A stretch of DNA of 64,000 nt from Coralliovum pocilloporae. Lineage in GTDB: Bacteria; Pseudomonadota; Alphaproteobacteria; Rhizobiales; Cohaesibacteraceae. A program made the position numbers and the translations under genes. This document shows positions 1 to 64,000 of this stretch, piece by piece. The stretch spans positions 1,771,501 to 1,835,500 of the forward strand of contig NZ_CP132542.1 of assembly GCF_030845175.1 (NCBI RefSeq). The letters run 5' to 3'. The notes under the pieces are model-generated. The model saw only the letters and a program-made list of their open reading frames with translations. It had not been told where the DNA came from and did not search any database. Positions within the stretch are counted from its first letter, which is position 1. Each line of letters starts with the position of its first letter.

Positions 1-2
1 AG

Positions 3-341
3 GGTGATTTTGTCGTGGCCTTCTACAATCCGGTTTCCATGCGCCGCAGAACCCAGCTGGCGCGTGCCAGGGAAATCCTGCTCGAAAAGCGGCCAGCTGA
101 CACGCCTGTGGTTCTGGCGTCCAACCTTGGCCGCCCGACAGAAGAGCTGAAACGCCGGACACTTGGTTCGCTTGAAGTGGATGAAGTGGATATGCTGACC
201 GTGGTTCTGGTTGGCTCGTCCCAGTCCCAGACCTTTGATACCGGTTCCGGTGGCTGGCATGTCTATACACCGCGTGGTTACGCCAAGAAAATCGATGCGC
301 CGTCTTCATCAGGCGATGCCAACGGAGAAGCAGCAGAATGA
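3..341 (+). CDS. cobJ: Precorrin-3B C17-methyltransferase, C-terminal part (cut by window edge)
   Basis: The reading frame is open from the first bases and gives the C-terminal ~112 residues of a tetrapyrrole methylase. The string beginning FVVAFYNPVS, followed by RRRTQLARAREILL and DMLTVVLVGSSQSQ, is typical of the end of CobJ, which methylates C17 with ring contraction during corrin synthesis. The start lies outside the window, so domain order and any N-terminal fusion cannot be judged. Its TGA overlaps the ATG of cobM (ATGA), so the two are translationally coupled in one cob operon. The call rests on family knowledge of the FYNPxSxxR motif. Confidence 0.88.
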   Translation, partial: GDFVVAFYNPVSMRRRTQLARAREILLEKRPADTPVVLASNLGRPTEELKRRTLGSLEVDEVDMLTVVLVGSSQSQTFDTGSGGWHVYTPRGYAKKIDAPSSSGDANGEAAE

Positions 342-1117
342 CCGTTCACTTTATCGGCGCCGGGCCCGGAGACCCGGATCTCATCACCGTCAAGGGCCGT
401 CGCCTGATTGAAAGCTGCCCGGTCTGCCTCTATGCGGGATCTCTCGTACCGGAAGCGGTTGTTGAGTGTGCGCCAGAGGGGGCTCTGGTTCTGGACACGG
501 CTCCCATGCATCTTGATGCCATCATTGAAGAGATCAAGAAAGCCCATGACGCCGGCCGGGATGTGGCCCGTGTTCACTCAGGTGATCCGTCTCTCTATGG
601 CGCCATTGCCGAGCAGATCCGTCGCCTGAAGGCCTTGGGGATCGACTACGACATCACACCGGGCGTTTCCGCCTATGCGGCCGCAGCCGCAGCGCTCGGT
701 CAGGAGTTGACGGTTCCGGAGATCTGCCAGACCGTGATCCTTACTCGTACGGCTATGCAGTCATCCTCCATGCCGGAAGGCGAGGACCTTGAGACTCTGG
801 GCAAATCCGGTGCTCTTCTGGCAATCCATCTGTCCGTCCGCAATGTGCGTGAAATTCAGCGTAAGCTGATCCCGCTCTATGGTGCCGATTGCCCGGTTGT
901 CGTGGCCTATCGGGTCGGCTGGCCGGACCAGATGTTCATCAAGGGAACGCTGGAAGACATTCAGTCGAAAATCCGCGATGAGAAGATCACCCGCACGGCA
1001 CTGATCTTTGTTGGTCCGTCTCTGGCCGAGGTGGATTTCCGAGATTCCGCGCTCTACGATTCCGAATTCTCGCATGTGCTGCGCGTGGCCGAGAAAAAGC
1101 AGAAGAAGTCAGCCTGA
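338..1117 (+). CDS. cobM: Precorrin-4 C11-methyltransferase
   Basis: This 259-residue cytoplasmic tetrapyrrole methylase transfers a methyl group from S-adenosylmethionine to C11 of precorrin-4. The N-terminus [18 protein letters not shown] is the signature glycine-rich loop of the family. The stretch [14 protein letters not shown] and the C-terminal ALIFVGPSL also match CobM/CbiF, and the length is normal. The start is fixed by the ATGA overlap with cobJ. A RidA-like gene begins 14 bases after its stop and probably shares the transcript. CobM versus CbiF (the cobalt-containing substrate version) cannot be separated by sequence alone; the CobJ context favours the aerobic name. Confidence 0.93.
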
Positions 1118-1131
1118 CAGGAGTGGTGAGC

Positions 1132-1479
1132 ATGTCTATCGAGCGCCTTGAAGTGGGGCAGCGCATGAGTAAGATCGTTATCCATGGCGAGACGATCTAT
1201 CTCTGCGGGCAGGTCGGTACAGCGGGGGATTCCGTTGCCGACCAGACCCGAACCATCCTCCAGAAGGTGGAAGACCTTCTGGCTCAGGCAGGCAGTGACA
1301 AATATCACATGCTCCAGTGTGTTATCTGGCTGGCTGATATGGCCGATTTCGCCGAGATGAATGCAGTCTGGGATGCCTGGGTCCCTGAAGGTCACGCTCC
1401 CGCACGGGCTTGTGGCGAAGCAAAACTGGCCCGTCCGGAACTGAAGGTCGAAATGATCGTGACCGCAGCGAAAGCGTGA
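1132..1479 (+). CDS. RidA/YjgF-family protein
   Basis: A 115-residue protein of the Rid superfamily, small trimeric proteins that hydrolyse reactive enamine/imine intermediates. Visible family features are IYLCGQVG, the [13 protein letters not shown] helix, and the C-terminal [18 protein letters not shown], which supplies the conserved arginine that binds the carboxylate of the imine. I chose ATG 1132 because AGGAG lies 8 bases upstream; a GTG at 1123 falls inside that ribosome site. It directly follows cobM, so it is probably cotranscribed, but nothing shows a role in cobalamin synthesis. The subclass (RidA versus Rid2-7) and substrate are unknown. Confidence 0.82.
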
Positions 1480-1519
1480 TGTTAACCGGGATATGGTCTC
1501 GAACAAGTTCGGGGCCGTA

Positions 1520-2140
1520 TCAGGGATTTACTGTGCATTCATTGTTTAATTTGAACACATTGAATCCTGTTGTGCACTCGACGGGTTCTATTTTTGCGGT
1601 GACGAAATTTAAGTTAGCCGCCTGCTCTTTTCCAAATGTCTTTTCAAAAGCAGACCGGGCAGATGAAATTGCAAAGTCATCGTCCGCGTTTGGATGCAGC
1701 ACAAAAACGGTGCCGCCGGATTGAATGTCTATAGTTGTTGTCTGGGTTTTGGCAGCATGTATCTGGTCGCCAACTTTTGTATAGGCCAATGCAAACTTGC
1801 CGGACGAACTGAAAGTTGTTGAGCGGATGTCGTATTTGGTTATCCCGTCTTCAACAAAAACAGAATCTCGAGTCCCTGGTACGACACTCCATCCCACGAG
1901 CGGTGTCTTGAATGTTGAAAAAACATAGGGTGCTTCGGCAGCATCGCATGTCTTGAACTGACCATCAGCTGAAACCGGACAGAATATATCTGTTGAGGCG
2001 CGAATGTTTCTGGCGGATGCAAGAGCGAAGTACACCTGATTGGAGGCCAGGTCAAAATCCTGAAGCTCTTCAAGGCTGGATGCCGTCCGACAAGCTGACA
2101 AGGCACCAAGCAGCAGGATAAGGATAATAGATCTAGGCAT
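1520..2140 (-). CDS. Putative lipoprotein of unknown function
   Basis: A 206-residue protein that I do not recognise. It opens with MPRSIILILLLGALSAC, a classic lipoprotein signal with lipobox LSAC, so it should be lipid-anchored in the cell envelope. The rest is soluble, with four further cysteines in CPVSADGQFKTC, CTTG and the final NECTVN, which may form disulfides. ATG 2140 is preferred over an upstream start at 2170 because the upstream choice would put ten polar residues before the signal and overlap the preceding gene. The preceding lipoprotein gene ends 11 bases upstream, so the pair is likely an operon. Confidence 0.6.
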   Translation of the reverse strand: MPRSIILILLLGALSACRTASSLEELQDFDLASNQVYFALASARNIRASTDIFCPVSADGQFKTCDAAEAPYVFSTFKTPLVGWSVVPGTRDSVFVEDGITKYDIRSTTFSSSGKFALAYTKVGDQIHAAKTQTTTIDIQSGGTVFVLHPNADDDFAISSARSAFEKTFGKEQAANLNFVTAKIEPVECTTGFNVFKLNNECTVNP

Positions 2141-2151
2141 AATATCTCTGA

Positions 2152-2526
2152 TCAGCTCGCAGATCTGCACTCAACGATCATGCGTTTTGCAGGAAGCTCG
2201 TTGCCGTGCTCATCCTGGACAGTTACATCCTCGGTTTCATCCTTTTCCCTCTTTACGGGCTGGCTTCCAGGCTCTTTGTGGGCGCAGAATGTCGTGAAAC
2301 GGGACACGGCTTCCTCTTCACTGATCTGGTCGGCGAAGTAGGTTACCAGCAGAATGTCGCTGAAAGGGAAAGCCAGGTGTATGCCGACACGGTCCGCCGG
2401 ATCCGGAAGGATACCGGCATTGTGGCGGGCACGACGATCTGCGAAATCTTTAGGCGTGCCGCATGCTGACAATAGCAGTGAAGCGAGAACGGCAACGAGA
2501 AGAGTTTTGAAGGTCATAGTCGTCAT
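2152..2526 (-). CDS. Small putative lipoprotein
   Basis: A 124-residue protein with an N-terminal signal ending in LLASLLLSACGTPK-like sequence (lipobox LSAC), hence a predicted lipoprotein. The mature part is charged and contains ISEEEAVSRFTTFC and a late RMIVECRS, so two cysteines could pair. No family is recognised. ATG 2526 is preceded by a GGGG run 6-9 bases upstream; alternative ATGs exist at 2544 and 2517. It is the first gene of a two-lipoprotein unit with the following minus-strand gene. Confidence 0.6.
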   Translation of the reverse strand: MTTMTFKTLLVAVLASLLLSACGTPKDFADRRARHNAGILPDPADRVGIHLAFPFSDILLVTYFADQISEEEAVSRFTTFCAHKEPGSQPVKREKDETEDVTVQDEHGNELPAKRMIVECRSAS

Positions 2527-2628
2527 TTGGTACCCCGGAATCATTTCGGCGCACGCTATAGACCAATCTGTAGTTTTGCAATTAAAGATATTAAATATCT
2601 CGTATAGAGGGAATTGCTGTGCCTGGGA

Positions 2629-4476
2629 TCAGGCTGCGCGTTCGACCGCCTGACGGATCGTCTCGAGAAACAGTTCTCCGTAACGCTCCAGCTTCTTGTC
2701 ACCAACGCCGTGAATATCGCGCATGGCGTCCAGGCTTGTTGGGCAGCGCGTGGCCATATCAATCAGGCTGCGATCTGGAAAGATTGTATAGGCGGGAACG
2801 GCCTTCTCAATAGCGATCTCGCGGCGGAGACTTTTCAATTCCTTCAGGACAAACGGATCGGCGTCCGCTTCAGCCAGGGCAGGGGATGAAGCCTTGCTGC
2901 GGTCTTTCTTGGAGACCAGTTTGTCCTTGCGGAGCTGGACCTGCCGTTTGCCTCGCAGAACTTCCCAGCCCTGTTCAGTCAGAAGCCAGCGGCCATAGCG
3001 TGTCATGTCAATATTGGCGTAGCCACCTGCAAAAAGCTGGCGATAGATGGATCGCCAGTCATTGCGGCTGATTGCAATGCCAACGCCGAAAGTGGGCAGC
3101 TGGTCATGCAGATGCCGCTCCACCATCTCATTGGTTTCGCCACGCAGAACCGTGATCAGATGCTCGACGCCAAACAGTTCCCGGGTGCGGGCGATGGCTG
3201 AGAGGGCTTTCTGGGCGTCTATGGTGCCGTCATAGGTTTCGATATCACCAAGGCAGAGATCACAGTTCCCGCATGGTTTTGATTCCTCGCCAAAATAGGC
3301 GAGCAGTGTGACGCGGCGGCAGGACGGTGCCTCGCAGAGAGAGACCATCGTATTGAGTTTTTGCCGCTCAATCCGTTTCTGTTCTTCGCCTGCATCGCTC
3401 TCGTCGATCCACTGGCGATATTGTCTGATTTCGTTCAGGCCATAGAGCGTATGGGCAATGGCAGGCAGACCATCCCGGCCCGCACGACCGATCTCCTGAT
3501 AGTAGCCTTCGATATTCTTCGGCAGATCCATGTGGAACACAAAGCGCACATCCGGCTTGTCGACCCCCATGCCGAAGGCAATTGTTGCCACCATGACAAC
3601 GCCATCATTCTGCAGAAAATGATCCTGTGCCGCTGCGCGGTCTTCCGACGGCAGGCCGGCATGGTAGATCTGCGCATCAAATCCCTTGGCGCGGAGGAAG
3701 TCGGCTGTCTCATCCACCTTGCGGCGTGACTGGCAATAGATAATGCCGGATTGGCCTGACTGGCTTTTCAGAAAATCGAGCAGTTGCTTGCGGGCGTTGT
3801 TGCGCGGCGACATGGCCAGGCTGATATTGGGTCTGTCAAAGCCGCGCAGAAAAACCTTCGGAGTACGGGAAAACAGGCGGCTTTCCATATCCTGGCGGGT
3901 GGCGGCATCTGCCGTTGCGGTAAAGGCAACCACCTGCACATTGCCGAGCGCATCGCGAACTGTGCCGATCTCCCGGTATTCCGGCCGGAAATCGTGTCCC
4001 CACTGAGAGACACAATGAGCTTCATCCACCGCGATCATGGCCACATGAACAGCCTGCAGAAGCTGGATGGTTTCTGCGCGCAACAGCCGCTCGGGTGACA
4101 GGTAGAGAATCTTGATCTGTCCACCCTCTACAGCACGACGGGTGGCAAAATTCTCTTCAGAGGTATTGGCTGAATTGAGACAGCCAACGGCGACCCCCAG
4201 CTCTTGCAGCTGGGCAACCTGATCGCGCATCAGGGCAATAAGCGGAGAGACGACGACGGTAAGGCCGTTCCGCAGCAGAGCAGGGAGCTGATAGCACAGG
4301 GATTTGCCGCCCCCCGTCGGCATGATGGCCAGCAGATCGTCGCCTGCAAGGGCAGCGGAGACAATATCCTCCTGCCCCGGGCGGAACCGGGGGAAGCCGA
4401 AAACCTGCTCGAGGACAACCTGAGCATCACTCTGTTGTTCGGCTGAGACGGATTGTAGAGACGAATCACTGACCAT
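2629..4476 (-). CDS. recQ: ATP-dependent DNA helicase RecQ
   Basis: A 615-residue superfamily 2 3'-5' DNA helicase acting in recombination and fork repair. Domains in order: Walker A MPTGGGKS near residues 52-59, [18 protein letters not shown] (DEAH box and aromatic-rich loop), a second RecA-like domain ending in [10 protein letters not shown], a zinc site (CEAPSCRR with CGNCDLC), a winged helix, and a C-terminal HRDC domain around [14 protein letters not shown] and [14 protein letters not shown]. Length and order are canonical. ATG 4476 is chosen because a longer frame to 4605 would run into the upstream oxygenase gene, which stops at 4517, and would add an unrelated N-terminus. Confidence 0.96.
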
Positions 4477-4516
4477 AGCGCCATCATAGCCGCCGGAAAC
4501 AGCCAGGCAACGGGTC

Positions 4517-5653
4517 CTATGCGTCCTGACAAACCCTTGATGCCAGATATTGGGCAAAGTCGAAGTTCGGCCGTTCCAGATGAGACAGAGGACCAGGCGC
4601 TGCAAGGTCAGAACAAAGTCCGTTGAAGACCTTTTCCGTGCAGCCGCGATCTTCGATATTCACCTCGTCCAGCAGGGTCTTGAGCTGGGCGAAATGCGCC
4701 TCTGCATCCTCATCACCCATATAGTCGGCTGACATGCCTCCGCCGAACATGATCTGAACCTGTCCAACGCCTTTCGGGTGAAGCGACAGATACCAGAAGT
4801 AGCCGGGCGTCAGGGTGATCAGCAGGCTTGGATAGATCGCCAGAAGATATGTGGTGCGTCTGCGGTCTCCGGTCATCCGCGTATTGCTTGGATGCGCAAG
4901 AGCGATCTTCAGGGATTCATCCTTGAGGATCGTATGATAATTGAAAGCCTTGCGGCCCGGTGGGCAGATCATTTCATCAAGACGGGACAGGCCGCCAATT
5001 GTGCCTGCATGGCAGACCGGCAGATGGTAGCTCTCCATGAAGTTTTCGGCGAGAACCTTCCAGTTTGTATCCCAGACATGGGTTTCAAAGAAGGTTTCCT
5101 GATAAGTCTCCATGCCATAATCGGAAATGAGTTCCTCAACCTCTGCCAGTTCTTCGGATACAGGTCTTGCGTCCGGATTAAGCGAAATCATGATCCAGCC
5201 AAGCCATTCCTCACACCGGACCTGTGGCAGTTTCAGCTTGTCCTTGCAGAATGCCGAGTTCTGGCTCATAGCAGGTGCCCCACGCAGACTGCCGTCGAGA
5301 TTGTAGGTCCAGGCGTGATAGGGACAGACGATGCTGCGGGTTCTGCCGCGCCCTTCCAGCAGGGTGGACATGCGATGCAGGCAGACATTGGACTGGGCGC
5401 GAAGCGTTCCGTCCCGGTCGCGAATGATCATGATTGGCTGTCCGGCCAGTTCGAGGGTCGTATAATCTCCCGGCTCGCTCAGAGAACTGGCCCGACCCGC
5501 GCAGAACCAGTCCTTGCGGAAGATATGCTTCAGTTCCTCTTCCAGGAATTTGGGCGATGTATAGACGCTCTTCGGCATGGCCTCAGCCTGCTCGAAGGGG
5601 CTTTCCACATTATGCTGCAACTGAGCGATGGGATCACTGATCGAAGCACTCAT
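4517..5653 (-). CDS. Rieske [2Fe-2S] aromatic-ring/quaternary-amine-type oxygenase, large subunit
   Basis: A 378-residue Rieske non-haem iron oxygenase alpha subunit. The Rieske ligands are C91-L-H93 and C110-P-Y-H113, within [11 protein letters not shown] and CPYHAWTY. The mononuclear iron site is [13 protein letters not shown] near residues 203-215, giving the two histidine ligands, with acidic residues in the late EVNIEDRG segment as candidate third ligand. The CPYHAWTY and ESYH patterns resemble glycine-betaine/choline/carnitine-type monooxygenases, but the substrate cannot be fixed. The start has a GAGGGAAG ribosome site. No reductase partner lies nearby. It sits downstream of a TRAP importer on the same strand, 176 bases away. 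Confidence 0.88.
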
Positions 5654-5713
5654 TTTCTTCCCTCTTCCCGGCTTGGCAATCATGTTGTTCTTGAGAGGAT
5701 AGCGAGACAGAAA

Positions 5714-5727
5714 TGACAGACATGTCA
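5714..5727. promoter_or_regulatory. Inverted repeat upstream of the Rieske oxygenase gene
   Basis: TGACA-GACA-TGTCA, a 5-bp-arm inverted repeat that also contains the inner palindrome GACATGTC, lies 61 bases upstream of the oxygenase start. It is a plausible operator on position alone. No cognate regulator is adjacent. Confidence 0.3.
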
Positions 5728-5829
5728 CTCGTGCCTCACTGTCCTCCCAGAATGTTTTTTTTCCGCCAGGAGATAAAGCAATCTTTTGGTGGGTCTGAGA
5801 TTAGAAAAAAACGAAACTGTCAGCAGCAC

Positions 5830-7110
5830 CTATTTTCCGTAGATGAGTTCCGGCAGCCACAAGGTCAAAGACGGAACAAAAGAGAGCAGGAGAAGAACGC
5901 CAAGAAGCGGCACAAGGAACGGCATGGTTGCCCGCACACATTGCTCGAATGGTATTTTCGACACGCGTGACAGGACAAACAGCACCATGCCCACAGGCGG
6001 CGTCAGAAGACCTAGCATCAGGTTAAGTATGACGATAATGCCGAGATGGACCGGATCAATGCCGAAATTCGCCGCCACAGGCATGAGAACCGGCACCAGA
6101 ATGGAAATCGCGGCAATGGTCTCCATGAACAGGCCGACCACGAGGACGACCGCCATGATGAGCAGCAGGATCATGGTCTTGCTGTCCGTAATCGACAGGG
6201 CGAAGTCTGCAAAGTGAGTTGCCACCTGATTGGCCGTCAAAATCCAGGCAAAGACGCTGGCGGTGCCGACAATCATCATAATGGCTGCTGTGGTCTCTAT
6301 GGTCTCGAGCGAGATGACAGCCAGTTTGCGAACCGAGAGGCTGCGATAGACCACCAGTCCGAGAAAGAGCGCGTAAGCCGCCGCCGCTATGGCAGCCTCT
6401 GTCGGTGTGAAGGCACCTGAAACGATGCCGCCCACGATAATGACAGGGGTGAGCAGCGGCAGGATGGCTGATTTGAAACGCGTCGCAATGATGCTTGGGT
6501 TGAAGGCCACATCCCTTGGATAATTGCGGCTGCGAGACATCCACCAGACCATGGCTGACAGGGAAAGGGCCATCAGCAGGCCGGGAATGATCCCTGCCAC
6601 AAACAGTTTGCCGATGGAGACAGAGGCCATAACACCAAAGATCACCAGTGGCAGAGATGGCGGGATGATGGGGCCTATGGTCGATGAGGCCGCGGTAATG
6701 CCGACACTGAAGTCATCGTCATATCCGGCTTCACGCATGGCCTTGATCTCGATGGACCCGAGCCCTCCGGCATCGGCAACAGCCGCGCCGGACATGCCGG
6801 CGAAGATGATGCTGGCTCCGATGTTCACATGCCCCAGGCCGCCATGCAGCCAGCCGACAATCGCACGGGCAAAGCCGAAGATCCGGGCAGTAATCCCGGC
6901 AGAATTCATCAGCGCGCCTGCCAGGATGAAGAACGGGATTGAGAGCAGCGGAAAGCTGTCCATCCCGTTCACCAGATTATGGAACAGCAGGACAGGAGGG
7001 AGTCCGGCATAGAGAATATAGGCAAACGAGGACAGGCCGAGTGCATAGGCGATTGGAACACGCAGCAGCATCAGCAGGACCAGTGAGGAAAACAGGATTG
7101 TCAGTGCCAT
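5830..7110 (-). CDS. TRAP transporter large permease, DctM type
   Basis: A 426-residue integral membrane protein, the normal size for the 12-segment DctM subunit of a tripartite ATP-independent periplasmic transporter that uses an ion gradient to import organic acids. Family features include LLSIPFFILAGALMNSAGI, GMSGAAVADAGGLG, AASSTIGPIIPPSLPLVIFG and LGLLTPPVGMVLFV. It lies 3 bases downstream of the small permease and 70 bases before that is the binding protein, so the three form one operon. Location beside a fucose catabolic cluster suggests a sugar acid such as fuconate as substrate, which is inference. Confidence 0.93.
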   Translation of the reverse strand: MALTILFSSLVLLMLLRVPIAYALGLSSFAYILYAGLPPVLLFHNLVNGMDSFPLLSIPFFILAGALMNSAGITARIFGFARAIVGWLHGGLGHVNIGASIIFAGMSGAAVADAGGLGSIEIKAMREAGYDDDFSVGITAASSTIGPIIPPSLPLVIFGVMASVSIGKLFVAGIIPGLLMALSLSAMVWWMSRSRNYPRDVAFNPSIIATRFKSAILPLLTPVIIVGGIVSGAFTPTEAAIAAAAYALFLGLVVYRSLSVRKLAVISLETIETTAAIMMIVGTASVFAWILTANQVATHFADFALSITDSKTMILLLIMAVVLVVGLFMETIAAISILVPVLMPVAANFGIDPVHLGIIVILNLMLGLLTPPVGMVLFVLSRVSKIPFEQCVRATMPFLVPLLGVLLLLSFVPSLTLWLPELIYGK

Positions 7111-7113
7111 GAT

Positions 7114-7647
7114 CTATCTCCCGGCCGGTTTGCGAACGTGCAGGGCAATCTGCCTGAGAATGATGGCTGCATTGACCGCTGCCAGGGTCATGACACCAGC
7201 ATGCAGGTAGTATTTCGGAAACGGCAGGGAAACCATCTGCTGGAACGAGGTGCGCTGAATCAGCTCATAGGCCGACCAGAGCAGGACGCTCATCAGAACG
7301 AGAACCGCGCAAAGGGCCAGAAGCTTGATCAGCGGAAGCGCTCGTCCGTAATATTTGTCGACAAACTCAAGGACAATATGCGTGCCCTTGACCTGGCAGC
7401 GCACAGCACCCGCAAAGGACAGAAGGATCAGAAGATATCGTGCGGCCTCTTCAGTCCAGGCCAGTGAGTCATTCAGAATGTAGCGGGTAAAAAACTGCAG
7501 GAAGACCACAAGAAACAGCGCTGTAAACAGGGCGATCAGAACCGCGTCGGCCTTGTGAATGGAAAAGGTCGCAAAGTGCTCCTCGTCCTCCTTCGCCATG
7601 GCATTGAAGTCGATAGCGACCTCGGAGCCCGAACCGGGTGTCGTCAT
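7114..7647 (-). CDS. TRAP transporter small permease, DctQ type
   Basis: A 177-residue protein with four hydrophobic segments, matching the DctQ subunit that scaffolds the large permease. The pattern FLQFFTRYILNDSLAWTEEAARYLL followed by GAVRCQVKGTHI is typical of DctQ. It sits between the binding-protein and large-permease genes in the usual P-Q-M order. The first ~30 residues are polar and cytoplasmic. The gene has no features suggesting damage. Confidence 0.9.
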   Translation of the reverse strand: MTTPGSGSEVAIDFNAMAKEDEEHFATFSIHKADAVLIALFTALFLVVFLQFFTRYILNDSLAWTEEAARYLLILLSFAGAVRCQVKGTHIVLEFVDKYYGRALPLIKLLALCAVLVLMSVLLWSAYELIQRTSFQQMVSLPFPKYYLHAGVMTLAAVNAAIILRQIALHVRKPAGR

Positions 7648-7717
7648 AATGTCCTCTCCTCCTCGTCACCCGGGCCTCTGGTGAGAGGTCCGGGGTCTTT
7701 CGTATCAGGGGCGAACC

Positions 7718-8695
7718 TTAGTCCTTGATTGCCTGCAGTCGCTCAAAGGTCTCTGCATCCCAGGGGACATCAGAGCCGGTCAGCAAGGGAGCGACAGCTG
7801 CCATGAACGGTGCCCGGTCGATCTCATTGACTGTGACACCCTGAGCGCGGAACCAGTCGGCCAGCTCAGCCTCTGACGCGACAATTTCGTCAGATGTGGA
7901 GGACGCAGCGCCTGCCAATGCATCCAGGAGAGCCTGTCCGTCATTACCCATTTTGGACAGGGTGACCGGAGAGACCACTACGGCCAGTGAATTGGTGATG
8001 TGGCCAGTCAGGTTGATGTTCGACTGGACCTCATAGAATTTCTTGAACTGGATGGTCGGAAGCGGGTTTTCCTGGGCATCGACCACACCCTGCTGCAGAG
8101 CCAGATAGACCTCGGCAAATGCCATTGGTGTCGGGTTGGCGCCGGTTGCTTTCGGGAACATCTGATAGGCAGGGGCATTTGGTGTGCGGATCTTCAGACC
8201 ATCCATGTCGGAAGGCTGCAGGATGGGCTTGTTGGATGTTACATGCCGGGCTCCGTAATAGGTCATCGCCGCAATCGTGTTGCCGGATACGGCCTTGTAC
8301 TTGCCAGCCATTTCAGCGAACAGATCCGAGTTCACATAGGCTTTCCAGTGATTGTAGGAGCGCATGGTGAACGGATAATCCGAAATGCTGATTGGTCCGT
8401 AACTCTGCCCGAGAAAGGCGACGCCCGTATAGATCACATCCACCGTCCCGATGGACAGTGCCTCATTGAGAGCGGCTTCCTTGCCCAGCTGGGAGGCTGG
8501 GAAAACATCCATCTTGTAACGGCCCTCCGTCGCCTTCTCCAGAGCCTCAGCAGCTTTCAAGGCGGCTGCATGATAGGGTGTTGAGGCCTCATAGACATGG
8601 CCAAAGCGCAGAACCTGCTGGGCGTTGGCTATGGTTGACCAGGCCGTGGCTGCAAGGGCAGTAACAATGGATGCCTTTATCAGTTTTCTGAACAT
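7718..8695 (-). CDS. TRAP transporter periplasmic substrate-binding protein, DctP type
   Basis: A 325-residue secreted protein with a signal peptide ending near TIANA-QQ. DctP-family features are LRFGHVYEASTPYH, FPASQLGKEAALNEALSIGTVD, the GLKIRTPNAPAYQ segment carrying the arginine that grips the substrate carboxylate, and ALQQGVVDAQENPLPTI. It delivers ligand to the DctQM membrane complex encoded just downstream. ATG 8695 is preferred because GGAGG lies 10 bases upstream; a TTG at 8713 overlaps that site. The upstream 180 bases hold several inverted repeats that may control the operon. Confidence 0.92.
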   Translation of the reverse strand: MFRKLIKASIVTALAATAWSTIANAQQVLRFGHVYEASTPYHAAALKAAEALEKATEGRYKMDVFPASQLGKEAALNEALSIGTVDVIYTGVAFLGQSYGPISISDYPFTMRSYNHWKAYVNSDLFAEMAGKYKAVSGNTIAAMTYYGARHVTSNKPILQPSDMDGLKIRTPNAPAYQMFPKATGANPTPMAFAEVYLALQQGVVDAQENPLPTIQFKKFYEVQSNINLTGHITNSLAVVVSPVTLSKMGNDGQALLDALAGAASSTSDEIVASEAELADWFRAQGVTVNEIDRAPFMAAVAPLLTGSDVPWDAETFERLQAIKD

Positions 8696-8784
8696 GACTG
8701 GATTTCCTCCCAAGTTTGAATATTCAGATCTAGAATGTGTTAAGTCGTTGGTTTAGCTCGTTCTATTAGTGTTACTTGTTTTTG

Positions 8785-8842
8785 TTTCGGTATCGAAATC
8801 CTAAAATTTCGAGCAAAAGCTATATTTTTAGACGGTCGTCTA
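8785..8842. promoter_or_regulatory. Cluster of inverted repeats upstream of the TRAP operon
   Basis: Three alternating half-sites, TTTCG (8785-8789), CGAAAT (8794-8799) and ATTTCG (8806-8811), can form either TTTCG-gtat-CGAAA or TCGAAAT-N6-ATTTCGA. A further TAGACG-GT-CGTCTA repeat lies at 8829-8842. All sit between the fuconate dehydratase stop and the dctP start, so they are candidate operators or promoter elements for the TRAP genes. No binding protein is identified. Confidence 0.4.
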
Positions 8843-8876
8843 CCTAGTGGTTGCTTTCTGTATCCGAAACAAAGGG

Positions 8877-10166
8877 TTATTCCGCTGCAAGCCGATGAGA
8901 AAACTCAAAATCGCGCAGCGTTGCGTTTTTGATCTGGACTGAGAAGCCTGGTTTTGATGGCGCGCGATAGACACCATTCTCAACCACACACGGATCAATG
9001 AAGTGCTCATGCAGATGATCGACAAATTCAATCCGTTTGCTGTCCTTCTCTGCGGAGATCGCCACGTAATCGATCATCGACATGTGCTGGACATATTCGC
9101 AAAGGCCAACACCTCCGGCGTGCGGCCAGACTGGCAGATTGTATTTCGCTGCCATCAGCATGACTGCGAGAACCTCGTTCAGCCCGCCCATCCGGCAACT
9201 GTCGATCTGTACAACATCGATGGCGCCCTCTGAGATGAACTGCTTGAACAGAATCCGGTTCTGGCACATCTCACCAGTGGCAACCTTGATAGGGGCAACA
9301 CCCTGGCGGATCTTGCGGTGACCAACCACATCATCAGGACTTGTCGGCTCTTCGATGAAATAAGGTCGGGCGAATGCCAGCTCCTTCACCCAGTCTATGG
9401 CCTCATCCACTTCCCAGACCTGATTGGCATCAATCATGATGTTCATCTCATCGCCCAGTTCCTCCCTGGCGATGGTCAGGCGGCGGATGTCGTCTTCCAG
9501 ATCTCTGCCGACCTTGAACTTTGTGTGGGTGAACCCGGCGGCCTTGGCCTCACGGCAGAGACGCCGCAGCTTGTCGTCCGGATAACCGAGCCATCCGGCA
9601 GAGGTGGTGTAACAGGGATAGCCCTCGTCCCGGAGCGTCTTCATGCGCCCGGCCTTGCCTGGTTCAGCTTTCCGCAGAATGTCCAGCGCCTCTTCAGGCG
9701 TCAGCACATCCGTCAGATATCGGAAATCAATCAGTTTCAGGATGTCTTCGGATGACATCTCCGAGACCAGCTCCCAGACAGGTTTGCCTGTCTCTTTCGC
9801 CCAGAGGTCCCAGACCGCATTGATAACAGCACCGGCAGCCAGGTGGATGGCACCCTTGTCCGGCCCGATCCAGCGCAACTGGCTGTCACCTGTCACGTGC
9901 CGCCAGAACCGCCCCATATCGTTCTTGATCCAGTCGAGATCAAGGCCGGTTATCAGAGTGCCAAGCGCCCTGATGGCAGTAACGCACACTTCGTTGCCGC
10001 GCCCGATGGTGAAGGTAAGGCCATGTCCTTCATGGGAGCCATCGGTCTCAAGGATCACATAGGCCGCCGAATAATCGGGGTCCGGGTTCATTGCGTCTGA
10101 CCCGTCCAGGGACTGGGATGTGGGAAAGCGCAGATCGTGGGTGCGAAAGCCAGTAATGCGGGTCAT
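8877..10166 (-). CDS. fucD: L-fuconate dehydratase (enolase superfamily)
   Basis: A 429-residue enolase-superfamily enzyme of the mandelate racemase group that dehydrates L-fuconate to 2-keto-3-deoxy-L-fuconate. Visible catalytic features are the KxK pair in FTHTKFKVG, metal ligands in IMIDANQVW and YFIEEPTSPDD, and the general-base histidine in VWPHAGGVGLCEYVQHM. The N-terminus RFPTSQSLDGSDAMNPDPDYSAAY fits characterised fuconate dehydratases. Its ATG overlaps the TGA of the preceding hydrolase gene (ATGA), so translation is coupled. All other steps of the non-phosphorylating fucose route are encoded within 8 kb, which supports the substrate assignment. Confidence 0.92.
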   Translation of the reverse strand: MTRITGFRTHDLRFPTSQSLDGSDAMNPDPDYSAAYVILETDGSHEGHGLTFTIGRGNEVCVTAIRALGTLITGLDLDWIKNDMGRFWRHVTGDSQLRWIGPDKGAIHLAAGAVINAVWDLWAKETGKPVWELVSEMSSEDILKLIDFRYLTDVLTPEEALDILRKAEPGKAGRMKTLRDEGYPCYTTSAGWLGYPDDKLRRLCREAKAAGFTHTKFKVGRDLEDDIRRLTIAREELGDEMNIMIDANQVWEVDEAIDWVKELAFARPYFIEEPTSPDDVVGHRKIRQGVAPIKVATGEMCQNRILFKQFISEGAIDVVQIDSCRMGGLNEVLAVMLMAAKYNLPVWPHAGGVGLCEYVQHMSMIDYVAISAEKDSKRIEFVDHLHEHFIDPCVVENGVYRAPSKPGFSVQIKNATLRDFEFSHRLAAE

Positions 10167-11008
10167 GCGCTTGCCACCACAGGCTGCTTCTGAACGCCCA
10201 GACCGGCAATGCCCAGTTCCATCCTGTCACCTGGCTTAAGATAGGTTTCAGGTTTCTGACCCATGCCAACACCCGGAGGTGTTCCGGTTGAGATAACATC
10301 ACCAGGCTGAAGGCTCATGAACTGTGACAGATGGGAGATGACGGTTGCGACGCTGAAATGCATGGTCCGGGTGGATCCGTCCTGATAGCGATGCCCGTTC
10401 ACGTCCAGATACATCGGAAGATCCTGCGGATCAGGAATTTCGTCACGGGTTACAAGCCATGGGCCGATCGGGCCGAAGGTATCGGCAGATTTTCCTTTCA
10501 CCCACTGACCGGAGCGATGAAGCTGGAAATCCCGTTCTGACAGATCATTGATGACACAATATCCAGCCACGTGATCAAGGGCGTCGGCTTCTGAAACATA
10601 TTTGGTTTCCTTGCCGATAACGACGCCGAGCTCCACTTCCCAGTCGGTCTTCACCGAGCCACGTGGAATTTCTACCGTATCGTCGGGGCCGATAATGGCC
10701 GAGGTCGCCTTGAAGAAAATCACCGGCTCCTCAGGAAGCGCCATGCCGCTTTCTTCTGCATGATCAGCATAATTAAGCCCGATACAGACAAACTTGCCCA
10801 CCTGGCCGACACACGGGCCGATACGGGGATTGCCGCCCACCCAGGGCAAGTCTGCGATGTTGAGCTCGCGAATCTTGTCCAGAGAAGCATCGCTCAGTGT
10901 GTCTCCTGACAGATCGGAAATATGTTCTGACAGATCCCGGATATTGCCGTCTGCATCAAGCAAACCGGGTTTCTCCGACCCCTTGGGGCCGTAACGCAAG
11001 AGTTTCAT
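10163..11008 (-). CDS. Fumarylacetoacetate hydrolase family; likely 2,4-diketo-3-deoxy-L-fuconate hydrolase
   Basis: A 281-residue FAH-fold hydrolase. Motifs are CIGLNYADHAEESG, EPVIFFKATSAIIGP, DWEVELGVVIGKE (metal-binding acidic residues) and the late GDVISTGTPPGVGMG. In this pathway such an enzyme cleaves 2,4-diketo-3-deoxy-L-fuconate to pyruvate and L-lactate. ATG 11008 is chosen over a longer frame because MKLLRYGPKG is the usual family N-terminus and a GGAG lies upstream. It is between the SDR and fuconate dehydratase genes with a 19-base gap and a 4-base overlap, consistent with one operon. Family call is firm; exact substrate is inferred from context. Confidence 0.88.
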   Translation of the reverse strand: MKLLRYGPKGSEKPGLLDADGNIRDLSEHISDLSGDTLSDASLDKIRELNIADLPWVGGNPRIGPCVGQVGKFVCIGLNYADHAEESGMALPEEPVIFFKATSAIIGPDDTVEIPRGSVKTDWEVELGVVIGKETKYVSEADALDHVAGYCVINDLSERDFQLHRSGQWVKGKSADTFGPIGPWLVTRDEIPDPQDLPMYLDVNGHRYQDGSTRTMHFSVATVISHLSQFMSLQPGDVISTGTPPGVGMGQKPETYLKPGDRMELGIAGLGVQKQPVVASA

Positions 11009-11027
11009 AGGTCTGGTCTCCGGTGAA

Positions 11028-11771
11028 TTACATGCTCCAGCCGCCATCAATGGCGAAGGCCTGGCCGGTGGTGTAAGCGCTTTCGTCGCTGGCGAGATAA
11101 AGTGCCAGCGCGGCGATCTCGTCGGCTGTGCCGATCCGCCCCATGGGCTGGCGGGCAATGAAGTCTTTCATCGCCTGATCGTAGTCGCCTGTAGCCCTCA
11201 GCCGGTCATGCAGGCTCGGGCTGTCAACCGTGCCCGGGCAGATGGCGTTGCACCGGACGCCGCGCGTGATGAAATCCGCGGCAATGGCTTTCGTCATACC
11301 GATAACGGCGGCTTTTGAGGCGCAATAGACAAACCGATTGGGCACACCCTTCATGGAGGATGCCACCGACGACATGTTGATGATAGAGCCGCCACCCTGT
11401 TCAAGCATGCCGGGGATAACCAGTTTGGACAGCCGGTACATGGCTTTCACGTTGAGGTCGAAACTGAAATCCCAATCACGCTCGTCGCATTCGAGGATGG
11501 AGCCGTTTGCGACATAGCCCGCACAATTGAACAGGACATCCAGCCTGCCGAGACTGGTAATGGCATCCGCGACAGCCTCTGCATCAGTTACATCAAGCTT
11601 GAGTGCGGTAATGCCGTCAATGCTGGCCAGCTCTGCCAGGGAGGTATCGTTGATGTCACTGGCAATGATTTCTGCGCCTTCAGCGGCAAAGCGCTCGGCT
11701 GTAGACCGGCCAATGCCCTGGCCTGCAGCAGTAATCAGAATACGTTTTCCGGCCAATCTTGAGGATGTCAT
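11028..11771 (-). CDS. SDR oxidoreductase; likely 2-keto-3-deoxy-L-fuconate dehydrogenase
   Basis: A 247-residue classical short-chain dehydrogenase. The nucleotide-binding loop reads ITAAGQGIGRS, the structural NCAGYV follows, and the catalytic site is SSVASSMKG with YCASK. The TAAGQGIG start (rather than TGxxxGIG) and VRCNAICPGTVDSPSL segment resemble the group that oxidises 2-keto-3-deoxy-L-fuconate (and animal BDH2) with NAD. It would supply the diketo acid to the neighbouring FAH hydrolase. Clustered on the minus strand after the ABC importer genes. Confidence 0.88.
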   Translation of the reverse strand: MTSSRLAGKRILITAAGQGIGRSTAERFAAEGAEIIASDINDTSLAELASIDGITALKLDVTDAEAVADAITSLGRLDVLFNCAGYVANGSILECDERDWDFSFDLNVKAMYRLSKLVIPGMLEQGGGSIINMSSVASSMKGVPNRFVYCASKAAVIGMTKAIAADFITRGVRCNAICPGTVDSPSLHDRLRATGDYDQAMKDFIARQPMGRIGTADEIAALALYLASDESAYTTGQAFAIDGGWSM

Positions 11772-11857
11772 GTCAGGTGTCGCTCGTTACAGGGTGAAGA
11801 TAGAAACTTGGCTCCCGACCCGGCAGGAGTGATCCGGGTCGAGAAGGGTTGGACGTA

Positions 11858-12805
11858 TCAGTCGTAAAGAACCGCGGCGATTTGCGGGTCGTCGATATTG
11901 GACGCGTCGTAGTAGAAGAAACCGGTGTCGATCAGGTCTGGCACGGTTTCGCCCTTGATCGCGGCGACAGCCGCCTTGACGGTTTCATAGCCGATACCGA
12001 CCGGGTTCTGGGTGATTGCTCCGGACATCAGCCCGCTGCGAATGGCATCTTTCTGGGCCTTGCCAGAATCATAACCAATGATCACAAGGCCCTTGGTGCC
12101 CAGCTCACTGACGCCATTGACCACGCCGATGGCGGAGCCCTCATTGGTGCCGAAAATGCCTTTCAGATCAGGGTTGGCTGTCAGAATGGCCTTGGTCACC
12201 TCTGTGGATTTCAGATGATCACCCTGACCGTATTGCACGGTTACCACTTCGATATCGGGATATTTCTCTGCAATTCTGTTGACGAAGCCATCCCGACGGT
12301 CAATGCCGGTACGGCTGGTCTGGTCATGGGCAACAACGGCAACCTTCCCCTTGCCACCGATCATTTCGGCCATTTTGTCAGCGGCAAGACCTGCGGCTGC
12401 GCTGTTGTCTGTTGTTGCGGTTGACAGTGGAATGTCACTGTCGACGCCGCTGTCAAAAGCGATCACCGGAATGCCTGCTTCATTCGCCTGACGCAGAAGA
12501 GGAATGGCAGCCTGGCTGTCCAGTGCGGCAAATCCGATAGCAGCCGGTTTATTGGCAAGAGCGGCGGCCAGCATATCGATCTGCCGGTCCACCATGGTCT
12601 CGTTGTCCGGGCCTTCAAATGTGATCCGTACATTGAATTCACCGGCGGCCTTTTCCGCACCAGCTTTGACAGCTTGCCAGAACTGGTGCTGAAAGCCCTT
12701 CGAGACCAGCGGGATGTACACCTCATCCGCAGCGGATGCGATTGATCCGGTGGCGCTCAAGGCAACAGCACTCAAGGCACCGATAATAAAACGGCGTGTA
12801 AACAT
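11858..12805 (-). CDS. Sugar ABC transporter periplasmic binding protein, RbsB-like
   Basis: A 315-residue secreted protein with signal peptide MFTRRFIIGALSAVALSATG and cleavage near SIASA-AD. It belongs to the periplasmic binding protein type 1 sugar family; YIPLVSKGFQHQFWQAVKAG, PAAIGFAALDSQAAIPLL and PVIAFDSGVDSD are characteristic. It should capture the island's sugar (L-fucose or similar) for the permease and ATPase encoded upstream. The order here is ATPase, permease, binding protein, followed by the catabolic genes. Confidence 0.9.
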   Translation of the reverse strand: MFTRRFIIGALSAVALSATGSIASAADEVYIPLVSKGFQHQFWQAVKAGAEKAAGEFNVRITFEGPDNETMVDRQIDMLAAALANKPAAIGFAALDSQAAIPLLRQANEAGIPVIAFDSGVDSDIPLSTATTDNSAAAGLAADKMAEMIGGKGKVAVVAHDQTSRTGIDRRDGFVNRIAEKYPDIEVVTVQYGQGDHLKSTEVTKAILTANPDLKGIFGTNEGSAIGVVNGVSELGTKGLVIIGYDSGKAQKDAIRSGLMSGAITQNPVGIGYETVKAAVAAIKGETVPDLIDTGFFYYDASNIDDPQIAAVLYD

Positions 12806-12865
12806 GATTTCCTCCCTTTGCGATGTCAGATTGACCCTGGATATGCTTCATTCCTTGGCCAAGGT

Positions 12866-13885
12866 TTATTTCGCTTTCTGCCGGCGCAGCATGTCTGCAT
12901 AGACGGCAAGAATGATGATTGCTCCCGTCACAACGGTCTGCCATTCCTGGGCAACAGACAGAACGCGCAGGCCATTGGTCAGAACAGCCATGATCAGGGC
13001 TCCAATCAGAGTGCCGAGCACCGTGCCACGCCCGCCGGACAGGGATGTTCCGCCGATAACCACGGCTGCGATTGCTTCTAGCTCGTAGCCAAGCCCAAGG
13101 GCTGGCTGTGCAGAATTCAGACGGGATGCGATAAGAATGCCGCCAATTCCGCAGATGCCGCCTGCAAGGGCATAGATGCGGATTTTCCAGGCATCTGTAT
13201 TGACGCCGGAAAGACGGACGGCTTCTTCATTGGAACCCAGCGCGAAGGTGTAACGGCCAAGGACAGTACGACCCAGAATGTAGGAGGTCAGAATGGCGAC
13301 CAGAAACAGGATCAGAACACCGTTCGGAATAGGCAGGGCGGGAAAAACCTCGCCAATCAGGGAGCCGCGTGAGATCTGGTCAAACCCGGGTGTGTCGTTG
13401 AAATAGATCGGACGCGTGCCCGAGATCACCAGGGACAGACCCTTCAGGATCAGCATCATGCCCAAAGTGGCGATAAAGGGCGGAATCTTCATTTTGGCAA
13501 TGAATGTGCCGGAACACAGACCGCAGCAGGCACCGGCTGCAATCGCTGCCAGAACTCCGAGGGGCAGCGGCATGCCCCAATAGGTCAGAACCACGCCAGC
13601 GACAACAGCGCAGAAGGTCATCATGGTGCCGACCGAAAGGTCAATGCCGCCAGTGATGATAACCAGTGTCGCCGCAACGGCCAGAACACCGTTAACCGAT
13701 GTGGCCTGCAGAATGGCAATCATGTTCGAGGTCTGCATGAAGTTGGGGGACGCGATTGAGAAAGCAATCAGCAGTGCGATCAGGCTGGCGAAGGCCAGAA
13801 CCTTCTGGTAGGCACCACTGTCACCCAGCCCGGAAAGCGCTGACTTGGATTCATGCTTCTGCTTGGCGTCGCTTGTGACACTCAT
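12866..13885 (-). CDS. Sugar ABC transporter permease, RbsC-like
   Basis: A 339-residue membrane protein with about eight to ten hydrophobic segments. The family marks are [13 protein letters not shown] near the first third and [22 protein letters not shown] near the C-terminus. It should form the homodimeric channel of a ribose-type importer. The ATG overlaps the TGA of the ATPase gene (ATGA), which fixes the start at 13885; a longer frame would lie inside the ATPase gene. Confidence 0.92.
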
Positions 13886-15408
13886 AGTGCTATTCCTGTT
13901 ACCTGCATGGCGGCATCCCGTTGAGTGGCCAGCTTCATAATATCTTCCTGTGTGGTGTCTTTTCCGCCTGGCAGGATGCCGGTAAGGCGTCCTTCGCACA
14001 TCACCGCGATACGATGGCTGAGGCGCATGATCTCGGGCAGTTCTGACGAGATCACGATGATGGCCTTGCCATCTGCTGCAAGTTGCTCCAGCAATTTGTA
14101 GATTTCCGACTTGGCACCGACGTCAATGCCGCGCGTGGGCTCATCAAAGAACAGGATATCGCAGTCTCTCAGAAGCCATTTCGCCACAACCACCTTCTGC
14201 TGGTTGCCACCTGAGAGCAGCTTGACTTCCTGACTGTCGGAGGGTGTGCGAATGCCCAGGGTCCGGATATAACCCTTTGCGGTCTCTCTCATGGCGGTGT
14301 CATCCAGAACACCGGTTTTGCCGTGAAACCGGTCCATCGATGCCATGGCGATGTTATCGCGAACCGTCATGCCTGTTGCGAGGCCAAAATGCTTCCGGTC
14401 TTCAGACAGATAGCCAATTCCGGCTTTCACCGCATCTTTCGGAGATGAGATGGCAACCGCCTTGCCATGGACGCGAATTTCGCCGCTGTCATGCGGGTCC
14501 GCGCCGAAGACTGCACGGGCCACCTCGGTCCGACCCGCACCCATCAGGCCGGCAAAGCCAAGGATCTCACCCCTCCGGACAGAGAAACTGATGTTCTGCA
14601 AATCATGGCCGCGATTGAGGCCCAGGACTTCGAGCGAGAGTTCAGCATCACTCAGATCAGGTACATCAAGAGGCTCTTCTGTCACCTCGCGACCAACCAT
14701 CATGGAAATGATGCTGCTGATAGGCGTATCCTTTGCGTCCACCGTATCGACAGTTTCACCATCCCTCATCACAGTGACGCGATCTGCGATCTGCTTCAGC
14801 TCATCCATCTTGTGACTGATATAGACAATCCCGACACCTTCCTGCTTGAGGCGTCGAATGATCACGAACAATTCGGCAATTTCAGCATCATTCAGCGCGG
14901 CGGTCGGTTCATCCATAATGAGAACCCGGGACCGGTAGGAGAGAGCCTTTGCAATCTCGATCATCTGCTGTTTGGCAATTGTGAGTGTGCCAACGAGTGC
15001 TTTTGGGTCCAGATTGAGATTCATCGAAGCGAAGATGTCAGCAGTTTCTGCATTCAACGCTGTATCGTCCAGCCGTCCAAAGCTCTTGCGGGGCTCGCGG
15101 CCGATAAAGATATTCTGGGCTGCGGTGAGGTCATTCATCAGGCTCAGTTCTTGATGAATAATGCCGATACCAAGTGCCTGCGCTGCACGCGGGGTGTCCG
15201 GGTTCGCAGGTTGGCCATCAATCAGGAGCTCACCGCCGTCGCTTTGATAAATGCCCGACAGGATCTTCATCAACGTGGACTTTCCGGCACCATTCTCGCC
15301 CATCAGGGCGTGGACTTCTCCCGGGCGCAGCTCGAATCGGGCATCCTTCAAGGCATGGACGCCTGGAAAGCGCTTGTCGATGGCTGTCATTGTGACGATC
15401 GGTGTCAT
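13882..15408 (-). CDS. Sugar ABC transporter ATP-binding protein, RbsA-like (two ATPase domains)
   Basis: A 508-residue cytoplasmic ATPase with tandem ABC cassettes, as in RbsA/MglA. The first half has Walker [10 protein letters not shown] and Walker [12 protein letters not shown]. The second half has a degenerate P-loop [18 protein letters not shown], signature [17 protein letters not shown] and [20 protein letters not shown]. The degenerate second site is normal for the family. ATG 15408 has a strong GAGGGGAGAAG ribosome site. It is the first gene of the minus-strand fucose arm, divergent from the GntR regulator gene. Confidence 0.93.
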
Positions 15409-15575
15409 CTTCTCCCCTCTGATGACGTCGAAATACTGTCGAAGGCCCACCTGAGTGGAACTTCAAGCGTCGAAACAGCTGATAATTCAAATGATTATGC
15501 CGTGTTCCTCCGCCACCTGCCCACTTTGCTGTTATTCCCTCCCAGGCTACAGCTTTGTGATAGACGATCATGAGA

Positions 15576-15604
15576 TTTCTAGATTGACTTCCATGATATG
15601 TCAA
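15576..15604 (-). promoter_or_regulatory. Leftward promoter of the ABC transporter/fucose operon
   Basis: On the minus strand, TTGACA (complement of 15599-15604) is followed after exactly 17 bases by TAGAAA (complement of 15576-15581), a good sigma-70-type promoter. It points toward the ABC ATPase gene, leaving a leader of about 160 bases. Its -35 box touches the 14-bp palindrome that overlaps the rightward promoter. Confidence 0.55.
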
Positions 15605-15611
15605 CTAACAT
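15584..15611 (+). promoter_or_regulatory. Rightward promoter of the GntR regulator gene
   Basis: TTGACT (15584-15589) and TAACAT (15606-15611) are separated by 16 bases. The expected transcription start is at about 15618, the first base of the gntR ATG, so the message may be leaderless. This fits the absence of any ribosome binding site before the start codon. Confidence 0.5.
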
Positions 15612-15617
15612 GTTAGT
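15604..15617. promoter_or_regulatory. 14-bp perfect palindrome, probable GntR operator
   Basis: ACTAACATGTTAGT equals its own reverse complement. It overlaps the -10 box of the gntR promoter, ends one base before the gntR ATG, and abuts the -35 box of the opposite promoter. This placement suits autorepression and repression of the divergent transporter operon by the adjacent FCD-type GntR protein. Confidence 0.6.
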
Positions 15618-16331
15618 ATGCTTATGACCAAAGATATTGATGCGAGCCATCTGGCTGACATTGCGGAGTTGGAAGGATCTCTGGCGCAAAGGGTCTACCA
15701 GACCATCCGCGAAGCTATTCTGTCCCTTGATTTTCCACCCGGAGCCATCCTTCGCAAGGGTGCGATTTGCGATGCACTTGGGGTGTCGCGATCGCCGGTT
15801 TCAGAGGCTATTGCCCGTCTGTCAGCGGAAGGGTTGGTCAATGTGGTGCCTCAGTCTGCCACGCGTGTCTCATACTTCTCCATGTGGGAAATTCGGGAGG
15901 GGTCGTTCCTAAGAGAGGCTCTGGAGCTGGCCGCAGTTGCGAAAGTGGCTGAAGATGTCACGGATGAGCAAATTGCTCAGCTTTCCCGCAATATGCGGCT
16001 GCAGCAATTGCTGGTGGAGGATGGCGATTATTCGGGCTTTTATCAGACCGATGAGGAATTCCATGGGCTGATGATGCAGTTTACCGGCTTCAAGCGTGTC
16101 ACCACTGTAGCGTCTACGGTTTCTCTTCAGGTGACCAGGGCCCGCATGCTGCTGTTGCCAACACAGGGTCGTGTTTCAGAGACCCTGGTTGAGCATCAGG
16201 CCATTGTTGATGCGATAAAAAACCGGGATCCGTCTACAGCGCAAGACGTTATGCGGTTTCATTTACGGCAACTGATGCCACGGATTGAGATGCTCGCCAA
16301 AGAGCGTCCCGATCTGTTCCTGACTGAATAG
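15618..16331 (+). CDS. GntR-family transcriptional regulator (FadR/FCD subfamily)
   Basis: A 237-residue DNA-binding protein. The N-terminal winged helix-turn-helix spans about residues 17-85, with IREAILSLDFPPGAILRKG and GVSRSPVSEAIARLSAEGLV. The C-terminal part is helical and resembles an FCD ligand domain; histidines in EEFHGLMMQF, VEHQAIVDAI and MRFHLRQLM are likely metal/ligand contacts. It starts the plus-strand fucose arm and faces the ABC transporter operon across a region with overlapping promoters and a perfect palindrome. It is likely the local repressor, responding to a pathway sugar acid, which is inference. ATG 15624 is an alternative start; neither has a ribosome site. Confidence 0.9.
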   Translation: MLMTKDIDASHLADIAELEGSLAQRVYQTIREAILSLDFPPGAILRKGAICDALGVSRSPVSEAIARLSAEGLVNVVPQSATRVSYFSMWEIREGSFLREALELAAVAKVAEDVTDEQIAQLSRNMRLQQLLVEDGDYSGFYQTDEEFHGLMMQFTGFKRVTTVASTVSLQVTRARMLLLPTQGRVSETLVEHQAIVDAIKNRDPSTAQDVMRFHLRQLMPRIEMLAKERPDLFLTE

Positions 16332-16347
16332 AACTGGCCGTTGAACC

Positions 16348-17400
16348 ATGAAGATTGATGATATCTGTAAACTGAACAGTCGTACGGCCAGGCCTGTATT
16401 GCTGACCCGGATGGGATTCGGTGGCGCGCCGCTCGGAAATCTTTATCGCAAGGTCAGAGAGGACGATGCTCAGTCTGCGCTGCAGGCCGCGTTTGATGCA
16501 GGCATTGGTTATTTCGATACTGCGCCTCAATATGGACTGGGCCGGTCAGAGGAGCGGTTTGGCAGAGCCATCAAGCGGTTCGGGCGCGATAACATTCAGC
16601 TGTCAACCAAGATTGGCCGTCTGTTGCTGGACTGTGAGCCTCATGAAGTGACGCCGGAAGCCTTTGTGGATGTGCCGCAGAAGCGGATTGTCTTTGATTA
16701 CACCTATGACGGGGTCATGCGGTCTTATGAGGCCAGCCGAAAACGGCTGGATGTAGCCTGCGCCGATATTCTTCTGGTCCACGATGTCTGTGCTTTCAGC
16801 CAGGGCAGCCAGGAGGCGTCGGACGCAAAGGTGCGTGAACTTTTTGATGACGGTGGTTTCAGGGCGCTGACCGAATTGCGGGCATCCGGCGACATTGCTG
16901 CTATTGGTGCCGGTGTGAATGAGTGGCAAGTCTGCGAGAAGCTCCTGGGGCTTGGAGATTTCGACGGCTTTCTGCTGGCCGGTCGCTATACCCTGCTGGA
17001 GCAGGATGCTCTCGACAGTTTCCTGCCTCTCTGTGCGCAGAGAGATGTGGGGATCATTCTTGGTGGGCCCTATAATTCAGGTATTCTGGCCACTGGCCCT
17101 GTCCCGGGTGCAAAATATAATTATGCTGATGCGCCACCGGAGATTCTGGACAGGGTCCGCAAGATAGAAGCAGTCTGCAATGCTCATGAGACGCCTCTCA
17201 TTGCGGCTGCCCTGCAGTTTGTTCTTGGGCATCCATCCGTCAAGACTGTCATTCCGGGTGCGGTCAGCGCGGAAGAGGTCAAAGCCAATGTGGCTCTGCT
17301 CGAGCGCCCCATAAATCCGTCTCTCTGGTCTGATCTGAAGGCGGAAGGTCTGATCCGCCCTGATGCGCCGACACCAGAGGAGGCGGCACATGCTGCGTAA
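16348..17400 (+). CDS. Aldo/keto reductase family; likely L-fucose (D-threo-aldose) 1-dehydrogenase
   Basis: A 350-residue NAD(P)-dependent aldo/keto reductase. Catalytic-tetrad segments are GYFDTAPQYGLGRSEERFG (Asp and Tyr), LSTKIGRLL (Lys) and ILLVHDV (His). Close resemblance of GFGGAPLGNLYR and of the late IPGAVSAEEVKANVALL to D-threo-aldose/L-fucose dehydrogenases supports oxidation of L-fucose to L-fucono-1,5-lactone. It overlaps the downstream mutarotase gene by 11 bases. D-arabinose or L-galactose are alternative substrates of the same enzyme group. Confidence 0.9.
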   Translation: MKIDDICKLNSRTARPVLLTRMGFGGAPLGNLYRKVREDDAQSALQAAFDAGIGYFDTAPQYGLGRSEERFGRAIKRFGRDNIQLSTKIGRLLLDCEPHEVTPEAFVDVPQKRIVFDYTYDGVMRSYEASRKRLDVACADILLVHDVCAFSQGSQEASDAKVRELFDDGGFRALTELRASGDIAAIGAGVNEWQVCEKLLGLGDFDGFLLAGRYTLLEQDALDSFLPLCAQRDVGIILGGPYNSGILATGPVPGAKYNYADAPPEILDRVRKIEAVCNAHETPLIAAALQFVLGHPSVKTVIPGAVSAEEVKANVALLERPINPSLWSDLKAEGLIRPDAPTPEEAAHAA

Positions 17401-17818
17401 CATCGACCCTGTTCTGTCGCCTGATCTGTTGCATGCACTGCGCGCCATGGGGCATGGCGACGAGATTGTCATTGCGGATGCCAATTTCCCTGCTGAGAGC
17501 AGTGGGACGCTCTGTCTGCGGGCTGACGGGGTGACCGCGGATGTGATGCTGCGCGCGGTCTTGTCCATCATGCCGCTCGATACATTTGTCCCCGATCCCG
17601 CTTTATCCATGCAGGTGGTAGGCGATCCGGACGCTATACCGGAAGCCGTGTCCCATTTCCAGGGCATCATTGATGAAGTAGCGGATAATCCGATCCCGAT
17701 CAGGGCGCTGGAGCGGTTTGCGTTTTATGAGCGCGCACGACAGTCTTTCGTGGTGGTGCAAACCGGTGAACAGCGTCTGTACGGAAACATTATCCTGAAA
17801 AAAGGTGTCATCGGGTAA
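17390..17818 (+). CDS. fucU: L-fucose mutarotase, FucU/RbsD family
   Basis: A 142-residue protein that interconverts sugar anomers so that the beta form reaches the dehydrogenase. The start MLRNIDPVLSPDLLHALRAMGHGDEIVIADANFP carries the catalytic histidine in GHGDE typical of FucU/RbsD decamers, and the C-terminus has FVVVQTGEQRLYGNIILKKG. ATG 17390 follows AGAGGAGG. It overlaps the dehydrogenase gene and its TAA shares a base with the lactonase ATG (TAATG), giving tight coupling of steps one to three. Confidence 0.93.
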   Translation: MLRNIDPVLSPDLLHALRAMGHGDEIVIADANFPAESSGTLCLRADGVTADVMLRAVLSIMPLDTFVPDPALSMQVVGDPDAIPEAVSHFQGIIDEVADNPIPIRALERFAFYERARQSFVVVQTGEQRLYGNIILKKGVIG

Positions 17819-18648
17819 TGCGCATTGATGCTCATCAGCATTTCTGGACCATTGCACGTGGGGATTATGGCTGGCTTAAGCCAGAGCTCAAGCCGCTCTA
17901 CCGGGATTTTGGCCCTGATGACCTCCACCCCTTGCTGCAGGCTGCCGGTCTTGATGGAACCATACTGGTTCAGGCGGCGCCGACACGTGCAGAAACAGAT
18001 TTCATGCTTGGTCTGGCACGTGAAACGCCATTTATAAAAGGTGTGGTTGGCTGGGCTGATTTCGAAAGCCAGACAGCATCGGATGATATCCGGCAGATGG
18101 CAGGCAGTCCGGCACTTGTGGGTCTGCGGCCGATGATACAGGACATACCCGATCCCGACTGGATGCTGCGCCCTGATCTTGCGCCCGCATTTGACGCGCT
18201 AATTGAGGCCGGGCTGGTCCTTGACGCACTCACCCTGCCGCATCACCTCAGCAATCTGAAAACACTGCTCGCACGTTATCCGGACATGAAAGTGGTGATC
18301 GATCATGGGTCAAAACCATTGATCAGGGACGGCATTTTTGAAGGCTGGGCCGAAGACATGGCGGCCATTGCCGCAGAAACAGGTGCCTTCTGCAAACTGT
18401 CCGGCCTTATTACAGAAGCGGCTGAAAACTGGACGGCCGATGACCTCCGCCCCTATGTGCGGCATCTGCTCACCTGCTTCGGACCTGAAAGGCTGATCTG
18501 GGGCAGTGACTGGCCAGTCTGCACCCTGGCAGGAACCTATCATGCCTGGCTGGCGGCGACCGCAGACCTTCTGAGCGACCTGTCAGATGGGCAACAGGCA
18601 AAAATCCTGGGCCTCAATGCGGTGGAGGTCTACGGTCTCGCGCTGTGA
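17818..18648 (+). CDS. Amidohydrolase 2 family; likely L-fucono-1,5-lactonase
   Basis: A 276-residue TIM-barrel metal-dependent hydrolase. The N-terminal metal motif is RIDAHQHFW, with KVVIDHGSKP and ERLIWGSDWPVC near the C-terminus supplying the remaining histidine and aspartate. This is the COG3618 lactonase group, members of which open L-fucono- and L-rhamnono-lactones. Its position after mutarotase and dehydrogenase supports hydrolysis of fuconolactone to fuconate, the substrate of the dehydratase on the opposite arm. It is the last gene of the plus-strand arm; no terminator is visible. Confidence 0.88.
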   Translation: MRIDAHQHFWTIARGDYGWLKPELKPLYRDFGPDDLHPLLQAAGLDGTILVQAAPTRAETDFMLGLARETPFIKGVVGWADFESQTASDDIRQMAGSPALVGLRPMIQDIPDPDWMLRPDLAPAFDALIEAGLVLDALTLPHHLSNLKTLLARYPDMKVVIDHGSKPLIRDGIFEGWAEDMAAIAAETGAFCKLSGLITEAAENWTADDLRPYVRHLLTCFGPERLIWGSDWPVCTLAGTYHAWLAATADLLSDLSDGQQAKILGLNAVEVYGLAL

Positions 18649-18747
18649 GCGAAACTAGGCCTGTATTCAACGCTGCCATACCAAACAGCTTCCAAAGCAA
18701 ATCGAATGCTTCAGAGCATATTATATTCGTTTGATTTTAAAGAAGAA

Positions 18748-18834
18748 TGGTGCCCAGGAGAGGACTCGAACCTCCACTTCCATACGGAAACTAGCACCTG
18801 AAGCTAGCGCGTCTACCAGTTCCGCCACCTGGGC
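18748..18834 (-). tRNA. tRNA-Leu, anticodon CAG
   Basis: Read on the minus strand, the 87-base sequence starts GCCCAGGTGGCGGAACTGG and ends CCTGGGCACCA. The acceptor stem GCCCAGG/CCTGGGC is perfect and the anticodon stem CTAGC/GCTAG encloses TTCAGGT, so the anticodon is CAG. There is a long variable arm, as expected for a leucine tRNA, the GGTTCGAGTCC T-loop is intact, and CCA is encoded. Confidence 0.96.
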
Positions 18835-18844
18835 CTTGGAGGGG

Positions 18845-18873
18845 TGAATAAGGATCGGGTCTGCTCTTGTCAA
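18845..18873 (-). promoter_or_regulatory. Promoter of tRNA-Leu
   Basis: On the minus strand TTGACA (complement of 18868-18873) and TATTCA (complement of 18845-18850) are separated by 17 bases. The -10 box ends 10 bases before the mature tRNA 5' end, the expected distance. Confidence 0.75.
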
Positions 18874-19080
18874 TCGTCTTTTGCATTTATGTGTGATTTG
18901 TAGGGGAAAACTCTTCAGACGGCATCTGTCACCGCTCTTCTGGAGTGGCTTATGGATCGATTGTCGCCTGTACAGCGTATAGACAAATAGCTAAAAGCAA
19001 TATCAGTGAAGAAAACCGCTTTGCCGGGGCGGGGACAGGGAATGCGCCGGATATCCGGTATGAAGCAGGAAAGGCACGTC

Positions 19081-20058
19081 ATGGGTTCTGCAATCAACGG
19101 CAAACTGGTCACGGTTTTCGGAGGCTCAGGGTTCCTGGGGCGTCATGTTGTCAACGCTCTGGCCCGTCGCGGATACCGGGTTCGGGCTGCTGTCAGACGG
19201 CCCGACCTGGCACATCATCTGCAGCCTTTGGGCATTGTCGGGCAGGTGACACCGGTGCAGGCCAATATCCGCTACAGACAATCTGTTGATCAGGCTGTTG
19301 CTGGTGCGGATGCGGTGGTCAATCTGGTGGGGATCCTGTTTCCGACCGGTCGCCAGTCATTCGATGCCGTGCAGGATACAGGCGCGCGCGCCATTGCAGA
19401 AGCCAGCCAGGCCGCAGGAATAGAAACACTGGTTCATGTCTCGGCAATCGGGGCAGATGCCGATAGCAAGTCAGCCTATGCCCGATCGAAAGCCGCAGGG
19501 GAAGCCGCCGCGCTTGAGACCTGTCCGGATGCCATCATCATGCGCCCGTCTATCGTCTTCGGACCGGAGGATGATTTCTTCAACAAGTTTGCCGAAATGG
19601 CGCGCCTGGCACCGGCACTGCCTCTTGTCGGGGGTGGGGGGACCAGATTCCAGCCGGTTTATGTGGGCGATGTGGCGGATGCCATTGCTGATGCCGTGGA
19701 TGGCAAGCTGAAGCCAGGCACCACTTATGAACTGGGTGGACCGGATGTCAAAAGCTTTGCCGAATTGCTGCAGATGATGTTGCAGCTTACCTGCCGCCGC
19801 CGGGCGCTGGTACCTCTGCCATTCGGGCTGGCCAAGACCATCGGGTTCTTTGCGGAATTCCTGCCAAAGCCGGTTCTGACGCGGGATCAGGTGGAATTGC
19901 TGAAGCGGGACAATATTGTCTCGGACGAAGCTCGTGCCGAAGGGCGCACCCTTGACGGGATGGGCTTCAAGCCGCGAACACTTGCATCTGTCCTGCCGAC
20001 CTATCTTGAGCGGTTTCGCCCGCAGGGGCAGTTTCAGCCGAAAGACAACGGTGCCTGA
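19081..20058 (+). CDS. NDUFA9-like NAD(P)-binding SDR (atypical, complex I accessory family)
   Basis: A 325-residue extended-type short-chain dehydrogenase fold. The Rossmann loop is VTVFGGSGFLGRHVVNAL near residues 10-27, followed by VVNLVGILFPTGRQSF, HVSAIGADADSKSAYARSK and RPSIVFGPEDDFFNKFAEMA. Bacterial proteins of this type are annotated as complex I NDUFA9-like; a role with NADH dehydrogenase is by homology only. ATG 19081 is used because AGGAAAGG precedes it and MGSAINGKLVTVFGG is the natural N-terminus. It converges with uppP. Confidence 0.85.
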   Translation: MGSAINGKLVTVFGGSGFLGRHVVNALARRGYRVRAAVRRPDLAHHLQPLGIVGQVTPVQANIRYRQSVDQAVAGADAVVNLVGILFPTGRQSFDAVQDTGARAIAEASQAAGIETLVHVSAIGADADSKSAYARSKAAGEAAALETCPDAIIMRPSIVFGPEDDFFNKFAEMARLAPALPLVGGGGTRFQPVYVGDVADAIADAVDGKLKPGTTYELGGPDVKSFAELLQMMLQLTCRRRALVPLPFGLAKTIGFFAEFLPKPVLTRDQVELLKRDNIVSDEARAEGRTLDGMGFKPRTLASVLPTYLERFRPQGQFQPKDNGA

Positions 20059-20091
20059 AATCCCGCAGGGGTTGTTTGCCGGTACCTGACC

Positions 20092-20898
20092 CTAGCCAAG
20101 AAGCTGAAGGGCGATCAGCCCGCATGTGCCGACGATAATGCGCCACCAGGCAAACAGCATGAAGCCGTGACGACTCACAAAATCGAGCAGCACCTTGACC
20201 ACGGCCAGGGCGCAGAAGAAGGCTGCGACAAAGCCGATGGTAATCAGCCAGACATCATCAAGGGAGAGAGCGTCGCGGTTCTTGTAGAGGTCGTAGACAA
20301 AGGCACCAGCCATGGTTGGCATGGCCAGAAAGAATGAAAATTCCGCAGCTGAGCGTTTGTCTGTTCCCATCAGGAGGGCACCTGCAATGGTCGCGCCTGA
20401 GCGTGAGGTGCCCGGCACCAGGGCAAGGCACTGGAACAGGCCGATTTTCAGGCAGAGCGACAGGGGATAGTCCATCACATCCGTATAGACCGGCTGCTGT
20501 TTGAGGCGATCGACCCAGGCCAGAAGCACACCGCCGATAATCAGCACAACACAGATGAGGGCCGGGGTTTCAAACAGAACGGTCTTGATAAAACCGTGCA
20601 GTGACGCGCCCAGTATGGCGGCGGGCAGGAAGGCAATCAGAATCCCTGCGACAAAACCGCGGGCTTTCGCGCTTGTAGGCAGGGCGGTTGCCAGTGACCA
20701 CAGGCGGGTGAAATAGACCGACAGAATGGCCAGAATGGCACCAAGCTGAATGAGGACTTCAAAAGTCCGCCCGGTGCTGTCAAAACCCAGGAAATGACTG
20801 GCCAGCAACACATGGCCGGTGGATGAAACCGGCAGGAATTCTGTCAGGCCTTCAAGGATGCCAAGCAGAAGCGCCTGAATGATGGTGTCATTGTCCAT
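20092..20898 (-). CDS. uppP: Undecaprenyl-diphosphate phosphatase
   Basis: A 268-residue polytopic membrane enzyme that dephosphorylates undecaprenyl pyrophosphate to recycle the lipid carrier for peptidoglycan and other glycans. The two active-site motifs are present: [14 protein letters not shown] at about residues 15-28 and [14 protein letters not shown] near residues 161-174. Length and the eight or so hydrophobic segments are normal. The gene stands alone on the minus strand. Confidence 0.96.
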
Positions 20899-21037
20899 AA
20901 AACGGCCTTAATGAAAATGTGTCTGGACAGTCGGCCGGAAAGTCTTGTGACATTGGCCAACCCGCACTATAGGGAAAACTCCTCAATCCCTTAACAAGCC
21001 CCTGAACACACTGCAAGCAACCTGTTATAGTTCCCGC

Positions 21038-21718
21038 ATGTTGAAGCTTCACCATTACACATTGTCCTCTGCCTCCCGGTTTGCCCGCCTTGCTCTGGGT
21101 GAATATCGGGTTGGAATGGCTTTGATTGACGAGAAACCCTGGTTGCGACGGGAAGAGTTCCTGAAGCTGAACCCGGCGGGTGTCTTGCCGGTGCTGATCG
21201 AGAATGACGGACCGCCTGTCTGTGGTGTGGGGCCGATCATGGAATATCTTGATGAAACCCGTGGCTATGCCATGGGAGATCGGCGGCTGATGCCGGACCA
21301 TCCTTATGCGCGGGCTGAAATGAGACGGCTGTGCGAGTGGTTTTTCCTCAAGTGTGAGGCCGAGGTCACTGAATTTCTGGTGCGGGAAAAGGTGATGAAG
21401 CGGGAAAGCGGGTCCGGTTCTCCCGATACCGGTATCATGCGCGCTGCCCGTGGCAATCTGAAAATCCATCTCACCTATGTTGATCATCTGCTCAGTGAGC
21501 GGAACTGGATTGCCGGCGACCGTCTGAGTTATGCGGACCTGGCTGCCGGGGCGCATATTTCCTGTCTTGATTATCTGGATGAGATGGACTGGTCGGCGCA
21601 CCCCAATACGCGTGAATGGTATGCGCGTATCAAGTCGCGCCCCTGCTTCCGCCCGATCCTGGCCGACAAGGTTCTGAGCCTGCCACCATCCAAGACCTAT
21701 GCCAATCTGGATTTCTGA
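21038..21718 (+). CDS. Glutathione S-transferase family protein
   Basis: A 226-residue cytosolic protein with an N-terminal thioredoxin-like GST domain (LHHYTLSSASRFARLAL, then LNPAGVLPVL with the cis-proline, then GPIMEYLDE) and an all-helical C-terminal domain with RNWIAGDRLSYADLAAG. The S-S-A-S-R segment at residues 10-14 puts a serine where catalytic Ser/Cys classes have theirs. The substrate is unknown. The queG gene starts three bases after its stop, so the two are likely cotranscribed. Confidence 0.9.
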   Translation: MLKLHHYTLSSASRFARLALGEYRVGMALIDEKPWLRREEFLKLNPAGVLPVLIENDGPPVCGVGPIMEYLDETRGYAMGDRRLMPDHPYARAEMRRLCEWFFLKCEAEVTEFLVREKVMKRESGSGSPDTGIMRAARGNLKIHLTYVDHLLSERNWIAGDRLSYADLAAGAHISCLDYLDEMDWSAHPNTREWYARIKSRPCFRPILADKVLSLPPSKTYANLDF

Positions 21719-21720
21719 TC

Positions 21721-22890
21721 GTGTCGCCCGAGGCCATCAAGGAGCTGATTCGCAAACGGGCACAGACAGAAGGGTTTGATGTTGTCCGGGTCACCCGGCC
21801 AGACGCTATCCCTGAAGCCGCTGGTCGGCTGAGAACCTTTATCGAACAAGAGCGATACGGCACCATGGACTGGATGCCGGAGACCGAGCAGCGCCGGGCT
21901 GACCCCCGCGCATTATGGCCGGATGTGAAATCCATTGTCATGCTGGGCATGAATTACGGGCCTGACTGCAATCCGCTGGACCTGCTGGACCGTCGGGATC
22001 GTGCAGCTATTTCCGTTTACGCCCGCAATCGTGATTATCACGACGTCATGAAAGGTCGCCTGAAGCAGATAGTCAATATGGTTGCGCAGAAGGCGGGTGT
22101 TGATCTCAAGGTCTTTGTTGATACCGCACCGGTCATGGAAAAGCCGCTGGCTGCCGCAGCCGGGCTCGGGTGGCAGGGCAAACACACCAATCTTGTCTCC
22201 CGCGAGTTGGGCTCATGGCTGTTTCTCGGAGCGATATTTCTGGCAGCCGAACTGCCTGCTGACGAGGCGGAAATGGATCATTGCGGGTCATGCCGGAAAT
22301 GCCTTGATATCTGTCCCACGCATGCTTTTCCGGCGCCGTACCAGTTGGATGCCCGCAAATGCATTTCTTATCTGACCATCGAGCATAAAGGGCCCGTGCC
22401 GCGCCGGTTCCGCCATGCGATGAAGAACCGGATCTATGGTTGTGATGACTGCCTGGCCATTTGCCCATGGAACAAGTTTGCGCAGGAAGCGCGGGAAACC
22501 AGGCTGCAGGCGCGGGATGATCTGAAAGACCCGCATCTGACCGAACTGTCAGAGCTGGACGATCCGGCATTCAGAGCCCTGTTCTCCGGCTCGCCGGTCA
22601 AGCGGATTGGTCGGGACAGGTTTCTGCGCAATGTGATGATCGCTCTGGGCAACAGCCGGGATCCTGACGTGATGCCCTGGGTTGAGCGGCGTCTTGGAGA
22701 CGACAGTGCTTTGGTGCGTGGTGCTGCGGTCTGGGCTTTCGGCCGTCTTGAGCCTGAAGCGTTTCTTGCTGCCCGGTCTGTGTATGAAGGCCGGGAAAAT
22801 GACCCGGATGTACTTGAGGAATGGCATCTGTCGGCTGAGCGCATTATATCGAAACAAAAGACCGCAAGCGGTCATGGTGAGCATAGGTGA
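21721..22890 (+). CDS. queG: Epoxyqueuosine reductase QueG
   Basis: A 389-residue cobalamin-dependent iron-sulfur enzyme carrying out the final step of queuosine synthesis in tRNA. It contains the 4Fe-4S motifs CGSCRKCLDICPTHAF and CDDCLAICPWNKF, the upstream YARNRDYHDVMKGRL and DTAPVMEKPLAAAAGLGWQGKH segments, and a C-terminal HEAT-like region with RDPDVMPWVERRL. GTG 21721 is chosen because it directly follows the GST stop; the frame further upstream would lie inside GST. Its need for cobalamin is notable beside the cob genes in the same window. Confidence 0.95.
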   Translation: MSPEAIKELIRKRAQTEGFDVVRVTRPDAIPEAAGRLRTFIEQERYGTMDWMPETEQRRADPRALWPDVKSIVMLGMNYGPDCNPLDLLDRRDRAAISVYARNRDYHDVMKGRLKQIVNMVAQKAGVDLKVFVDTAPVMEKPLAAAAGLGWQGKHTNLVSRELGSWLFLGAIFLAAELPADEAEMDHCGSCRKCLDICPTHAFPAPYQLDARKCISYLTIEHKGPVPRRFRHAMKNRIYGCDDCLAICPWNKFAQEARETRLQARDDLKDPHLTELSELDDPAFRALFSGSPVKRIGRDRFLRNVMIALGNSRDPDVMPWVERRLGDDSALVRGAAVWAFGRLEPEAFLAARSVYEGRENDPDVLEEWHLSAERIISKQKTASGHGEHR

Positions 22891-22894
22891 TCTG

Positions 22895-23767
22895 ATGCGG
22901 TTGTTTATTTTCGGAATGGGATATTCGTCCCACGCAATTCATGAACGCATGAAAGATGAATGCGAATGGGTGTGCGGGACAACGCGTTCGGTGGAAAAAG
23001 CAGAGGCACTCACAGAGCTGGGCATTGATGCGTTCCTGTTTGATGGTTCGACCCCAAATCCTGAGATTTCGGACAGGCTGAATGAAGCGACCCATCTGGT
23101 GATATCAGCAGGGCCGAATGAGGCCGGTGATCCGACAATTAATCAGCACCGTCAGGACATTCTGAATTCGGAAAGTCTCGCGTGGATCGGTTATCTCTCG
23201 ACAGTTGGAGTCTATGGTAATCACGATGGTGCCTGGGTAACCGAAGAGAGTGAGTGCCGCCCTGTCTCGCAGCGGTCTGTGCAGCGTGTTGCTGCAGAAC
23301 AGGCCTGGCGCGCGCTTGCAGAGGAAGCGGGTCTGCCACTGGCTATCTTCCGTCTGGGTGGAATCTATGGGCCGGGCAGGAACGCTTTCGTCAATTTTGA
23401 AACCGGTCGTGCCAAACGCATCATCAAGAAAGATCAGGTTTTCAACCGTATCCATCGTACCGATATTGCAGAGGCTGTCGCTCTGGCTGCCGGTGTAAAA
23501 TCGGGGCTGACGTTCAACGTGATTGATAATGAACCGGCACCGCCCCAGGATGTTGTTACAATGGCTGCCGAGCTCAAAGGCGTGACTCCGCCGCCTGAAA
23601 TCCCGTTCGAAGAGGCCGAGCTTCGCCCTATGGCGCGGTCGTTCTATGGGGAGAACAAGCGGTGCTCCAACGCGCGGCTGAAGGCGGAGCTGGGCATGCG
23701 GTTCCGCTATCCGACTTACAGGGAAGCGCTGACAGAAATGTGGGAAACGGATAGCTGGCGCGGTTAG
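22895..23767 (+). CDS. NAD-dependent epimerase/dehydratase-like SDR (YeeZ type)
   Basis: A 290-residue extended SDR. The Rossmann start is LFIFGMGYSSHAIHERM, an atypical GxGYxS loop, followed by LVISAGPNEAGDP, YLSTVGVYGNHDGAWVTEES and FRLGGIYGPGRNAF. The usual YxxxK is replaced by a QRSVQRVAAEQAW segment, so classical SDR catalysis is doubtful, as in other YeeZ-like proteins. ATG 22895 has AGGTGA five bases upstream; an earlier in-frame ATG at 22874 overlaps the queG end. It begins 4 bases after queG. The substrate is unknown. Confidence 0.82.
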   Translation: MRLFIFGMGYSSHAIHERMKDECEWVCGTTRSVEKAEALTELGIDAFLFDGSTPNPEISDRLNEATHLVISAGPNEAGDPTINQHRQDILNSESLAWIGYLSTVGVYGNHDGAWVTEESECRPVSQRSVQRVAAEQAWRALAEEAGLPLAIFRLGGIYGPGRNAFVNFETGRAKRIIKKDQVFNRIHRTDIAEAVALAAGVKSGLTFNVIDNEPAPPQDVVTMAAELKGVTPPPEIPFEEAELRPMARSFYGENKRCSNARLKAELGMRFRYPTYREALTEMWETDSWRG

Positions 23768-24188
23768 GAAGAATACCCGCTGCCTCAGGCCAATCAACGC
23801 TGCCGCTGATGAACAGACAGGGCTTGAAGAGAGTGTCTTGAGCTTTGGAGCCGGATTTATCCAGCGTGAACTGTTCTGACTTATGTATTCTTACTTATTA
23901 AGTTGACAGGTGGCGGATGTGCTACATGGTTTGTGGGTGCGGCATAGTGTTGTAGACAATAAGTAATTAAACTTAGGATAAATGCTTATTTTTGAGAATT
24001 TCAATTAAAATAATACTGATTATTGTGGTTTAATACTTATTTACTAGAGTATTTCCTGCGTCGATTTACCAAGTGTTGACGGCTCAAGCGTATCGTTTTG
24101 CCATCTGATGAACCTCTACCGGCTGATTGGCGAGGGACGGCTGGCCAGGGTTTGAACCCTAGAACACTGCTTGGGGAAGTGGCACAAA
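23768..24188. other. Long AT-rich intergenic region before the chemoreceptor gene
   Basis: No gene is seen in these 421 bases. The centre (about 23880-24055) is much richer in A and T than its surroundings. It contains the octamer TACTTATT at 23892-23899 and 24034-24041, its complement AATAAGTA at 23958-23965, and TGCTTATT at 23983-23990. A TTGACA lies at 23903-23908 without a convincing -10 box. It likely holds the chemoreceptor promoter and possibly regulator sites. Confidence 0.4.
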
Positions 24189-26264
24189 ATGTTCCGGTTG
24201 AACGATCTGAAGATTAGGACAATTGCACTGTTTCTGATTGCGATTGTCGTGACATCAAGTCTCATCATTATTGGTGCGTCTATTCTGGCAACAACGCGAA
24301 TTGTAGACTCCAAGGCTGTCTGGGCACAGTATCAGGCTGACACGGAACCCAGGTCACAGGCTCTCGAAGCAATTGTGGGGCATCTTGGTTATGGTGGTAT
24401 GATCCACCATTTCAAGAACTACGTGCTTCGCAAGGACGAAAAGCGGGTAAGCCGGTTTCATATTTCTGTGGGCGGTGTCATGACCGCATTGGACCAATAT
24501 GCCATAGCCGGGCTTGATGCTGAGGAGAAACGGGCGATCGAAGCTATCCGGTCGGTTGTTACCGAATACAATCGTAAAATTGATGTCGTTGGAACGTTGG
24601 CGTCGGAAGCCCGAAGTGCTTCGGAAATCGATAAATTAGTCAAGATCAATGATGGACCAGCCGTAGAAGGTCTGAAACTTCTGCACGAGCGCTTGTTGGC
24701 AACGATTGCCCATGAGCATAGGGCTGAAAGCAAGATGGAATTGATCAGTGATCTGCGCGGTGCCCTTGGTTATGGTGGCATGATCCACCACTTCAAGAAT
24801 TATGTGCTTCGCGGCGATGCCCCAAGAATTGAGAAATTCAACAATGCCGTTGCCCTAGCGGAAAAGGCAATTGCTGAATATCGGTCCCTTCATACAGTAG
24901 ATGCAGAAACCGCTGCCTTGAGAGATATTGAAGCGGCCATTCAGGCCTATAAGAGTGCGATTAATCAGATCAAGGTGATGATTGGTGAGGGGGCAACCCC
25001 GGAAGCTATTGATAAGGTCGTGAAAATTAATGATGGACCTGCCGTCTCCGGTTTGTCCGGCCTGATCGGTGCGGTTGCTGCTGAGCGTCGGGAAGAAGGA
25101 AAAAAACTGTCTGTCGCAATGAATGAAGCCGAGAGCATTGCCCGCTGGTCAGCAGGTATTGCGATTGTTTCGGCTCTGCTGCTGGCAACCATGATGTATA
25201 TGGTGCTGTTCCGTCAGATTATTCGGCCCGTATCCCGCATTGTGGATGCCATGGTGCATCTGGCGAAAGGTGAGCTGCATGTGGATCTGCCCCCGGCACG
25301 CGCCAATGAGATCGGCGATCTGGTTCGGTCCATGGACGTGTTCAGGCAGAACGCCCAGGAAAAGGCCTCCATGGAACAGGAACAGCTCGAGTTCCAGCGC
25401 CGGAGTGAGGCTGAAAAGCATGAGATGATGCAGCGACTCGCATCGGATTTTGACGCCAGCATCGGCGGTATCATCGAACAGGTATCCCAGGCGTCCACAG
25501 AACTGAATGTAACTGCCCAGACCATGGCTGGTGTTTCTGATGCTGCGCGTCAGAAGGCGGCCTATGTGGCGGAAAGCTCAGCAGGAGCCACATCCAATGT
25601 GGAAACTGTTGCAGCGGCGACCGAGGAAATGGCGTCATCCATCAGGTCGATTGAGCAACAGATGGCAGATGCCTCTGCGGCATCCCGTGAAGCGGTGACC
25701 ACCGTTGGTCAGACCAGTTCAACAGTTGAGAGCCTGGCCGAGAAAGCAGAGACAATTGGCGAAGTGGTCAAGATGATCTCCGAAATCGCCAAACAGACCA
25801 ATCTGCTCGCGCTGAATGCGACGATTGAATCTGCCCGGGCAGGTGAGGCTGGCAAAGGGTTTGCCGTTGTCGCCGCCGAAGTGAAGGCTCTTGCCACACA
25901 GACCGGTGATGCAACAGACAAGATCAACGATCAGATCGAGTCAATCCAGGCAGCAACCCAGGATGCGGTTTCATCAATGAAGGCGATCAACGAGGTGGTG
26001 CGTCAGCTTGACGAAACCTCCGCTCAGATGGCGGCAGCCGTCGAGCAGCAGGGAGCAGCGACCCAGGAAATCTCCCAGACAGTGCAGGCGACTGCTGTCG
26101 GAACCCGTGAAGTGTCTGAAAATATTGCCGGAGTATCGGATGCGGCGGGTCAGGCTGGAACTGCATCGGAGCAGGTCAAGACAGCAGCTGTTGATCTGTC
26201 ATCTCAATCTGAACTGCTGAAATCGGAGGTGTCCCGCTTTATCGGGCAGATCAGAGCCGGATAA
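24189..26264 (+). CDS. Methyl-accepting chemotaxis protein with duplicated [15 protein letters not shown] sensor region
   Basis: A 691-residue transmembrane chemoreceptor. TM1 is at about residues 10-34, TM2 at 321-341, HAMP at 342-395, and the signalling coiled coil runs to the end with hairpin tip [20 protein letters not shown] near 535-555. The periplasmic part is two copies of one ~127-residue unit: [15 protein letters not shown] occurs at 67-81 and 194-208, and VKINDGPAV at 151-159 and 278-286, the same spacing with no gap. The histidine pairs H73/H74 and H200/H201 suggest metal, haem or small-ligand binding, which is inference. It has no CheR-tethering pentapeptide at the C-terminus. 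GGGGAAG precedes the start. It stands alone, without che genes. Confidence 0.93.
24384..24833 (+). repeat. Phased internal duplication within the chemoreceptor gene (period 381 bases)
   Basis: The 48 bases starting at 24384 and at 24765 encode almost the same 16 residues ([16 protein letters not shown]) and differ at only a few third positions. A second matching block (KINDGPAV) is also offset by exactly 381 bases. Intervening sequence has diverged. This marks an in-frame tandem duplication of the sensor unit. Confidence 0.85.
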
Positions 26265-26292
26265 TGTGGTGCCTTGTTTAGGAAAGACCGGA

Positions 26293-26328
26293 TCGGCGGG
26301 GCCTCAGGCAGGCTCCGCCGATTGTGTT
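26293..26328. terminator. Terminator between convergent chemoreceptor and hydrolase genes
   Basis: An 11-bp stem, TCGGCGGGGCC paired with GGCTCCGCCGA (one G-T pair), with a 7-base loop, followed by TTGTGTTT. It lies between two convergent genes and could end transcription from the chemoreceptor side. The T tract is imperfect. Confidence 0.65.
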
Positions 26329-27125
26329 TAATCAGCCCTGTCTCTGATCTGGTTTGCCATCGCTTCAACAGATTTAAGGATGAGAGCAATATCCTGCTCG
26401 CGGGACAGCCGATGGTCGCCATCCTTGACCAGGGTCATCAGGGCATCATCGCTGGTCATAAGTTCAAATGTTGCCTCCGCATGCTGCCAGGGCACATCTT
26501 CATCTCGCATCCCCTGCAGAATATGAACCGGACAACCGGTTTCAATCGGTGCGTCCATCAGCAGATTGTCGCGGCCATCCTCAATCAGATCGCGGGTGAT
26601 GATATAGGGTTCATCGGAATATTCGGATGGTTTCTCGAAGCGGCCTTTGGTCAGAATATCCTGACGAACAGCCTCGGGGAAATTAGCCCACATCAGCCGT
26701 TCCGTGAAATCAGCGGCGGGGGCTATCAGAACCATTCCGGCAATGCGGGACTGATCCTTGCCGACACTCTCAAGATGACGCTTGGCCAGCAGCAGGGACA
26801 TCCATCCACCCATGGAAGAGCCGATCAGGATCTGAGGCCCTTCCGTGACACGATCCAGCACCGCCTGGGATTCCTCGGCCCATTTTGAAATGGTTCCATC
26901 GGCAAAATCACCGCTTGAGAGACCATGGCCGGAATAGTCGAACCGGGTACAGGACAGGCCATTGGCCCCGGCCCAGTCATCAAGCGCAATGGCCTTGGTG
27001 CCGTCCATGTCCGACTTGAACCCGCCGAGCCAGACCAGGCCGGGTCTGCTGCCGCTTCTGTGACGGACCGCAATGCGGCGCTGATCATTCTCCGGGCCGA
27101 CCTCGATATATGTTGCCTCTGTCAT
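26328..27125 (-). CDS. Alpha/beta hydrolase, serine-hydrolase type
   Basis: A 265-residue alpha/beta-fold hydrolase. The nucleophile elbow is IGSSMGGW with Ser104, the oxyanion segment WLGGFKSDMDGTKA lies near residues 32-45, and RFDYSGHGLSSG near 61-72. A late aspartate in QGMRDEDVPW and histidine in KDGDHRLS complete the triad. The GGFKSDMxGxKA pattern resembles ABHD10-like thioesterases, but the substrate is not known. It is a single gene converging on the chemoreceptor. Confidence 0.88.
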   Translation of the reverse strand: MTEATYIEVGPENDQRRIAVRHRSGSRPGLVWLGGFKSDMDGTKAIALDDWAGANGLSCTRFDYSGHGLSSGDFADGTISKWAEESQAVLDRVTEGPQILIGSSMGGWMSLLLAKRHLESVGKDQSRIAGMVLIAPAADFTERLMWANFPEAVRQDILTKGRFEKPSEYSDEPYIITRDLIEDGRDNLLMDAPIETGCPVHILQGMRDEDVPWQHAEATFELMTSDDALMTLVKDGDHRLSREQDIALILKSVEAMANQIRDRAD

Positions 27126-27262
27126 GCAATCCCTGCCGAACTGTTGGTTTGCGCCGATCCTCGCCTTGGCTTATACCGGCTGATCGTTGATCTCAGCTGA
27201 ACGCTCTATGATGTCGATTCGACACTGGCATTATCGCTTCCGGCTTGTGTGAAAGAAAGACC

Positions 27263-28459
27263 ATGTCCTCTTCGGCCAAGACCATTCTTCAAATTATTCC
27301 GGCGCTGGATACAGGCGGAGCCGAGCGGACGACCGTTGATATCTCGAACGCTCTTGTCGCCCGAGGCTGGAAATCTCTGGTGGTCTGTGAGCCGGGACGG
27401 TTGATCGAGCCGCTTGAGAAAAATGGTGGCGAATGGATTGGTATGGCTGCTGCCAGCAAAAACCCGCTGATTATTCTGGCAAACGGGTTTCGTCTTGCGG
27501 GTCTGATCAGGGAACGGGGCGTTGATCTCATTCATGCCCGCAGCCGTGCGCCGGCCTGGTCAGCCTTGCTGGCCGCGCGTCTGACAGGGGTTCCCTTTGT
27601 GACCACCTGTCACGGCAAGCTCAATCAGAAGAGCTGGATAAAGGGTCTCTATAATTCGGTCATGGCCCGGGCCGATGCGGTGATTACCAATTCAGCCTTT
27701 ACCGATCACATGGTGCGGAGCAAACATCCCCGTGCCCATGGCAGAACCACAATCATACACCGTGGTGTGGATATTGATCAGTTCAGCATGGCAGCCGTCG
27801 AGCCGTCTCGGATCTCGGCGCTGCAGCAGGCATGGGGCGTCTCACCGGACCAACCGGTGATTCTCAATCTTGGGCGCCTGACCCGTTGGAAAGGCCAGGG
27901 TGTGCTGATTGACGCAGTGGCCCGCTTGAGTGCTGACAAAGCCGCGCGACTGCCGGACAATGCGGTGGTGATTATCGCCGGAGGTGATCAGGGGCGTGAG
28001 TCCTACAGGCAGTCTCTGGAAGAGCGGATAAAAGAACTTGGTCTTGAAGGGCGCGTTCGGCTCGTTGGACATTGTGATGATCCTGAAGCCGCGATTGCCT
28101 TGTCCAGTGTGGTTGTTGTTGCCTCAATCGAAGCCGAGACCTTCGGCCGTGCTGCGGCAGAAGCCCAGGCCCTCGAGAAGCCGGTAATCGTGACGGATCT
28201 TGGGGCCGTGCCTGAAACTGTGTTGTCTGTGCCGGCTGTCTCGAGCGACGAGCGGACCGGCTGGCGCATCGCCCCGGATGACCCAGATGCAATTGCGGGA
28301 GCCTTGTCGGATGTGTTTGCCATGAGCCCGGCAGAACAGCATCAGATCGGCCATCGAGGCAGGCGGCATGTGGTAGAGAACTTCTCCCTCAAGGCCATGT
28401 GTGACAAGACTTTGGCCATTTATGATCGGCTTCTCGGAGTTGATGAGGGCATTACCTAG
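27263..28459 (+). CDS. Glycosyltransferase family 4 (GT-B fold)
   Basis: A 398-residue glycosyltransferase. The N-terminal acceptor domain has IIPALDTGGAERTTVDIS and DLIHARSRAPAWSALLAAR. The C-terminal nucleotide-sugar domain has LNLGRLTRWKGQGVLIDAV and ASIEAETFGRAAAEAQALEKPVI, including the conserved E-x7-E pattern of GT4 retaining enzymes. Similar alphaproteobacterial proteins act in LPS or exopolysaccharide synthesis, but donor and acceptor are unknown. ATG 27263 follows a GAAAGAAAG run; an in-frame TTG at 27245 is less likely. It is isolated from other glycan genes. Confidence 0.9.
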   Translation: MSSSAKTILQIIPALDTGGAERTTVDISNALVARGWKSLVVCEPGRLIEPLEKNGGEWIGMAAASKNPLIILANGFRLAGLIRERGVDLIHARSRAPAWSALLAARLTGVPFVTTCHGKLNQKSWIKGLYNSVMARADAVITNSAFTDHMVRSKHPRAHGRTTIIHRGVDIDQFSMAAVEPSRISALQQAWGVSPDQPVILNLGRLTRWKGQGVLIDAVARLSADKAARLPDNAVVIIAGGDQGRESYRQSLEERIKELGLEGRVRLVGHCDDPEAAIALSSVVVVASIEAETFGRAAAEAQALEKPVIVTDLGAVPETVLSVPAVSSDERTGWRIAPDDPDAIAGALSDVFAMSPAEQHQIGHRGRRHVVENFSLKAMCDKTLAIYDRLLGVDEGIT

Positions 28460-28627
28460 AAACGCGCCTTACTATTTGGGTGCAAAATCAACCTTGCAGA
28501 ACGATTCGACGTTGACTTATGGGCGCTTTCGCAGGATTCTTGCACCAAAGCCGGATTCAAGGATCGCGGCATGTTTTGCAATGGATGATTTGATCGTGTT
28601 CTAAACCTGCGCCAGCCTGTGCAAAGA

Positions 28628-28643
28628 CCTCCGGTTTGGGAGG
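28628..28643 (+). promoter_or_regulatory. Short hairpin in the infC upstream region
   Basis: CCTCC-GGTTTG-GGAGG forms a 5-bp stem (28628-28632 with 28639-28643) about 60 bases upstream of the infC start. If transcribed it lies in the infC leader. Its function is unknown. Confidence 0.3.
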
Positions 28644-28704
28644 GCTTGTCTGCGCCGCTTAGAGCCATTCACTATGATGTCAGTCAATATAGGAGACTAA
28701 GACC

Positions 28705-29241
28705 ATTCGCCGCCCATTTAGAGCTCAGCCTCAGAAGAAGGAAGGTCCTCGTACAAACCGGGATATCCGTGTTCCTGAAGTTCAACTGATCGATGCAGAA
28801 GGCACCAATGTTGGTGTCATTGATACGCAGGAAGCCCTGCGTCAGGCCGAAGAAGCGGGCCTCGATCTGGTGGAAATCTCTCCTAACCAGGAACCTCCAG
28901 TCTGTAAAATCCTTGATTATGGCCGGTACAAGTACCAGGCACAGAAGAAAGCCGCTGAAGCCCGTAAGAAGCAGAAAGTGGTCGAGATCAAGGAAATCAA
29001 GATGCGCCCGAACATCGACACCCATGATTATGAGGTGAAGATGCGGAACATGCAGCGCTTCTTCGACAATGGCGACAAGGTCAAGGTGACATTGCGCTTC
29101 CGTGGTCGCGAAATGGCGCACCAGGAACTGGGCATGGAACTGCTGAAGCGTGTGAAAGCCGAAACCACGGAAGTGGCAAAGGTTGAAGCAGAGCCGAAGC
29201 TTGAAGGCCGTCAGATGATCATGGTGCTGGCACCGAAGTGA
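28705..29241 (+). CDS. infC: Translation initiation factor IF-3, starting at an ATT codon
   Basis: A 178-residue IF-3, which binds the 30S subunit, prevents premature 50S joining and proofreads the start codon. The N-domain carries [34 protein letters not shown] and [15 protein letters not shown]. The C-domain has [17 protein letters not shown] and [18 protein letters not shown]. No ATG, GTG or TTG lies in frame between the TAG at 28690 and the first residues of the conserved N-domain; AGGAG at 28691-28695 points to ATT at 28705, giving a start [13 protein letters not shown]. Rare ATT starts are the known basis of IF-3 autoregulation in enterobacteria. Automated callers may miss 55 residues and begin at the internal ATG 28870. 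Confidence 0.94.
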
Positions 29242-29403
29242 TTTGGGCGAAGCGCTTGTAGGCTTTCGAAAAGCATTCTCTTAAAGCGCAAGACCTTTAA
29301 CCTGAATCGGCGGCGGTACTTTAAGAGTTTGTTTCTGCGCGAGCTTTTATCCGAAAAGTCTATCAACTTTTCAGAAGCACGCTGTAGATCTCAGGATTAT
29401 ATG

Positions 29404-29430
29404 GGCGGGGCATCAGGCTCCGCCTTTTTT
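29404..29430 (+). terminator. Rho-independent terminator downstream of infC
   Basis: GGCGGGGC-ATCAG-GCTCCGCC forms an 8-bp stem with one G-T pair and is followed directly by six T. It lies 163 bases after infC and probably ends its transcript. Confidence 0.85.
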
Positions 29431-29515
29431 GTGTCTTTCATCCGGGCAAGAGCTGTTGCCAAAAGCATCCTATTTATGCGCCAACGGTCTGGCTCGTCGG
29501 CCGTGAAGTGAAGGC

Positions 29516-29540
29516 AAAAAAAACCGGCCTTTCGGCCGGT
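29516..29540 (-). terminator. Orphan minus-strand rho-independent terminator
   Basis: Read on the minus strand: ACCGGCC-GAAA-GGCCGGT followed by a run of eight T (A run at 29516-29523 on the plus strand). It is a strong intrinsic terminator with a GAAA tetraloop. No coding gene on the minus strand lies upstream within 800 bases, so it may end a small RNA. Confidence 0.7.
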
Positions 29541-29640
29541 GAACAAAATGGTGAAACAGTTCATGCAGTTGGTGGTACTGGGATAGCTCCGATACCACAA
29601 ACAACTTATCCGTCCTGTTCGACCTGCGCATGATGCAAAT
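29516..29640 (-). ncRNA. Candidate small RNA ending at the orphan terminator
   Basis: The call is based only on the strong minus-strand terminator without a protein gene. The preceding ~100 bases on that strand include GGTATCGGAGCTATCCCAGTACC, which can pair GGTA with TACC. The 5' end is a guess; a TATATT lies upstream near 29674-29679 without a good -35 box. No known RNA family is recognised. Confidence 0.25.
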
Positions 29641-29832
29641 GCACTAGGAATGTAAATTTATTCAATTTTTCGAATATAGGCATAAAATGCTGCAAAATAA
29701 GAAAAATTCTTACCGTAAATGCCTTTTCAAAGTCACAATATGACCACAGCCTTACCGTCTTTCTGACCGGATTGGAGTTCAGAACCCTGTCCAGGAGACT
29801 GAAACAGACGCAATTGCGTCAGGTGAACTGGA

Positions 29833-30390
29833 GTGGACATAATCAAAATGACATTTGGCAAATATCTTATCCCGACCGCCGCTTTGATCATGGCATCTGT
29901 TGGAGTGGTTCAGGCTGCTGACCTGCCATCTGAACCCGTTCTTCCGGAGGTGCGGGGCAGTCATGCAGAACAGGATGCTGAGGCTTATGTCAAAGTCGGT
30001 GTTCTGGTCTGTGAAAGTGAGGGCGGGTTCGGTTATCTGATCGGGTCATCAAAGGATCTGGCGTGCACCTTCGATGCGCAGAATGCGGCTCTGGACGGGG
30101 CGGAATACAGCGGTCGGATTGTCAAGGTCGGCGCAGATGTCGGCTATACGGCTGGCGGTGTTCTGGCCTGGGCTGTTCTGGCTCCGGCCTATGATGTGCC
30201 TGCCAGCGGGCTTGACGGGACTTATCTGGGTGTCTCTGCAGAAGCCTCTGCCGGGATTGGAGCCGGGGCCAATGTGTTGATGGGCAGTTTCGAGCGGTCG
30301 ATCAATCTGGTTCCGGTGAGTGTGTCCGGCACGGTTGGCCTTAATGTCGCCGGCGGCCTTGGTGCAATCACGCTGACCAGCATCAATTGA
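29833..30390 (+). CDS. DUF992 family secreted protein
   Basis: A 185-residue protein with a signal peptide (MTFGKYLIPTAALIMASVG, cleavage near VVQA-AD). The mature part has VGVLVCESEGGFGYLIGSSK, DLACTFDAQ and repeated glycine/alanine-rich beta segments such as GTYLGVSAEASAGIGAGANV, the pattern of the uncharacterised DUF992 family in Rhizobiales. The two cysteines C56 and C76 may form a disulfide. GTG 29833 has AGGTGA six bases upstream; ATG 29848 is an alternative start that gives the same mature protein. It sits between infC and rpmI, genes that are adjacent in many bacteria. Function is unknown. Confidence 0.82.
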   Translation: MDIIKMTFGKYLIPTAALIMASVGVVQAADLPSEPVLPEVRGSHAEQDAEAYVKVGVLVCESEGGFGYLIGSSKDLACTFDAQNAALDGAEYSGRIVKVGADVGYTAGGVLAWAVLAPAYDVPASGLDGTYLGVSAEASAGIGAGANVLMGSFERSINLVPVSVSGTVGLNVAGGLGAITLTSIN

Positions 30391-30508
30391 TCTGAGTTGG
30401 CTATAGTTTATCCCACAGGCAGTCCTGAACAGAATGGGTGTGAGCAATGAGTCTTTACCCTGGCGGTGGAAGAGAGGCGATTCCGCCGCTTTTCTGTGAT
30501 TTTCAAGG

Positions 30509-30537
30509 TTGCACTTCGCCGCCAAGCCGACTATAAC
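30509..30537 (+). promoter_or_regulatory. Promoter of rpmI-rplT
   Basis: TTGCAC (30509-30514) and TATAAC (30532-30537) are separated by 17 bases, an excellent housekeeping promoter. It places the transcript start near 30544, giving a leader of about 175 bases before rpmI. Confidence 0.75.
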
Positions 30538-30543
30538 CCCTCG

Positions 30544-30718
30544 GTCTCAAGCGGCCCGGCTCAAGGCGGCCATGGTTCACTCGTGTGTCATGGTAGTCGG
30601 TCGGACAGGACTGGATGCTTCAAAACATCAGGTCTCTCGTCACATCTTCAGATGTGTGTCCGGTTTTCAGGGCATGCCGTGGCTGCTTGAATTCGCTCAA
30701 TCAAGGAGTAAGAGCAAA
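30544..30718 (+). promoter_or_regulatory. Structured 5' leader of the rpmI-rplT mRNA
   Basis: The leader contains CACATC-TTCA-GATGTG at 30641-30656, a 6-bp hairpin with a 4-base loop. It is enclosed by a longer-range pairing of CGGACA (30602-30607) with TGTCCG (30657-30662). In other bacteria L20 represses its own operon through leader structure; whether this one does so is inference. Confidence 0.45.
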
Positions 30719-30916
30719 ATGCCCAAGCTGAAAACAAAGTCCGGCGTCAAGAAGCGTTTCAAGCTGACCGGCACTGGCAAGGTTCGTGTGGCTCAGGCTG
30801 GCAAACGCCATGGCATGATCAAGCGTACGAACAAATTCATCCGTAATGCGCGTGGCACCACTGTTCTGTGTGATGCCGATGAGCGTATCGTCAAGAAGTT
30901 CATGCCGTACGGCTGA
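30719..30916 (+). CDS. rpmI: 50S ribosomal protein L35
   Basis: A 65-residue basic protein of the large ribosomal subunit. The start [20 protein letters not shown] and the internal [20 protein letters not shown] are the L35 signature, and the length is normal. GGAG lies 8-11 bases upstream of ATG 30719. It is first in an operon with rplT, 36 bases downstream, behind a strong promoter and structured leader. Confidence 0.97.
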
Positions 30917-30952
30917 GCCGCGGCTTTTTTCTAGTTCGGAAGGATTTGTTCC

Positions 30953-31312
30953 ATGTCACGTGTGAAAAGAGGCGTCACCGCGCACGCTCGCCACAAAAAA
31001 GTTCTGAAGGCCGCCAAAGGTTATTATGGCCGCCGCAAGAGCACCATTCGCGTTGCCAAACAGGCGGTTGAAAAAGCCGGCCAGTACGCATATCGCGACC
31101 GTAAGGCTCGCAAGCGCAGCTTCCGCGCGCTGTGGATCCAGCGTATCAACGCTGCTGTCCGCGAGCACGGCCTGACCTATAACCGCTTCATCGACGGTCT
31201 GTCCAAGTCCGGTGTTGAAGTAGACCGTAAGGTTCTGTCCGATCTGGCCATTCACCAGCCGGACGCATTTGCAGCCCTGGTTGAAAAGGCCAAGGGCGCG
31301 ATTGCTGCATAA
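30953..31312 (+). CDS. rplT: 50S ribosomal protein L20
   Basis: A 119-residue basic protein required early in 50S assembly, also known as a translational repressor of its own operon in several bacteria. The start [38 protein letters not shown] and [19 protein letters not shown] are diagnostic. GGAAGGA precedes the ATG. A rho-independent terminator follows 24 bases after the stop, so pheS has its own promoter or depends on readthrough. Confidence 0.98.
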
Positions 31313-31335
31313 TTATCGAAGCAGCAGAGTTTCAG

Positions 31336-31368
31336 AAAACCCGCGGCCTTACGGTTCGCGGGTTTTTT
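31336..31368 (+). terminator. Rho-independent terminator after rplT
   Basis: AAAACCCGCG pairs with CGCGGGTTTT across an 11-base loop, ending in a T run. The symmetrical A and T flanks could also work in reverse, but there is no minus-strand gene here. Confidence 0.9.
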
Positions 31369-31451
31369 GTTGCTTTGCCCCACTGGATTGCCCGGCAAAT
31401 TCTGCTAAAACCCATATCAAATTCACATCCCGGAAATCTGATAGACCTTCC

Positions 31452-32534
31452 ATGTTGGACCTAGAACAGCTTGAAACAGATATTCTCGCGCGCCTTGAGG
31501 CTGCCGAGAGTGAGGCGGCTCTTGAAGAGATCCGCATTGAAACCCTCGGCAAGAAGGGCTCCATCTCTGAAAAGATGAAGTCGCTTGGCAAGATGACGCC
31601 GGAGGAGCGGAAAGAGGCAGGCCCGGCTTTGAACGGCCTGAAGACCCGTGTTGGTGATGCGATTGCGGCCCGCAAGGATGTGCTGAAGGCAGCAGCCCTT
31701 GATGCACGATTGAAGGCCGAGACGGTCGACATCACTCAGCCGGTCCGTTCCGGTCCCGCTGACCGTGGTCGGGTCCATCCGATCAGTCAGGTGATGGATG
31801 AGCTGACGGCCATCTTTGCCGATATGGGCTTCTCCATTGCTGAAGGGCCGGATATCGAGACGGATTTCTACAATTTCACGGCCCTTAACATCCCTGATGA
31901 GCATCCGGCCCGTCAGGAACATGACACCTTCTATTTCAACGAGAAGGAAGACGGCTCCCGTATGGTTCTCAGAACCCATACATCACCGGTTCAGATCCGC
32001 ACCATGCAGTCGGTGACACCACCGATCCGCGTTATCTGCCCGGGCCGGACCTATCGTTGCGACTCTGATCAGACCCACACACCGATGTTCCATCAGGTGG
32101 AAGGTCTGGTGATTGATAAGGAAGCCAATCTTGGCAATCTGAAATGGACCCTGCAGGAATTCTGCAAGACCTTCTTTGAGGTTGAATCTGTTGAAATGCG
32201 CTTCCGCGCCTCGCATTTCCCGTTCACTGAACCCAGCATGGAAGTGGATATCCGCTGCGAGCGGGTTGGCAACGAGCTGCGTATCGGCGAAGGGGATGAC
32301 TGGCTGGAAATCCTCGGCTGCGGCATGGTGCACCCGAATGTGCTGCGCAATTGCGGCCTCGACCCTGATGAGGTGCAGGGCTTTGCCTGGGGCATAGGCA
32401 TCGACCGGATCGCCATGCTGAAATATGGCATGCCGGATCTGCGCGCCTTCTTCAATGCGGATACCCGCTGGCTGAACCATTACGGCTTCCGCCCGCTTGA
32501 CCTGCCGACGCTGTTCGGCGGTCTGAGCGCATAG
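31452..32534 (+). CDS. pheS: Phenylalanine--tRNA ligase alpha subunit
   Basis: A 360-residue catalytic subunit of the alpha2-beta2 class II synthetase. After an N-terminal tRNA-binding coiled coil ([19 protein letters not shown]), class II motifs are visible: [30 protein letters not shown] (motif 2 region), [21 protein letters not shown] and the motif 3 [20 protein letters not shown] 31452 is the natural start; an in-frame opening further upstream overlaps rplT. pheT follows after 16 bases. Confidence 0.97.
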
Positions 32535-32550
32535 GTCGGGGGAGAGAGAC

Positions 32551-34968
32551 ATGAAATTCACACTGTCCTGGCTGAAGGAATATCTCGACACCGACGCGTC
32601 GCTGGACGAGATCCTTGAAAAGCTCACAGTCATTGGCCTTGAGGTTGAGGAAGTCGTTGATCGCGCCAGGGAACTGGCCGCTTTCACGGTGGCCTATGTT
32701 GAAGAGGCTGAACAGCACCCGAATGCGGACCGCCTCCGCGTCTGTAAGGTGAACACCGGTTCTGAAGTGCTGCAGATCGTCTGTGGTGCTCCCAATGCCC
32801 GTGCGGGCATCAAGGTGGTTCTGGCCCAGAACGGGTCCACTATTCCCGCGAACGGCATGGTCCTGCGCCCGACCAGCATCCGTGATGTCGATTCGAACGG
32901 CATGATGTGCTCCGAGCGTGAAATGGGCCTCTCGGATGAGCATGACGGCATTATTGAACTGCCGGAAGATGCGCCCATCGGAGAACCATTCGCGCCGGTT
33001 CTCGGGCTGGATGATCCGATTATCGACATTGCAATCACGCCGAACCGTGGCGATTGCCTTGGCGTTTACGGGGTTGCCCGTGATCTGGCAGCAGCCGGTC
33101 TTGGCGAGTTAAAGGAAAATACGCCAAAGCCGGTCGCCGGATCCTTCAAAAGCCCGGTTGATGTGCATTTGAACTTTGATGCCGAGACGGCGAATGCCTG
33201 CCCGGTCTTTGCCGGTCGCTATGTGCGTGGCGTCAAGAACGGTCCAAGCCCGAAATGGATGCAGGACCGCCTGCGGGCCATCGGTCTCCGCCCGATCAAT
33301 GCTCTGGTGGATATCACCAACTACGTTTCCTACGACCGTGGACGTCCGCTCCATGTCTATGATGCGGACAAGCTGAACGGCAACATCCAGGCTCGTCTTG
33401 GACGCGAGGGAGAAAGCTTCCTTGCGCTGGATGGCAAGGATTATGCCGTTGATGAAACCATGTGTGTCATCGCCGATGATACATCTGTACTCGGCTTTGG
33501 CGGCATTATGGGAGGCGAGGAGAGCGGCTCGACCAACGAGACCGTCAACGTCTTCATCGAATGCGCCTGGTTTGATCCGATCCGCACAGCGACCACGGGT
33601 CGGAAAGCGGGGATCAATTCTGATGCGCGCTATCGTTTCGAGCGGACGGTTGATCCGGAAAGCGTTATTCCGGGTGCGGATCTCGCAACACAGATGGTGC
33701 TGGATCTGTGCGGCGGAGAAGCATCTGAGCCGGTTCTGGCTGGTGAAGTGCCGACCACAGACAGGATCATCGAATTTCCGCTGACGGAAGTGAAGCGCCT
33801 GACGGGTCTTGATGTGCCGCTGGTGGAAATCAAGGCTATCCTCAAACGCCTTGGCTTCTGGATGTCCGGTGCTAGTGACGTTGTGAAGGTGGCTGTGCCA
33901 TCCTTCCGGCCGGATGTGTATGGCAAGGCCGATCTGGTGGAAGAAGTGATGCGGATCGTAGGTGTTGACCGCGTGCCGCTTCAGCCTTTGCCGCGCATTG
34001 GCACCGTTGGCCAGAAAATCCTGACCACAGGGCAGATTCGGAAAAACCGCGCCCGCCGGGCTCTTGCGGCCCGTGGCATGGTGGAAGCGGTCACATGGTC
34101 CTTCATTTCTGAAGAACAGGCGAAACATTTCGGCGGTGGTGACAAGGCTCTTCAGCTGGCCAACCCGATTTCGTCTGACCTGTCTGACATGCGCCCGAGC
34201 CTGTTTGCCGGTCTCCTGGCTGCAGCCCAGCGCAATGCAGACCGCGGTGTGACGGACAGCGCCCTGTTCGAGGTGGGGCAGGTCTTCCACGGTGATCAGC
34301 CTGACGATCAGAAGACTGTCGCAACCGGCATTCGCAAGAACACTGCTGTTCTGACGGGCTCAGGTCGCGATTGGGCCGGGAACAGTGCCAGCGTTTCTGT
34401 CTTTGACGCCAAGGCGGATGCCTTTGCCGTTCTTGAAGCGCTGGGTATGGAAACTTCCAAGCTTCAGATTGTGGCAGAAGCTCCGGGTATTTTCCATCCT
34501 GGCCGGTCCGGACGGATTCAGCTGGGGCCGAAAAATCACATCGGATGGTTTGGCGAACTGCATCCATCCACGCTGGAACTGATGGACGTGGATGGGCCGG
34601 TCTGCGGCTTTGAGATTGTTCTTGATGCCATTCCGCAGCCAAAAGCAAAGGCCACCCGGACAAAACCGGCGCTGGTTCTGTCTGATCTGATGGCCGTGAA
34701 GCGTGACTTCGCTTTCGAGGTGGACAAGGACGTGTCCGCACAGAGCATCATGCGTGCCGCCATGAGTGCAGACAAGAAACTGATTACGAATGCGTCTGTT
34801 TTCGATGTCTATGCCGGTGAGCACATGGCAGAAGGGCGCAAATCTGTCGCCATCGAGGTGATGCTGCAACCGAAAGACAAGACACTGACAGATGTGGAGA
34901 TTGAAGCTGTTGGCAGCAAAATCGTCGCAGCTGTGGAAAAGGCGACAAAGGGAACCCTCAGAGGATAA
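32551..34968 (+). CDS. pheT: Phenylalanine--tRNA ligase beta subunit
   Basis: An 805-residue subunit of normal bacterial length. Domains in order: N-terminal B1 with MKFTLSWLKEYLDTDAS, an EMAP-type tRNA-binding fold around LRVCKVNTGSEVLQIVCGAPN, the B3/B4 editing domain (RPLHVYDADKLNG, FGGIMGGEESGSTNETVNV), the B5 domain (IEFPLTEVKRLTGLDVP), a catalytic-like core, and a C-terminal FDX-anticodon-binding domain with KRDFAFEVDKDVSAQSI. It edits mischarged Tyr-tRNAPhe. GGGGGAGAG precedes the start and a strong terminator follows. Confidence 0.97.
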   Translation: MKFTLSWLKEYLDTDASLDEILEKLTVIGLEVEEVVDRARELAAFTVAYVEEAEQHPNADRLRVCKVNTGSEVLQIVCGAPNARAGIKVVLAQNGSTIPANGMVLRPTSIRDVDSNGMMCSEREMGLSDEHDGIIELPEDAPIGEPFAPVLGLDDPIIDIAITPNRGDCLGVYGVARDLAAAGLGELKENTPKPVAGSFKSPVDVHLNFDAETANACPVFAGRYVRGVKNGPSPKWMQDRLRAIGLRPINALVDITNYVSYDRGRPLHVYDADKLNGNIQARLGREGESFLALDGKDYAVDETMCVIADDTSVLGFGGIMGGEESGSTNETVNVFIECAWFDPIRTATTGRKAGINSDARYRFERTVDPESVIPGADLATQMVLDLCGGEASEPVLAGEVPTTDRIIEFPLTEVKRLTGLDVPLVEIKAILKRLGFWMSGASDVVKVAVPSFRPDVYGKADLVEEVMRIVGVDRVPLQPLPRIGTVGQKILTTGQIRKNRARRALAARGMVEAVTWSFISEEQAKHFGGGDKALQLANPISSDLSDMRPSLFAGLLAAAQRNADRGVTDSALFEVGQVFHGDQPDDQKTVATGIRKNTAVLTGSGRDWAGNSASVSVFDAKADAFAVLEALGMETSKLQIVAEAPGIFHPGRSGRIQLGPKNHIGWFGELHPSTLELMDVDGPVCGFEIVLDAIPQPKAKATRTKPALVLSDLMAVKRDFAFEVDKDVSAQSIMRAAMSADKKLITNASVFDVYAGEHMAEGRKSVAIEVMLQPKDKTLTDVEIEAVGSKIVAAVEKATKGTLRG

Positions 34969-35005
34969 GCGAAATCCTGCTGGTTTCCGGTGTTAGAAAA
35001 CAAAA

Positions 35006-35034
35006 GGGCGCTGTCTTCGGGCAGCGCCTTTTTT
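35006..35034 (+). terminator. Rho-independent terminator after pheT
   Basis: GGCGCTG (35007-35013) pairs with CAGCGCC (35022-35028) around an 8-base loop containing TTCG, followed by six T. It lies 37 bases after the pheT stop. Confidence 0.93.
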
Positions 35035-35170
35035 GCTCGTATCTGCGATTTGGAAAAATTGACATGGTTAATTGATACAGCTTCTGGTACATATTTCTCT
35101 ATCGGACATCCGGGGACAGGGGGGATGTTCGGCAGGCCTTTTCTGGCTGATTTGGGGAGAGAACCAGACG

Positions 35171-35557
35171 ATGCCCTTATGGCGATCCGGCGTATTGAGC
35201 GCCTTGTTTTTATTATTGATTTTACCATCTCATGCCGAGACGGCTTTTCTCGATGGCCCGACAATCGACAGAGCCCTGCGTGGCAATACGGTAAAGGGGA
35301 CGCGCCCGAACGGAACGCCCTGGTCCCAGTATTTCGCCGAAAGCGGTCGTACGCAGTATCGCGAGGGCGGCGCGGCGGTCCAGACCGGTCGCTGGGAAGT
35401 GCGGGACAATCAGTATTGCTCGAAATGGCCACCATCCAATGTCTGGTCCTGTTATCAGATCAAGGGTGACCTGGCCAACCAGCCCGTCACTCTGACTTGG
35501 CTCTTCGCCGATGGAGATGAATGGGATGGTCAGGTCATGTCGGGAAACCAGTTCTAG
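35171..35557 (+). CDS. Small secreted protein of unknown function
   Basis: A 128-residue protein with a clear signal peptide (MPLWRSGVLSALFLLLILP, cleavage near SHA-ET). The mature ~100 residues contain GNTVKGTRPNGTPWSQYF, TGRWEVRDNQYCSKWPP and VWSCYQIKG, with two cysteines likely to pair. The pattern 'G..hyF...G...y......GrW.v....yC' recalls small periplasmic beta-barrel domains found widely in Rhizobiales, but I cannot name a family. GGGGAGA precedes ATG 35171. It follows the pheT terminator and stands alone. Confidence 0.7.
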   Translation: MPLWRSGVLSALFLLLILPSHAETAFLDGPTIDRALRGNTVKGTRPNGTPWSQYFAESGRTQYREGGAAVQTGRWEVRDNQYCSKWPPSNVWSCYQIKGDLANQPVTLTWLFADGDEWDGQVMSGNQF

Positions 35558-35620
35558 AATACATCCACTCTAGGGTTCAGGCGAACCTCGTCGTGTAACC
35601 ATGGCCGGGGGCTTGCACAA

Positions 35621-36205
35621 ATGTCGGAGCGGGAGAGTCTTGATCGCAGGCTGACAGAGATTGTTCTGGCTGACCCGGTCTTGATGAGAATCCTTCGAAC
35701 CTGCCGTGACGCTGACCTTCCGGACTGGCGGCTCGTCTCGGGAGCCGTCTATCAGACGGTCTGGAATGTGCTGACCGACAGACCTCGGGGCTTCGGCATC
35801 AGAGATTATGACGTCGCCTATTTTGATGCTGATGATTTGAGCTATGAAGCGGAAGACATGCGGATCCGTAAGCTGTCCAGAGACATGAGCGATCTTGCTC
35901 CTCTTGTGGAACTGCGGAATCAGGCCAGGGTCCATCTCTGGTTTGAACAGCGATTTGGTCGGCCTTATCCTCCACTCGCGTCGACGGATGAAAGCCTGAT
36001 CCGCTATCTCTCACCAACCCATGCGGTTGCTGTCAGGCTGGAGCGGGATGACCGTCTTGATATTGCCGCTCCCTTTGGCCTTGAGGATATCTTTTCCATG
36101 ATCATACGTCCTAACAGGCTGCGGACGGATGCGGGCCAATATGATGAGAAAGCCAGGCGGATGAAAGAGACCTGGCCTGAACTGACAATTCACCCCTGGT
36201 CTTGA
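35621..36205 (+). CDS. Nucleotidyltransferase-like protein (NTP_transf_6 family)
   Basis: A 194-residue protein. PDWRLVSGAVYQTVWNVLTDR followed by RDYDVAYFDADDLSYEAED matches an uncharacterised nucleotidyltransferase-like family, with the DYDVAYFD segment providing the paired aspartates of a pol-beta-type metal site. ARVHLWFEQRFGRPYPPL and the C-terminal NRLRTDAGQYDEKARRMKETWP are also typical. Substrate and partner are unknown, and there is no toxin-antitoxin partner gene beside it. It converges with the MFS gene, 21 bases away. Confidence 0.75.
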   Translation: MSERESLDRRLTEIVLADPVLMRILRTCRDADLPDWRLVSGAVYQTVWNVLTDRPRGFGIRDYDVAYFDADDLSYEAEDMRIRKLSRDMSDLAPLVELRNQARVHLWFEQRFGRPYPPLASTDESLIRYLSPTHAVAVRLERDDRLDIAAPFGLEDIFSMIIRPNRLRTDAGQYDEKARRMKETWPELTIHPWS

Positions 36206-36226
36206 TGCGCCCGGATGGAACCTTGC

Positions 36227-37450
36227 TTAGCGGCTGGCGGTGCGGTCCGCCCAGACCATGGCGGCCAGTGCTGCGCAGCTGAGGATGGCAAAACCTGCGA
36301 CCAATGGCACGACGGTTCCATCATAGGCCTGGCCGATGACCATGCCGAGACCAAGGGATATGAAGGTTGTCAGGGAACCGATAACTGCAGATGCCAGCCC
36401 GGCAATATGTCCAAGCGGCTCCATGGCCAGAGCATTGAAGTTTCCAAACAGAAGGCCGATGCAGAAGAACACGACCGAGAAGAACAGCATATAGATCCAG
36501 AGTGGCGGTGTATCGCCATGAAGGGCAGCATAGACTGTGAAGGCCGTACTCAGAACGATCATGCTGATGACGGCGCGCATGGACAGGTATCGCATGCCCA
36601 GTTTCATCACCAGTCTGGCATTGACCAGAGAGGCTGCCCCGATAGCCAGAGCCAGCACTGCGAAAAACAGCGGGAATTTCTCACCCAGTTCATATTGCTG
36701 CTGAAAGATCTGCTGGGCGGTCGAGAGGTAGCCGATAAAGGCGCCGAAAACGAACCCGGCTGCCAGGATATAGCCCACGGCAACGCGGTTGCTCAGGCAG
36801 TCGCGCAGTCCTGCAACAAGGTGGCTGAGCGAGAAAGGAAGGCGTTTGTCTTGCGCGAGCGTTTCATCCTGGCGCAGGAAAAACCAGACTGTGACGACCA
36901 TTGCCAGGCAGACAAAGCTGAGAAAAATTGCCCGCCAGTCGGCAAACAGCAGAATGCCCTGCCCGAGGGCTGGTGCGATTGCGGGGACAAGGATGAAGAC
37001 AGCCATCACAAAGGACATCAGCCGGGCCATGGCGCGACCTTCATACTGGTCACGGACCAGCGCAATGGCAACAATGCGGGGCCCTGCAGCTCCCAGACCC
37101 TGCAGGAACCGGCCAAGCAGCATGGATTGGAAATCCCAGGAAATAAAGGACAGCAGGCTGCCCAGCATGAAGATGCCCAGTCCGGCATAGATGGGGCGCT
37201 TGCGGCCAAAGCTGTCCGACAGTGGCCCATAGAGGATTTGTCCGATAGCCATGCCGAGAAACAGTACGATCACAATCAACTGGTTATCGTTTGGGTCTTT
37301 TGTACCCAGATCCTGCCCGATCTCCTGCAGGGCTGGCAGCATGGCATCAATCGACAGAGCGACAAGGGACGTGAGCAGGGCGAGCAGGCTAACAGTCTCG
37401 GCAAAACCAGGGCCGACCCTGCCTTTGTCGCCAGCCGGTTGATCAGACAT
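36227..37450 (-). CDS. MFS drug-efflux transporter, Bcr/CflA family
   Basis: A 407-residue, twelve-segment major facilitator. Features of the Bcr/CflA group are LSIDAMLPALQEIGQDLG after TM1, LFLGMAIGQILYGPLSDSFGRKRPIYAG (family motif A) and LQGLGAAGPRIVAIALVRDQYEG (motif C region). It probably exports toxic compounds by proton antiport; the actual drug is unknown. The gene is divergent from lepA across about 140 bases and has no adjacent regulator. Confidence 0.9.
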   Translation of the reverse strand: MSDQPAGDKGRVGPGFAETVSLLALLTSLVALSIDAMLPALQEIGQDLGTKDPNDNQLIVIVLFLGMAIGQILYGPLSDSFGRKRPIYAGLGIFMLGSLLSFISWDFQSMLLGRFLQGLGAAGPRIVAIALVRDQYEGRAMARLMSFVMAVFILVPAIAPALGQGILLFADWRAIFLSFVCLAMVVTVWFFLRQDETLAQDKRLPFSLSHLVAGLRDCLSNRVAVGYILAAGFVFGAFIGYLSTAQQIFQQQYELGEKFPLFFAVLALAIGAASLVNARLVMKLGMRYLSMRAVISMIVLSTAFTVYAALHGDTPPLWIYMLFFSVVFFCIGLLFGNFNALAMEPLGHIAGLASAVIGSLTTFISLGLGMVIGQAYDGTVVPLVAGFAILSCAALAAMVWADRTASR

Positions 37451-37552
37451 GAAATGGCCCCCTAACGCACATATACTCGTTGCATTCCTAGCGGGAAAGC
37501 AGGCGCGGTGACAGCAAAATTTCGCTCCGCCTGCAAACTTGAGAAAAACCGC

Positions 37553-37581
37553 TTTCCGAGTGAAGAAAGCAAGGCTATAAG
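37553..37581 (+). promoter_or_regulatory. Possible lepA promoter giving a leaderless or very short leader
   Basis: TTTCCG (37553-37558) and TATAAG (37576-37581) are 17 bases apart. The predicted start at about 37588-37589 coincides with the lepA ATG at 37589, which also lacks a ribosome site. The -35 box is weak. Confidence 0.35.
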
Positions 37582-37588
37582 CGCCCTC

Positions 37589-39394
37589 ATGAGCACAGAA
37601 ACGCTAAATCACATTCGCAATTTTTCCATTGTCGCGCATATCGATCACGGCAAGTCGACCCTTGCCGACCGGTTGATCCAGAGCACCGGATCCCTGACCG
37701 AGCGCGAAATGAAGGATCAGATTCTCGATTCGATGGATATCGAGCGGGAACGCGGCATTACCATCAAGGCCCAGACCGTGCGGCTGATTTATCAGGCGCA
37801 GGATGGTGAGAAATACACTCTGAACCTGATCGACACGCCAGGCCACGTGGATTTCGCCTATGAAGTCAGCCGGTCCCTGTCTGCCTGTGAAGGTTCGCTT
37901 CTGGTGGTTGACGCCAGTCAGGGCGTGGAAGCCCAGACGCTGGCCAATGTGTATCAGGCTATCGACAATGATCATGAGATCGTCTCTGTTCTCAACAAGA
38001 TCGACCTGCCTGCAGCGGAGCCGGACCGGATCAAGGCTCAGATCGAGGATGTGATTGGTCTGGATGCGTCTGATTCCGTGATGATTTCAGCCAAGACAGG
38101 TCTCGGGATCGAGGATGTTCTGGAGGCAATTGTCCAGCGCCTGCCTGCGCCGGAAGGTGACCGCTCAGCACCGTTGAAAGCCATGCTGGTGGACAGCTGG
38201 TATGACACCTATCTTGGCGTCGTGGTTCTGGTGCGGGTGATCGACGGCACTCTGAAGAAAGGCCAGCAGATCAAGATGATGGGCACCGGTGCCACATATC
38301 ATCTCGAACGCGTTGGTGTGATGACACCCAAACTGATTCTGACTGACAAGCTGGAGCCGGGCGAGATTGGTGTCTTCACCGCGTCCATCAAGGAAGTGGC
38401 GGATACCCGTGTCGGTGACACGATAACCGAGGACAAGAAGCCTTGTGCAGAAGCCCTGCCGGGCTTCAAGCCTGCTCAGCCGGTTGTGTTCTGTGGTCTG
38501 TTCCCGGTTGATGCGGCTGATTTTGATGATCTGCGTGCCGCCATGGGCAAACTGCGTCTGAATGATGCGAGCTTCTCGTTCGAGATGGAAAGCTCGGCAG
38601 CGCTCGGATTTGGTTTCCGTTGTGGTTTCCTCGGGCTCCTGCACCTGGAAATTATTCAGGAACGCCTGTCCCGTGAATTCAATCTGGATCTGATCGCGAC
38701 AGCTCCGTCGGTTGTCTATGAGATGACCATGACAGATGGCACGGAAATTGAGCTACATAACCCGGCAGATATGCCCGACGTGGTCAAGATCTCGGAAGTG
38801 CGTGAGCCCTGGATCAAGGCCAGCATCATGACGCCTGATGATTATCTTGGTGGTATCCTGAAGCTGTGTCAGGAGCGTCGGGGCATTCAGACCGATCTGT
38901 CCTATGTGGGTTCCCGCGCCATGGTCCAGTATGATCTGCCGCTGAACGAGGTGGTGTTTGATTTCTACGACCGGCTGAAATCCATCTCCAAGGGCTACGC
39001 ATCCTTTGACTATCAGATTTCGGACTATCGGGCCGGTGATCTGGTCAAGATGCAGATTCTCGTGAATGCTGAGCCGGTGGATGCTCTGTCGGTGCTCGTG
39101 CATCGCAGCCAGGCTGAACGTCGCGGCCGGGCCATGTGCGAGAAGCTCAAGGAACTGATCCCGCGCCATCTGTTCAAGATTCCGATCCAGGCTGCTATTG
39201 GCGCCAAGGTGATTGCGCGTGAGACCATCGCAGCGCTGCGGAAAGATGTGACCGCCAAGTGTTATGGCGGTGATGCGACCCGTAAGCGGAAGCTTCTGGA
39301 GAAGCAGAAAGAGGGCAAAAAGAAAATGCGGCAGTTCGGCAAGGTCGAGATTCCGCAGGATGCCTTCATTCATGCACTGAAGATGGACGACTGA
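37589..39394 (+). CDS. lepA: Elongation factor 4 (LepA)
   Basis: A 601-residue translational GTPase that remodels ribosomes in stalled or assembling states. G motifs are [15 protein letters not shown] (G1), [12 protein letters not shown] (G2), [12 protein letters not shown] (G3) and [11 protein letters not shown] (G4). The unique C-terminal domain carries [22 protein letters not shown], diagnostic of LepA and absent from EF-G. ATG 37589 begins [20 protein letters not shown], the usual start; an in-frame GTG extension to 37508 would add an unrelated 27 residues. Confidence 0.97.
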
Positions 39395-39412
39395 TCCTCA
39401 TCTGTTGTCCAT

Positions 39413-39432
39413 CTTAGCCGGGCTTAGCCGGG
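39413..39432. repeat. Tandem 10-bp repeat downstream of lepA
   Basis: CTTAGCCGGG occurs twice in direct succession. It lies in the 160-base gap between lepA and the acetyltransferase gene. No function is evident. Confidence 0.6.
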
Positions 39433-39556
39433 CACATGGTCTCGCCAAATCAGGAAACTCCTGTTAAAACCCTCTCACATTTTGATCCGGAGGGGAGCGC
39501 CACTGCATCAGGGCGGAAGCTTTGATGCATAAACGTAATGGTGCAATGGAGTTTTT

Positions 39557-40048
39557 ATGACTTTGAATGATATCAGCATTCGACTGGCTGGAGCGTCCGA
39601 CGCCGAGGCTCTGCATGACATGTTGCTGACGCTGGCTGATCATACGGGCAATCGCCACAAAGTCACTGCCACACCTGAATCCCTGCGGAAATACGGCTTT
39701 GGTGACAGACCGGCTTTTGCGACATTTTTCGCTGAGCTGTATGGCGAGCCGGTGGGCTTCTGCACATTCATTTACCGGTTCTCCACCTGGCGCGGTGAGC
39801 CGGGCGTGGCCGTTCAGGATATCTATGTCAGCGATAAGGTGCGTGGACTGGGTGTCGGGCGTGCGCTGCTGGCACAGGTTATCCGGTTTGGGCTGGCAGA
39901 TGGATGTACCCATTTGCGCCTGAATGTGGATACGGAAAATACGACCGCCAGAGGTTTTTATGAAAAGCTCGGCTTTACCGAGCAGCCGGATGAACATACG
40001 CATATGCTGACTGACGAGGCCTTCGAAGCCTTGATTCAGGCAGGATAA
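39557..40048 (+). CDS. GNAT-family N-acetyltransferase
   Basis: A 163-residue acetyltransferase. The acetyl-CoA-binding motif A is VQDIYVSDKVRGLGVGRALLAQ (V-x-x-x-x-R-G-x-G-x-G/A) near residues 90-111, followed by LRLNVDTENTTARGFYEKLGF, the usual motif B. The acceptor substrate is unknown. It is a single gene between lepA and cysD, with separate flanking intergenic regions. Confidence 0.9.
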   Translation: MTLNDISIRLAGASDAEALHDMLLTLADHTGNRHKVTATPESLRKYGFGDRPAFATFFAELYGEPVGFCTFIYRFSTWRGEPGVAVQDIYVSDKVRGLGVGRALLAQVIRFGLADGCTHLRLNVDTENTTARGFYEKLGFTEQPDEHTHMLTDEAFEALIQAG

Positions 40049-40324
40049 CAGCGAACTGAGTTTGAAAGCCATTAATGGGTGTCATGGTTGCAACTGGCAC
40101 GGCGACCATGGTCGTTCTTGCTGGCCCCATAGATGACTAAAAACTGGTTGCGTAGACTGGTTTTGCCTGATACGCGTCTGCGAAAGGCATATTTTCCTAT
40201 TGCGCTGTAAAATCGGTAATTGGCGTTCTTTCCGCTCTCCGGCGCTGGCTGTAGAGTTCGCGCAATAATTTCAATGTGTCAGGACAGGTCGGTTTGCGAC
40301 CGGAGCGTTCTGACCATTTGACAG
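40049..40324. promoter_or_regulatory. Intergenic region upstream of cysD with palindrome and direct repeats
   Basis: The region has a 12-bp perfect palindrome, CGACCATGGTCG (40103-40114). It also has a direct repeat ACTGGTT at 40143-40149 and 40156-40162 (13-base period) and a small GGTCG-GTTTG-CGACC hairpin near 40290. These are candidate control sites for the sulfate-activation operon. No SAM-type riboswitch is recognised. Confidence 0.35.
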
Positions 40325-41245
40325 ATGAAAGGGTCTCAGGTGTCTGCCCGTCACGATCACCTTCGCCGCCTGGAAGCGGAATCCATTGATATCATTCGTG
40401 AAGTCGCGTCCGAATTCAAGAAGCCGGTTATGCTGTATTCAATCGGCAAGGATTCGTCCGTCATGCTTCATCTGGCGCGGAAAGCATTCTATCCTGCACC
40501 GCCTCCCTTCCCGCTTTTGCATGTGGACACGACCTGGAAGTTCAGGGAAATGATCAGCTTCCGTGATCGTATGGCAAAAGAAGCCGGGATGGAGCTGATC
40601 GTTCATACCAATCCCGATGGCAAGCGTGACAATGTCAATCCGTTTGACCACGGATCCAGTTTCTATACCCATATCATGAAGACTGAGGCACTGAAGCAGG
40701 CTCTGAATGAGCACGGCTTTGATGCGGCTTTCGGTGGTGCCCGGCGTGATGAAGAAAAATCCCGCGCGAAAGAGCGTGTTTTTTCATTCAGAACATCAAC
40801 CCATGGCTGGGACCCGAAAAACCAGCGGCCGGAGCTTTGGTCCACCTACAACACCCGGGTCAAGCAGGGCGAATCCATTCGCGTCTTCCCGCTGTCCAAC
40901 TGGACCGAGCTGGATATCTGGCAGTATATCCTGTCTGAGAACATCCCGATTGTACCGCTCTATTATGCGGCAGAGCGTCCGGTCGTTGAGCGCGATGGAC
41001 AGTGGATTATGGTGGATGATGAACGCTTCAAGCTGAATGAGGGTGAAGAGCCTCAGCAGCGTCTGGTTCGGTTCCGGACCCTTGGCTGCTATCCGCTTAC
41101 AAGCGCGTTTGAATCGGATGCAGCAGATCTTGAATCCATTGTCGGCGAAATGTTGATTGCCCGCACATCAGAGCGGGCCGGTCGCCTGATCGACCACGAC
41201 GACAATGCATCCATGGAAAAGAAAAAGCGTGAGGGGTACTTCTGA
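40325..41245 (+). CDS. cysD: Sulfate adenylyltransferase subunit 2
   Basis: A 306-residue PP-loop ATP pyrophosphatase that forms adenosine-5'-phosphosulfate together with the CysN GTPase. The PP loop is [19 protein letters not shown], followed by [34 protein letters not shown] and the C-terminal [14 protein letters not shown]. The TGA overlaps the cysNC ATG by one base (TGATG), giving coupled translation. Confidence 0.97.
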
Positions 41246-43185
41246 TGACACAGGCTGCCCAGACCAGACAGGATACAATTTCAGAGTATCTTGAAGCACA
41301 GAGCGACAAGTCACTGTTGCGCTTTCTCACATGCGGCAGTGTGGATGATGGAAAATCCACGTTGATCGGTCGCCTTCTCTATGATTCCAAACTGCTGTTT
41401 GAAGATCAGCTTGCCACCCTTGAGCGGGATTCCAAAAAGCGCAGCTCAGCGGGCGGTGATATCGACTTCTCATTGCTGGTGGATGGCCTTGAAGCCGAAC
41501 GTGAGCAGGGTATCACCATTGATGTGGCATACCGCTTTTTCACAACAGATCGTCGCAAGTTCATTGTGGCTGATACGCCGGGCCACGAACAGTATACCCG
41601 GAATATGGCGACCGGGGCATCGTCTGCTGATTTGGCCGTGATCCTGATTGATGCGCGCAAAGGTGTTCTGCAGCAGACCCGTCGTCACTCCTTTATCGCG
41701 TCATTGCTGGGTGTCCAGCATGTGGTTCTGGCGGTGAACAAGATTGATCTGGTTGACTATTCAGAAGAGCGTTTCAACGAGATTCTGGAAGAATACCAGA
41801 GCTTCAGTTCCGGCTTTGACTTTGCCACTTTCCAGGCGATTCCGATGTCCGCCAAACTGGGTGACAACGTTACGATACGTTCGGACAAGATGCCGTGGTA
41901 TGCAGGCCCGACCCTGATTGACCATCTGGAAACGGTTGATGTCGAGACAGACCGGCAGGCAGGTGCCTTCCGCATGCCGGTGCAGTGGGTAAACCGTCCC
42001 AACCTTGATTTTCGCGGGTTCGCCGGGACCATTGCAGGCGGTGTCATTCGTCCGGGTGACGAAGTCGCCGTGGCCAAGTCAGGCCGGACCTCCCGGGTCG
42101 AGCGGATTGTCACGATGGATGGTGACCTGACCGAAGCGTCCGCCGGAGATGCGGTGACACTGACGCTGGCCGATGAGATTGACATCAGCCGTGGTGACGT
42201 TCTGGCTGATCCGACGGATCGCCCGGAAGTCACGGATCAGTTCTCCGCTCATCTGATCTGGATGGGGGAAGACAGCATGCTTGCCGGTCGTCCTTACCTT
42301 CTGAAAGTGGGACGTAAAACGGTCACTGCCACGATCACGGAGATCACCCACAAGGTGGATGTGAACACATTCCAGCATCTGGCAGCCAAGACCCTTGAGC
42401 TGAACGAGATTGCGTTCTGTTCCTTCTCACTGTCAGAGCCGGTTGCTTTTGACCCCTATGAGATCAACCATCAGACAGGCTCTTTCATTCTGGTTGACCG
42501 GTACAGCAACCAGACGGTCGGAGCTGGCATGATCTGGGGTGCGCTCCGTCGCGCGTCAAACATCCACTGGCAGGCGCTGGATGTGAACAAGCAGTCCCGT
42601 GCCAATCTGAAACTTCAGAAACCGGCTGTGCTCTGGTTCACCGGTCTCAGCGGCTCCGGAAAGTCCACAGTCGCCAATCTCATTGAGAAGAGGCTGCTCA
42701 ACCTTGGTCGCCACACCATGCTTCTGGATGGAGACAATGTGCGCCATGGCCTCAACCGCGACCTCGGCTTCAATGATGCGGACCGGGTGGAGAATATCCG
42801 TCGTGTTGGTGAGGTTGCCAAGCTGTTCTCGGAAGCCGGACTGATCACGCTGGTCTCGTTCATCTCTCCCTTCCGGTCAGAGCGCCAGCTGGCGCGTGAT
42901 CTTCTGGAAGATGGGGAATTTGTCGAGATCTTTGTTGATACGCCGATTGAGGAGTGTCGCAAGCGCGATCCAAAGGGATTGTATGCCAAGGCTGATCGCG
43001 GTGAGATCAAGAACTTCACGGGTATTGATGCACCTTATGAAGCCCCGACAAACGCTGAAATTGTTCTGAAGGCAGGTCGATATTCTCCTGAAGAGCTTGC
43101 CGAGCAGGTGTTCAATTATCTCGAAAGCAAAGGTTATCTCAGCGGGGCTTATGAGAGCCAGTCCAGCTCTGATTGGGTGATCTGA
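41245..43185 (+). CDS. cysNC: Fused sulfate adenylyltransferase subunit 1 / adenylylsulfate kinase
   Basis: A 646-residue bifunctional protein of the NodQ/CysNC type. The N-terminal ~430 residues are the EF-Tu-like GTPase Cys[21 protein letters not shown] (G1), [32 protein letters not shown] (G3), [12 protein letters not shown] (G4) and two beta-barrel domains. The C-terminal ~190 residues are APS kinase Cys[22 protein letters not shown]-loop, [15 protein letters not shown] and [21 protein letters not shown]. Together with CysD it makes PAPS from sulfate. Fusion is common in Rhizobiales. A strong terminator follows. Confidence 0.97.
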
Positions 43186-43226
43186 TCGCTCATCCGTTGC
43201 GTTAGTCTGCAAAGACTTTTATGAAC

Positions 43227-43260
43227 AGCCATCCCGCATCAGGCGGGATGGCTCTTTTTA
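43227..43260 (+). terminator. Rho-independent terminator after cysNC
   Basis: An 11-bp perfect stem, AGCCATCCCGC with GCGGGATGGCT, and ATCAG loop, followed by CTTTTTA. It ends the cysD-cysNC transcript 41 bases after the stop and precedes the methyltransferase gene. Confidence 0.92.
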
Positions 43261-43274
43261 TTTGGATTGATGGT

Positions 43275-44390
43275 ATGGCAGGACAGAAGCCTCCAAGGCA
43301 GGATCGGCAGCGTCGCCCCAACAAAGGCGGCGGCCATATGCAGAAGCGGAAACCGCAGGCAAAGGCTGCTTCGTCAGGTGCTGCCGCAGAGCGTGGTGGC
43401 CACAAGCCCGTTCAGAAACCTGCCCAGAAGTCTCCCCAAAGGGCTACTCAGGGGGCTGCACCAAAAGTATCCCGCGAGACGGCCAGCGCGACTGCCCGAC
43501 AGGTATCTGCCACCATCCTTGAAACCCGTCCCTGGGATGATTACGCCCTGGTCGATATGGGGGCTGGTCAGAAGCTGGAGCGCTATGGTCCTTACCGGAT
43601 CGTACGTCCTGAGCCCCAGGCCATGGGGCAGCCGCTTCTGCCACAGGCGGACTGGGACAAGGCTGATGCAATTTTCTCAGGCAACACGGATGAGGAAGGG
43701 CCGGGGCGCTGGCGCTACCAGACCCCGCTTGGAGAAACCTGGCCGATGGCCTACAGGGATATTCGGTTCCATGGCCGGTTTACCTCATTCCGCCATGTGG
43801 GCGTCTTTCCCGAGCAGGCCGCCCATTGGGACTGGATGATTGATCGGGTCAGCCAGTCCAGCCGCCCGCTGAAGGTGCTCAATCTTTTCTCTTACACCGG
43901 TGTCGCCAGCCTGCTGGCTGCTGCAGCCGGGGCCCAGGTCACCCATGTGGATGCGTCCAAAAAGGCGATTGGCTGGGCGCGGGAGAATCAGGAGCTTTCG
44001 CGTTTGACCGAAGCTCCGATCCGCTGGATCTGTGATGACGCGGTCAAGTTTGTGGCGCGGGAAAAGCGCCGTGGCAACACCTATGACGGCATCCTGCTTG
44101 ATCCGCCCAAATATGGTCGTGGTCCGAAGGGAGAGGTCTGGCAATTGTTTGATGGACTACCGGATCTCCTTGCCGATTGCCGGGATATTCTGAGCCCGAA
44201 TGCAAGTTTCCTTATCCTTACGGCCTATTCCATCCGGGCGTCCTTTGTGGCGCTGGACATGCTGATGCAGGATGTGATGGCAAACAGAGGCGGCCAGGTT
44301 GAATCCGGCGAGCTTGTGCTGAAGGCGGAAACCGGTGGACGTTATCTCTCCACATCCCTGTTCAGCCGCTGGCAGGGAGGGCAGGGCTGA
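43275..44390 (+). CDS. Class I SAM-dependent methyltransferase (RlmI/RlmL-like, putative rRNA m5C/m2G type)
   Basis: A 371-residue protein. Residues 1-75 are a low-complexity, lysine/proline/glutamine/alanine-rich tail (PPRQDRQRRPNKGGG and QKPAQKSPQRATQ), probably disordered and RNA-contacting. A central part has GRWRYQTPLGETWPM and FRHVGVFPEQAAHWDW. The Rossmann methyltransferase has VLNLFSYTGVASLLAAAAGA (motif I), THVDASKKAIGWARENQE (motif II) and GILLDPPKYGRGPKGE (motif IV). The DPPK motif fits RlmI/RlmL-type base methyltransferases. The start is uncertain (ATG 43275 or 43338); an upstream ATG at 43221 would place the cysNC terminator inside the gene. It overlaps the next methyltransferase gene by one base. 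Confidence 0.82.
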   Translation: MAGQKPPRQDRQRRPNKGGGHMQKRKPQAKAASSGAAAERGGHKPVQKPAQKSPQRATQGAAPKVSRETASATARQVSATILETRPWDDYALVDMGAGQKLERYGPYRIVRPEPQAMGQPLLPQADWDKADAIFSGNTDEEGPGRWRYQTPLGETWPMAYRDIRFHGRFTSFRHVGVFPEQAAHWDWMIDRVSQSSRPLKVLNLFSYTGVASLLAAAAGAQVTHVDASKKAIGWARENQELSRLTEAPIRWICDDAVKFVAREKRRGNTYDGILLDPPKYGRGPKGEVWQLFDGLPDLLADCRDILSPNASFLILTAYSIRASFVALDMLMQDVMANRGGQVESGELVLKAETGGRYLSTSLFSRWQGGQG

Positions 44391-45214
44391 TGTCTGAAGA
44401 ACGCCCGGGTCTCGTCAAGGAAATCACCAGTCTCAATAACCCGCTGGTGAAAGAAATCCGCGCCCTGATGCAGCGGAAAAACCGTGAAGCCGACGGCCTG
44501 TTTGTGACCGAAGGCATGAAGCTGGTGGCCGATGCGGCAGAAGCTGGCTGGCCAATCAGGACGCTTGTCTACGCCACCAAAGTCAAGGACCATCCACTGG
44601 TGGAAAAACTGGCGCGGACCTGCAAGTCCGGTGGCGGTCTTGTCCTTGAGGTGACAGAGGCTATTCTGTCGAAAATCACCCGTCGGGATAATCCCCAGAT
44701 GGTCGTGGGTGTTTTCACCCAGCAATGGGCCGAGCTGCCTGTGAAGACTGGAGAAAGCGGTGACCTCTGGATCGCGCTTGAAGGGGTCAAAGACCCCGGG
44801 AACCTCGGCACGGTGATCCGCACGGCTGATGCTGTCGGAGCCAGAGGGGTGGTTCTGGTGGGTGAGACAACAGACCCGTTCGGCGTGGAAGCGGTTCGGG
44901 CGACCATGGGCTCAATCTTCCATGTGCCGCTGGCGAAGGTCAGTGTGGCGGAATTCTCATCCTGGCGTTCATCCTGGTCCGGACAGCTGGTCGGTACGCA
45001 TCTGAAGGGTGCTGTTGATTATCGCTCGGTTGATTATGCACAGCCCACCATGCTGCTGATGGGCAATGAGCAATCCGGGTTGCCTGACAATGTGGCGGAG
45101 CTTTGCGACAAGCTCATTCTCATTCCTATGGCAGGAAAGGCGGATAGCCTTAATTTGGCCATCGCAACAGCCGTGACAGCCTTTGAAATCCGCCGGAATC
45201 ATCTGAGCTTATGA
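44390..45214 (+). CDS. TrmH/SpoU-family RNA 2'-O-methyltransferase
   Basis: A 274-residue protein. An N-terminal substrate-binding domain (SLNNPLVKEIRALMQRKNRE, then LFVTEGMKLVADAAEAG) precedes the knotted catalytic domain. SpoU motifs are GNLGTVIRTADAVGA (1), LLMGNEQSGLP (2) and IPMAGKADSLNLAIATAV (3). It probably methylates a ribose in rRNA or tRNA; the site is unknown. The start overlaps the preceding methyltransferase stop (TGATG), so the two RNA-modification genes are coupled. It overlaps the convergent cobK by 6 bases. Confidence 0.92.
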   Translation: MSEERPGLVKEITSLNNPLVKEIRALMQRKNREADGLFVTEGMKLVADAAEAGWPIRTLVYATKVKDHPLVEKLARTCKSGGGLVLEVTEAILSKITRRDNPQMVVGVFTQQWAELPVKTGESGDLWIALEGVKDPGNLGTVIRTADAVGARGVVLVGETTDPFGVEAVRATMGSIFHVPLAKVSVAEFSSWRSSWSGQLVGTHLKGAVDYRSVDYAQPTMLLMGNEQSGLPDNVAELCDKLILIPMAGKADSLNLAIATAVTAFEIRRNHLSL

Positions 45215-45949
45215 TGTGAGCCAGTCGAACGCGCCCTCAGCGCTTTCCGTGGTGAAGCATTCTGGCAGCGATGGTCTGTCAATCATGATGACTGGAAGGC
45301 CGAGCTGCCGGGCGGCTTCAATTTTGGCATAAGACGCTGACCCACCGGCATTCTTGGTGATAAGACAGTCGACCCGGTGCTTGTCCATCAGGTGGATTTC
45401 GTCCTCTACTGCGCTGGCTGGACGGGACAGAATGATCTCGCCATCTGGTCGGGCAATCGGTCCCGGATCATCAATCATTCGCATCAGGAACCAGTGATCC
45501 CGGCAGTTGCTGTAGCCAGCCAGTTCCAGACGACCAATGGCAAGGAAAACACGTTTATAGGGCTCAAGCGCAAGGCGCGCGCTGTCATGATCTGACACAT
45601 GATGCCAGGCGTCCCCATCTCTTGCCTGCCATTCAGGGCGGTTGAGACGACAGAGAGGAATATTTCCCTTCTGTGCGGCTTCATAGGCATTGTGGCTGAT
45701 CTTGGCCGCAAAGGGATGGGTTGCGTCCACCAGATGACTGACACCATGGTCCTTCATCCAGGCGATCAGCCCGTCAACACCACCAAATCCACCAACCCGC
45801 ACCTGGCCAGCGAGGGCTTTTGCCGACCGGGTCCGCCCGGCCAGAGAGGTCGTGACAGGAATGCCCTGTTCCGTGAGTAAACCAGCCAGATGGGCTGAAT
45901 CCCGTGTGCCACCTAATATGAGCACATGATCAGGCCGGGAGATGGGCAA
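45209..45949 (-). CDS. cobK: Precorrin-6A reductase
   Basis: A 246-residue NADPH-dependent reductase of the corrin ring. DHVLILGGTRDSAHLAGLL at the N-terminus, VDATHPFAAKISHNAYEA, FLAIGRLELAGY and the C-terminal DCLITKNAGGSASYAKIEAA are the CobK/CbiJ signature. The start is uncertain: TTG 45949 has GGAAGGGGAA upstream and overlaps cbiD by 20 bases; GTG 45925 and ATG 46000 are alternatives. Coupled to cbiD upstream on the same strand. Its 3' end overlaps the convergent trmH-type gene by 6 bases. Confidence 0.88.
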   Translation of the reverse strand: MPISRPDHVLILGGTRDSAHLAGLLTEQGIPVTTSLAGRTRSAKALAGQVRVGGFGGVDGLIAWMKDHGVSHLVDATHPFAAKISHNAYEAAQKGNIPLCRLNRPEWQARDGDAWHHVSDHDSARLALEPYKRVFLAIGRLELAGYSNCRDHWFLMRMIDDPGPIARPDGEIILSRPASAVEDEIHLMDKHRVDCLITKNAGGSASYAKIEAARQLGLPVIMIDRPSLPECFTTESAEGAFDWLTS

Positions 45950-47018
45950 GACAGTTCCCCTTCCGGTCGACAACAAAGATGCCCACTGATATCGGCGCAT
46001 CTTTCAGTATCCTGCGGGCTTCTGTCTGTGCGCGCCTGGCCACGGAGAGGGCAAGGTCCGGCGCTCTGTCCCCCGCCATCTGCAACACTTCCATGGCCGT
46101 GTTGGCTCCAAGGGCCTGTTCGGCCAGATTAGCCCCGAGGCCGTCTTCCGAGATCACTCCGGAAAGCCAGTCGAAATCCACCTGAGAACGGCCTGAGTGA
46201 AGGTCCATATGGCCCTGCGCCAGTTTTGACAGTTTGGCAAATCCGCCTGCAATCGTTGCCTTGGGCACCGGGTTCTGTCGCAGATATTTGAGCATGCCTC
46301 CGACGAAATCACCCATATCAAGAAGCGCTGTCAGAGGCAGGTCAAGCGCCTGCTGGACGGCCTTTTCCGATGTGGAGCCGGTGCTGCCTGCCACATGATC
46401 ACGGCCTTCGGCGCGGGCCACATCGATGCCGCGATGGATGGAATGGATCCAGGCTGCGCATGAGAACGGCACAACAACACCCGTTGTGCCGAGAATGGAA
46501 AGACCGCCGAGAATGCCGAGGCGCGGGTTCCAGGTTTTCTCAGCCAGTTTTTCTCCGGTTGGAATGGAGATTTCAATCTCCACATCACCGGAATGGCCAT
46601 GTTCTTCTGCAAGGTTTTCAATCACCCCGGTCATCAGGCTGCGGGGAACCGGGTTGATGGCAGGTTCACCGGGTGGAATGGGCAGCCCGGGCCGGGTCAC
46701 CATGCCGACACCGGTGCCAGCCTTAAACGTGACGCCGCTGCCTTCAACTCCATGGCGCACGCGGGAGAGAACCAGTGCGCCATGGGTCACATCAGGATCA
46801 TCACCCGCATCCTTGATCACCCCGGCTTCAGCACAGCCGTCTGACAGGTCTTCCCGCGCCAGCGCAAAAGCTGGCGTCTCTCCCTTTGGCAGGGTGATTG
46901 TGACGGGATCAGGAAATTGCCCGGTCAACAGAGCCTGATAAGCGGCTTTCGTCGCCGCTGTCGCGCAGGCTCCCGTTGTCCAGCCACGCTTGAGCGGGCC
47001 CTCAGGCTTTTTTGCCAT
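45930..47018 (-). CDS. cbiD: Cobalt-precorrin-5B C1-methyltransferase (CbiD)
   Basis: A 362-residue enzyme. LKRGWTTGACATAATKAAYQ at the N-terminus, VTITLPKGETPAF, NPRLGILGGLSILGTTGVV and GGFAKLSKLAQGHMDLHS are diagnostic of CbiD. It methylates C1 after loss of the C20 fragment, the step done by unrelated CobF in Pseudomonas-type aerobic pathways. Finding it with CobJ, CobM and CobK implies that CbiD fills the CobF step here, if no cobF lies elsewhere. It diverges from cobA across about 150 bases. Confidence 0.93.
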   Translation of the reverse strand: MAKKPEGPLKRGWTTGACATAATKAAYQALLTGQFPDPVTITLPKGETPAFALAREDLSDGCAEAGVIKDAGDDPDVTHGALVLSRVRHGVEGSGVTFKAGTGVGMVTRPGLPIPPGEPAINPVPRSLMTGVIENLAEEHGHSGDVEIEISIPTGEKLAEKTWNPRLGILGGLSILGTTGVVVPFSCAAWIHSIHRGIDVARAEGRDHVAGSTGSTSEKAVQQALDLPLTALLDMGDFVGGMLKYLRQNPVPKATIAGGFAKLSKLAQGHMDLHSGRSQVDFDWLSGVISEDGLGANLAEQALGANTAMEVLQMAGDRAPDLALSVARRAQTEARRILKDAPISVGIFVVDRKGNCLAHLPA

Positions 47019-47169
47019 CTTCGTTTATCCGGTCGTCAAATTTCCTGTAAATGTCGTACATGAAATAGCTTTTCGAGCACAGGAAATCCAGATAATACAG
47101 AGGAAACAGGGACAGACGGGTCCGATAAGTGAACCGGATCAGATGTTCCAGACCAGTGGACCAGCAGCA

Positions 47170-48030
47170 ATGACAGATACCAGAGCCCCGATAGATACGG
47201 CCTTTGCCAACCTGCCTGAATTCGAGCAGGGCTGGGTCTGGCTGGTGGGTGCCGGGCCGGGTGACCCCGGACTTCTGACATTGCATGCCATGAATGGCAT
47301 CCGTCAGGCGGATGTCATCGTCTATGATGCGCTGGTTGATGAGAGTGTTCTGTCTCTCGCCCGCCCGGATTGCAAACTGGAATATGCCGGGAAGCGTGGT
47401 GGGCGGCCATCACCCAAGCAGCGGGATATTTCCCTGCGCCTTGTGGAACTGGCCCAGCAGAAGCTTAGGGTTCTGCGGCTGAAGGGCGGTGATCCCTTTG
47501 TCTTCGGGCGTGGTGGTGAAGAAGCGTTGACCCTGGTTGATGCGGATGTCCCGTTTCGGATTGTACCGGGCATTTCCGCCGGTATTGGTGGCCTGGCCTA
47601 TGCTGGCATACCGGTCACCCATCGGGATGTGAACCAGTGCGTGACCTTCCTGACCGGTCACGATCAGACCGGACAATCACCGCAGAAGATCAACTGGACG
47701 GCTCTTGCCCAGGGTTCTCCCGTGATTGTCATGTATATGGCGATCAAGCATATCGGCACCATCCGCGATAATCTGATTGCCGGTGGCAGAAGCCCGAGCG
47801 AACCGGTGGCCATTGTCACCGACGCAACACTCCCCACAATGCGCGTGGTTGAAACCACTCTGGAACATGCTGAACAGGCGATCCGGGACAATGACCTGGC
47901 TCCTCCTGCCATCGTCGTGATCGGTGGTGTGGTTGATCTGAGAAAATCTCTCGACTGGCTTGGAGCTATGGGCAGCCGTGTGCTCCAGTCAGATCCGCTT
48001 GGAACCCGCAGCACAGATCTGACGGCTTAG
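47170..48030 (+). CDS. cobA: Uroporphyrinogen-III C-methyltransferase
   Basis: A 286-residue SAM-dependent enzyme that makes precorrin-2 for cobalamin and sirohaem. Motifs are WLVGAGPGDPGLLTLHAMNG, VYDALVDESVLSL, LRLKGGDPFVFGRGGEEA and PGISAGIGGLAYAGIPVTHR. It lacks the CysG-type dehydrogenase/ferrochelatase part. The start is set at ATG 47170 (AGTGGA upstream); ATG 47143 is an alternative and a longer frame reaching 46990 overlaps the divergent cbiD. cobB follows after 3 bases. Confidence 0.93.
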   Translation: MTDTRAPIDTAFANLPEFEQGWVWLVGAGPGDPGLLTLHAMNGIRQADVIVYDALVDESVLSLARPDCKLEYAGKRGGRPSPKQRDISLRLVELAQQKLRVLRLKGGDPFVFGRGGEEALTLVDADVPFRIVPGISAGIGGLAYAGIPVTHRDVNQCVTFLTGHDQTGQSPQKINWTALAQGSPVIVMYMAIKHIGTIRDNLIAGGRSPSEPVAIVTDATLPTMRVVETTLEHAEQAIRDNDLAPPAIVVIGGVVDLRKSLDWLGAMGSRVLQSDPLGTRSTDLTA

Positions 48031-48033
48031 GGG

Positions 48034-49344
48034 ATGACCAGAGGTCTGATCCTTGCAGCACCCTCATCCAATTCCGGCAAGACGACCGTAACGCTTGCCC
48101 TGTTGCGGGCCTTGAAACGCCTTGGTGTCTCTGTGGCACCGGCGAAGACAGGGCCGGACTATATTGACCCACGCTTTCATGAGATTGCAGCCAGTCATCA
48201 CTCGGTCAATCTTGATCCCTGGGCCATGCGAGCTGACCTGATCCAAAAGCTTGCCGCAAATCATGCGGCGATAGTGGATTTTCTCCTGATAGAAGGGGTT
48301 ATGGGTCTGTTCGATGGGGCAACAGGTGGTGCCGGGTCTACCGCAGATCTGGCAGCCGGTCTGGGTCTCCCCGTCCTGCTGGTGCTTGATGTGAAGGGTC
48401 AGGCGCAGTCTGCCGCTGCAATCGCGCAAGGGTTCAGACATTTCCGTCCGGATGTTCATATTGCTGGTGTTCTGTTGAACCGGGTCGGGTCTGATCGCCA
48501 TCTGACCTTGCTTAGAGAAGCTTTTGAAACCATTGATCTGCCGATTATCGGCGCGCTCCGGAATAATCCGGATCTTGTTCTGCCATCCCGGCATCTCGGG
48601 CTGGTGCAGGCGATGGAACAGGACGGCCTCGATAGTCTGATCGACAAGGCTGCCGAGACACTGGTTGGCCATCTGGATCATGAGAGGCTTCTTGCTATTG
48701 CAGGCGAAATGCCAGGATCTGTTGCATCTGCCTCATCAGATGCAGCGCCACTGGCACCACTCGGCCAACGCATCGCCGTGGCATGGGATGAGGCCTATGC
48801 TTTCTCCTATCCCCACATGCTGAGGGGATGGCAGGAGGCTGGAGCGGAGCTCAGTTTCTTCTCACCACTGAAGAATGGAGCACCTGATGAGAGAGCCGAC
48901 GCGATCTTTTTGCCCGGTGGCTATCCCGAATTGCACGGCGCAACACTCGCCTCTTCAGACGTGTTCAAGACCGCCATGAAAGCTGCCGCTCGGCGTAATG
49001 CTCTGATCTATGGTGAGTGTGGTGGCTATATGACCCTCGGCAAAGCCATCATAGACACAGACGGCACCAGTCATCCGATGCTGAACCTGCTGCCGCTTGT
49101 GACCAGTTTCCAGACCCGGAAGCTGCATCTGGGCTATCGGCGCGTGACGATACCCGGAGAAAGCGGCCTGCCATGGCGAGGGCCGCTCAGGGCGCACGAA
49201 TTCCACTATGCCTCTATCGTGGAAGAGGGGGATGTGCCGCGTCTTTTTGAGGCAACGGATGCAAGCGGCACGGAGCGTCCGCAAATGGGCTTGCGTTCCG
49301 GTTCTGTTATGGGATCATTCGCCCATCTGATTGATCACGAATAG
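48034..49344 (+). CDS. cobB: Cobyrinate/hydrogenobyrinate a,c-diamide synthase
   Basis: A 436-residue glutamine-dependent ligase that amidates the a and c side chains of the corrin. The N-terminal half is a dethiobiotin-synthetase-like ATPase with LAAPSSNSGKTTVTLALL (P-loop), GPDYIDPRFHEIA and EGVMGLFDGATGGAGSTADLA. The C-terminal glutaminase domain has FLPGGYPELHGATLA and IYGECGGYMTLGKAI with the cysteine nucleophile. GGGG precedes the ATG, 3 bases after cobA. The next gene begins 13 bases downstream. Confidence 0.95.
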   Translation: MTRGLILAAPSSNSGKTTVTLALLRALKRLGVSVAPAKTGPDYIDPRFHEIAASHHSVNLDPWAMRADLIQKLAANHAAIVDFLLIEGVMGLFDGATGGAGSTADLAAGLGLPVLLVLDVKGQAQSAAAIAQGFRHFRPDVHIAGVLLNRVGSDRHLTLLREAFETIDLPIIGALRNNPDLVLPSRHLGLVQAMEQDGLDSLIDKAAETLVGHLDHERLLAIAGEMPGSVASASSDAAPLAPLGQRIAVAWDEAYAFSYPHMLRGWQEAGAELSFFSPLKNGAPDERADAIFLPGGYPELHGATLASSDVFKTAMKAAARRNALIYGECGGYMTLGKAIIDTDGTSHPMLNLLPLVTSFQTRKLHLGYRRVTIPGESGLPWRGPLRAHEFHYASIVEEGDVPRLFEATDASGTERPQMGLRSGSVMGSFAHLIDHE

Positions 49345-49357
49345 AGGGCAGTCTGGC

Positions 49358-50083
49358 GTGCAGCCTGTTATCGGAATTACAGGATCGGGCCTGTCTGAGG
49401 TGCCCGCAAGGACCGCTCACTATGATGCGTTCTATACATCGCCCGCGCTCTATAGCCAATGTGTGGCAAGAGCGGGTGGTATCCCGGTTGTCCTGCCGCC
49501 ACTGGATGGAGACTGCGACACTCTTCTGAACCGGTTGGATGGCATTATCTTCACTGGCGGGACAGACATTAACCCCGCGCTTTATGGCGGTGACGAGCAG
49601 CATCCTAATCTCTTTGCGGCAGATACGAACCGGGACCGTGCCGAGCAGAACCTGATCAGACATGCTGTTGAACGAAAGGACCTGCCGATTCTGTGTATCT
49701 GCAGGGGGATGCAGATGCTCAATGTTGTGCTTGGTGGCACGTTGACAGAGCATGTTCCTGATCTTGGCAGAGGTGATATGCATCGTGACGACAAGGGTCT
49801 GTGGGTCCGCCATGATGTCGCTGTTGAAGAGAAGAGTCGTCTGGCCCGCGCCATAGGAACGGAGACGGTCAACACAACATCCGGTCATCATCAGGCGCTT
49901 CATGAGGTCGCAGCCGGTCTGACTGTCGCTGCAACGGCTGCGGACGGCATTGTTGAGGCCGTGGAACTGGAGAGCCACCCCTGGTGCCTTGCGGTTCAGT
50001 GGCATCCAGAGCTGACAGCGCATGCAGATCGGACACAACAGGCTCTGTTTGATGAGCTTGTGCGCGTTGCCCAGGATGCCTGA
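49358..50083 (+). CDS. Class I glutamine amidotransferase-like hydrolase, PuuD type
   Basis: A 241-residue peptidase C26-type hydrolase. The nucleophile is Cys115 in LCICRGMQMLNVVLGG, with the histidine and glutamate in AVQWHPEL. IIFTGGTDINPALYGG near residues 63-78 and NTTSGHHQALHEVA also match gamma-glutamyl-gamma-aminobutyrate hydrolases. GTG 49358 has GAGGG nine bases upstream; an in-frame TTG at 49331 overlaps cobB. It is embedded between cobB and hrpB, overlapping hrpB by 8 bases, with no polyamine genes nearby, so the substrate may not be gamma-glutamyl-GABA. Confidence 0.85.
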   Translation: MQPVIGITGSGLSEVPARTAHYDAFYTSPALYSQCVARAGGIPVVLPPLDGDCDTLLNRLDGIIFTGGTDINPALYGGDEQHPNLFAADTNRDRAEQNLIRHAVERKDLPILCICRGMQMLNVVLGGTLTEHVPDLGRGDMHRDDKGLWVRHDVAVEEKSRLARAIGTETVNTTSGHHQALHEVAAGLTVAATAADGIVEAVELESHPWCLAVQWHPELTAHADRTQQALFDELVRVAQDA

Positions 50084-52547
50084 TCTCTCACTCCTGCCGA
50101 TTGATGACGTTCTGCCAGACCTCCTTGGAGCCCTCCGGCAGTCAACAAGAGTTGTGCTCGCCGCGGAGCCCGGGGCAGGTAAAACCACCCGAGTGCCACT
50201 GGCTCTTCTTGATGCAGCTTGGCGCGATGACGGCAAAATCATCATGCTGGAGCCTCGCCGTCTTGCTGCGCGTTCTGCAGCGGGGCATATGGCGCACCTC
50301 CTAGGTGAGGATGTGGGCCAGACGGTCGGCTACCGAGTGCGTATGGACAGCCGGATATCTGCGAAAACCCGCATAGAACTCGTAACAGAGGGGGTCTTCA
50401 TCCGCATGTTGCAGGATGATCCGTCTCTTGAGGGGGTGGCTGCCGTTCTGTTTGACGAGTTTCACGAACGGAGCCTGGATGCAGATCTGGGGCTGGCTCT
50501 GGCGCTTGATTGTCAGGATGGTTTGCGTGATGACCTGCGTATTCTGGTCATGTCTGCAACGCTGGATACAGATGCTGTGGCGGGACTTCTCGACAATGCC
50601 CCGGTGATCTGCAGTACAGGCCGGTCTTTCCCCGTCGAATTGCGCCATGAACCACGCAGGCCCGATCTGGCTATCGAGGATCAGATGGCAGAAACTATCC
50701 GCTGGATACTGGCAGAAGAAACCGGATCGCTTTTGTGCTTTCTGCCGGGTGAGCGGGAAATACGCCGCGTTGCGGAGCGTCTGGGAAACCGTGTTGATGG
50801 GGGAACGCTGATCGCCCCGCTTTACGGACGGCTGGACCGGGCCGATCAGGACAGGGCCATATCCCGGCCGCCTGAGGGGCGTCGGAAAGTGGTGCTCGCC
50901 ACAGATATTGCCGAGACGTCTCTGACGATTGATGGCATCCGGGTCGTGATTGATTCAGGGCTCAGCCGGAAACCCATTTTTGACCCTGCATCGGGCATCA
51001 GCCGTCTGGAAACCGTCAGGGTGTCACAGGCTGCGGCCAATCAGCGGCGGGGACGTGCCGGACGCCTGGAGCCCGGGCTTTGTATCCGCCTCTGGCATGA
51101 AGGGCAGACAGCCGCATTGCGCGCCTTTGATCGGCCCGAAATACTGGAAACAGACCTGTCCGCACTGGTTCTGGGGCTGTTGCAGTGGGGCGTGAAAGAC
51201 CCGCAGCAATTACGCTGGCTTGACCCGCCGCCTGCCATTGCCTGGCGTGAGGCAAGGGATATGCTTCTGGATCTGGGCCTGATCAGCGCGGCTGACCACC
51301 TGACGGAGCTGGGTGTTGAAGCCGCGCGCCTGCCCGTGCGACCGCGATTGGCAGCACTGATTGCCAAAGCCGCAGCTTACGGTCAGAGCAATGTGGCAGC
51401 CCGGCTTGCGTGTCTGATTGACGAACCGGGTCTTGGTGGTCGGGCAACAGATCTGGAAGATCGCCTCCAGGCGCTTGAGCGGGACAGATCCCCTCGGGCA
51501 AAGCAGGCAAAAGCGCTCGCTGATCGATGGAGCAGGCTGATCCCGTCGGCCATATCAGACGCTACGGATGGTCCTCCGGTGGCCGTAATGCTTGCCTGGG
51601 CTTTCCCCGACAGGATTGCCAGACGGCGAGGGCAGAGCAACCGTTATCTGCTGTCCAACGGCAAGGGCGCTTTTCTGCCTGAGCATGACAGTCTTGGCGG
51701 ACAGGACTTCCTGGTGATCGCGGATGTTCTGGGGCAGGGCGCTGAAGCCCGTATCCTGTCGGCTGCCCCGCTTTTGCGTGTTGACCTTGAGAATTATCTG
51801 TCAGACCGCATCGAGGATGTGCACCTAAACAGCCTTGATCCTGAAACCGGAGCCTTGAAGGCGCGGCGTGTGTCACGACTGGGGCAGATTGTCCTGTCGG
51901 AGGCTACAGTAAAGCCGGACCCGGCTGTCTGGCCGGACGCATTCTGTGATCTGGTAGCAGAGCGTGAATTGACAATTCTGCCTCTTGGAGACGGTGGTGA
52001 GCGGTTGCTTGCCCGCATGCAGTTTGCCCGGGAGCGACTGGCTCTGTCAGATGAAGGAACAGACTGGCCGGACCTGACAGACGTGGCCCTGAAAGAGGCC
52101 GCCTCAGACTGGCTGAAGCCGTTTCTGGTGGGCAAGACCAGAGCCAGCCAGATTTCCGAACAGGACATGACCCACGCCCTTCTGTCGCTTCTGCCGTGGG
52201 AAGGACAGCAATTCCTCAAAGCGCATGTGCCGGACCGCTGGACGGTGCCGACAGGCTCGTCTATTCGGCTCGATTATTCCGGAGATGAACCGGTTCTCGC
52301 TGTACGCGTTCAGGAGCTCTACGGGCTGTCAGAGCATCCGACCATCTTCAATGGCACCCTGCCGCTGACCCTGTCGCTTCTGTCCCCGGCCGGGCGTCCG
52401 ATCCAGATCACCAAGGACTTGCCCGGATTCTGGACCGGAAGCTGGTCTGAGGTTGCCAGAGAGATGCGCGGACGCTATCCCAAACATGTCTGGCCGGACA
52501 AACCGGCTGAGGCTGAACCAACCCGACGGGCCAAACCGCGGCCCTGA
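50076..52547 (+). CDS. hrpB: ATP-dependent helicase HrpB
   Basis: An 823-residue DEAH/RHA-type helicase. Motifs in order: VVLAAEPGAGKTTRVPLALL (I), MLEPRRLAARSAA (Ia), VLFDEFHERSLDADLGLAL (II, DEFH), LVMSATLDTDAVA (III), VVLATDIAETSLTIDGI (V) and AANQRRGRAGRLEPG (VI), then HA2 and the HrpB C-terminal domain with QQFLKAHVPDRWTVPTGS. Its biological role in bacteria is poorly defined. ATG 50076 overlaps the amidotransferase stop by 8 bases. A BMP-type binding protein gene starts 16 bases after its stop. Confidence 0.95.
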   Translation: MPDLSLLPIDDVLPDLLGALRQSTRVVLAAEPGAGKTTRVPLALLDAAWRDDGKIIMLEPRRLAARSAAGHMAHLLGEDVGQTVGYRVRMDSRISAKTRIELVTEGVFIRMLQDDPSLEGVAAVLFDEFHERSLDADLGLALALDCQDGLRDDLRILVMSATLDTDAVAGLLDNAPVICSTGRSFPVELRHEPRRPDLAIEDQMAETIRWILAEETGSLLCFLPGEREIRRVAERLGNRVDGGTLIAPLYGRLDRADQDRAISRPPEGRRKVVLATDIAETSLTIDGIRVVIDSGLSRKPIFDPASGISRLETVRVSQAAANQRRGRAGRLEPGLCIRLWHEGQTAALRAFDRPEILETDLSALVLGLLQWGVKDPQQLRWLDPPPAIAWREARDMLLDLGLISAADHLTELGVEAARLPVRPRLAALIAKAAAYGQSNVAARLACLIDEPGLGGRATDLEDRLQALERDRSPRAKQAKALADRWSRLIPSAISDATDGPPVAVMLAWAFPDRIARRRGQSNRYLLSNGKGAFLPEHDSLGGQDFLVIADVLGQGAEARILSAAPLLRVDLENYLSDRIEDVHLNSLDPETGALKARRVSRLGQIVLSEATVKPDPAVWPDAFCDLVAERELTILPLGDGGERLLARMQFARERLALSDEGTDWPDLTDVALKEAASDWLKPFLVGKTRASQISEQDMTHALLSLLPWEGQQFLKAHVPDRWTVPTGSSIRLDYSGDEPVLAVRVQELYGLSEHPTIFNGTLPLTLSLLSPAGRPIQITKDLPGFWTGSWSEVAREMRGRYPKHVWPDKPAEAEPTRRAKPRP

Positions 52548-52563
52548 TCAATGGAAATGGATC

Positions 52564-53580
52564 ATGCTGCGTTCCTGTCTTGCTGTTTTTCTGACTTTTT
52601 CATCTCTGGTCTTTTTATCTCTAGCCCCTTCATCTCTGGCCATGGCGGAGACGCTGAAACCCGCCGTTGTGTATTCGGTAGGAGGCAAGTTTGATCAGTC
52701 GTTTAATGAAGCGGCCTATCGCGGACTTGAGACATTCAAGGAAGAGACCGGAACGGCTTACAGAGAGTTTGAAATTCTCAATGACGCCCAGAGCCTTCAG
52801 GCGGTCCGGTCTTTTGCGCGCAAGGACTTCAGCCCGGTCATTGCCGTCGGGTTTAATCACGCGGCTGCAGTTACTGCTGCTGCCAGTGAATTTCCGGATA
52901 CACGGTTCATTCTGATTGATGCCTTTGTGGATGCACCCAATGTTCAATCTGTTCTCTTTCGGGAACATGAAGGCGCCTATCTGGTTGGGATTCTGGCCCA
53001 GATGGCATCAAAGACCGGCAAGATTGGCTATGTGGGCGGTATGGACATTCCGCTGATCCGGAAATTCGAGTGTGGGTACAGGCAGGGCTCGTACGCGGCT
53101 AACCCGAACGGAACCGTGTTTGCCAACGTGGCTGGAACGACTGTTGCGGCCTGGACTGATCCGGCCAAAGGTGCCGAGCTGGCCCGCTCCCAGATGGATC
53201 GCGGGGCTGATGTTATCCTGCATGGGGCTGGAACGACGGGCCTTGGTGTTCTGCAGGCTGCCGCTGATGCCGGGAAGTTTGGCATTGGTGTTGATTCCAA
53301 TCAGAACGGGCTTCATCCGGGATTTGTACTCACCAGCATGCTGAAGCGGGTTGATGTTGCCGTCTTCGATGCACTGACGGCTTTGAATAAGGGAGACTGG
53401 CAACCCGGTGCCCGCGTTCTCGGTCTTGCTGAAGGTGGGATTGGCTGGGCATTGGATGACAACAACCGGTCTCTCATCACGGAACAGATGCAGGTTGCTG
53501 TCGAGAAGGCGGAGCGTGACATTGTTTCCGGGATAATCAAGGTGCATGATTCGACCCGGGATGGGGCCTGCCCGCTCTGA
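52564..53580 (+). CDS. BMP-family (basic membrane protein) ABC substrate-binding protein, copy 1
   Basis: A 338-residue secreted protein with signal peptide MLRSCLAVFLTFSSLVFLSL and cleavage near AMA-ET. BMP features are VVYSVGGKFDQSFNEAAYRG, VIAVGFNHAAAV, GYVGGMDIPLIRKFECGYRQG and GIGVDSNQN. Proteins of this type bind nucleosides for ABC importers. It is closely similar along its whole length to the second copy at 54793, including the terminal cysteine motif (ACPL versus TCPF). It follows hrpB by 16 bases and precedes the SorC-type regulator gene. A hairpin without a T tract follows. Confidence 0.92.
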   Translation: MLRSCLAVFLTFSSLVFLSLAPSSLAMAETLKPAVVYSVGGKFDQSFNEAAYRGLETFKEETGTAYREFEILNDAQSLQAVRSFARKDFSPVIAVGFNHAAAVTAAASEFPDTRFILIDAFVDAPNVQSVLFREHEGAYLVGILAQMASKTGKIGYVGGMDIPLIRKFECGYRQGSYAANPNGTVFANVAGTTVAAWTDPAKGAELARSQMDRGADVILHGAGTTGLGVLQAAADAGKFGIGVDSNQNGLHPGFVLTSMLKRVDVAVFDALTALNKGDWQPGARVLGLAEGGIGWALDDNNRSLITEQMQVAVEKAERDIVSGIIKVHDSTRDGACPL

Positions 53581-53600
53581 TATCTTCCAGATTCCACCTC

Positions 53601-53617
53601 CTGCCCGCCGCGGGCAG
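53601..53617 (+). terminator. GC-rich hairpin after the first BMP gene
   Basis: CTGCCCG-CCG-CGGGCAG, a 7-bp stem with a 3-base loop, lies 20 bases after the stop. It has no T tract, so it may be a weak terminator or an mRNA-stabilising hairpin. Confidence 0.4.
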
Positions 53618-53683
53618 ATGAATTCAGCCTGAAAACGCTCGGAATTGCGGTTTTCCTTGACCGCTTGGACGTTCTGTGTTGAG

Positions 53684-53722
53684 TTTTGAAAAATTTCTCA
53701 TTCAATGAAGAAATTTTCAAAG
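53684..53722. promoter_or_regulatory. Long inverted repeat, probable operator of the SorC/DeoR-type regulator
   Basis: TTTGAAAAATTTCT (53685-53698) and AGAAATTTTCAAA (53709-53721) form an almost perfect inverted repeat, broken by one extra A, around a CATTCAATG centre. It lies 28 bases before the regulator ATG. The TTGAA/TTCAA halves resemble operators of Gram-positive DeoR (SorC family). A possible -35 box TTGACC is at 53657-53662. Confidence 0.55.
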
Positions 53723-53749
53723 CAGGGCAAATGAACCGGGGCGCGTGAG

Positions 53750-54766
53750 ATGGCGGGAGCGGAGACCGATTGGCCGACCTATCTGGCAATTCGTGCTGCC
53801 TGGATGTCATTCGTGGGTGGTTCCACTCAATCAGAGATTGCCAGTCATCTGGGTATTTCTTCTGCAAAAGTTCACCGGCTCATCGCTCAGGCCCAGCGTG
53901 ACGGTCTGATCCGCTTCCAGATTGAAGGACGTCCGATTGAATGTCTGCAGTATGAGGATCAGTTGCAGGCTACTTTTGGTCTGAAAACCTGTCTGGTCGT
54001 TCCGCGTGTACGACCGGCGGGGCAATCTGAAGCGCATGTGATTGATGCGATTGCCTCCGCTGCGGGACCGTTCCTCGGTAATCTTCTTTCCCAGCCCCAT
54101 ATCGGCAGCGTCGGCGTGGGAATGGGGCGAACATTGAAAGCCGCGTTCTCCGCTCTGCCCAGGCAGCGAAGGGATGATCTCAGTGTTATGGCCGTGTCCG
54201 GCAGCCTGACGCCCAAGCTGGCGGCCAACCCCTATGACGTTATCCAGCTCTTGCAGGAGCGTACCGGGGCTGAGGGTTATTTCCTGCCGGTTCCGTATTT
54301 TGCCTCAAGCAGGCAGGAACGCGACACCTTTCTCAATCAGCCCAGCGTCCAGGATCTGATGGCGCGAGCCCGACAGGCGGATCTGTTTGTCATCGGCATC
54401 GGTTCCATTGATGATAAAAGCCACCTGATGACCACGGGTATGATTTCGACCGAAGAACAGTGCCGTCTGGAAAAGGCCGGAGCAGTCTGTGATCTGATGG
54501 GTCGTTTCCTCAATGATCAGGGGAGCCAGGTACAGACAGAGCTGGAGCGCCATCCAGTTGGTCTGCATTTCAATGATATCCGTGGCGCGCGTGTTGTTGC
54601 TCTCGCCGGGGGGCTCAACAAACTGGCTGCGACACGTGCCGCTCTTCTGAGCGGCGTCATATCAGACATCGTGCTGGACGAAGCCCTGGCCGCCGAACTG
54701 GTCGCATCCGGAGCAGGTGCAGCAAGATCCACATCGAAACTATCAACGCAATATTCTGAAGCATAA
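53750..54766 (+). CDS. SorC/DeoR-type sugar-binding transcriptional regulator of nucleoside genes
   Basis: A 338-residue regulator. The N-terminal helix-turn-helix is at about residues 22-56 with GGSTQSEIASHLGISSAKVHRL. The C-terminal sugar-phosphate-binding domain of the SorC family has SVGVGMGRTLKAAFSAL, VMAVSGSLTPKLAANPYDV, ADLFVIGIGSIDDKSHL and VALAGGLNKLAATRAAL. By analogy with Bacillus DeoR it probably senses deoxyribose-5-phosphate and controls the downstream nucleoside operon; this is inferred from context. A long inverted repeat precedes the gene. The second BMP gene starts 26 bases after its stop. Confidence 0.9.
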   Translation: MAGAETDWPTYLAIRAAWMSFVGGSTQSEIASHLGISSAKVHRLIAQAQRDGLIRFQIEGRPIECLQYEDQLQATFGLKTCLVVPRVRPAGQSEAHVIDAIASAAGPFLGNLLSQPHIGSVGVGMGRTLKAAFSALPRQRRDDLSVMAVSGSLTPKLAANPYDVIQLLQERTGAEGYFLPVPYFASSRQERDTFLNQPSVQDLMARARQADLFVIGIGSIDDKSHLMTTGMISTEEQCRLEKAGAVCDLMGRFLNDQGSQVQTELERHPVGLHFNDIRGARVVALAGGLNKLAATRAALLSGVISDIVLDEALAAELVASGAGAARSTSKLSTQYSEA

Positions 54767-54792
54767 CAGCATAAAGGAGCGTGGGAGGTCCC

Positions 54793-55791
54793 ATGACATT
54801 CATGAAAACCCTGATGGGAGCCCTGGTTGGCACTGCATTGGCCAGCGCCGCCTGGGCCGCGGAAATCAAGCCTGCTCTGGTCTATGATGCGGGCGGGAAG
54901 TTCGACAAGTCCTTTAACGAAGCGGCCTATACAGGCGCAGAGAAGTTCAAGTCCGAGGCTGGCATCGCTTATCGCGATTTCGAGATCCAGAATGACAGCC
55001 AGCGTGAGCAGGCAATGCGGAACTTTGCCCGCCGTGGCTATTCGCCCATCGTGGCGATCGGCTTTTCTCAGGCCGAAGCCGTGCGCAAGGTCGCCACAGA
55101 GTTCCCGGATACGAAGTTCGCCATCATCGACATGTTTGTTGATCTGCCAAATGTTCGCTCGGTGGTCTTCAAGGAACATGAAGGATCCTATCTGGTCGGG
55201 CTTCTGGCAGCGCTGAAATCGGAAAGTGGCAAGGTCGGCTTTGTCGGTGGCATGGATATTCCTCTGATCCGCCGCTTTGCCTGCGGGTACGTGCAGGGTG
55301 CCAAGGCTGCCAGAGACGGAGCGGAAGTTTTCCAGAATATGACCGGCACAACAGGTGCGGCCTGGAGCGATCCGGTCAAGGGCAGTGAACTGGCCAAGGC
55401 GCAGTTCGACAAGGGTGCGGATGTTGTCTACCACGCAGCAGGTGGTACCGGCCTTGGTGTGCTGCAGGCTGCAGCGGATGCCGGGAAACTGGGTATCGGG
55501 GTTGATTCCAACCAGAACCATCTGCATCCGGGCAAGGTTCTCACATCCATGCTCAAGCGGGTGGATATCGCTGTCTACAACGCCTTTGAAGATGACAGAA
55601 ACGGCAAATGGTCCAACGGCCTGCAGGTTCTGGGTCTGGCGCAAGGCGGCGTTGACTGGGCGCTGGATGACAACAACAAGGCTCTGATTTCTGATGAGAT
55701 GATGGCTGCGGTGCGGGCTGCTGAGGCGGATATCAAGTCTGGCAAAGTGGTTGTCCATGACTACATGGCCGATTCCACCTGCCCGTTCTGA
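54793..55791 (+). CDS. BMP-family nucleoside ABC substrate-binding protein, copy 2
   Basis: A 332-residue secreted protein with signal peptide MTFMKTLMGALVGTALASAAWA. Conserved blocks are LVYDAGGKFDKSFNEAAYTG, GFVGGMDIPLIRRFACGYVQG, GLGVLQAAADAGKLGIGVDSNQN and LTSMLKRVDIAVYNAF. It is the binding protein directly linked to the ATPase and permease genes, so it is likely the main nucleoside receptor. GGGAGG sits just before ATG 54793; GTG 54781 and ATG 54802 are possible starts. Confidence 0.93.
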   Translation: MTFMKTLMGALVGTALASAAWAAEIKPALVYDAGGKFDKSFNEAAYTGAEKFKSEAGIAYRDFEIQNDSQREQAMRNFARRGYSPIVAIGFSQAEAVRKVATEFPDTKFAIIDMFVDLPNVRSVVFKEHEGSYLVGLLAALKSESGKVGFVGGMDIPLIRRFACGYVQGAKAARDGAEVFQNMTGTTGAAWSDPVKGSELAKAQFDKGADVVYHAAGGTGLGVLQAAADAGKLGIGVDSNQNHLHPGKVLTSMLKRVDIAVYNAFEDDRNGKWSNGLQVLGLAQGGVDWALDDNNKALISDEMMAAVRAAEADIKSGKVVVHDYMADSTCPF

Positions 55792-55803
55792 TGAAAGACG
55801 AGA

Positions 55804-57354
55804 ATGACCGCGGCGATTGAGCTCGCAGGAATTGACAAGCGGTTTGGGGCGGTTCACGCCAACCGGTCCATTGACCTGACGGTTGATCGTGGCAGCATCC
55901 ACGGGATCATCGGGGAGAATGGTGCGGGTAAATCCACCCTGATGTCGATCCTCTATGGCTTCTACACAGCGGATAAGGGCGAGATAAGGGTTGGCGGCGC
56001 GCCGGTCAGTATCTCCGACAGCCAGACGGCCATCTCCCTTGGTATCGGCATGGTTCATCAGCATTTCATGCTGGTGGATACGTTTACTGTGCTTGAAAAT
56101 ATCATGCTTGGCGTCGAGGGAGGCGCATTACTGAAGGCTGGAGCGGCTAAAGTCCGTGCGGAATTGCTGCGTCTGGCGCGGGATTATGCCCTTGATATCG
56201 ACCCTGATGCACTGGTTGCTGACCTGCCGGTCGGGCTGCAGCAGCGGGTCGAAATTCTGAAGGCTCTTTATCGCGGGGCGGATATTCTGATCCTTGATGA
56301 GCCGACAGGGGTTTTGACACCTTCTGAAGCTGATCATCTGTTCCGGATTCTCGACAAGCTGCGTGCGGAAGGCAAGACGGTTCTTCTGATCACCCACAAG
56401 CTCCGCGAAATCATGGCAATCACGGATACGGTTTCTGTCATGCGGCAGGGTGCTATGGTTGCCACGGTCAAGACGGCAGAGACACGGATTGAGGATCTGG
56501 CGGAGCTGATGGTTGGTCGTCGCGTGCTGCTGCAGGTCGACAAGGAGGCCGCCCGGCCCGGTGACGATCTGCTGACTGTGCAAGACCTCACAGTAACCGA
56601 CAGCCGTGGCGTTACCCTGCTCGATACGGTTTCTTTCTCTGTGAAAGCTGGAGAAATCCTAGGGATTGCCGGGGTTTCAGGCAATGGCCAGAGTGAGCTT
56701 CTGGAAGTGCTCGCGGGGATACGGCAGGCATCAGGCGGGGCAATCATGGTGCTGGGCCATACAATCGACCCGTCTGACACACCGGACCCGGCGCGGATGC
56801 GCACGTTCGGTGTTGCCCATGTGCCGGAAGACCGCCATCGCATGGGGCTGGTCACACACTTCTCAGCCGAGGAGAATGCCATTCTCGGCTATCATCATGA
56901 TGATGAACTGGCCTCCGGTCTTTTGTTTGACCGGACAGCTGTGCGTGCCAGAAGTGAGGCGGCGATTGAGGCTTTTGACATCCGGCCCGCCAGCTCTGAA
57001 CTGAAAGCCGCCAACTTCTCAGGTGGCAATCAGCAGAAAATCGTCCTGGCCCGCGAGATCGATCAGGATCCCGGCCTGCTTCTGGTTGGGCAGCCAACCC
57101 GCGGCGTTGATATTGGTGCGATTGAGTTCATCCACAAGCGCCTGATTGAATTGCGTGATGCAGGCAAGGCCATTGTGCTGGTGTCAGTGGAACTTGACGA
57201 GATCAGGGCGCTGGCGGACCGGGTTCTGGTCATGTGCGCCGGGCGCATAGTTGGCGAACGGCCGCCGGAAACCAGCGAGCAGGAGCTGGGGCTAATGATG
57301 GCTGGTGTGTCCGGAGTGGATGAGACTGGCCCAACGAAGAGAGACGTTGCATGA
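55804..57354 (+). CDS. Nucleoside ABC transporter ATP-binding protein (two ATPase domains)
   Basis: A 516-residue ATPase with tandem cassettes, as in BMP-linked nucleoside importers. The first domain has [16 protein letters not shown] (Walker A), MVHQHFMLVDTFTVLEN (Q-loop), LPVGLQQRVEILKALYRGA and ILILDEPTGVLTPSE. The second has GVSGNGQSELLEVLAG (degenerate Walker A), FSGGNQQKIVLAREI and LLLVGQPTRGVDIGA, in which the Walker B glutamate is replaced (VGQPT), normal for this family. It overlaps the first permease by 4 bases (ATGA). Confidence 0.94.
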   Translation: MTAAIELAGIDKRFGAVHANRSIDLTVDRGSIHGIIGENGAGKSTLMSILYGFYTADKGEIRVGGAPVSISDSQTAISLGIGMVHQHFMLVDTFTVLENIMLGVEGGALLKAGAAKVRAELLRLARDYALDIDPDALVADLPVGLQQRVEILKALYRGADILILDEPTGVLTPSEADHLFRILDKLRAEGKTVLLITHKLREIMAITDTVSVMRQGAMVATVKTAETRIEDLAELMVGRRVLLQVDKEAARPGDDLLTVQDLTVTDSRGVTLLDTVSFSVKAGEILGIAGVSGNGQSELLEVLAGIRQASGGAIMVLGHTIDPSDTPDPARMRTFGVAHVPEDRHRMGLVTHFSAEENAILGYHHDDELASGLLFDRTAVRARSEAAIEAFDIRPASSELKAANFSGGNQQKIVLAREIDQDPGLLLVGQPTRGVDIGAIEFIHKRLIELRDAGKAIVLVSVELDEIRALADRVLVMCAGRIVGERPPETSEQELGLMMAGVSGVDETGPTKRDVA

Positions 57355-58451
57355 GTGCACCGCGCGCAGCACTACCGGCCTGGGTGGACTATGGCCTGAT
57401 CCCGATACTGAACCTGGCCGCAGCCTTTCTGGTCTCCGGCCTGGTGGTTCTTCTGATTGGTGAAAGCCCGGTCGAGGCTGTTAAGGTTCTGCTGTTCGGC
57501 GCGTTCGGCTATGAGGAAGGGCTTGGCTTCACGCTCTACTATGCCACCAACTTTATCTTTACCGGCCTTGCTATGGCTGTCGCCGTCCACTGTGGTCTGT
57601 TCAATATTGGCGGCGAGGGGCAGGCCTATGTGGCAGGCCTCGGGGTGGCGCTGGCCTGTCTGGCCATGGACAGCTTTGCACCCTGGTGGGTGATCCTGCC
57701 TTTCGCCATTCTCGGGGCTGCACTCTTCGGGGCTGCATGGGCGTGGGTGCCGGCCTATCTTCAGGCCAGGCGCGGCAGCCATGTGGTTATCACCACCATC
57801 ATGTTCAATTTCATTGCCGCGTCGCTGATGGTCTATCTGCTGGTCAATGTGTTGAAAGTGCCGGGATCGATGCAGCCGGAAACCCGCACCTTTGAAGAAG
57901 GTGGTCGGCTGCCGTTCATCCATCAGGTGGTGGAATGGTTCGGCGGTACCATGGCCCATTCGCCTCTGAACCTGTCCTTTGTTATCGCGCTGCTGGCAGC
58001 GTTCGGCGTCTGGTTGCTGATCTGGCGGACACGGCTCGGCTATGAAATCCGCACGATGGGGCACAATCAGACGGCAGCCGTCTATGCCGGGATCAAGCCG
58101 GACCGGATTATCATCATCACCATGATGATTTCCGGCGGGCTGGCCGGAATGATGGCGCTGAACGAGGTGATGGGTGTTCAGCATCGCCTGCTGATAGACT
58201 TCACCAGCGGATACGGTTTTGTCGGCATCGCGGTCGCCTTTATGGGGCGGTCTCACCCGGTGGGCATCATTCTGGCCTCTGTCCTGTTCGGGGTGCTTTA
58301 TCAGGGCGGGGCCGAGCTGGCGTTTGAAATTCCCGCCATCACCCGAGACATGATCATCACCATTCAGGGTCTGGTCATCCTGTTTGCCGGAGCCCTTGAG
58401 CATATGTTCCGGCCTGCACTTGGGGCGATGTTTCGCCCTCAGCCGGCATAG
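57351..58451 (+). CDS. Nucleoside ABC transporter permease, first subunit
   Basis: A 366-residue membrane protein with about ten hydrophobic segments. Features of the BMP-linked permease family are LAMAVAVHCGLFNIGGEGQ, SHVVITTIMFNFIAASLMVY, GHNQTAAVYAGIKPDRIIII and YGFVGIAVAFMGRSHPVGI. It should pair with the second permease to form the heterodimeric channel. Its start overlaps the ATPase stop (ATGA), and the second permease starts 9 bases after its own stop with GGAGG upstream. Confidence 0.93.
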   Translation: MSAPRAALPAWVDYGLIPILNLAAAFLVSGLVVLLIGESPVEAVKVLLFGAFGYEEGLGFTLYYATNFIFTGLAMAVAVHCGLFNIGGEGQAYVAGLGVALACLAMDSFAPWWVILPFAILGAALFGAAWAWVPAYLQARRGSHVVITTIMFNFIAASLMVYLLVNVLKVPGSMQPETRTFEEGGRLPFIHQVVEWFGGTMAHSPLNLSFVIALLAAFGVWLLIWRTRLGYEIRTMGHNQTAAVYAGIKPDRIIIITMMISGGLAGMMALNEVMGVQHRLLIDFTSGYGFVGIAVAFMGRSHPVGIILASVLFGVLYQGGAELAFEIPAITRDMIITIQGLVILFAGALEHMFRPALGAMFRPQPA

Positions 58452-58460
58452 GAGGCGATA

Positions 58461-59429
58461 ATGACGCTCCTTGATCTGATCGCCATTCTGGATTCAGCCG
58501 TTCGCCTGTCGGTGCCACTGTTGTTTGCTGCCCTTGCGGGGCTTTATTCCGAGCGGTCCGGCATTTTTGATATTGGCCTTGAAGGCAAGATGCTGGCTGC
58601 GGCCTTTGCAGCCGGTGCTGCAGCCGGTGTCACCCAATCGGCCTGGATCGGTCTGTCAGCCGGAATTGCCGTCTCCATCGTGCTGGCACTCGTTCACGGG
58701 TTTGCATCCATCACCCAGCGCGGCAACCAGATTGTCTCAGGCGTTGCAATCAACTTTGTTGCTGTCGGCCTGACGGCTCTTCTCGGGCAGGCCTGGTTCC
58801 ACCAGGGCGGGCGCACACCGGCAGTCTCAGGTGACGGGCGCTTCAATCCTGTCTATCTGCCCTTTGCCGAGGATCTGGTTCAGGTGTCGGTACTGGGGCC
58901 CATTTATGAGGGCCTGATCTCGGGGCACAATCTTCTTGTCTATCTCGCCTTTCTGGCTGTTCCCGTAACCTGGTGGGTTCTGTTCCGAACCCGGTTCGGC
59001 CTGCGCTTGCGGGCCGTGGGTGAAAATCCGGCGGCCGTTGATACAGCAGGTATCTCGGTTATCTGGCTGCGATATCGTGCGGTGATCATCTGCGGGATCC
59101 TGTGCGGGTTGGCCGGGGCCTATCTGTCGATTGGTCAGTCGGCGGGGTTCATCCGTGATATGACGGCGGGCAAGGGTTTCATCGCACTGGCGGCCCTGAT
59201 CTTTGCCAAATGGCGGCCGTGGCCGGTTCTCGGATCATGCTTTCTGTTTGGTTTTCTCGATGCGGTTGCCATTCGGCTGCAAGGGGTGGCCCTGCCGGGT
59301 GTGGGAGAGCTGCCTATCCAGATTTTCCAGGCACTGCCCTATGTGCTGACCGTTATTCTGCTGGCCGGGTTTATCGGCAAGGCTGTGCCGCCGAAGGCAG
59401 GCGGCATCCCCTATGTGAAGGAACGCTAG
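58461..59429 (+). CDS. Nucleoside ABC transporter permease, second subunit
   Basis: A 322-residue membrane protein with eight to ten hydrophobic segments. LFAALAGLYSERSGIFDIGLEGKM near the N-terminus, ITQRGNQIVSGVAINFVAVGL, FRTRFGLRLRAVGENPAAVDTAGI and TAGKGFIALAALIFAKWRPW are typical of the second permease of BMP-linked importers. A good GGAGG ribosome site precedes ATG 58461. The cytidine deaminase gene starts 3 bases after its stop. Confidence 0.93.
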   Translation: MTLLDLIAILDSAVRLSVPLLFAALAGLYSERSGIFDIGLEGKMLAAAFAAGAAAGVTQSAWIGLSAGIAVSIVLALVHGFASITQRGNQIVSGVAINFVAVGLTALLGQAWFHQGGRTPAVSGDGRFNPVYLPFAEDLVQVSVLGPIYEGLISGHNLLVYLAFLAVPVTWWVLFRTRFGLRLRAVGENPAAVDTAGISVIWLRYRAVIICGILCGLAGAYLSIGQSAGFIRDMTAGKGFIALAALIFAKWRPWPVLGSCFLFGFLDAVAIRLQGVALPGVGELPIQIFQALPYVLTVILLAGFIGKAVPPKAGGIPYVKER

Positions 59430-59432
59430 ATC

Positions 59433-59831
59433 ATGGCGAATGATCTGTTCGAGGCGGCTCGTGCCGCCCAGGAAAAGGCTTATGCGCCCTATTCGAACTT
59501 CCCGGTCGGCGCGGCCATCCGGGCAGGATCAGGGGCGATTTATACCGGCTGCAATGTGGAAAATGCCTCCTATCCGGAAGGATGGTGCGCAGAGACCTCT
59601 GCCATCGGCCAGATGGTTGTGGCAGGCGATCTCAGAATAGTCGAGATCTGCGTCATCGGCAGTGCTGATATGGTGATCACACCATGTGGTGGTTGCAGGC
59701 AGCGCCTGGCGGAGTTTTCAAGCCCGGAGACACGTGTCTTCGCTGCAGGCCCGGATGGAATTCGCGCGACTTATACCATGGCGGACCTGCTGCCCGCTGC
59801 GTTCTCACTGGAACAGGACAGGTCCGAATGA
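59433..59831 (+). CDS. cdd: Cytidine deaminase
   Basis: A 132-residue zinc enzyme of the small homotetrameric class that converts (deoxy)cytidine to (deoxy)uridine. KAYAPYSNFPVGAAIRAGSG, the active site NVENASYPEGWCAETSAI (zinc Cys and catalytic Glu) and TPCGGCRQRLAEF (two further zinc cysteines) are all present. It feeds pyrimidine nucleosides to the thymidine phosphorylase encoded downstream. Its stop overlaps the start of the fusion gene that follows (ATGA). Confidence 0.96.
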   Translation: MANDLFEAARAAQEKAYAPYSNFPVGAAIRAGSGAIYTGCNVENASYPEGWCAETSAIGQMVVAGDLRIVEICVIGSADMVITPCGGCRQRLAEFSSPETRVFAAGPDGIRATYTMADLLPAAFSLEQDRSE

Positions 59832-61387
59832 GTATCGAGACGATCATCAGGACTATCCGCGAGCGCACCGGTCTTTCTGTGCGATATGGTCTTGTGCTTG
59901 GCTCGGGACTTGGAGATCTGGCTGACGAGTTCAGCGATCCGGTACGGATTCCCTATGAGGATCTGCCGGGCTTTCCGGTCTCTGGCGTGGCATCCCATGC
60001 GGGAGAACTGGTAATAGGGCATCTGGAAGAAAGCCCTGTGGTGATCCTCTCCGGTCGCGTCCATTATTATGAATCAGGAGATTCCCAGGCCATGCGCCTG
60101 CCTCTTGAGACAGTGAAAGCGCTGGGCGCAGAAGGTGTTATCCTGACCAATGCGGCGGGATCTCTGAGAGACGACATCCCGCCTGGAGATATCATGCAGA
60201 TTGCCGATCACATTAATCTCGGCAATCGTAATCCGTTGATCGGGCACGATATCGACGACCGGTTTGTGGATATGACGGAAGCTTATGACGGTGCGTGGCG
60301 TGCCTGGATGAAAGAGGCAGCCAATGCCGAAGGTATCGCGCTTGAAGCGGGTACCTATATGTGGTTTTCCGGCCCCAGTTTCGAAACGCCTGCGGAAATC
60401 CGTATGGCGCGTGTGCTCGGTGCGGATGCTGTCGGCATGTCCACGGTGCCTGAGACCATTCTGGCCCGTTGGCTCGGGTTGAAGGTTGCCGGGTTCTCGA
60501 CCATTACCAATTTTGCCGCGGGGATGACGGGAAATGCATTGTCCCATGAAGAAACAATGGCGCTCGGCCCCATCGGGGCTGACAAGATCAAGCGGGTAAT
60601 CAGACGGTTCATGAGAGATCAATCCATACGGGACAGGGACGCTGCAATCCGCGCTATCCGACTGCTCGATCTGACCAATCTGAATGATGACTGTGATACA
60701 GCGGCTATTAGCAGTCTGTGCAAGCTGGCCCAGACACCATTTGGCAATACGGCAGCAATCTGTATCTGGTCACAGTTTGTGGAACAGGCCAAAGCCGAGC
60801 TGGCTGGCACGGGTATCAGGATAGCAACTGTCATCAATTTTCCCCATGGCGGAACAGATATACAGGCCGTCTTGCAGGAAGCGGATGAGGCGATGGCAGC
60901 CGGTGCGGACGAGCTGGATCTGGTCTTTCCTTATCATGCTTTCATGGAAGGCAATCACCAGCTCGCCAGCGATATGATCAGGCAGGTCAAGGATCGCTGC
61001 ACGGGGGATGTGCGGCTCAAGGTTATTCTTGAAACCGGTTGTCTCGAGACTGAAGTCCTGATCCGGGAGGCAAGCCGGCTCGCCATTGAGGCCGGGGCCG
61101 ATTTCATCAAGACCTCCACCGGCAAGGTGGCGGTCAATGCCACGCCGGAGGTCGCGGCCTACATGCTTGAGGAGATTGCCAGCTCGGGTCGGGATGTGGG
61201 TTTCAAACCGGCAGGCGGGCTGAAGACAGCGTCTGATGCCGCTGCATATCTGGCTCTGGCAGATCGTATTCTGGGCCTGGACTGGGCCATGGCAGACCGG
61301 TTCCGCTTTGGCGCCAGCAGTGTGTTGAAAGCTCTGCTTGCCACGGCCGAGGGGCGTGAAGCCGGACAAGTGGATGAGGGGTATTGA
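59828..61387 (+). CDS. Bifunctional purine nucleoside phosphorylase / deoxyribose-phosphate aldolase (fusion)
   Basis: One uninterrupted 519-residue frame. Residues 1-262 are a trimeric-type purine nucleoside phosphorylase: phosphate loop GLVLGSGLGD (21-30), VILSGRVHYYE (72-82), ILTNAAGS (105-112), MWFSGPSFETPAEIRM (178-193), GMSTVPE (203-209) and TNFAAG (227-232). Residues 270-519 are class I DeoC: RLLDLTNLNDDCD, FGNTAAICI, TVINFPHGG, ELDLVFPY (Asp364), DFIKTSTGKVAVNATP (Schiff-base Lys428) and VGFKPAGG (Lys460), ending in the DeoC-like DEGY tail. All catalytic residues of both halves remain. The start is fixed by the ATGA overlap with cdd. Normally these are separate genes joined through phosphopentomutase. 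Confidence 0.93.
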   Translation: MSIETIIRTIRERTGLSVRYGLVLGSGLGDLADEFSDPVRIPYEDLPGFPVSGVASHAGELVIGHLEESPVVILSGRVHYYESGDSQAMRLPLETVKALGAEGVILTNAAGSLRDDIPPGDIMQIADHINLGNRNPLIGHDIDDRFVDMTEAYDGAWRAWMKEAANAEGIALEAGTYMWFSGPSFETPAEIRMARVLGADAVGMSTVPETILARWLGLKVAGFSTITNFAAGMTGNALSHEETMALGPIGADKIKRVIRRFMRDQSIRDRDAAIRAIRLLDLTNLNDDCDTAAISSLCKLAQTPFGNTAAICIWSQFVEQAKAELAGTGIRIATVINFPHGGTDIQAVLQEADEAMAAGADELDLVFPYHAFMEGNHQLASDMIRQVKDRCTGDVRLKVILETGCLETEVLIREASRLAIEAGADFIKTSTGKVAVNATPEVAAYMLEEIASSGRDVGFKPAGGLKTASDAAAYLALADRILGLDWAMADRFRFGASSVLKALLATAEGREAGQVDEGY

Positions 61388-61389
61388 TC

Positions 61390-62718
61390 ATGCTGCCGCA
61401 GGAAGTGATCCGCCACAAAAGGCAGGGCAAGGTTCTGTCGCTTGAAGAGATAGAGTTCTTCGTTCAGGGCATGACGGATGGCTCCATCAGCGAAGGTCAG
61501 TTGGCGGCTTTTGCCATGGCTGTGATTTTCAACGGCATGACGCTCACCGAGCGTGTCGCCCTGACCCGTTCCATGCGGGATTCGGGGTCTGTCATGTCCT
61601 GGCCGGATCTGGATGGTCCTGTGCTCGACAAGCACTCGACTGGTGGCGTTGGCGATAATGTGTCTTTGGCGCTGGCTCCCATTGTTGCGGCCTGTGGCGG
61701 CTTTGTTCCGATGATTTCCGGACGGGGGCTTGGTCATACGGGCGGTACGCTCGACAAATTCGAGGCCATTCCCGGTTACAAGACCAAGCCGGATAACGAC
61801 CTGTTCCGTTCCGTGGTCAAGGATGTTGGCTGTGCGATTATCGGGCAGACAGACGATCTGGCACCGGCAGACAAGAGGTTCTATGCGGTTCGGGATGTCA
61901 CCGCGACGGTTGAGTCCGTCGATCTGATTACCGCGTCCATTCTGTCAAAGAAACTGGCCGCTGGCCTTGATGGGCTGGTACTGGATGTGAAATGTGGTTC
62001 GGGCGCATTCATGGAAAACCCGGATGATGCGCGGGCGCTCTCGGAAAGTCTGGTCCTTGTTGCCAATCGGGCCGGAGTACGCACATCTGCTTTGCTGACA
62101 GACATGAGCCAGCCTCTTGCCAATGCTGCAGGCAATGCGGTTGAGATGCGTAACGCGGTTGAGCTGCTGACCAATGATGGCCATGACACGCGATTACGAG
62201 CGGCAACCCTGGCCCTTGCTGCTGAAATGCTGGTGGTCGGGGGGCTCTATCCGGACAATGGGCAGGCTCTAGAGGCTGCAGAGGAGGCCCTGACGTCAGG
62301 GCGGGCTGCAGCGCGCTTCGGGCGGATGGTCAGCGCTCTGGGCGGGCCTTCAGATTTCATCGAATGGATGGATCATTATCTGCCGAAAGCCGATCATGTG
62401 GTTCCGGTTCCTGCGCTGAAACCCGGCCTTGTCACGACTATTGATACAAGAGCCGTCGGTGTTGCCGTGGTCGAGCTCGGCGGTGGTCGTGTGCGCCCGG
62501 AAGATGACATTGACCATGGTGTCGGGTTGACCGGACTTGTGGAAGTGGGAACCAGGATTGAGGCGGGGCAGCCACTGGCACTTGTTCACGCCCGCACAGA
62601 GGATGATGCAGAACGCGCCATTGCCCGCGTGCAGGCCGCCTACACCGTTTCCGATATGGCAGATGCACCGGAAATCAGCTCCGTTGTTCTCGACAGGGTG
62701 GATTTTGATGATGCCTGA
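61390..62718 (+). CDS. deoA: Thymidine phosphorylase
   Basis: A 442-residue enzyme that splits thymidine and deoxyuridine to base plus deoxyribose-1-phosphate. VLDKHSTGGVGDNVSLALAP, the signature SGRGLGHTGGTLDKFEAIPG, VESVDLITASILSKKLAAGL and LVLDVKCGSGAFM are diagnostic. The C-terminal domain has RVRPEDDIDHGVGLTGL. ATG 61390 has GAGGGG upstream; TTG 61384 also opens the frame. It begins 2 bases after the fusion gene. Confidence 0.96.
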   Translation: MLPQEVIRHKRQGKVLSLEEIEFFVQGMTDGSISEGQLAAFAMAVIFNGMTLTERVALTRSMRDSGSVMSWPDLDGPVLDKHSTGGVGDNVSLALAPIVAACGGFVPMISGRGLGHTGGTLDKFEAIPGYKTKPDNDLFRSVVKDVGCAIIGQTDDLAPADKRFYAVRDVTATVESVDLITASILSKKLAAGLDGLVLDVKCGSGAFMENPDDARALSESLVLVANRAGVRTSALLTDMSQPLANAAGNAVEMRNAVELLTNDGHDTRLRAATLALAAEMLVVGGLYPDNGQALEAAEEALTSGRAAARFGRMVSALGGPSDFIEWMDHYLPKADHVVPVPALKPGLVTTIDTRAVGVAVVELGGGRVRPEDDIDHGVGLTGLVEVGTRIEAGQPLALVHARTEDDAERAIARVQAAYTVSDMADAPEISSVVLDRVDFDDA

Positions 62719-62742
62719 CTTTGAGATGGGGATGTGTTGCTG

Positions 62743-63966
62743 ATGGCCCGGGCTTTTCTCATGGTTATGGATTCATTTGGCATCGGCGGTGCGCCGGATG
62801 CGGCGGCATTTGGCGATGAGGGCGCTGATACATTCGGCCACATTGCTGAGGCCTGTGCAGAAGGGCGGGCGGATGTGCCGGGCCTGCGTCATGGCCCATT
62901 GCTCCTCCCCAATCTGCAAAGGCTTGGCCTTTTGGAGGCAGCCAGGAAGGTTGCCGGGAAGACTGTTGCCTCTCTGGGGTTTGAAGGGGAGATCACAGGC
63001 TTCTGGGGTGCTGCTCATGAAATCTCGAACGGCAAAGACACACCATCGGGCCACTGGGAACTTGCAGGCGTGCCGGTCACGTTTGACTGGGGCTATTTCC
63101 CTGATACGCGCCCTTCGTTCCCGGAGGACTTCACCCGAGCCTTTATTCGTGAGGCGAGATTGCCGGGGATCCTGGGAGATTGCCATGCATCCGGGACGGT
63201 GATCATTGATGAATTCGGTGAAGAACACGTCCGCAGCGGTAAACCCATCTGTTATACAAGTGCGGATTCCGTTCTCCAGATTGCTGCTCATGAGGAGCAT
63301 TTCGGGCTTGAGAGGCTTTATGATATCTGCGCCATCGCCCGTGAAATGCTCTACGACCTGAACATTGGCCGGGTGATCGCAAGGCCCTTTGTGGGAGAAG
63401 ACAGGGCCAGTTTCGAACGGACGGCCAACCGGCGGGATTTCTCCGTATTGCCACCTGCTCCCACATTGCTGGACCGGGCAAAGGCGGCTGGTCGGTCTGT
63501 TCATGCGGTCGGCAAGTTGAATGATATCTTTGCAGGCCAGGGCGTGACAGATGTTCACAAGGCTGCGGGGACAGACGCGCTTTTTGACCTGACCCTGTCG
63601 CTTGTAGACACAGCCCGGGATGGTGATCTGGTTTTCGTGAACTTTGTCGATTTTGACACGCTCTATGGACACCGTCGGGATATTCCCGGTTATGCCGCTG
63701 CTCTTGAGGCATTTGACGCGCGGCTGCCGGAGCTGGAAGCCCGCCTGCGGCCCGGTGACCTTGCGGTTCTGACTGCAGACCATGGCTGTGATCCGAGCTG
63801 GCATGGAACAGAACACACGCGGGAGCAGGTTCCGTTTCTGGCGTTTGGGCCTGGTCTTGAAGCTGGAGAAGCCCGTGATTCCATGACTTTCTCGGATATA
63901 GGCGCCAGTGTTGCCCATCATCTGGATATTGATCAGGGGCCAGTGGGGAGGAGTGTCTGGATATGA
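62743..63966 (+). CDS. deoB: Phosphopentomutase
   Basis: A 407-residue alkaline-phosphatase-superfamily enzyme converting (deoxy)ribose-1-phosphate to the 5-phosphate, the step linking the two halves of the upstream fusion protein. Metal-binding segments include [51 protein letters not shown] and [31 protein letters not shown] and [16 protein letters not shown] are also typical. ATG 62743 is chosen with GGGGA upstream; GTG 62734 is possible. Its TGA overlaps a downstream ATG. Confidence 0.96.
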
Positions 63967-64000
63967 ATGCGAGACGGTTTCAGGCAACCGAAGACGGTCA
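63963..64000 (+). CDS. Start of a further gene, cut by the window edge
   Basis: An ATG at 63963 overlaps the deoB stop (ATGA) and opens a frame [12 protein letters not shown] that runs off the window. A second ATG at 63967 in another frame is also open. The tight junction suggests another nucleoside-salvage gene in the operon, but only about a dozen residues are visible and no product can be named. Confidence 0.35.

Follow-up and report, generated by a model that had tools for sequence, protein, structure and literature searches.

Purine nucleoside phosphorylase (PNP) releases (deoxy)ribose 1-phosphate, phosphopentomutase (DeoB) makes the 5-phosphate, and deoxyribose-phosphate aldolase (DeoC, also referred to as DERA) cleaves the deoxy form. 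The preliminary description of the present locus placed the mutase between the PNP and DeoC steps, in agreement with this established pathway. Fusions of enzymes for non-consecutive steps are known, and the bifunctional HisB of E. coli skips one step too. The closest solved relative of residues 12–264 of the protein described here is the PNP of Agrobacterium vitis (PDB 4uc0, family TIGR01698; 331.8 bits), whose fold matches the PNP half up to residue 268 with a Z score of 38.0 and an rmsd of 1.2 over 246 residues. The 4uc0 enzyme is free-standing, without an aldolase domain, whereas the PNP here is fused; that enzyme and its family are presumably of the trimer type. E. coli DeoC (PDB 1jcl and 6z9h) is 54–55% identical to the second half and is fold-aligned from residues 265–268 (Z 38.0–38.3 over 242–245 residues). 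It is likewise free-standing with a free N-terminus, whereas the DeoC N-terminus here is continuous with PNP. According to PMC8403123, Lys167 of E. coli DeoC is the Schiff-base lysine, Lys201 the second lysine and Asp102 the catalytic aspartate, while Tyr259 takes part in catalysis and the C-terminal tyrosine can enter the active site. Asp102, Lys167, Lys201 and Tyr259 have counterparts here in Asp364, Lys428, Lys460 and Tyr519. The same text describes DERA as dimeric in mesophiles and suggests a monomer/dimer mixture for the E. coli enzyme (PMC8403123), and mammalian PNP is described as active as a trimer (PMC9916683).

Fused gene and operon

In the window, that is, the whole 64,000-nucleotide stretch of Coralliovum pocilloporae DNA that was analysed, pnp and deoC share one open frame in an operon with the order SorC/DeoR-type regulator, PnrA-like binding protein, ATPase, two probable permeases, cdd, pnp-deoC, deoA and deoB. 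The features are listed below.

53750..54766, + strand: SorC/DeoR-type regulator with a sugar-binding domain (PF04198); matches to LsrR and DeoR weak, below cut-off
54793..59429, + strand: probable nucleoside ABC transporter (PnrA-like binding protein, ATPase, two hydrophobic ORFs); neighbours conserved in relatives
59433..59831, + strand: cdd, cytidine deaminase; 4-nt overlap (ATGA) with the fused gene
59828..61387, + strand: fused pnp-deoC ORF, 519 aa; ATG 59828, stop TGA 61385–61387
59828..60619, + strand: PNP domain, residues 1–264 (PF01048 at 20–262; TIGR01698 above cut-off; PDB 4uc0)
60545..60661, + strand: continuous helix, residues 240–278 (PNP C-terminal helix plus DeoC N-terminal helix), in the AlphaFold2 model
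60611..60613, + strand: ATG codon of Met262 with A next (ATGA), probably the former start of deoC; any Shine-Dalgarno match is at background level
60623..61384, + strand: DeoC domain, residues 266–519 (TIGR00126 above cut-off; fold match to E. coli DeoC)
61390..62718, + strand: deoA, thymidine phosphorylase; starts 2 nt past the fused gene
62743..63966, + strand: deoB, phosphopentomutase; the step between PNP and DeoC
L062:14-841 (contig from 1835514, immediately past the downstream end of the window): PhyH-family (phytanoyl-CoA dioxygenase-like) gene, between deoB and add
L062:1939-4448: GTP cyclohydrolase II-like gene and DUF1688 gene, beside upp

Direct reading of the window gave 519 codons for the pnp-deoC frame with zero internal stops. 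A longer version of the frame opens at 59684, but 59828 is almost certainly the true start, because its ATG forms an ATGA overlap with the stop of cdd and the match to one PNP family model starts at residue 3. ATGA overlaps are found at 57351 (ATPase/permease) and 59828 (cdd/pnp). On the fused protein, Pfam places PF01048 at residues 20–262 and PF01791 at residues 277–473. The PNP half scores 343.9 bits with the NCBIfam model TIGR01698 PUNP (cut-off 302.6) and 332.9 bits with PRK08202 (cut-off 218), and the DeoC half scores 211.9 bits with the NCBIfam model TIGR00126 deoC (cut-off 117.3). The preliminary description had reported a single open frame joining a complete PNP to a complete DeoC, with GSGLG, ETPAE and TNFAAG in the first part and Asp364, Lys428 and Lys460 in the second; the frame, both families and all of these elements were recovered in their places. 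It also located deoB two genes downstream, which is where it lies, after deoA.

The PNP half contains GSGLG (25–29), GRVHYYE, FETPAE (ETPAE at 186–190), VGMS and TNFAAG (227–232), and residues L24–G27, R77, H79, Y81, E82, E186, M204, S205 and N228 are invariant in a 21-row alignment; we take these motifs and their residues to be active-site elements. In the DeoC half, Asp364, Lys428, Lys460 and the C-terminal Tyr519 are invariant in 16 aligned rows. Among ten other full-length rows, the C-terminal tyrosine is absent in two distant relatives, L058 and L059. The L058 DeoC may not be an aldolase, since both catalytic lysines are missing from its sequence as well as the tyrosine. The fusion looks real and rare, each half is an ordinary enzyme, and the novelty lies in the domain architecture as far as the searches reach, not in the kind of system. 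A search of the organism's genome, one contig of 3,918,007 bases, at E 0.001 gave one further match, to a PNP-superfamily protein of 27% identity; therefore no other DeoC and no other close PNP were found in it.

The SorC/DeoR-type regulator heads the operon and may sense deoxyribose or ribose phosphate, and the two hydrophobic ORFs of the transporter region are, judged by inspection, probable permeases. Downstream of the window the series continues with a gene for a PhyH-family dioxygenase, then add, genes for a GTP cyclohydrolase-like and a DUF1688 protein, and upp. In the relative G005, deoB is followed in series by add and upp. No PhyH match at 1e-20 was obtained in the other loci, most of which end before that region. 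The GTP cyclohydrolase II-like and DUF1688 genes by upp resemble the URC uracil-breakdown set, here adjoining the deo operon.

Junction and predicted structure

The sequence at the junction is TTCATGAG, with the codons TTC ATG AGA at the joint. The AlphaFold2 model of the fused chain (a monomer built with 21 rows; mean pLDDT 89.2, pTM 0.82) contains a helix spanning residues 240–278, with block pLDDT values of 96, 91 and 94 over residues 251–280. A control model built with DeoC rows only, without PNP rows or read-through rows, keeps a helix at 247–278 with block pLDDT values of 72, 74 and 91; its mean pLDDT is 65.8 and its PNP half is meaningless. The 50 Foldseek matches listed are all PNP or DeoC chains, each spanning approximately half of the model. 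Among the 50 rows listed, solved PNP chains align up to residues 265–270 and solved DeoC chains from residues 265–269, so the two folds meet without a linker; the apparent gap between the domains (263–276) arises from Pfam boundaries only. PNP and DeoC are predicted to be joined by one rigid helix. The linker of about 10 residues given in the preliminary description is wrong: the model helix runs through 240–278, and the solved folds meet at 265–270. The quaternary puzzle of a trimer-type PNP on a dimer-prone DeoC, which was raised there too, is genuine, and the rigid helix predicted in place of a flexible linker makes it sharper than that description had it.

Related loci and occurrence of the architecture

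Relatives with matches in the contig scan include Shinella, Rhizobium, Ensifer, Jiella and Aurantimonas. At all 40 related loci carrying both genes, a sample in which some members are close sister species, pnp precedes deoC and a stop codon lies between them. The spacing is −8 nt in 9 loci, −4 nt in 3, 0 nt in 1 and 9 to 249 nt in 27, the values for L031, L035 and L060 being upper limits because no DeoC ATG was found there. Given these spacings, a merger needs a small change only. The cdd-pnp-deoC-deoA order is conserved in the compared relatives having deoC. In L022 (Rhizobiales bacterium) and L026 (Ensifer adhaerens), deoA directly follows pnp and the stretch examined gave no deoC match. In L058 (genome G398, a distant relative of the same class), the pnp TAA stands directly before an in-frame deoC ATG, one codon from a fusion.

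Searches covered 61 genomes, 20 genomes of the family, 397 of the order (of which 198 gave a match at 1e-60), 385 of the class (at a limit of 1e-90), 398 of the phylum (at 1e-75), 7 individually selected genomes and 198 of the phylum of L042 (a Bacteroidetes record); the sets overlap, and the organism's own genome is in all except the set of 7 and that of the L042 phylum. The preliminary description had proposed a search for the same architecture across Hyphomicrobiales. Among the matches listed, from a comparison set without a congeneric genome, only the organism's own genome reads through both domains with no stop. Seven other listed matches span nearly all of both halves (G011, G016, G018, G317, G398, G503 and G972); each has one stop, which on reading falls at the junction. 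A partial match across the junction in G059 (183–502) also contains a stop. Frames of equal length (555–608 aa) suggested for G002, G004, G014, G019 and G042 were rejected, as direct reading shows a stop at the junction. No match to both halves was listed for the 198 genomes of the Bacteroidetes phylum. In eight of 261 matching plasmid records, 80% or more of the query is matched at a single place; four of these are annotated as two genes and four have no annotation under the match. None of the 33 phage matches covers 80% of the query. Owing to the strict E-value limits (down to 1e-90) and the use of listed matches, a diverged fusion could be missed.

PNP matches with frames of 390–820 aa suggested fusions with cdd or with other genes, but a cdd-pnp fusion was absent on direct reading of 63 cdd-matched loci (including the window's own, one genome twice and three loci with cdd far away). 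The long frames L150–L152, from another phylum, have no cdd match, and their upstream parts look out of frame by eye. A fusion screen of 81 ORFs with a best match of at least 45% in the G005 sample recovered pnp-deoC and L075 (394 aa). L075 matches two neighbouring G005 ORFs; as none of the three has a Pfam family, they were taken for shadow ORFs. Among the open-licence PMC papers listed, none was relevant to a fused or bifunctional PNP/DeoC. Judged from sequence, the fusion is so far a singleton in the sample, with a domain architecture that appears new as far as the searches reach.

Origin of the fusion and comparison with known systems

The explanation that we regard as probable is a bifunctional enzyme produced by merger of adjacent pnp and deoC genes in a tightly packed operon for nucleoside uptake and breakdown. 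The fused architecture was seen in one genome only, and a lineage-specific merger is likeliest. Probably a small indel in an overlap of the ATGA type, or else a deletion, would have removed the pnp stop, and the last helix of PNP would have been joined directly onto the first helix of DeoC, about at the DeoC start codon. Both catalytic sets and the C-terminal tyrosine are kept, and the chain should therefore carry both predicted activities, with purine (deoxy)nucleosides split by one end and deoxyribose 5-phosphate cleaved by the other, while separate DeoB would move the sugar phosphate between the two ends in free solution. Fusion through the DeoC N-terminus is the tolerable direction because the C-terminal tyrosine stays free, its E. 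coli counterpart Tyr259 being described as a participant in catalysis (PMC8403123). The effect would be a fixed 1:1 ratio and co-location of the two enzymes; the merger may instead be neutral. The PNP part probably sets a trimer, with the DeoC domains pointing outward on rigid helices.

Production of a free 258-aa DeoC alongside the fused chain, by ribosomes starting at ATG 60611, is rather improbable. This ATG is in frame, DeoC from there would be of normal length, and the DeoC starts of relatives align near it; from these sequences, it probably sits about at DeoC's own start position, a point that the preliminary description does not mention. In-frame start codons within residues 236–301 are TTG 238, ATG 244 and ATG 262, and in the 20 nt upstream of each the Shine-Dalgarno consensus is nowhere matched over 4 bases. 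For ATG 60611, the duplex energy of −3.8 kcal/mol compares with a background median of −2.5 kcal/mol, and 33% of 73 internal operon ATGs are at least as strong. The earlier claim that no internal start has a ribosome site holds for all three codons by the 4-base criterion, with 60611 falling within background. Eleven of the 12 overlapping relatives have a strong ribosome site (−6.6 to −11.4 kcal/mol) in the pnp tail before the deoC ATG, the exception being L052 (−2.1 kcal/mol). The absent site at 60611 is moderate evidence only, because weak sites also occur at real starts: that of the operon's ATPase gene is −0.9 kcal/mol, and 11 of 37 relatives' deoC starts (the 40 loci minus three without a DeoC ATG) are weaker than −4 kcal/mol, in a set biased to strong values since the best site among candidate ATGs was used at each locus. 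Some free DeoC could be made, since the probable deoC start stays in place.

It is quite improbable that an indel from sequencing or assembly simulates the fusion, with pnp in truth ending at TGA 60612–60614 and deoC starting at ATG 60611 in a 4-nt ATGA overlap. This reading deserved a test because an indel in the last pnp codons of TTCATGAG would give such an overlap; the operon has two further ATGA junctions (57351 and 59828), and a 4-nt overlap occurs at pnp/deoC in 3 of 40 relatives. The error would, however, have to land inside about 10 bases, in a single-contig genome with a listed completeness of 100 and contamination of 0.03. ORFs of the relative G005 were compared with 879 kb of this genome, taking the best stretch at 45% identity or more; no frame switch was found in 89 homologous queries, which represent 77 distinct stretches and 71,014 bases, the queries being six-frame ORFs, so that a gene may also be represented by shadow ORFs on its antisense strand. 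The rule of three then gives an error bound of approximately 3.9% per stretch and approximately 4 in 10,000 for a given 10-base site. In a first pass, 49 of 60 pairs at 50% identity or more were covered at 85% or more, and none of the other 11 had a second nearby ORF covering the remainder. An apparent in-frame stop in L088 has, on reading, the look of a shadow ORF on the antisense strand. Homology of the PNP frame extends through RRF, immediately 5' of the ATG, and the strong Shine-Dalgarno site of 11 of the 12 overlapping relatives is gone here (−3.8 kcal/mol); a base-calling error would not remove one. On this sequence evidence, an assembly indel is an unlikely source of the fusion.

That the fusion serves as a scaffold for DeoB, with deoxyribose phosphate channelled in a PNP-DeoB-DeoC complex, is highly improbable: pnp-deoC and deoB do share one operon and the mutase acts between the two fused domains, but pathway knowledge has DeoA yielding the same deoxyribose 1-phosphate and ribonucleosides having no need of DeoC, pnp and deoC are separate in 40 of 40 related loci having both, and none of the 8 papers listed in a literature search contains 'substrate channeling'.

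If pnp and deoC merged as proposed, the series of separate, overlapping and fused genes in one operon shows how packed operons can yield fusions. PNP is used in biocatalysis. DERA is used there as well (PMC8403123), and a PNP-DeoC that nature already makes as one chain would lend itself to coupling nucleoside phosphorolysis with aldolase chemistry. The rigid joint would provide a clean test of nature welding a trimer-type to a dimer-prone enzyme by a helix. From the model, a trimer-type PNP and a dimer-prone DeoC on an uninterrupted helix of about 39 residues might close into a defined, symmetric cage, or extend to a net or filament, as a natural parallel to designed assemblies, although we consider this doubtful; if true, the assembly would concentrate deoxyribose 1-phosphate release and 5-phosphate cleavage (acetaldehyde production) around free DeoB.

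PMC7658299 describes a designed cage of 12 subunits for which the recipe is to connect a dimer to a trimer through a short helix. The symmetry-matching fusions of Padilla, Colovos and Yeates (2001, via PMC7658299) join a trimeric and a dimeric protein by a helix, as predicted here for a trimer-type PNP and a dimer-prone DeoC; those fusions are designed, whereas pnp-deoC is natural. The pnp-deoC pairs of Hyphomicrobiales (Shinella, Jiella, Aurantimonas, Allorhizobium) have the same order and neighbours, with overlaps of 4 or 8 nt in some of them; pnp and deoC are kept apart by a stop codon in the 40 loci read, whereas here they are fused.
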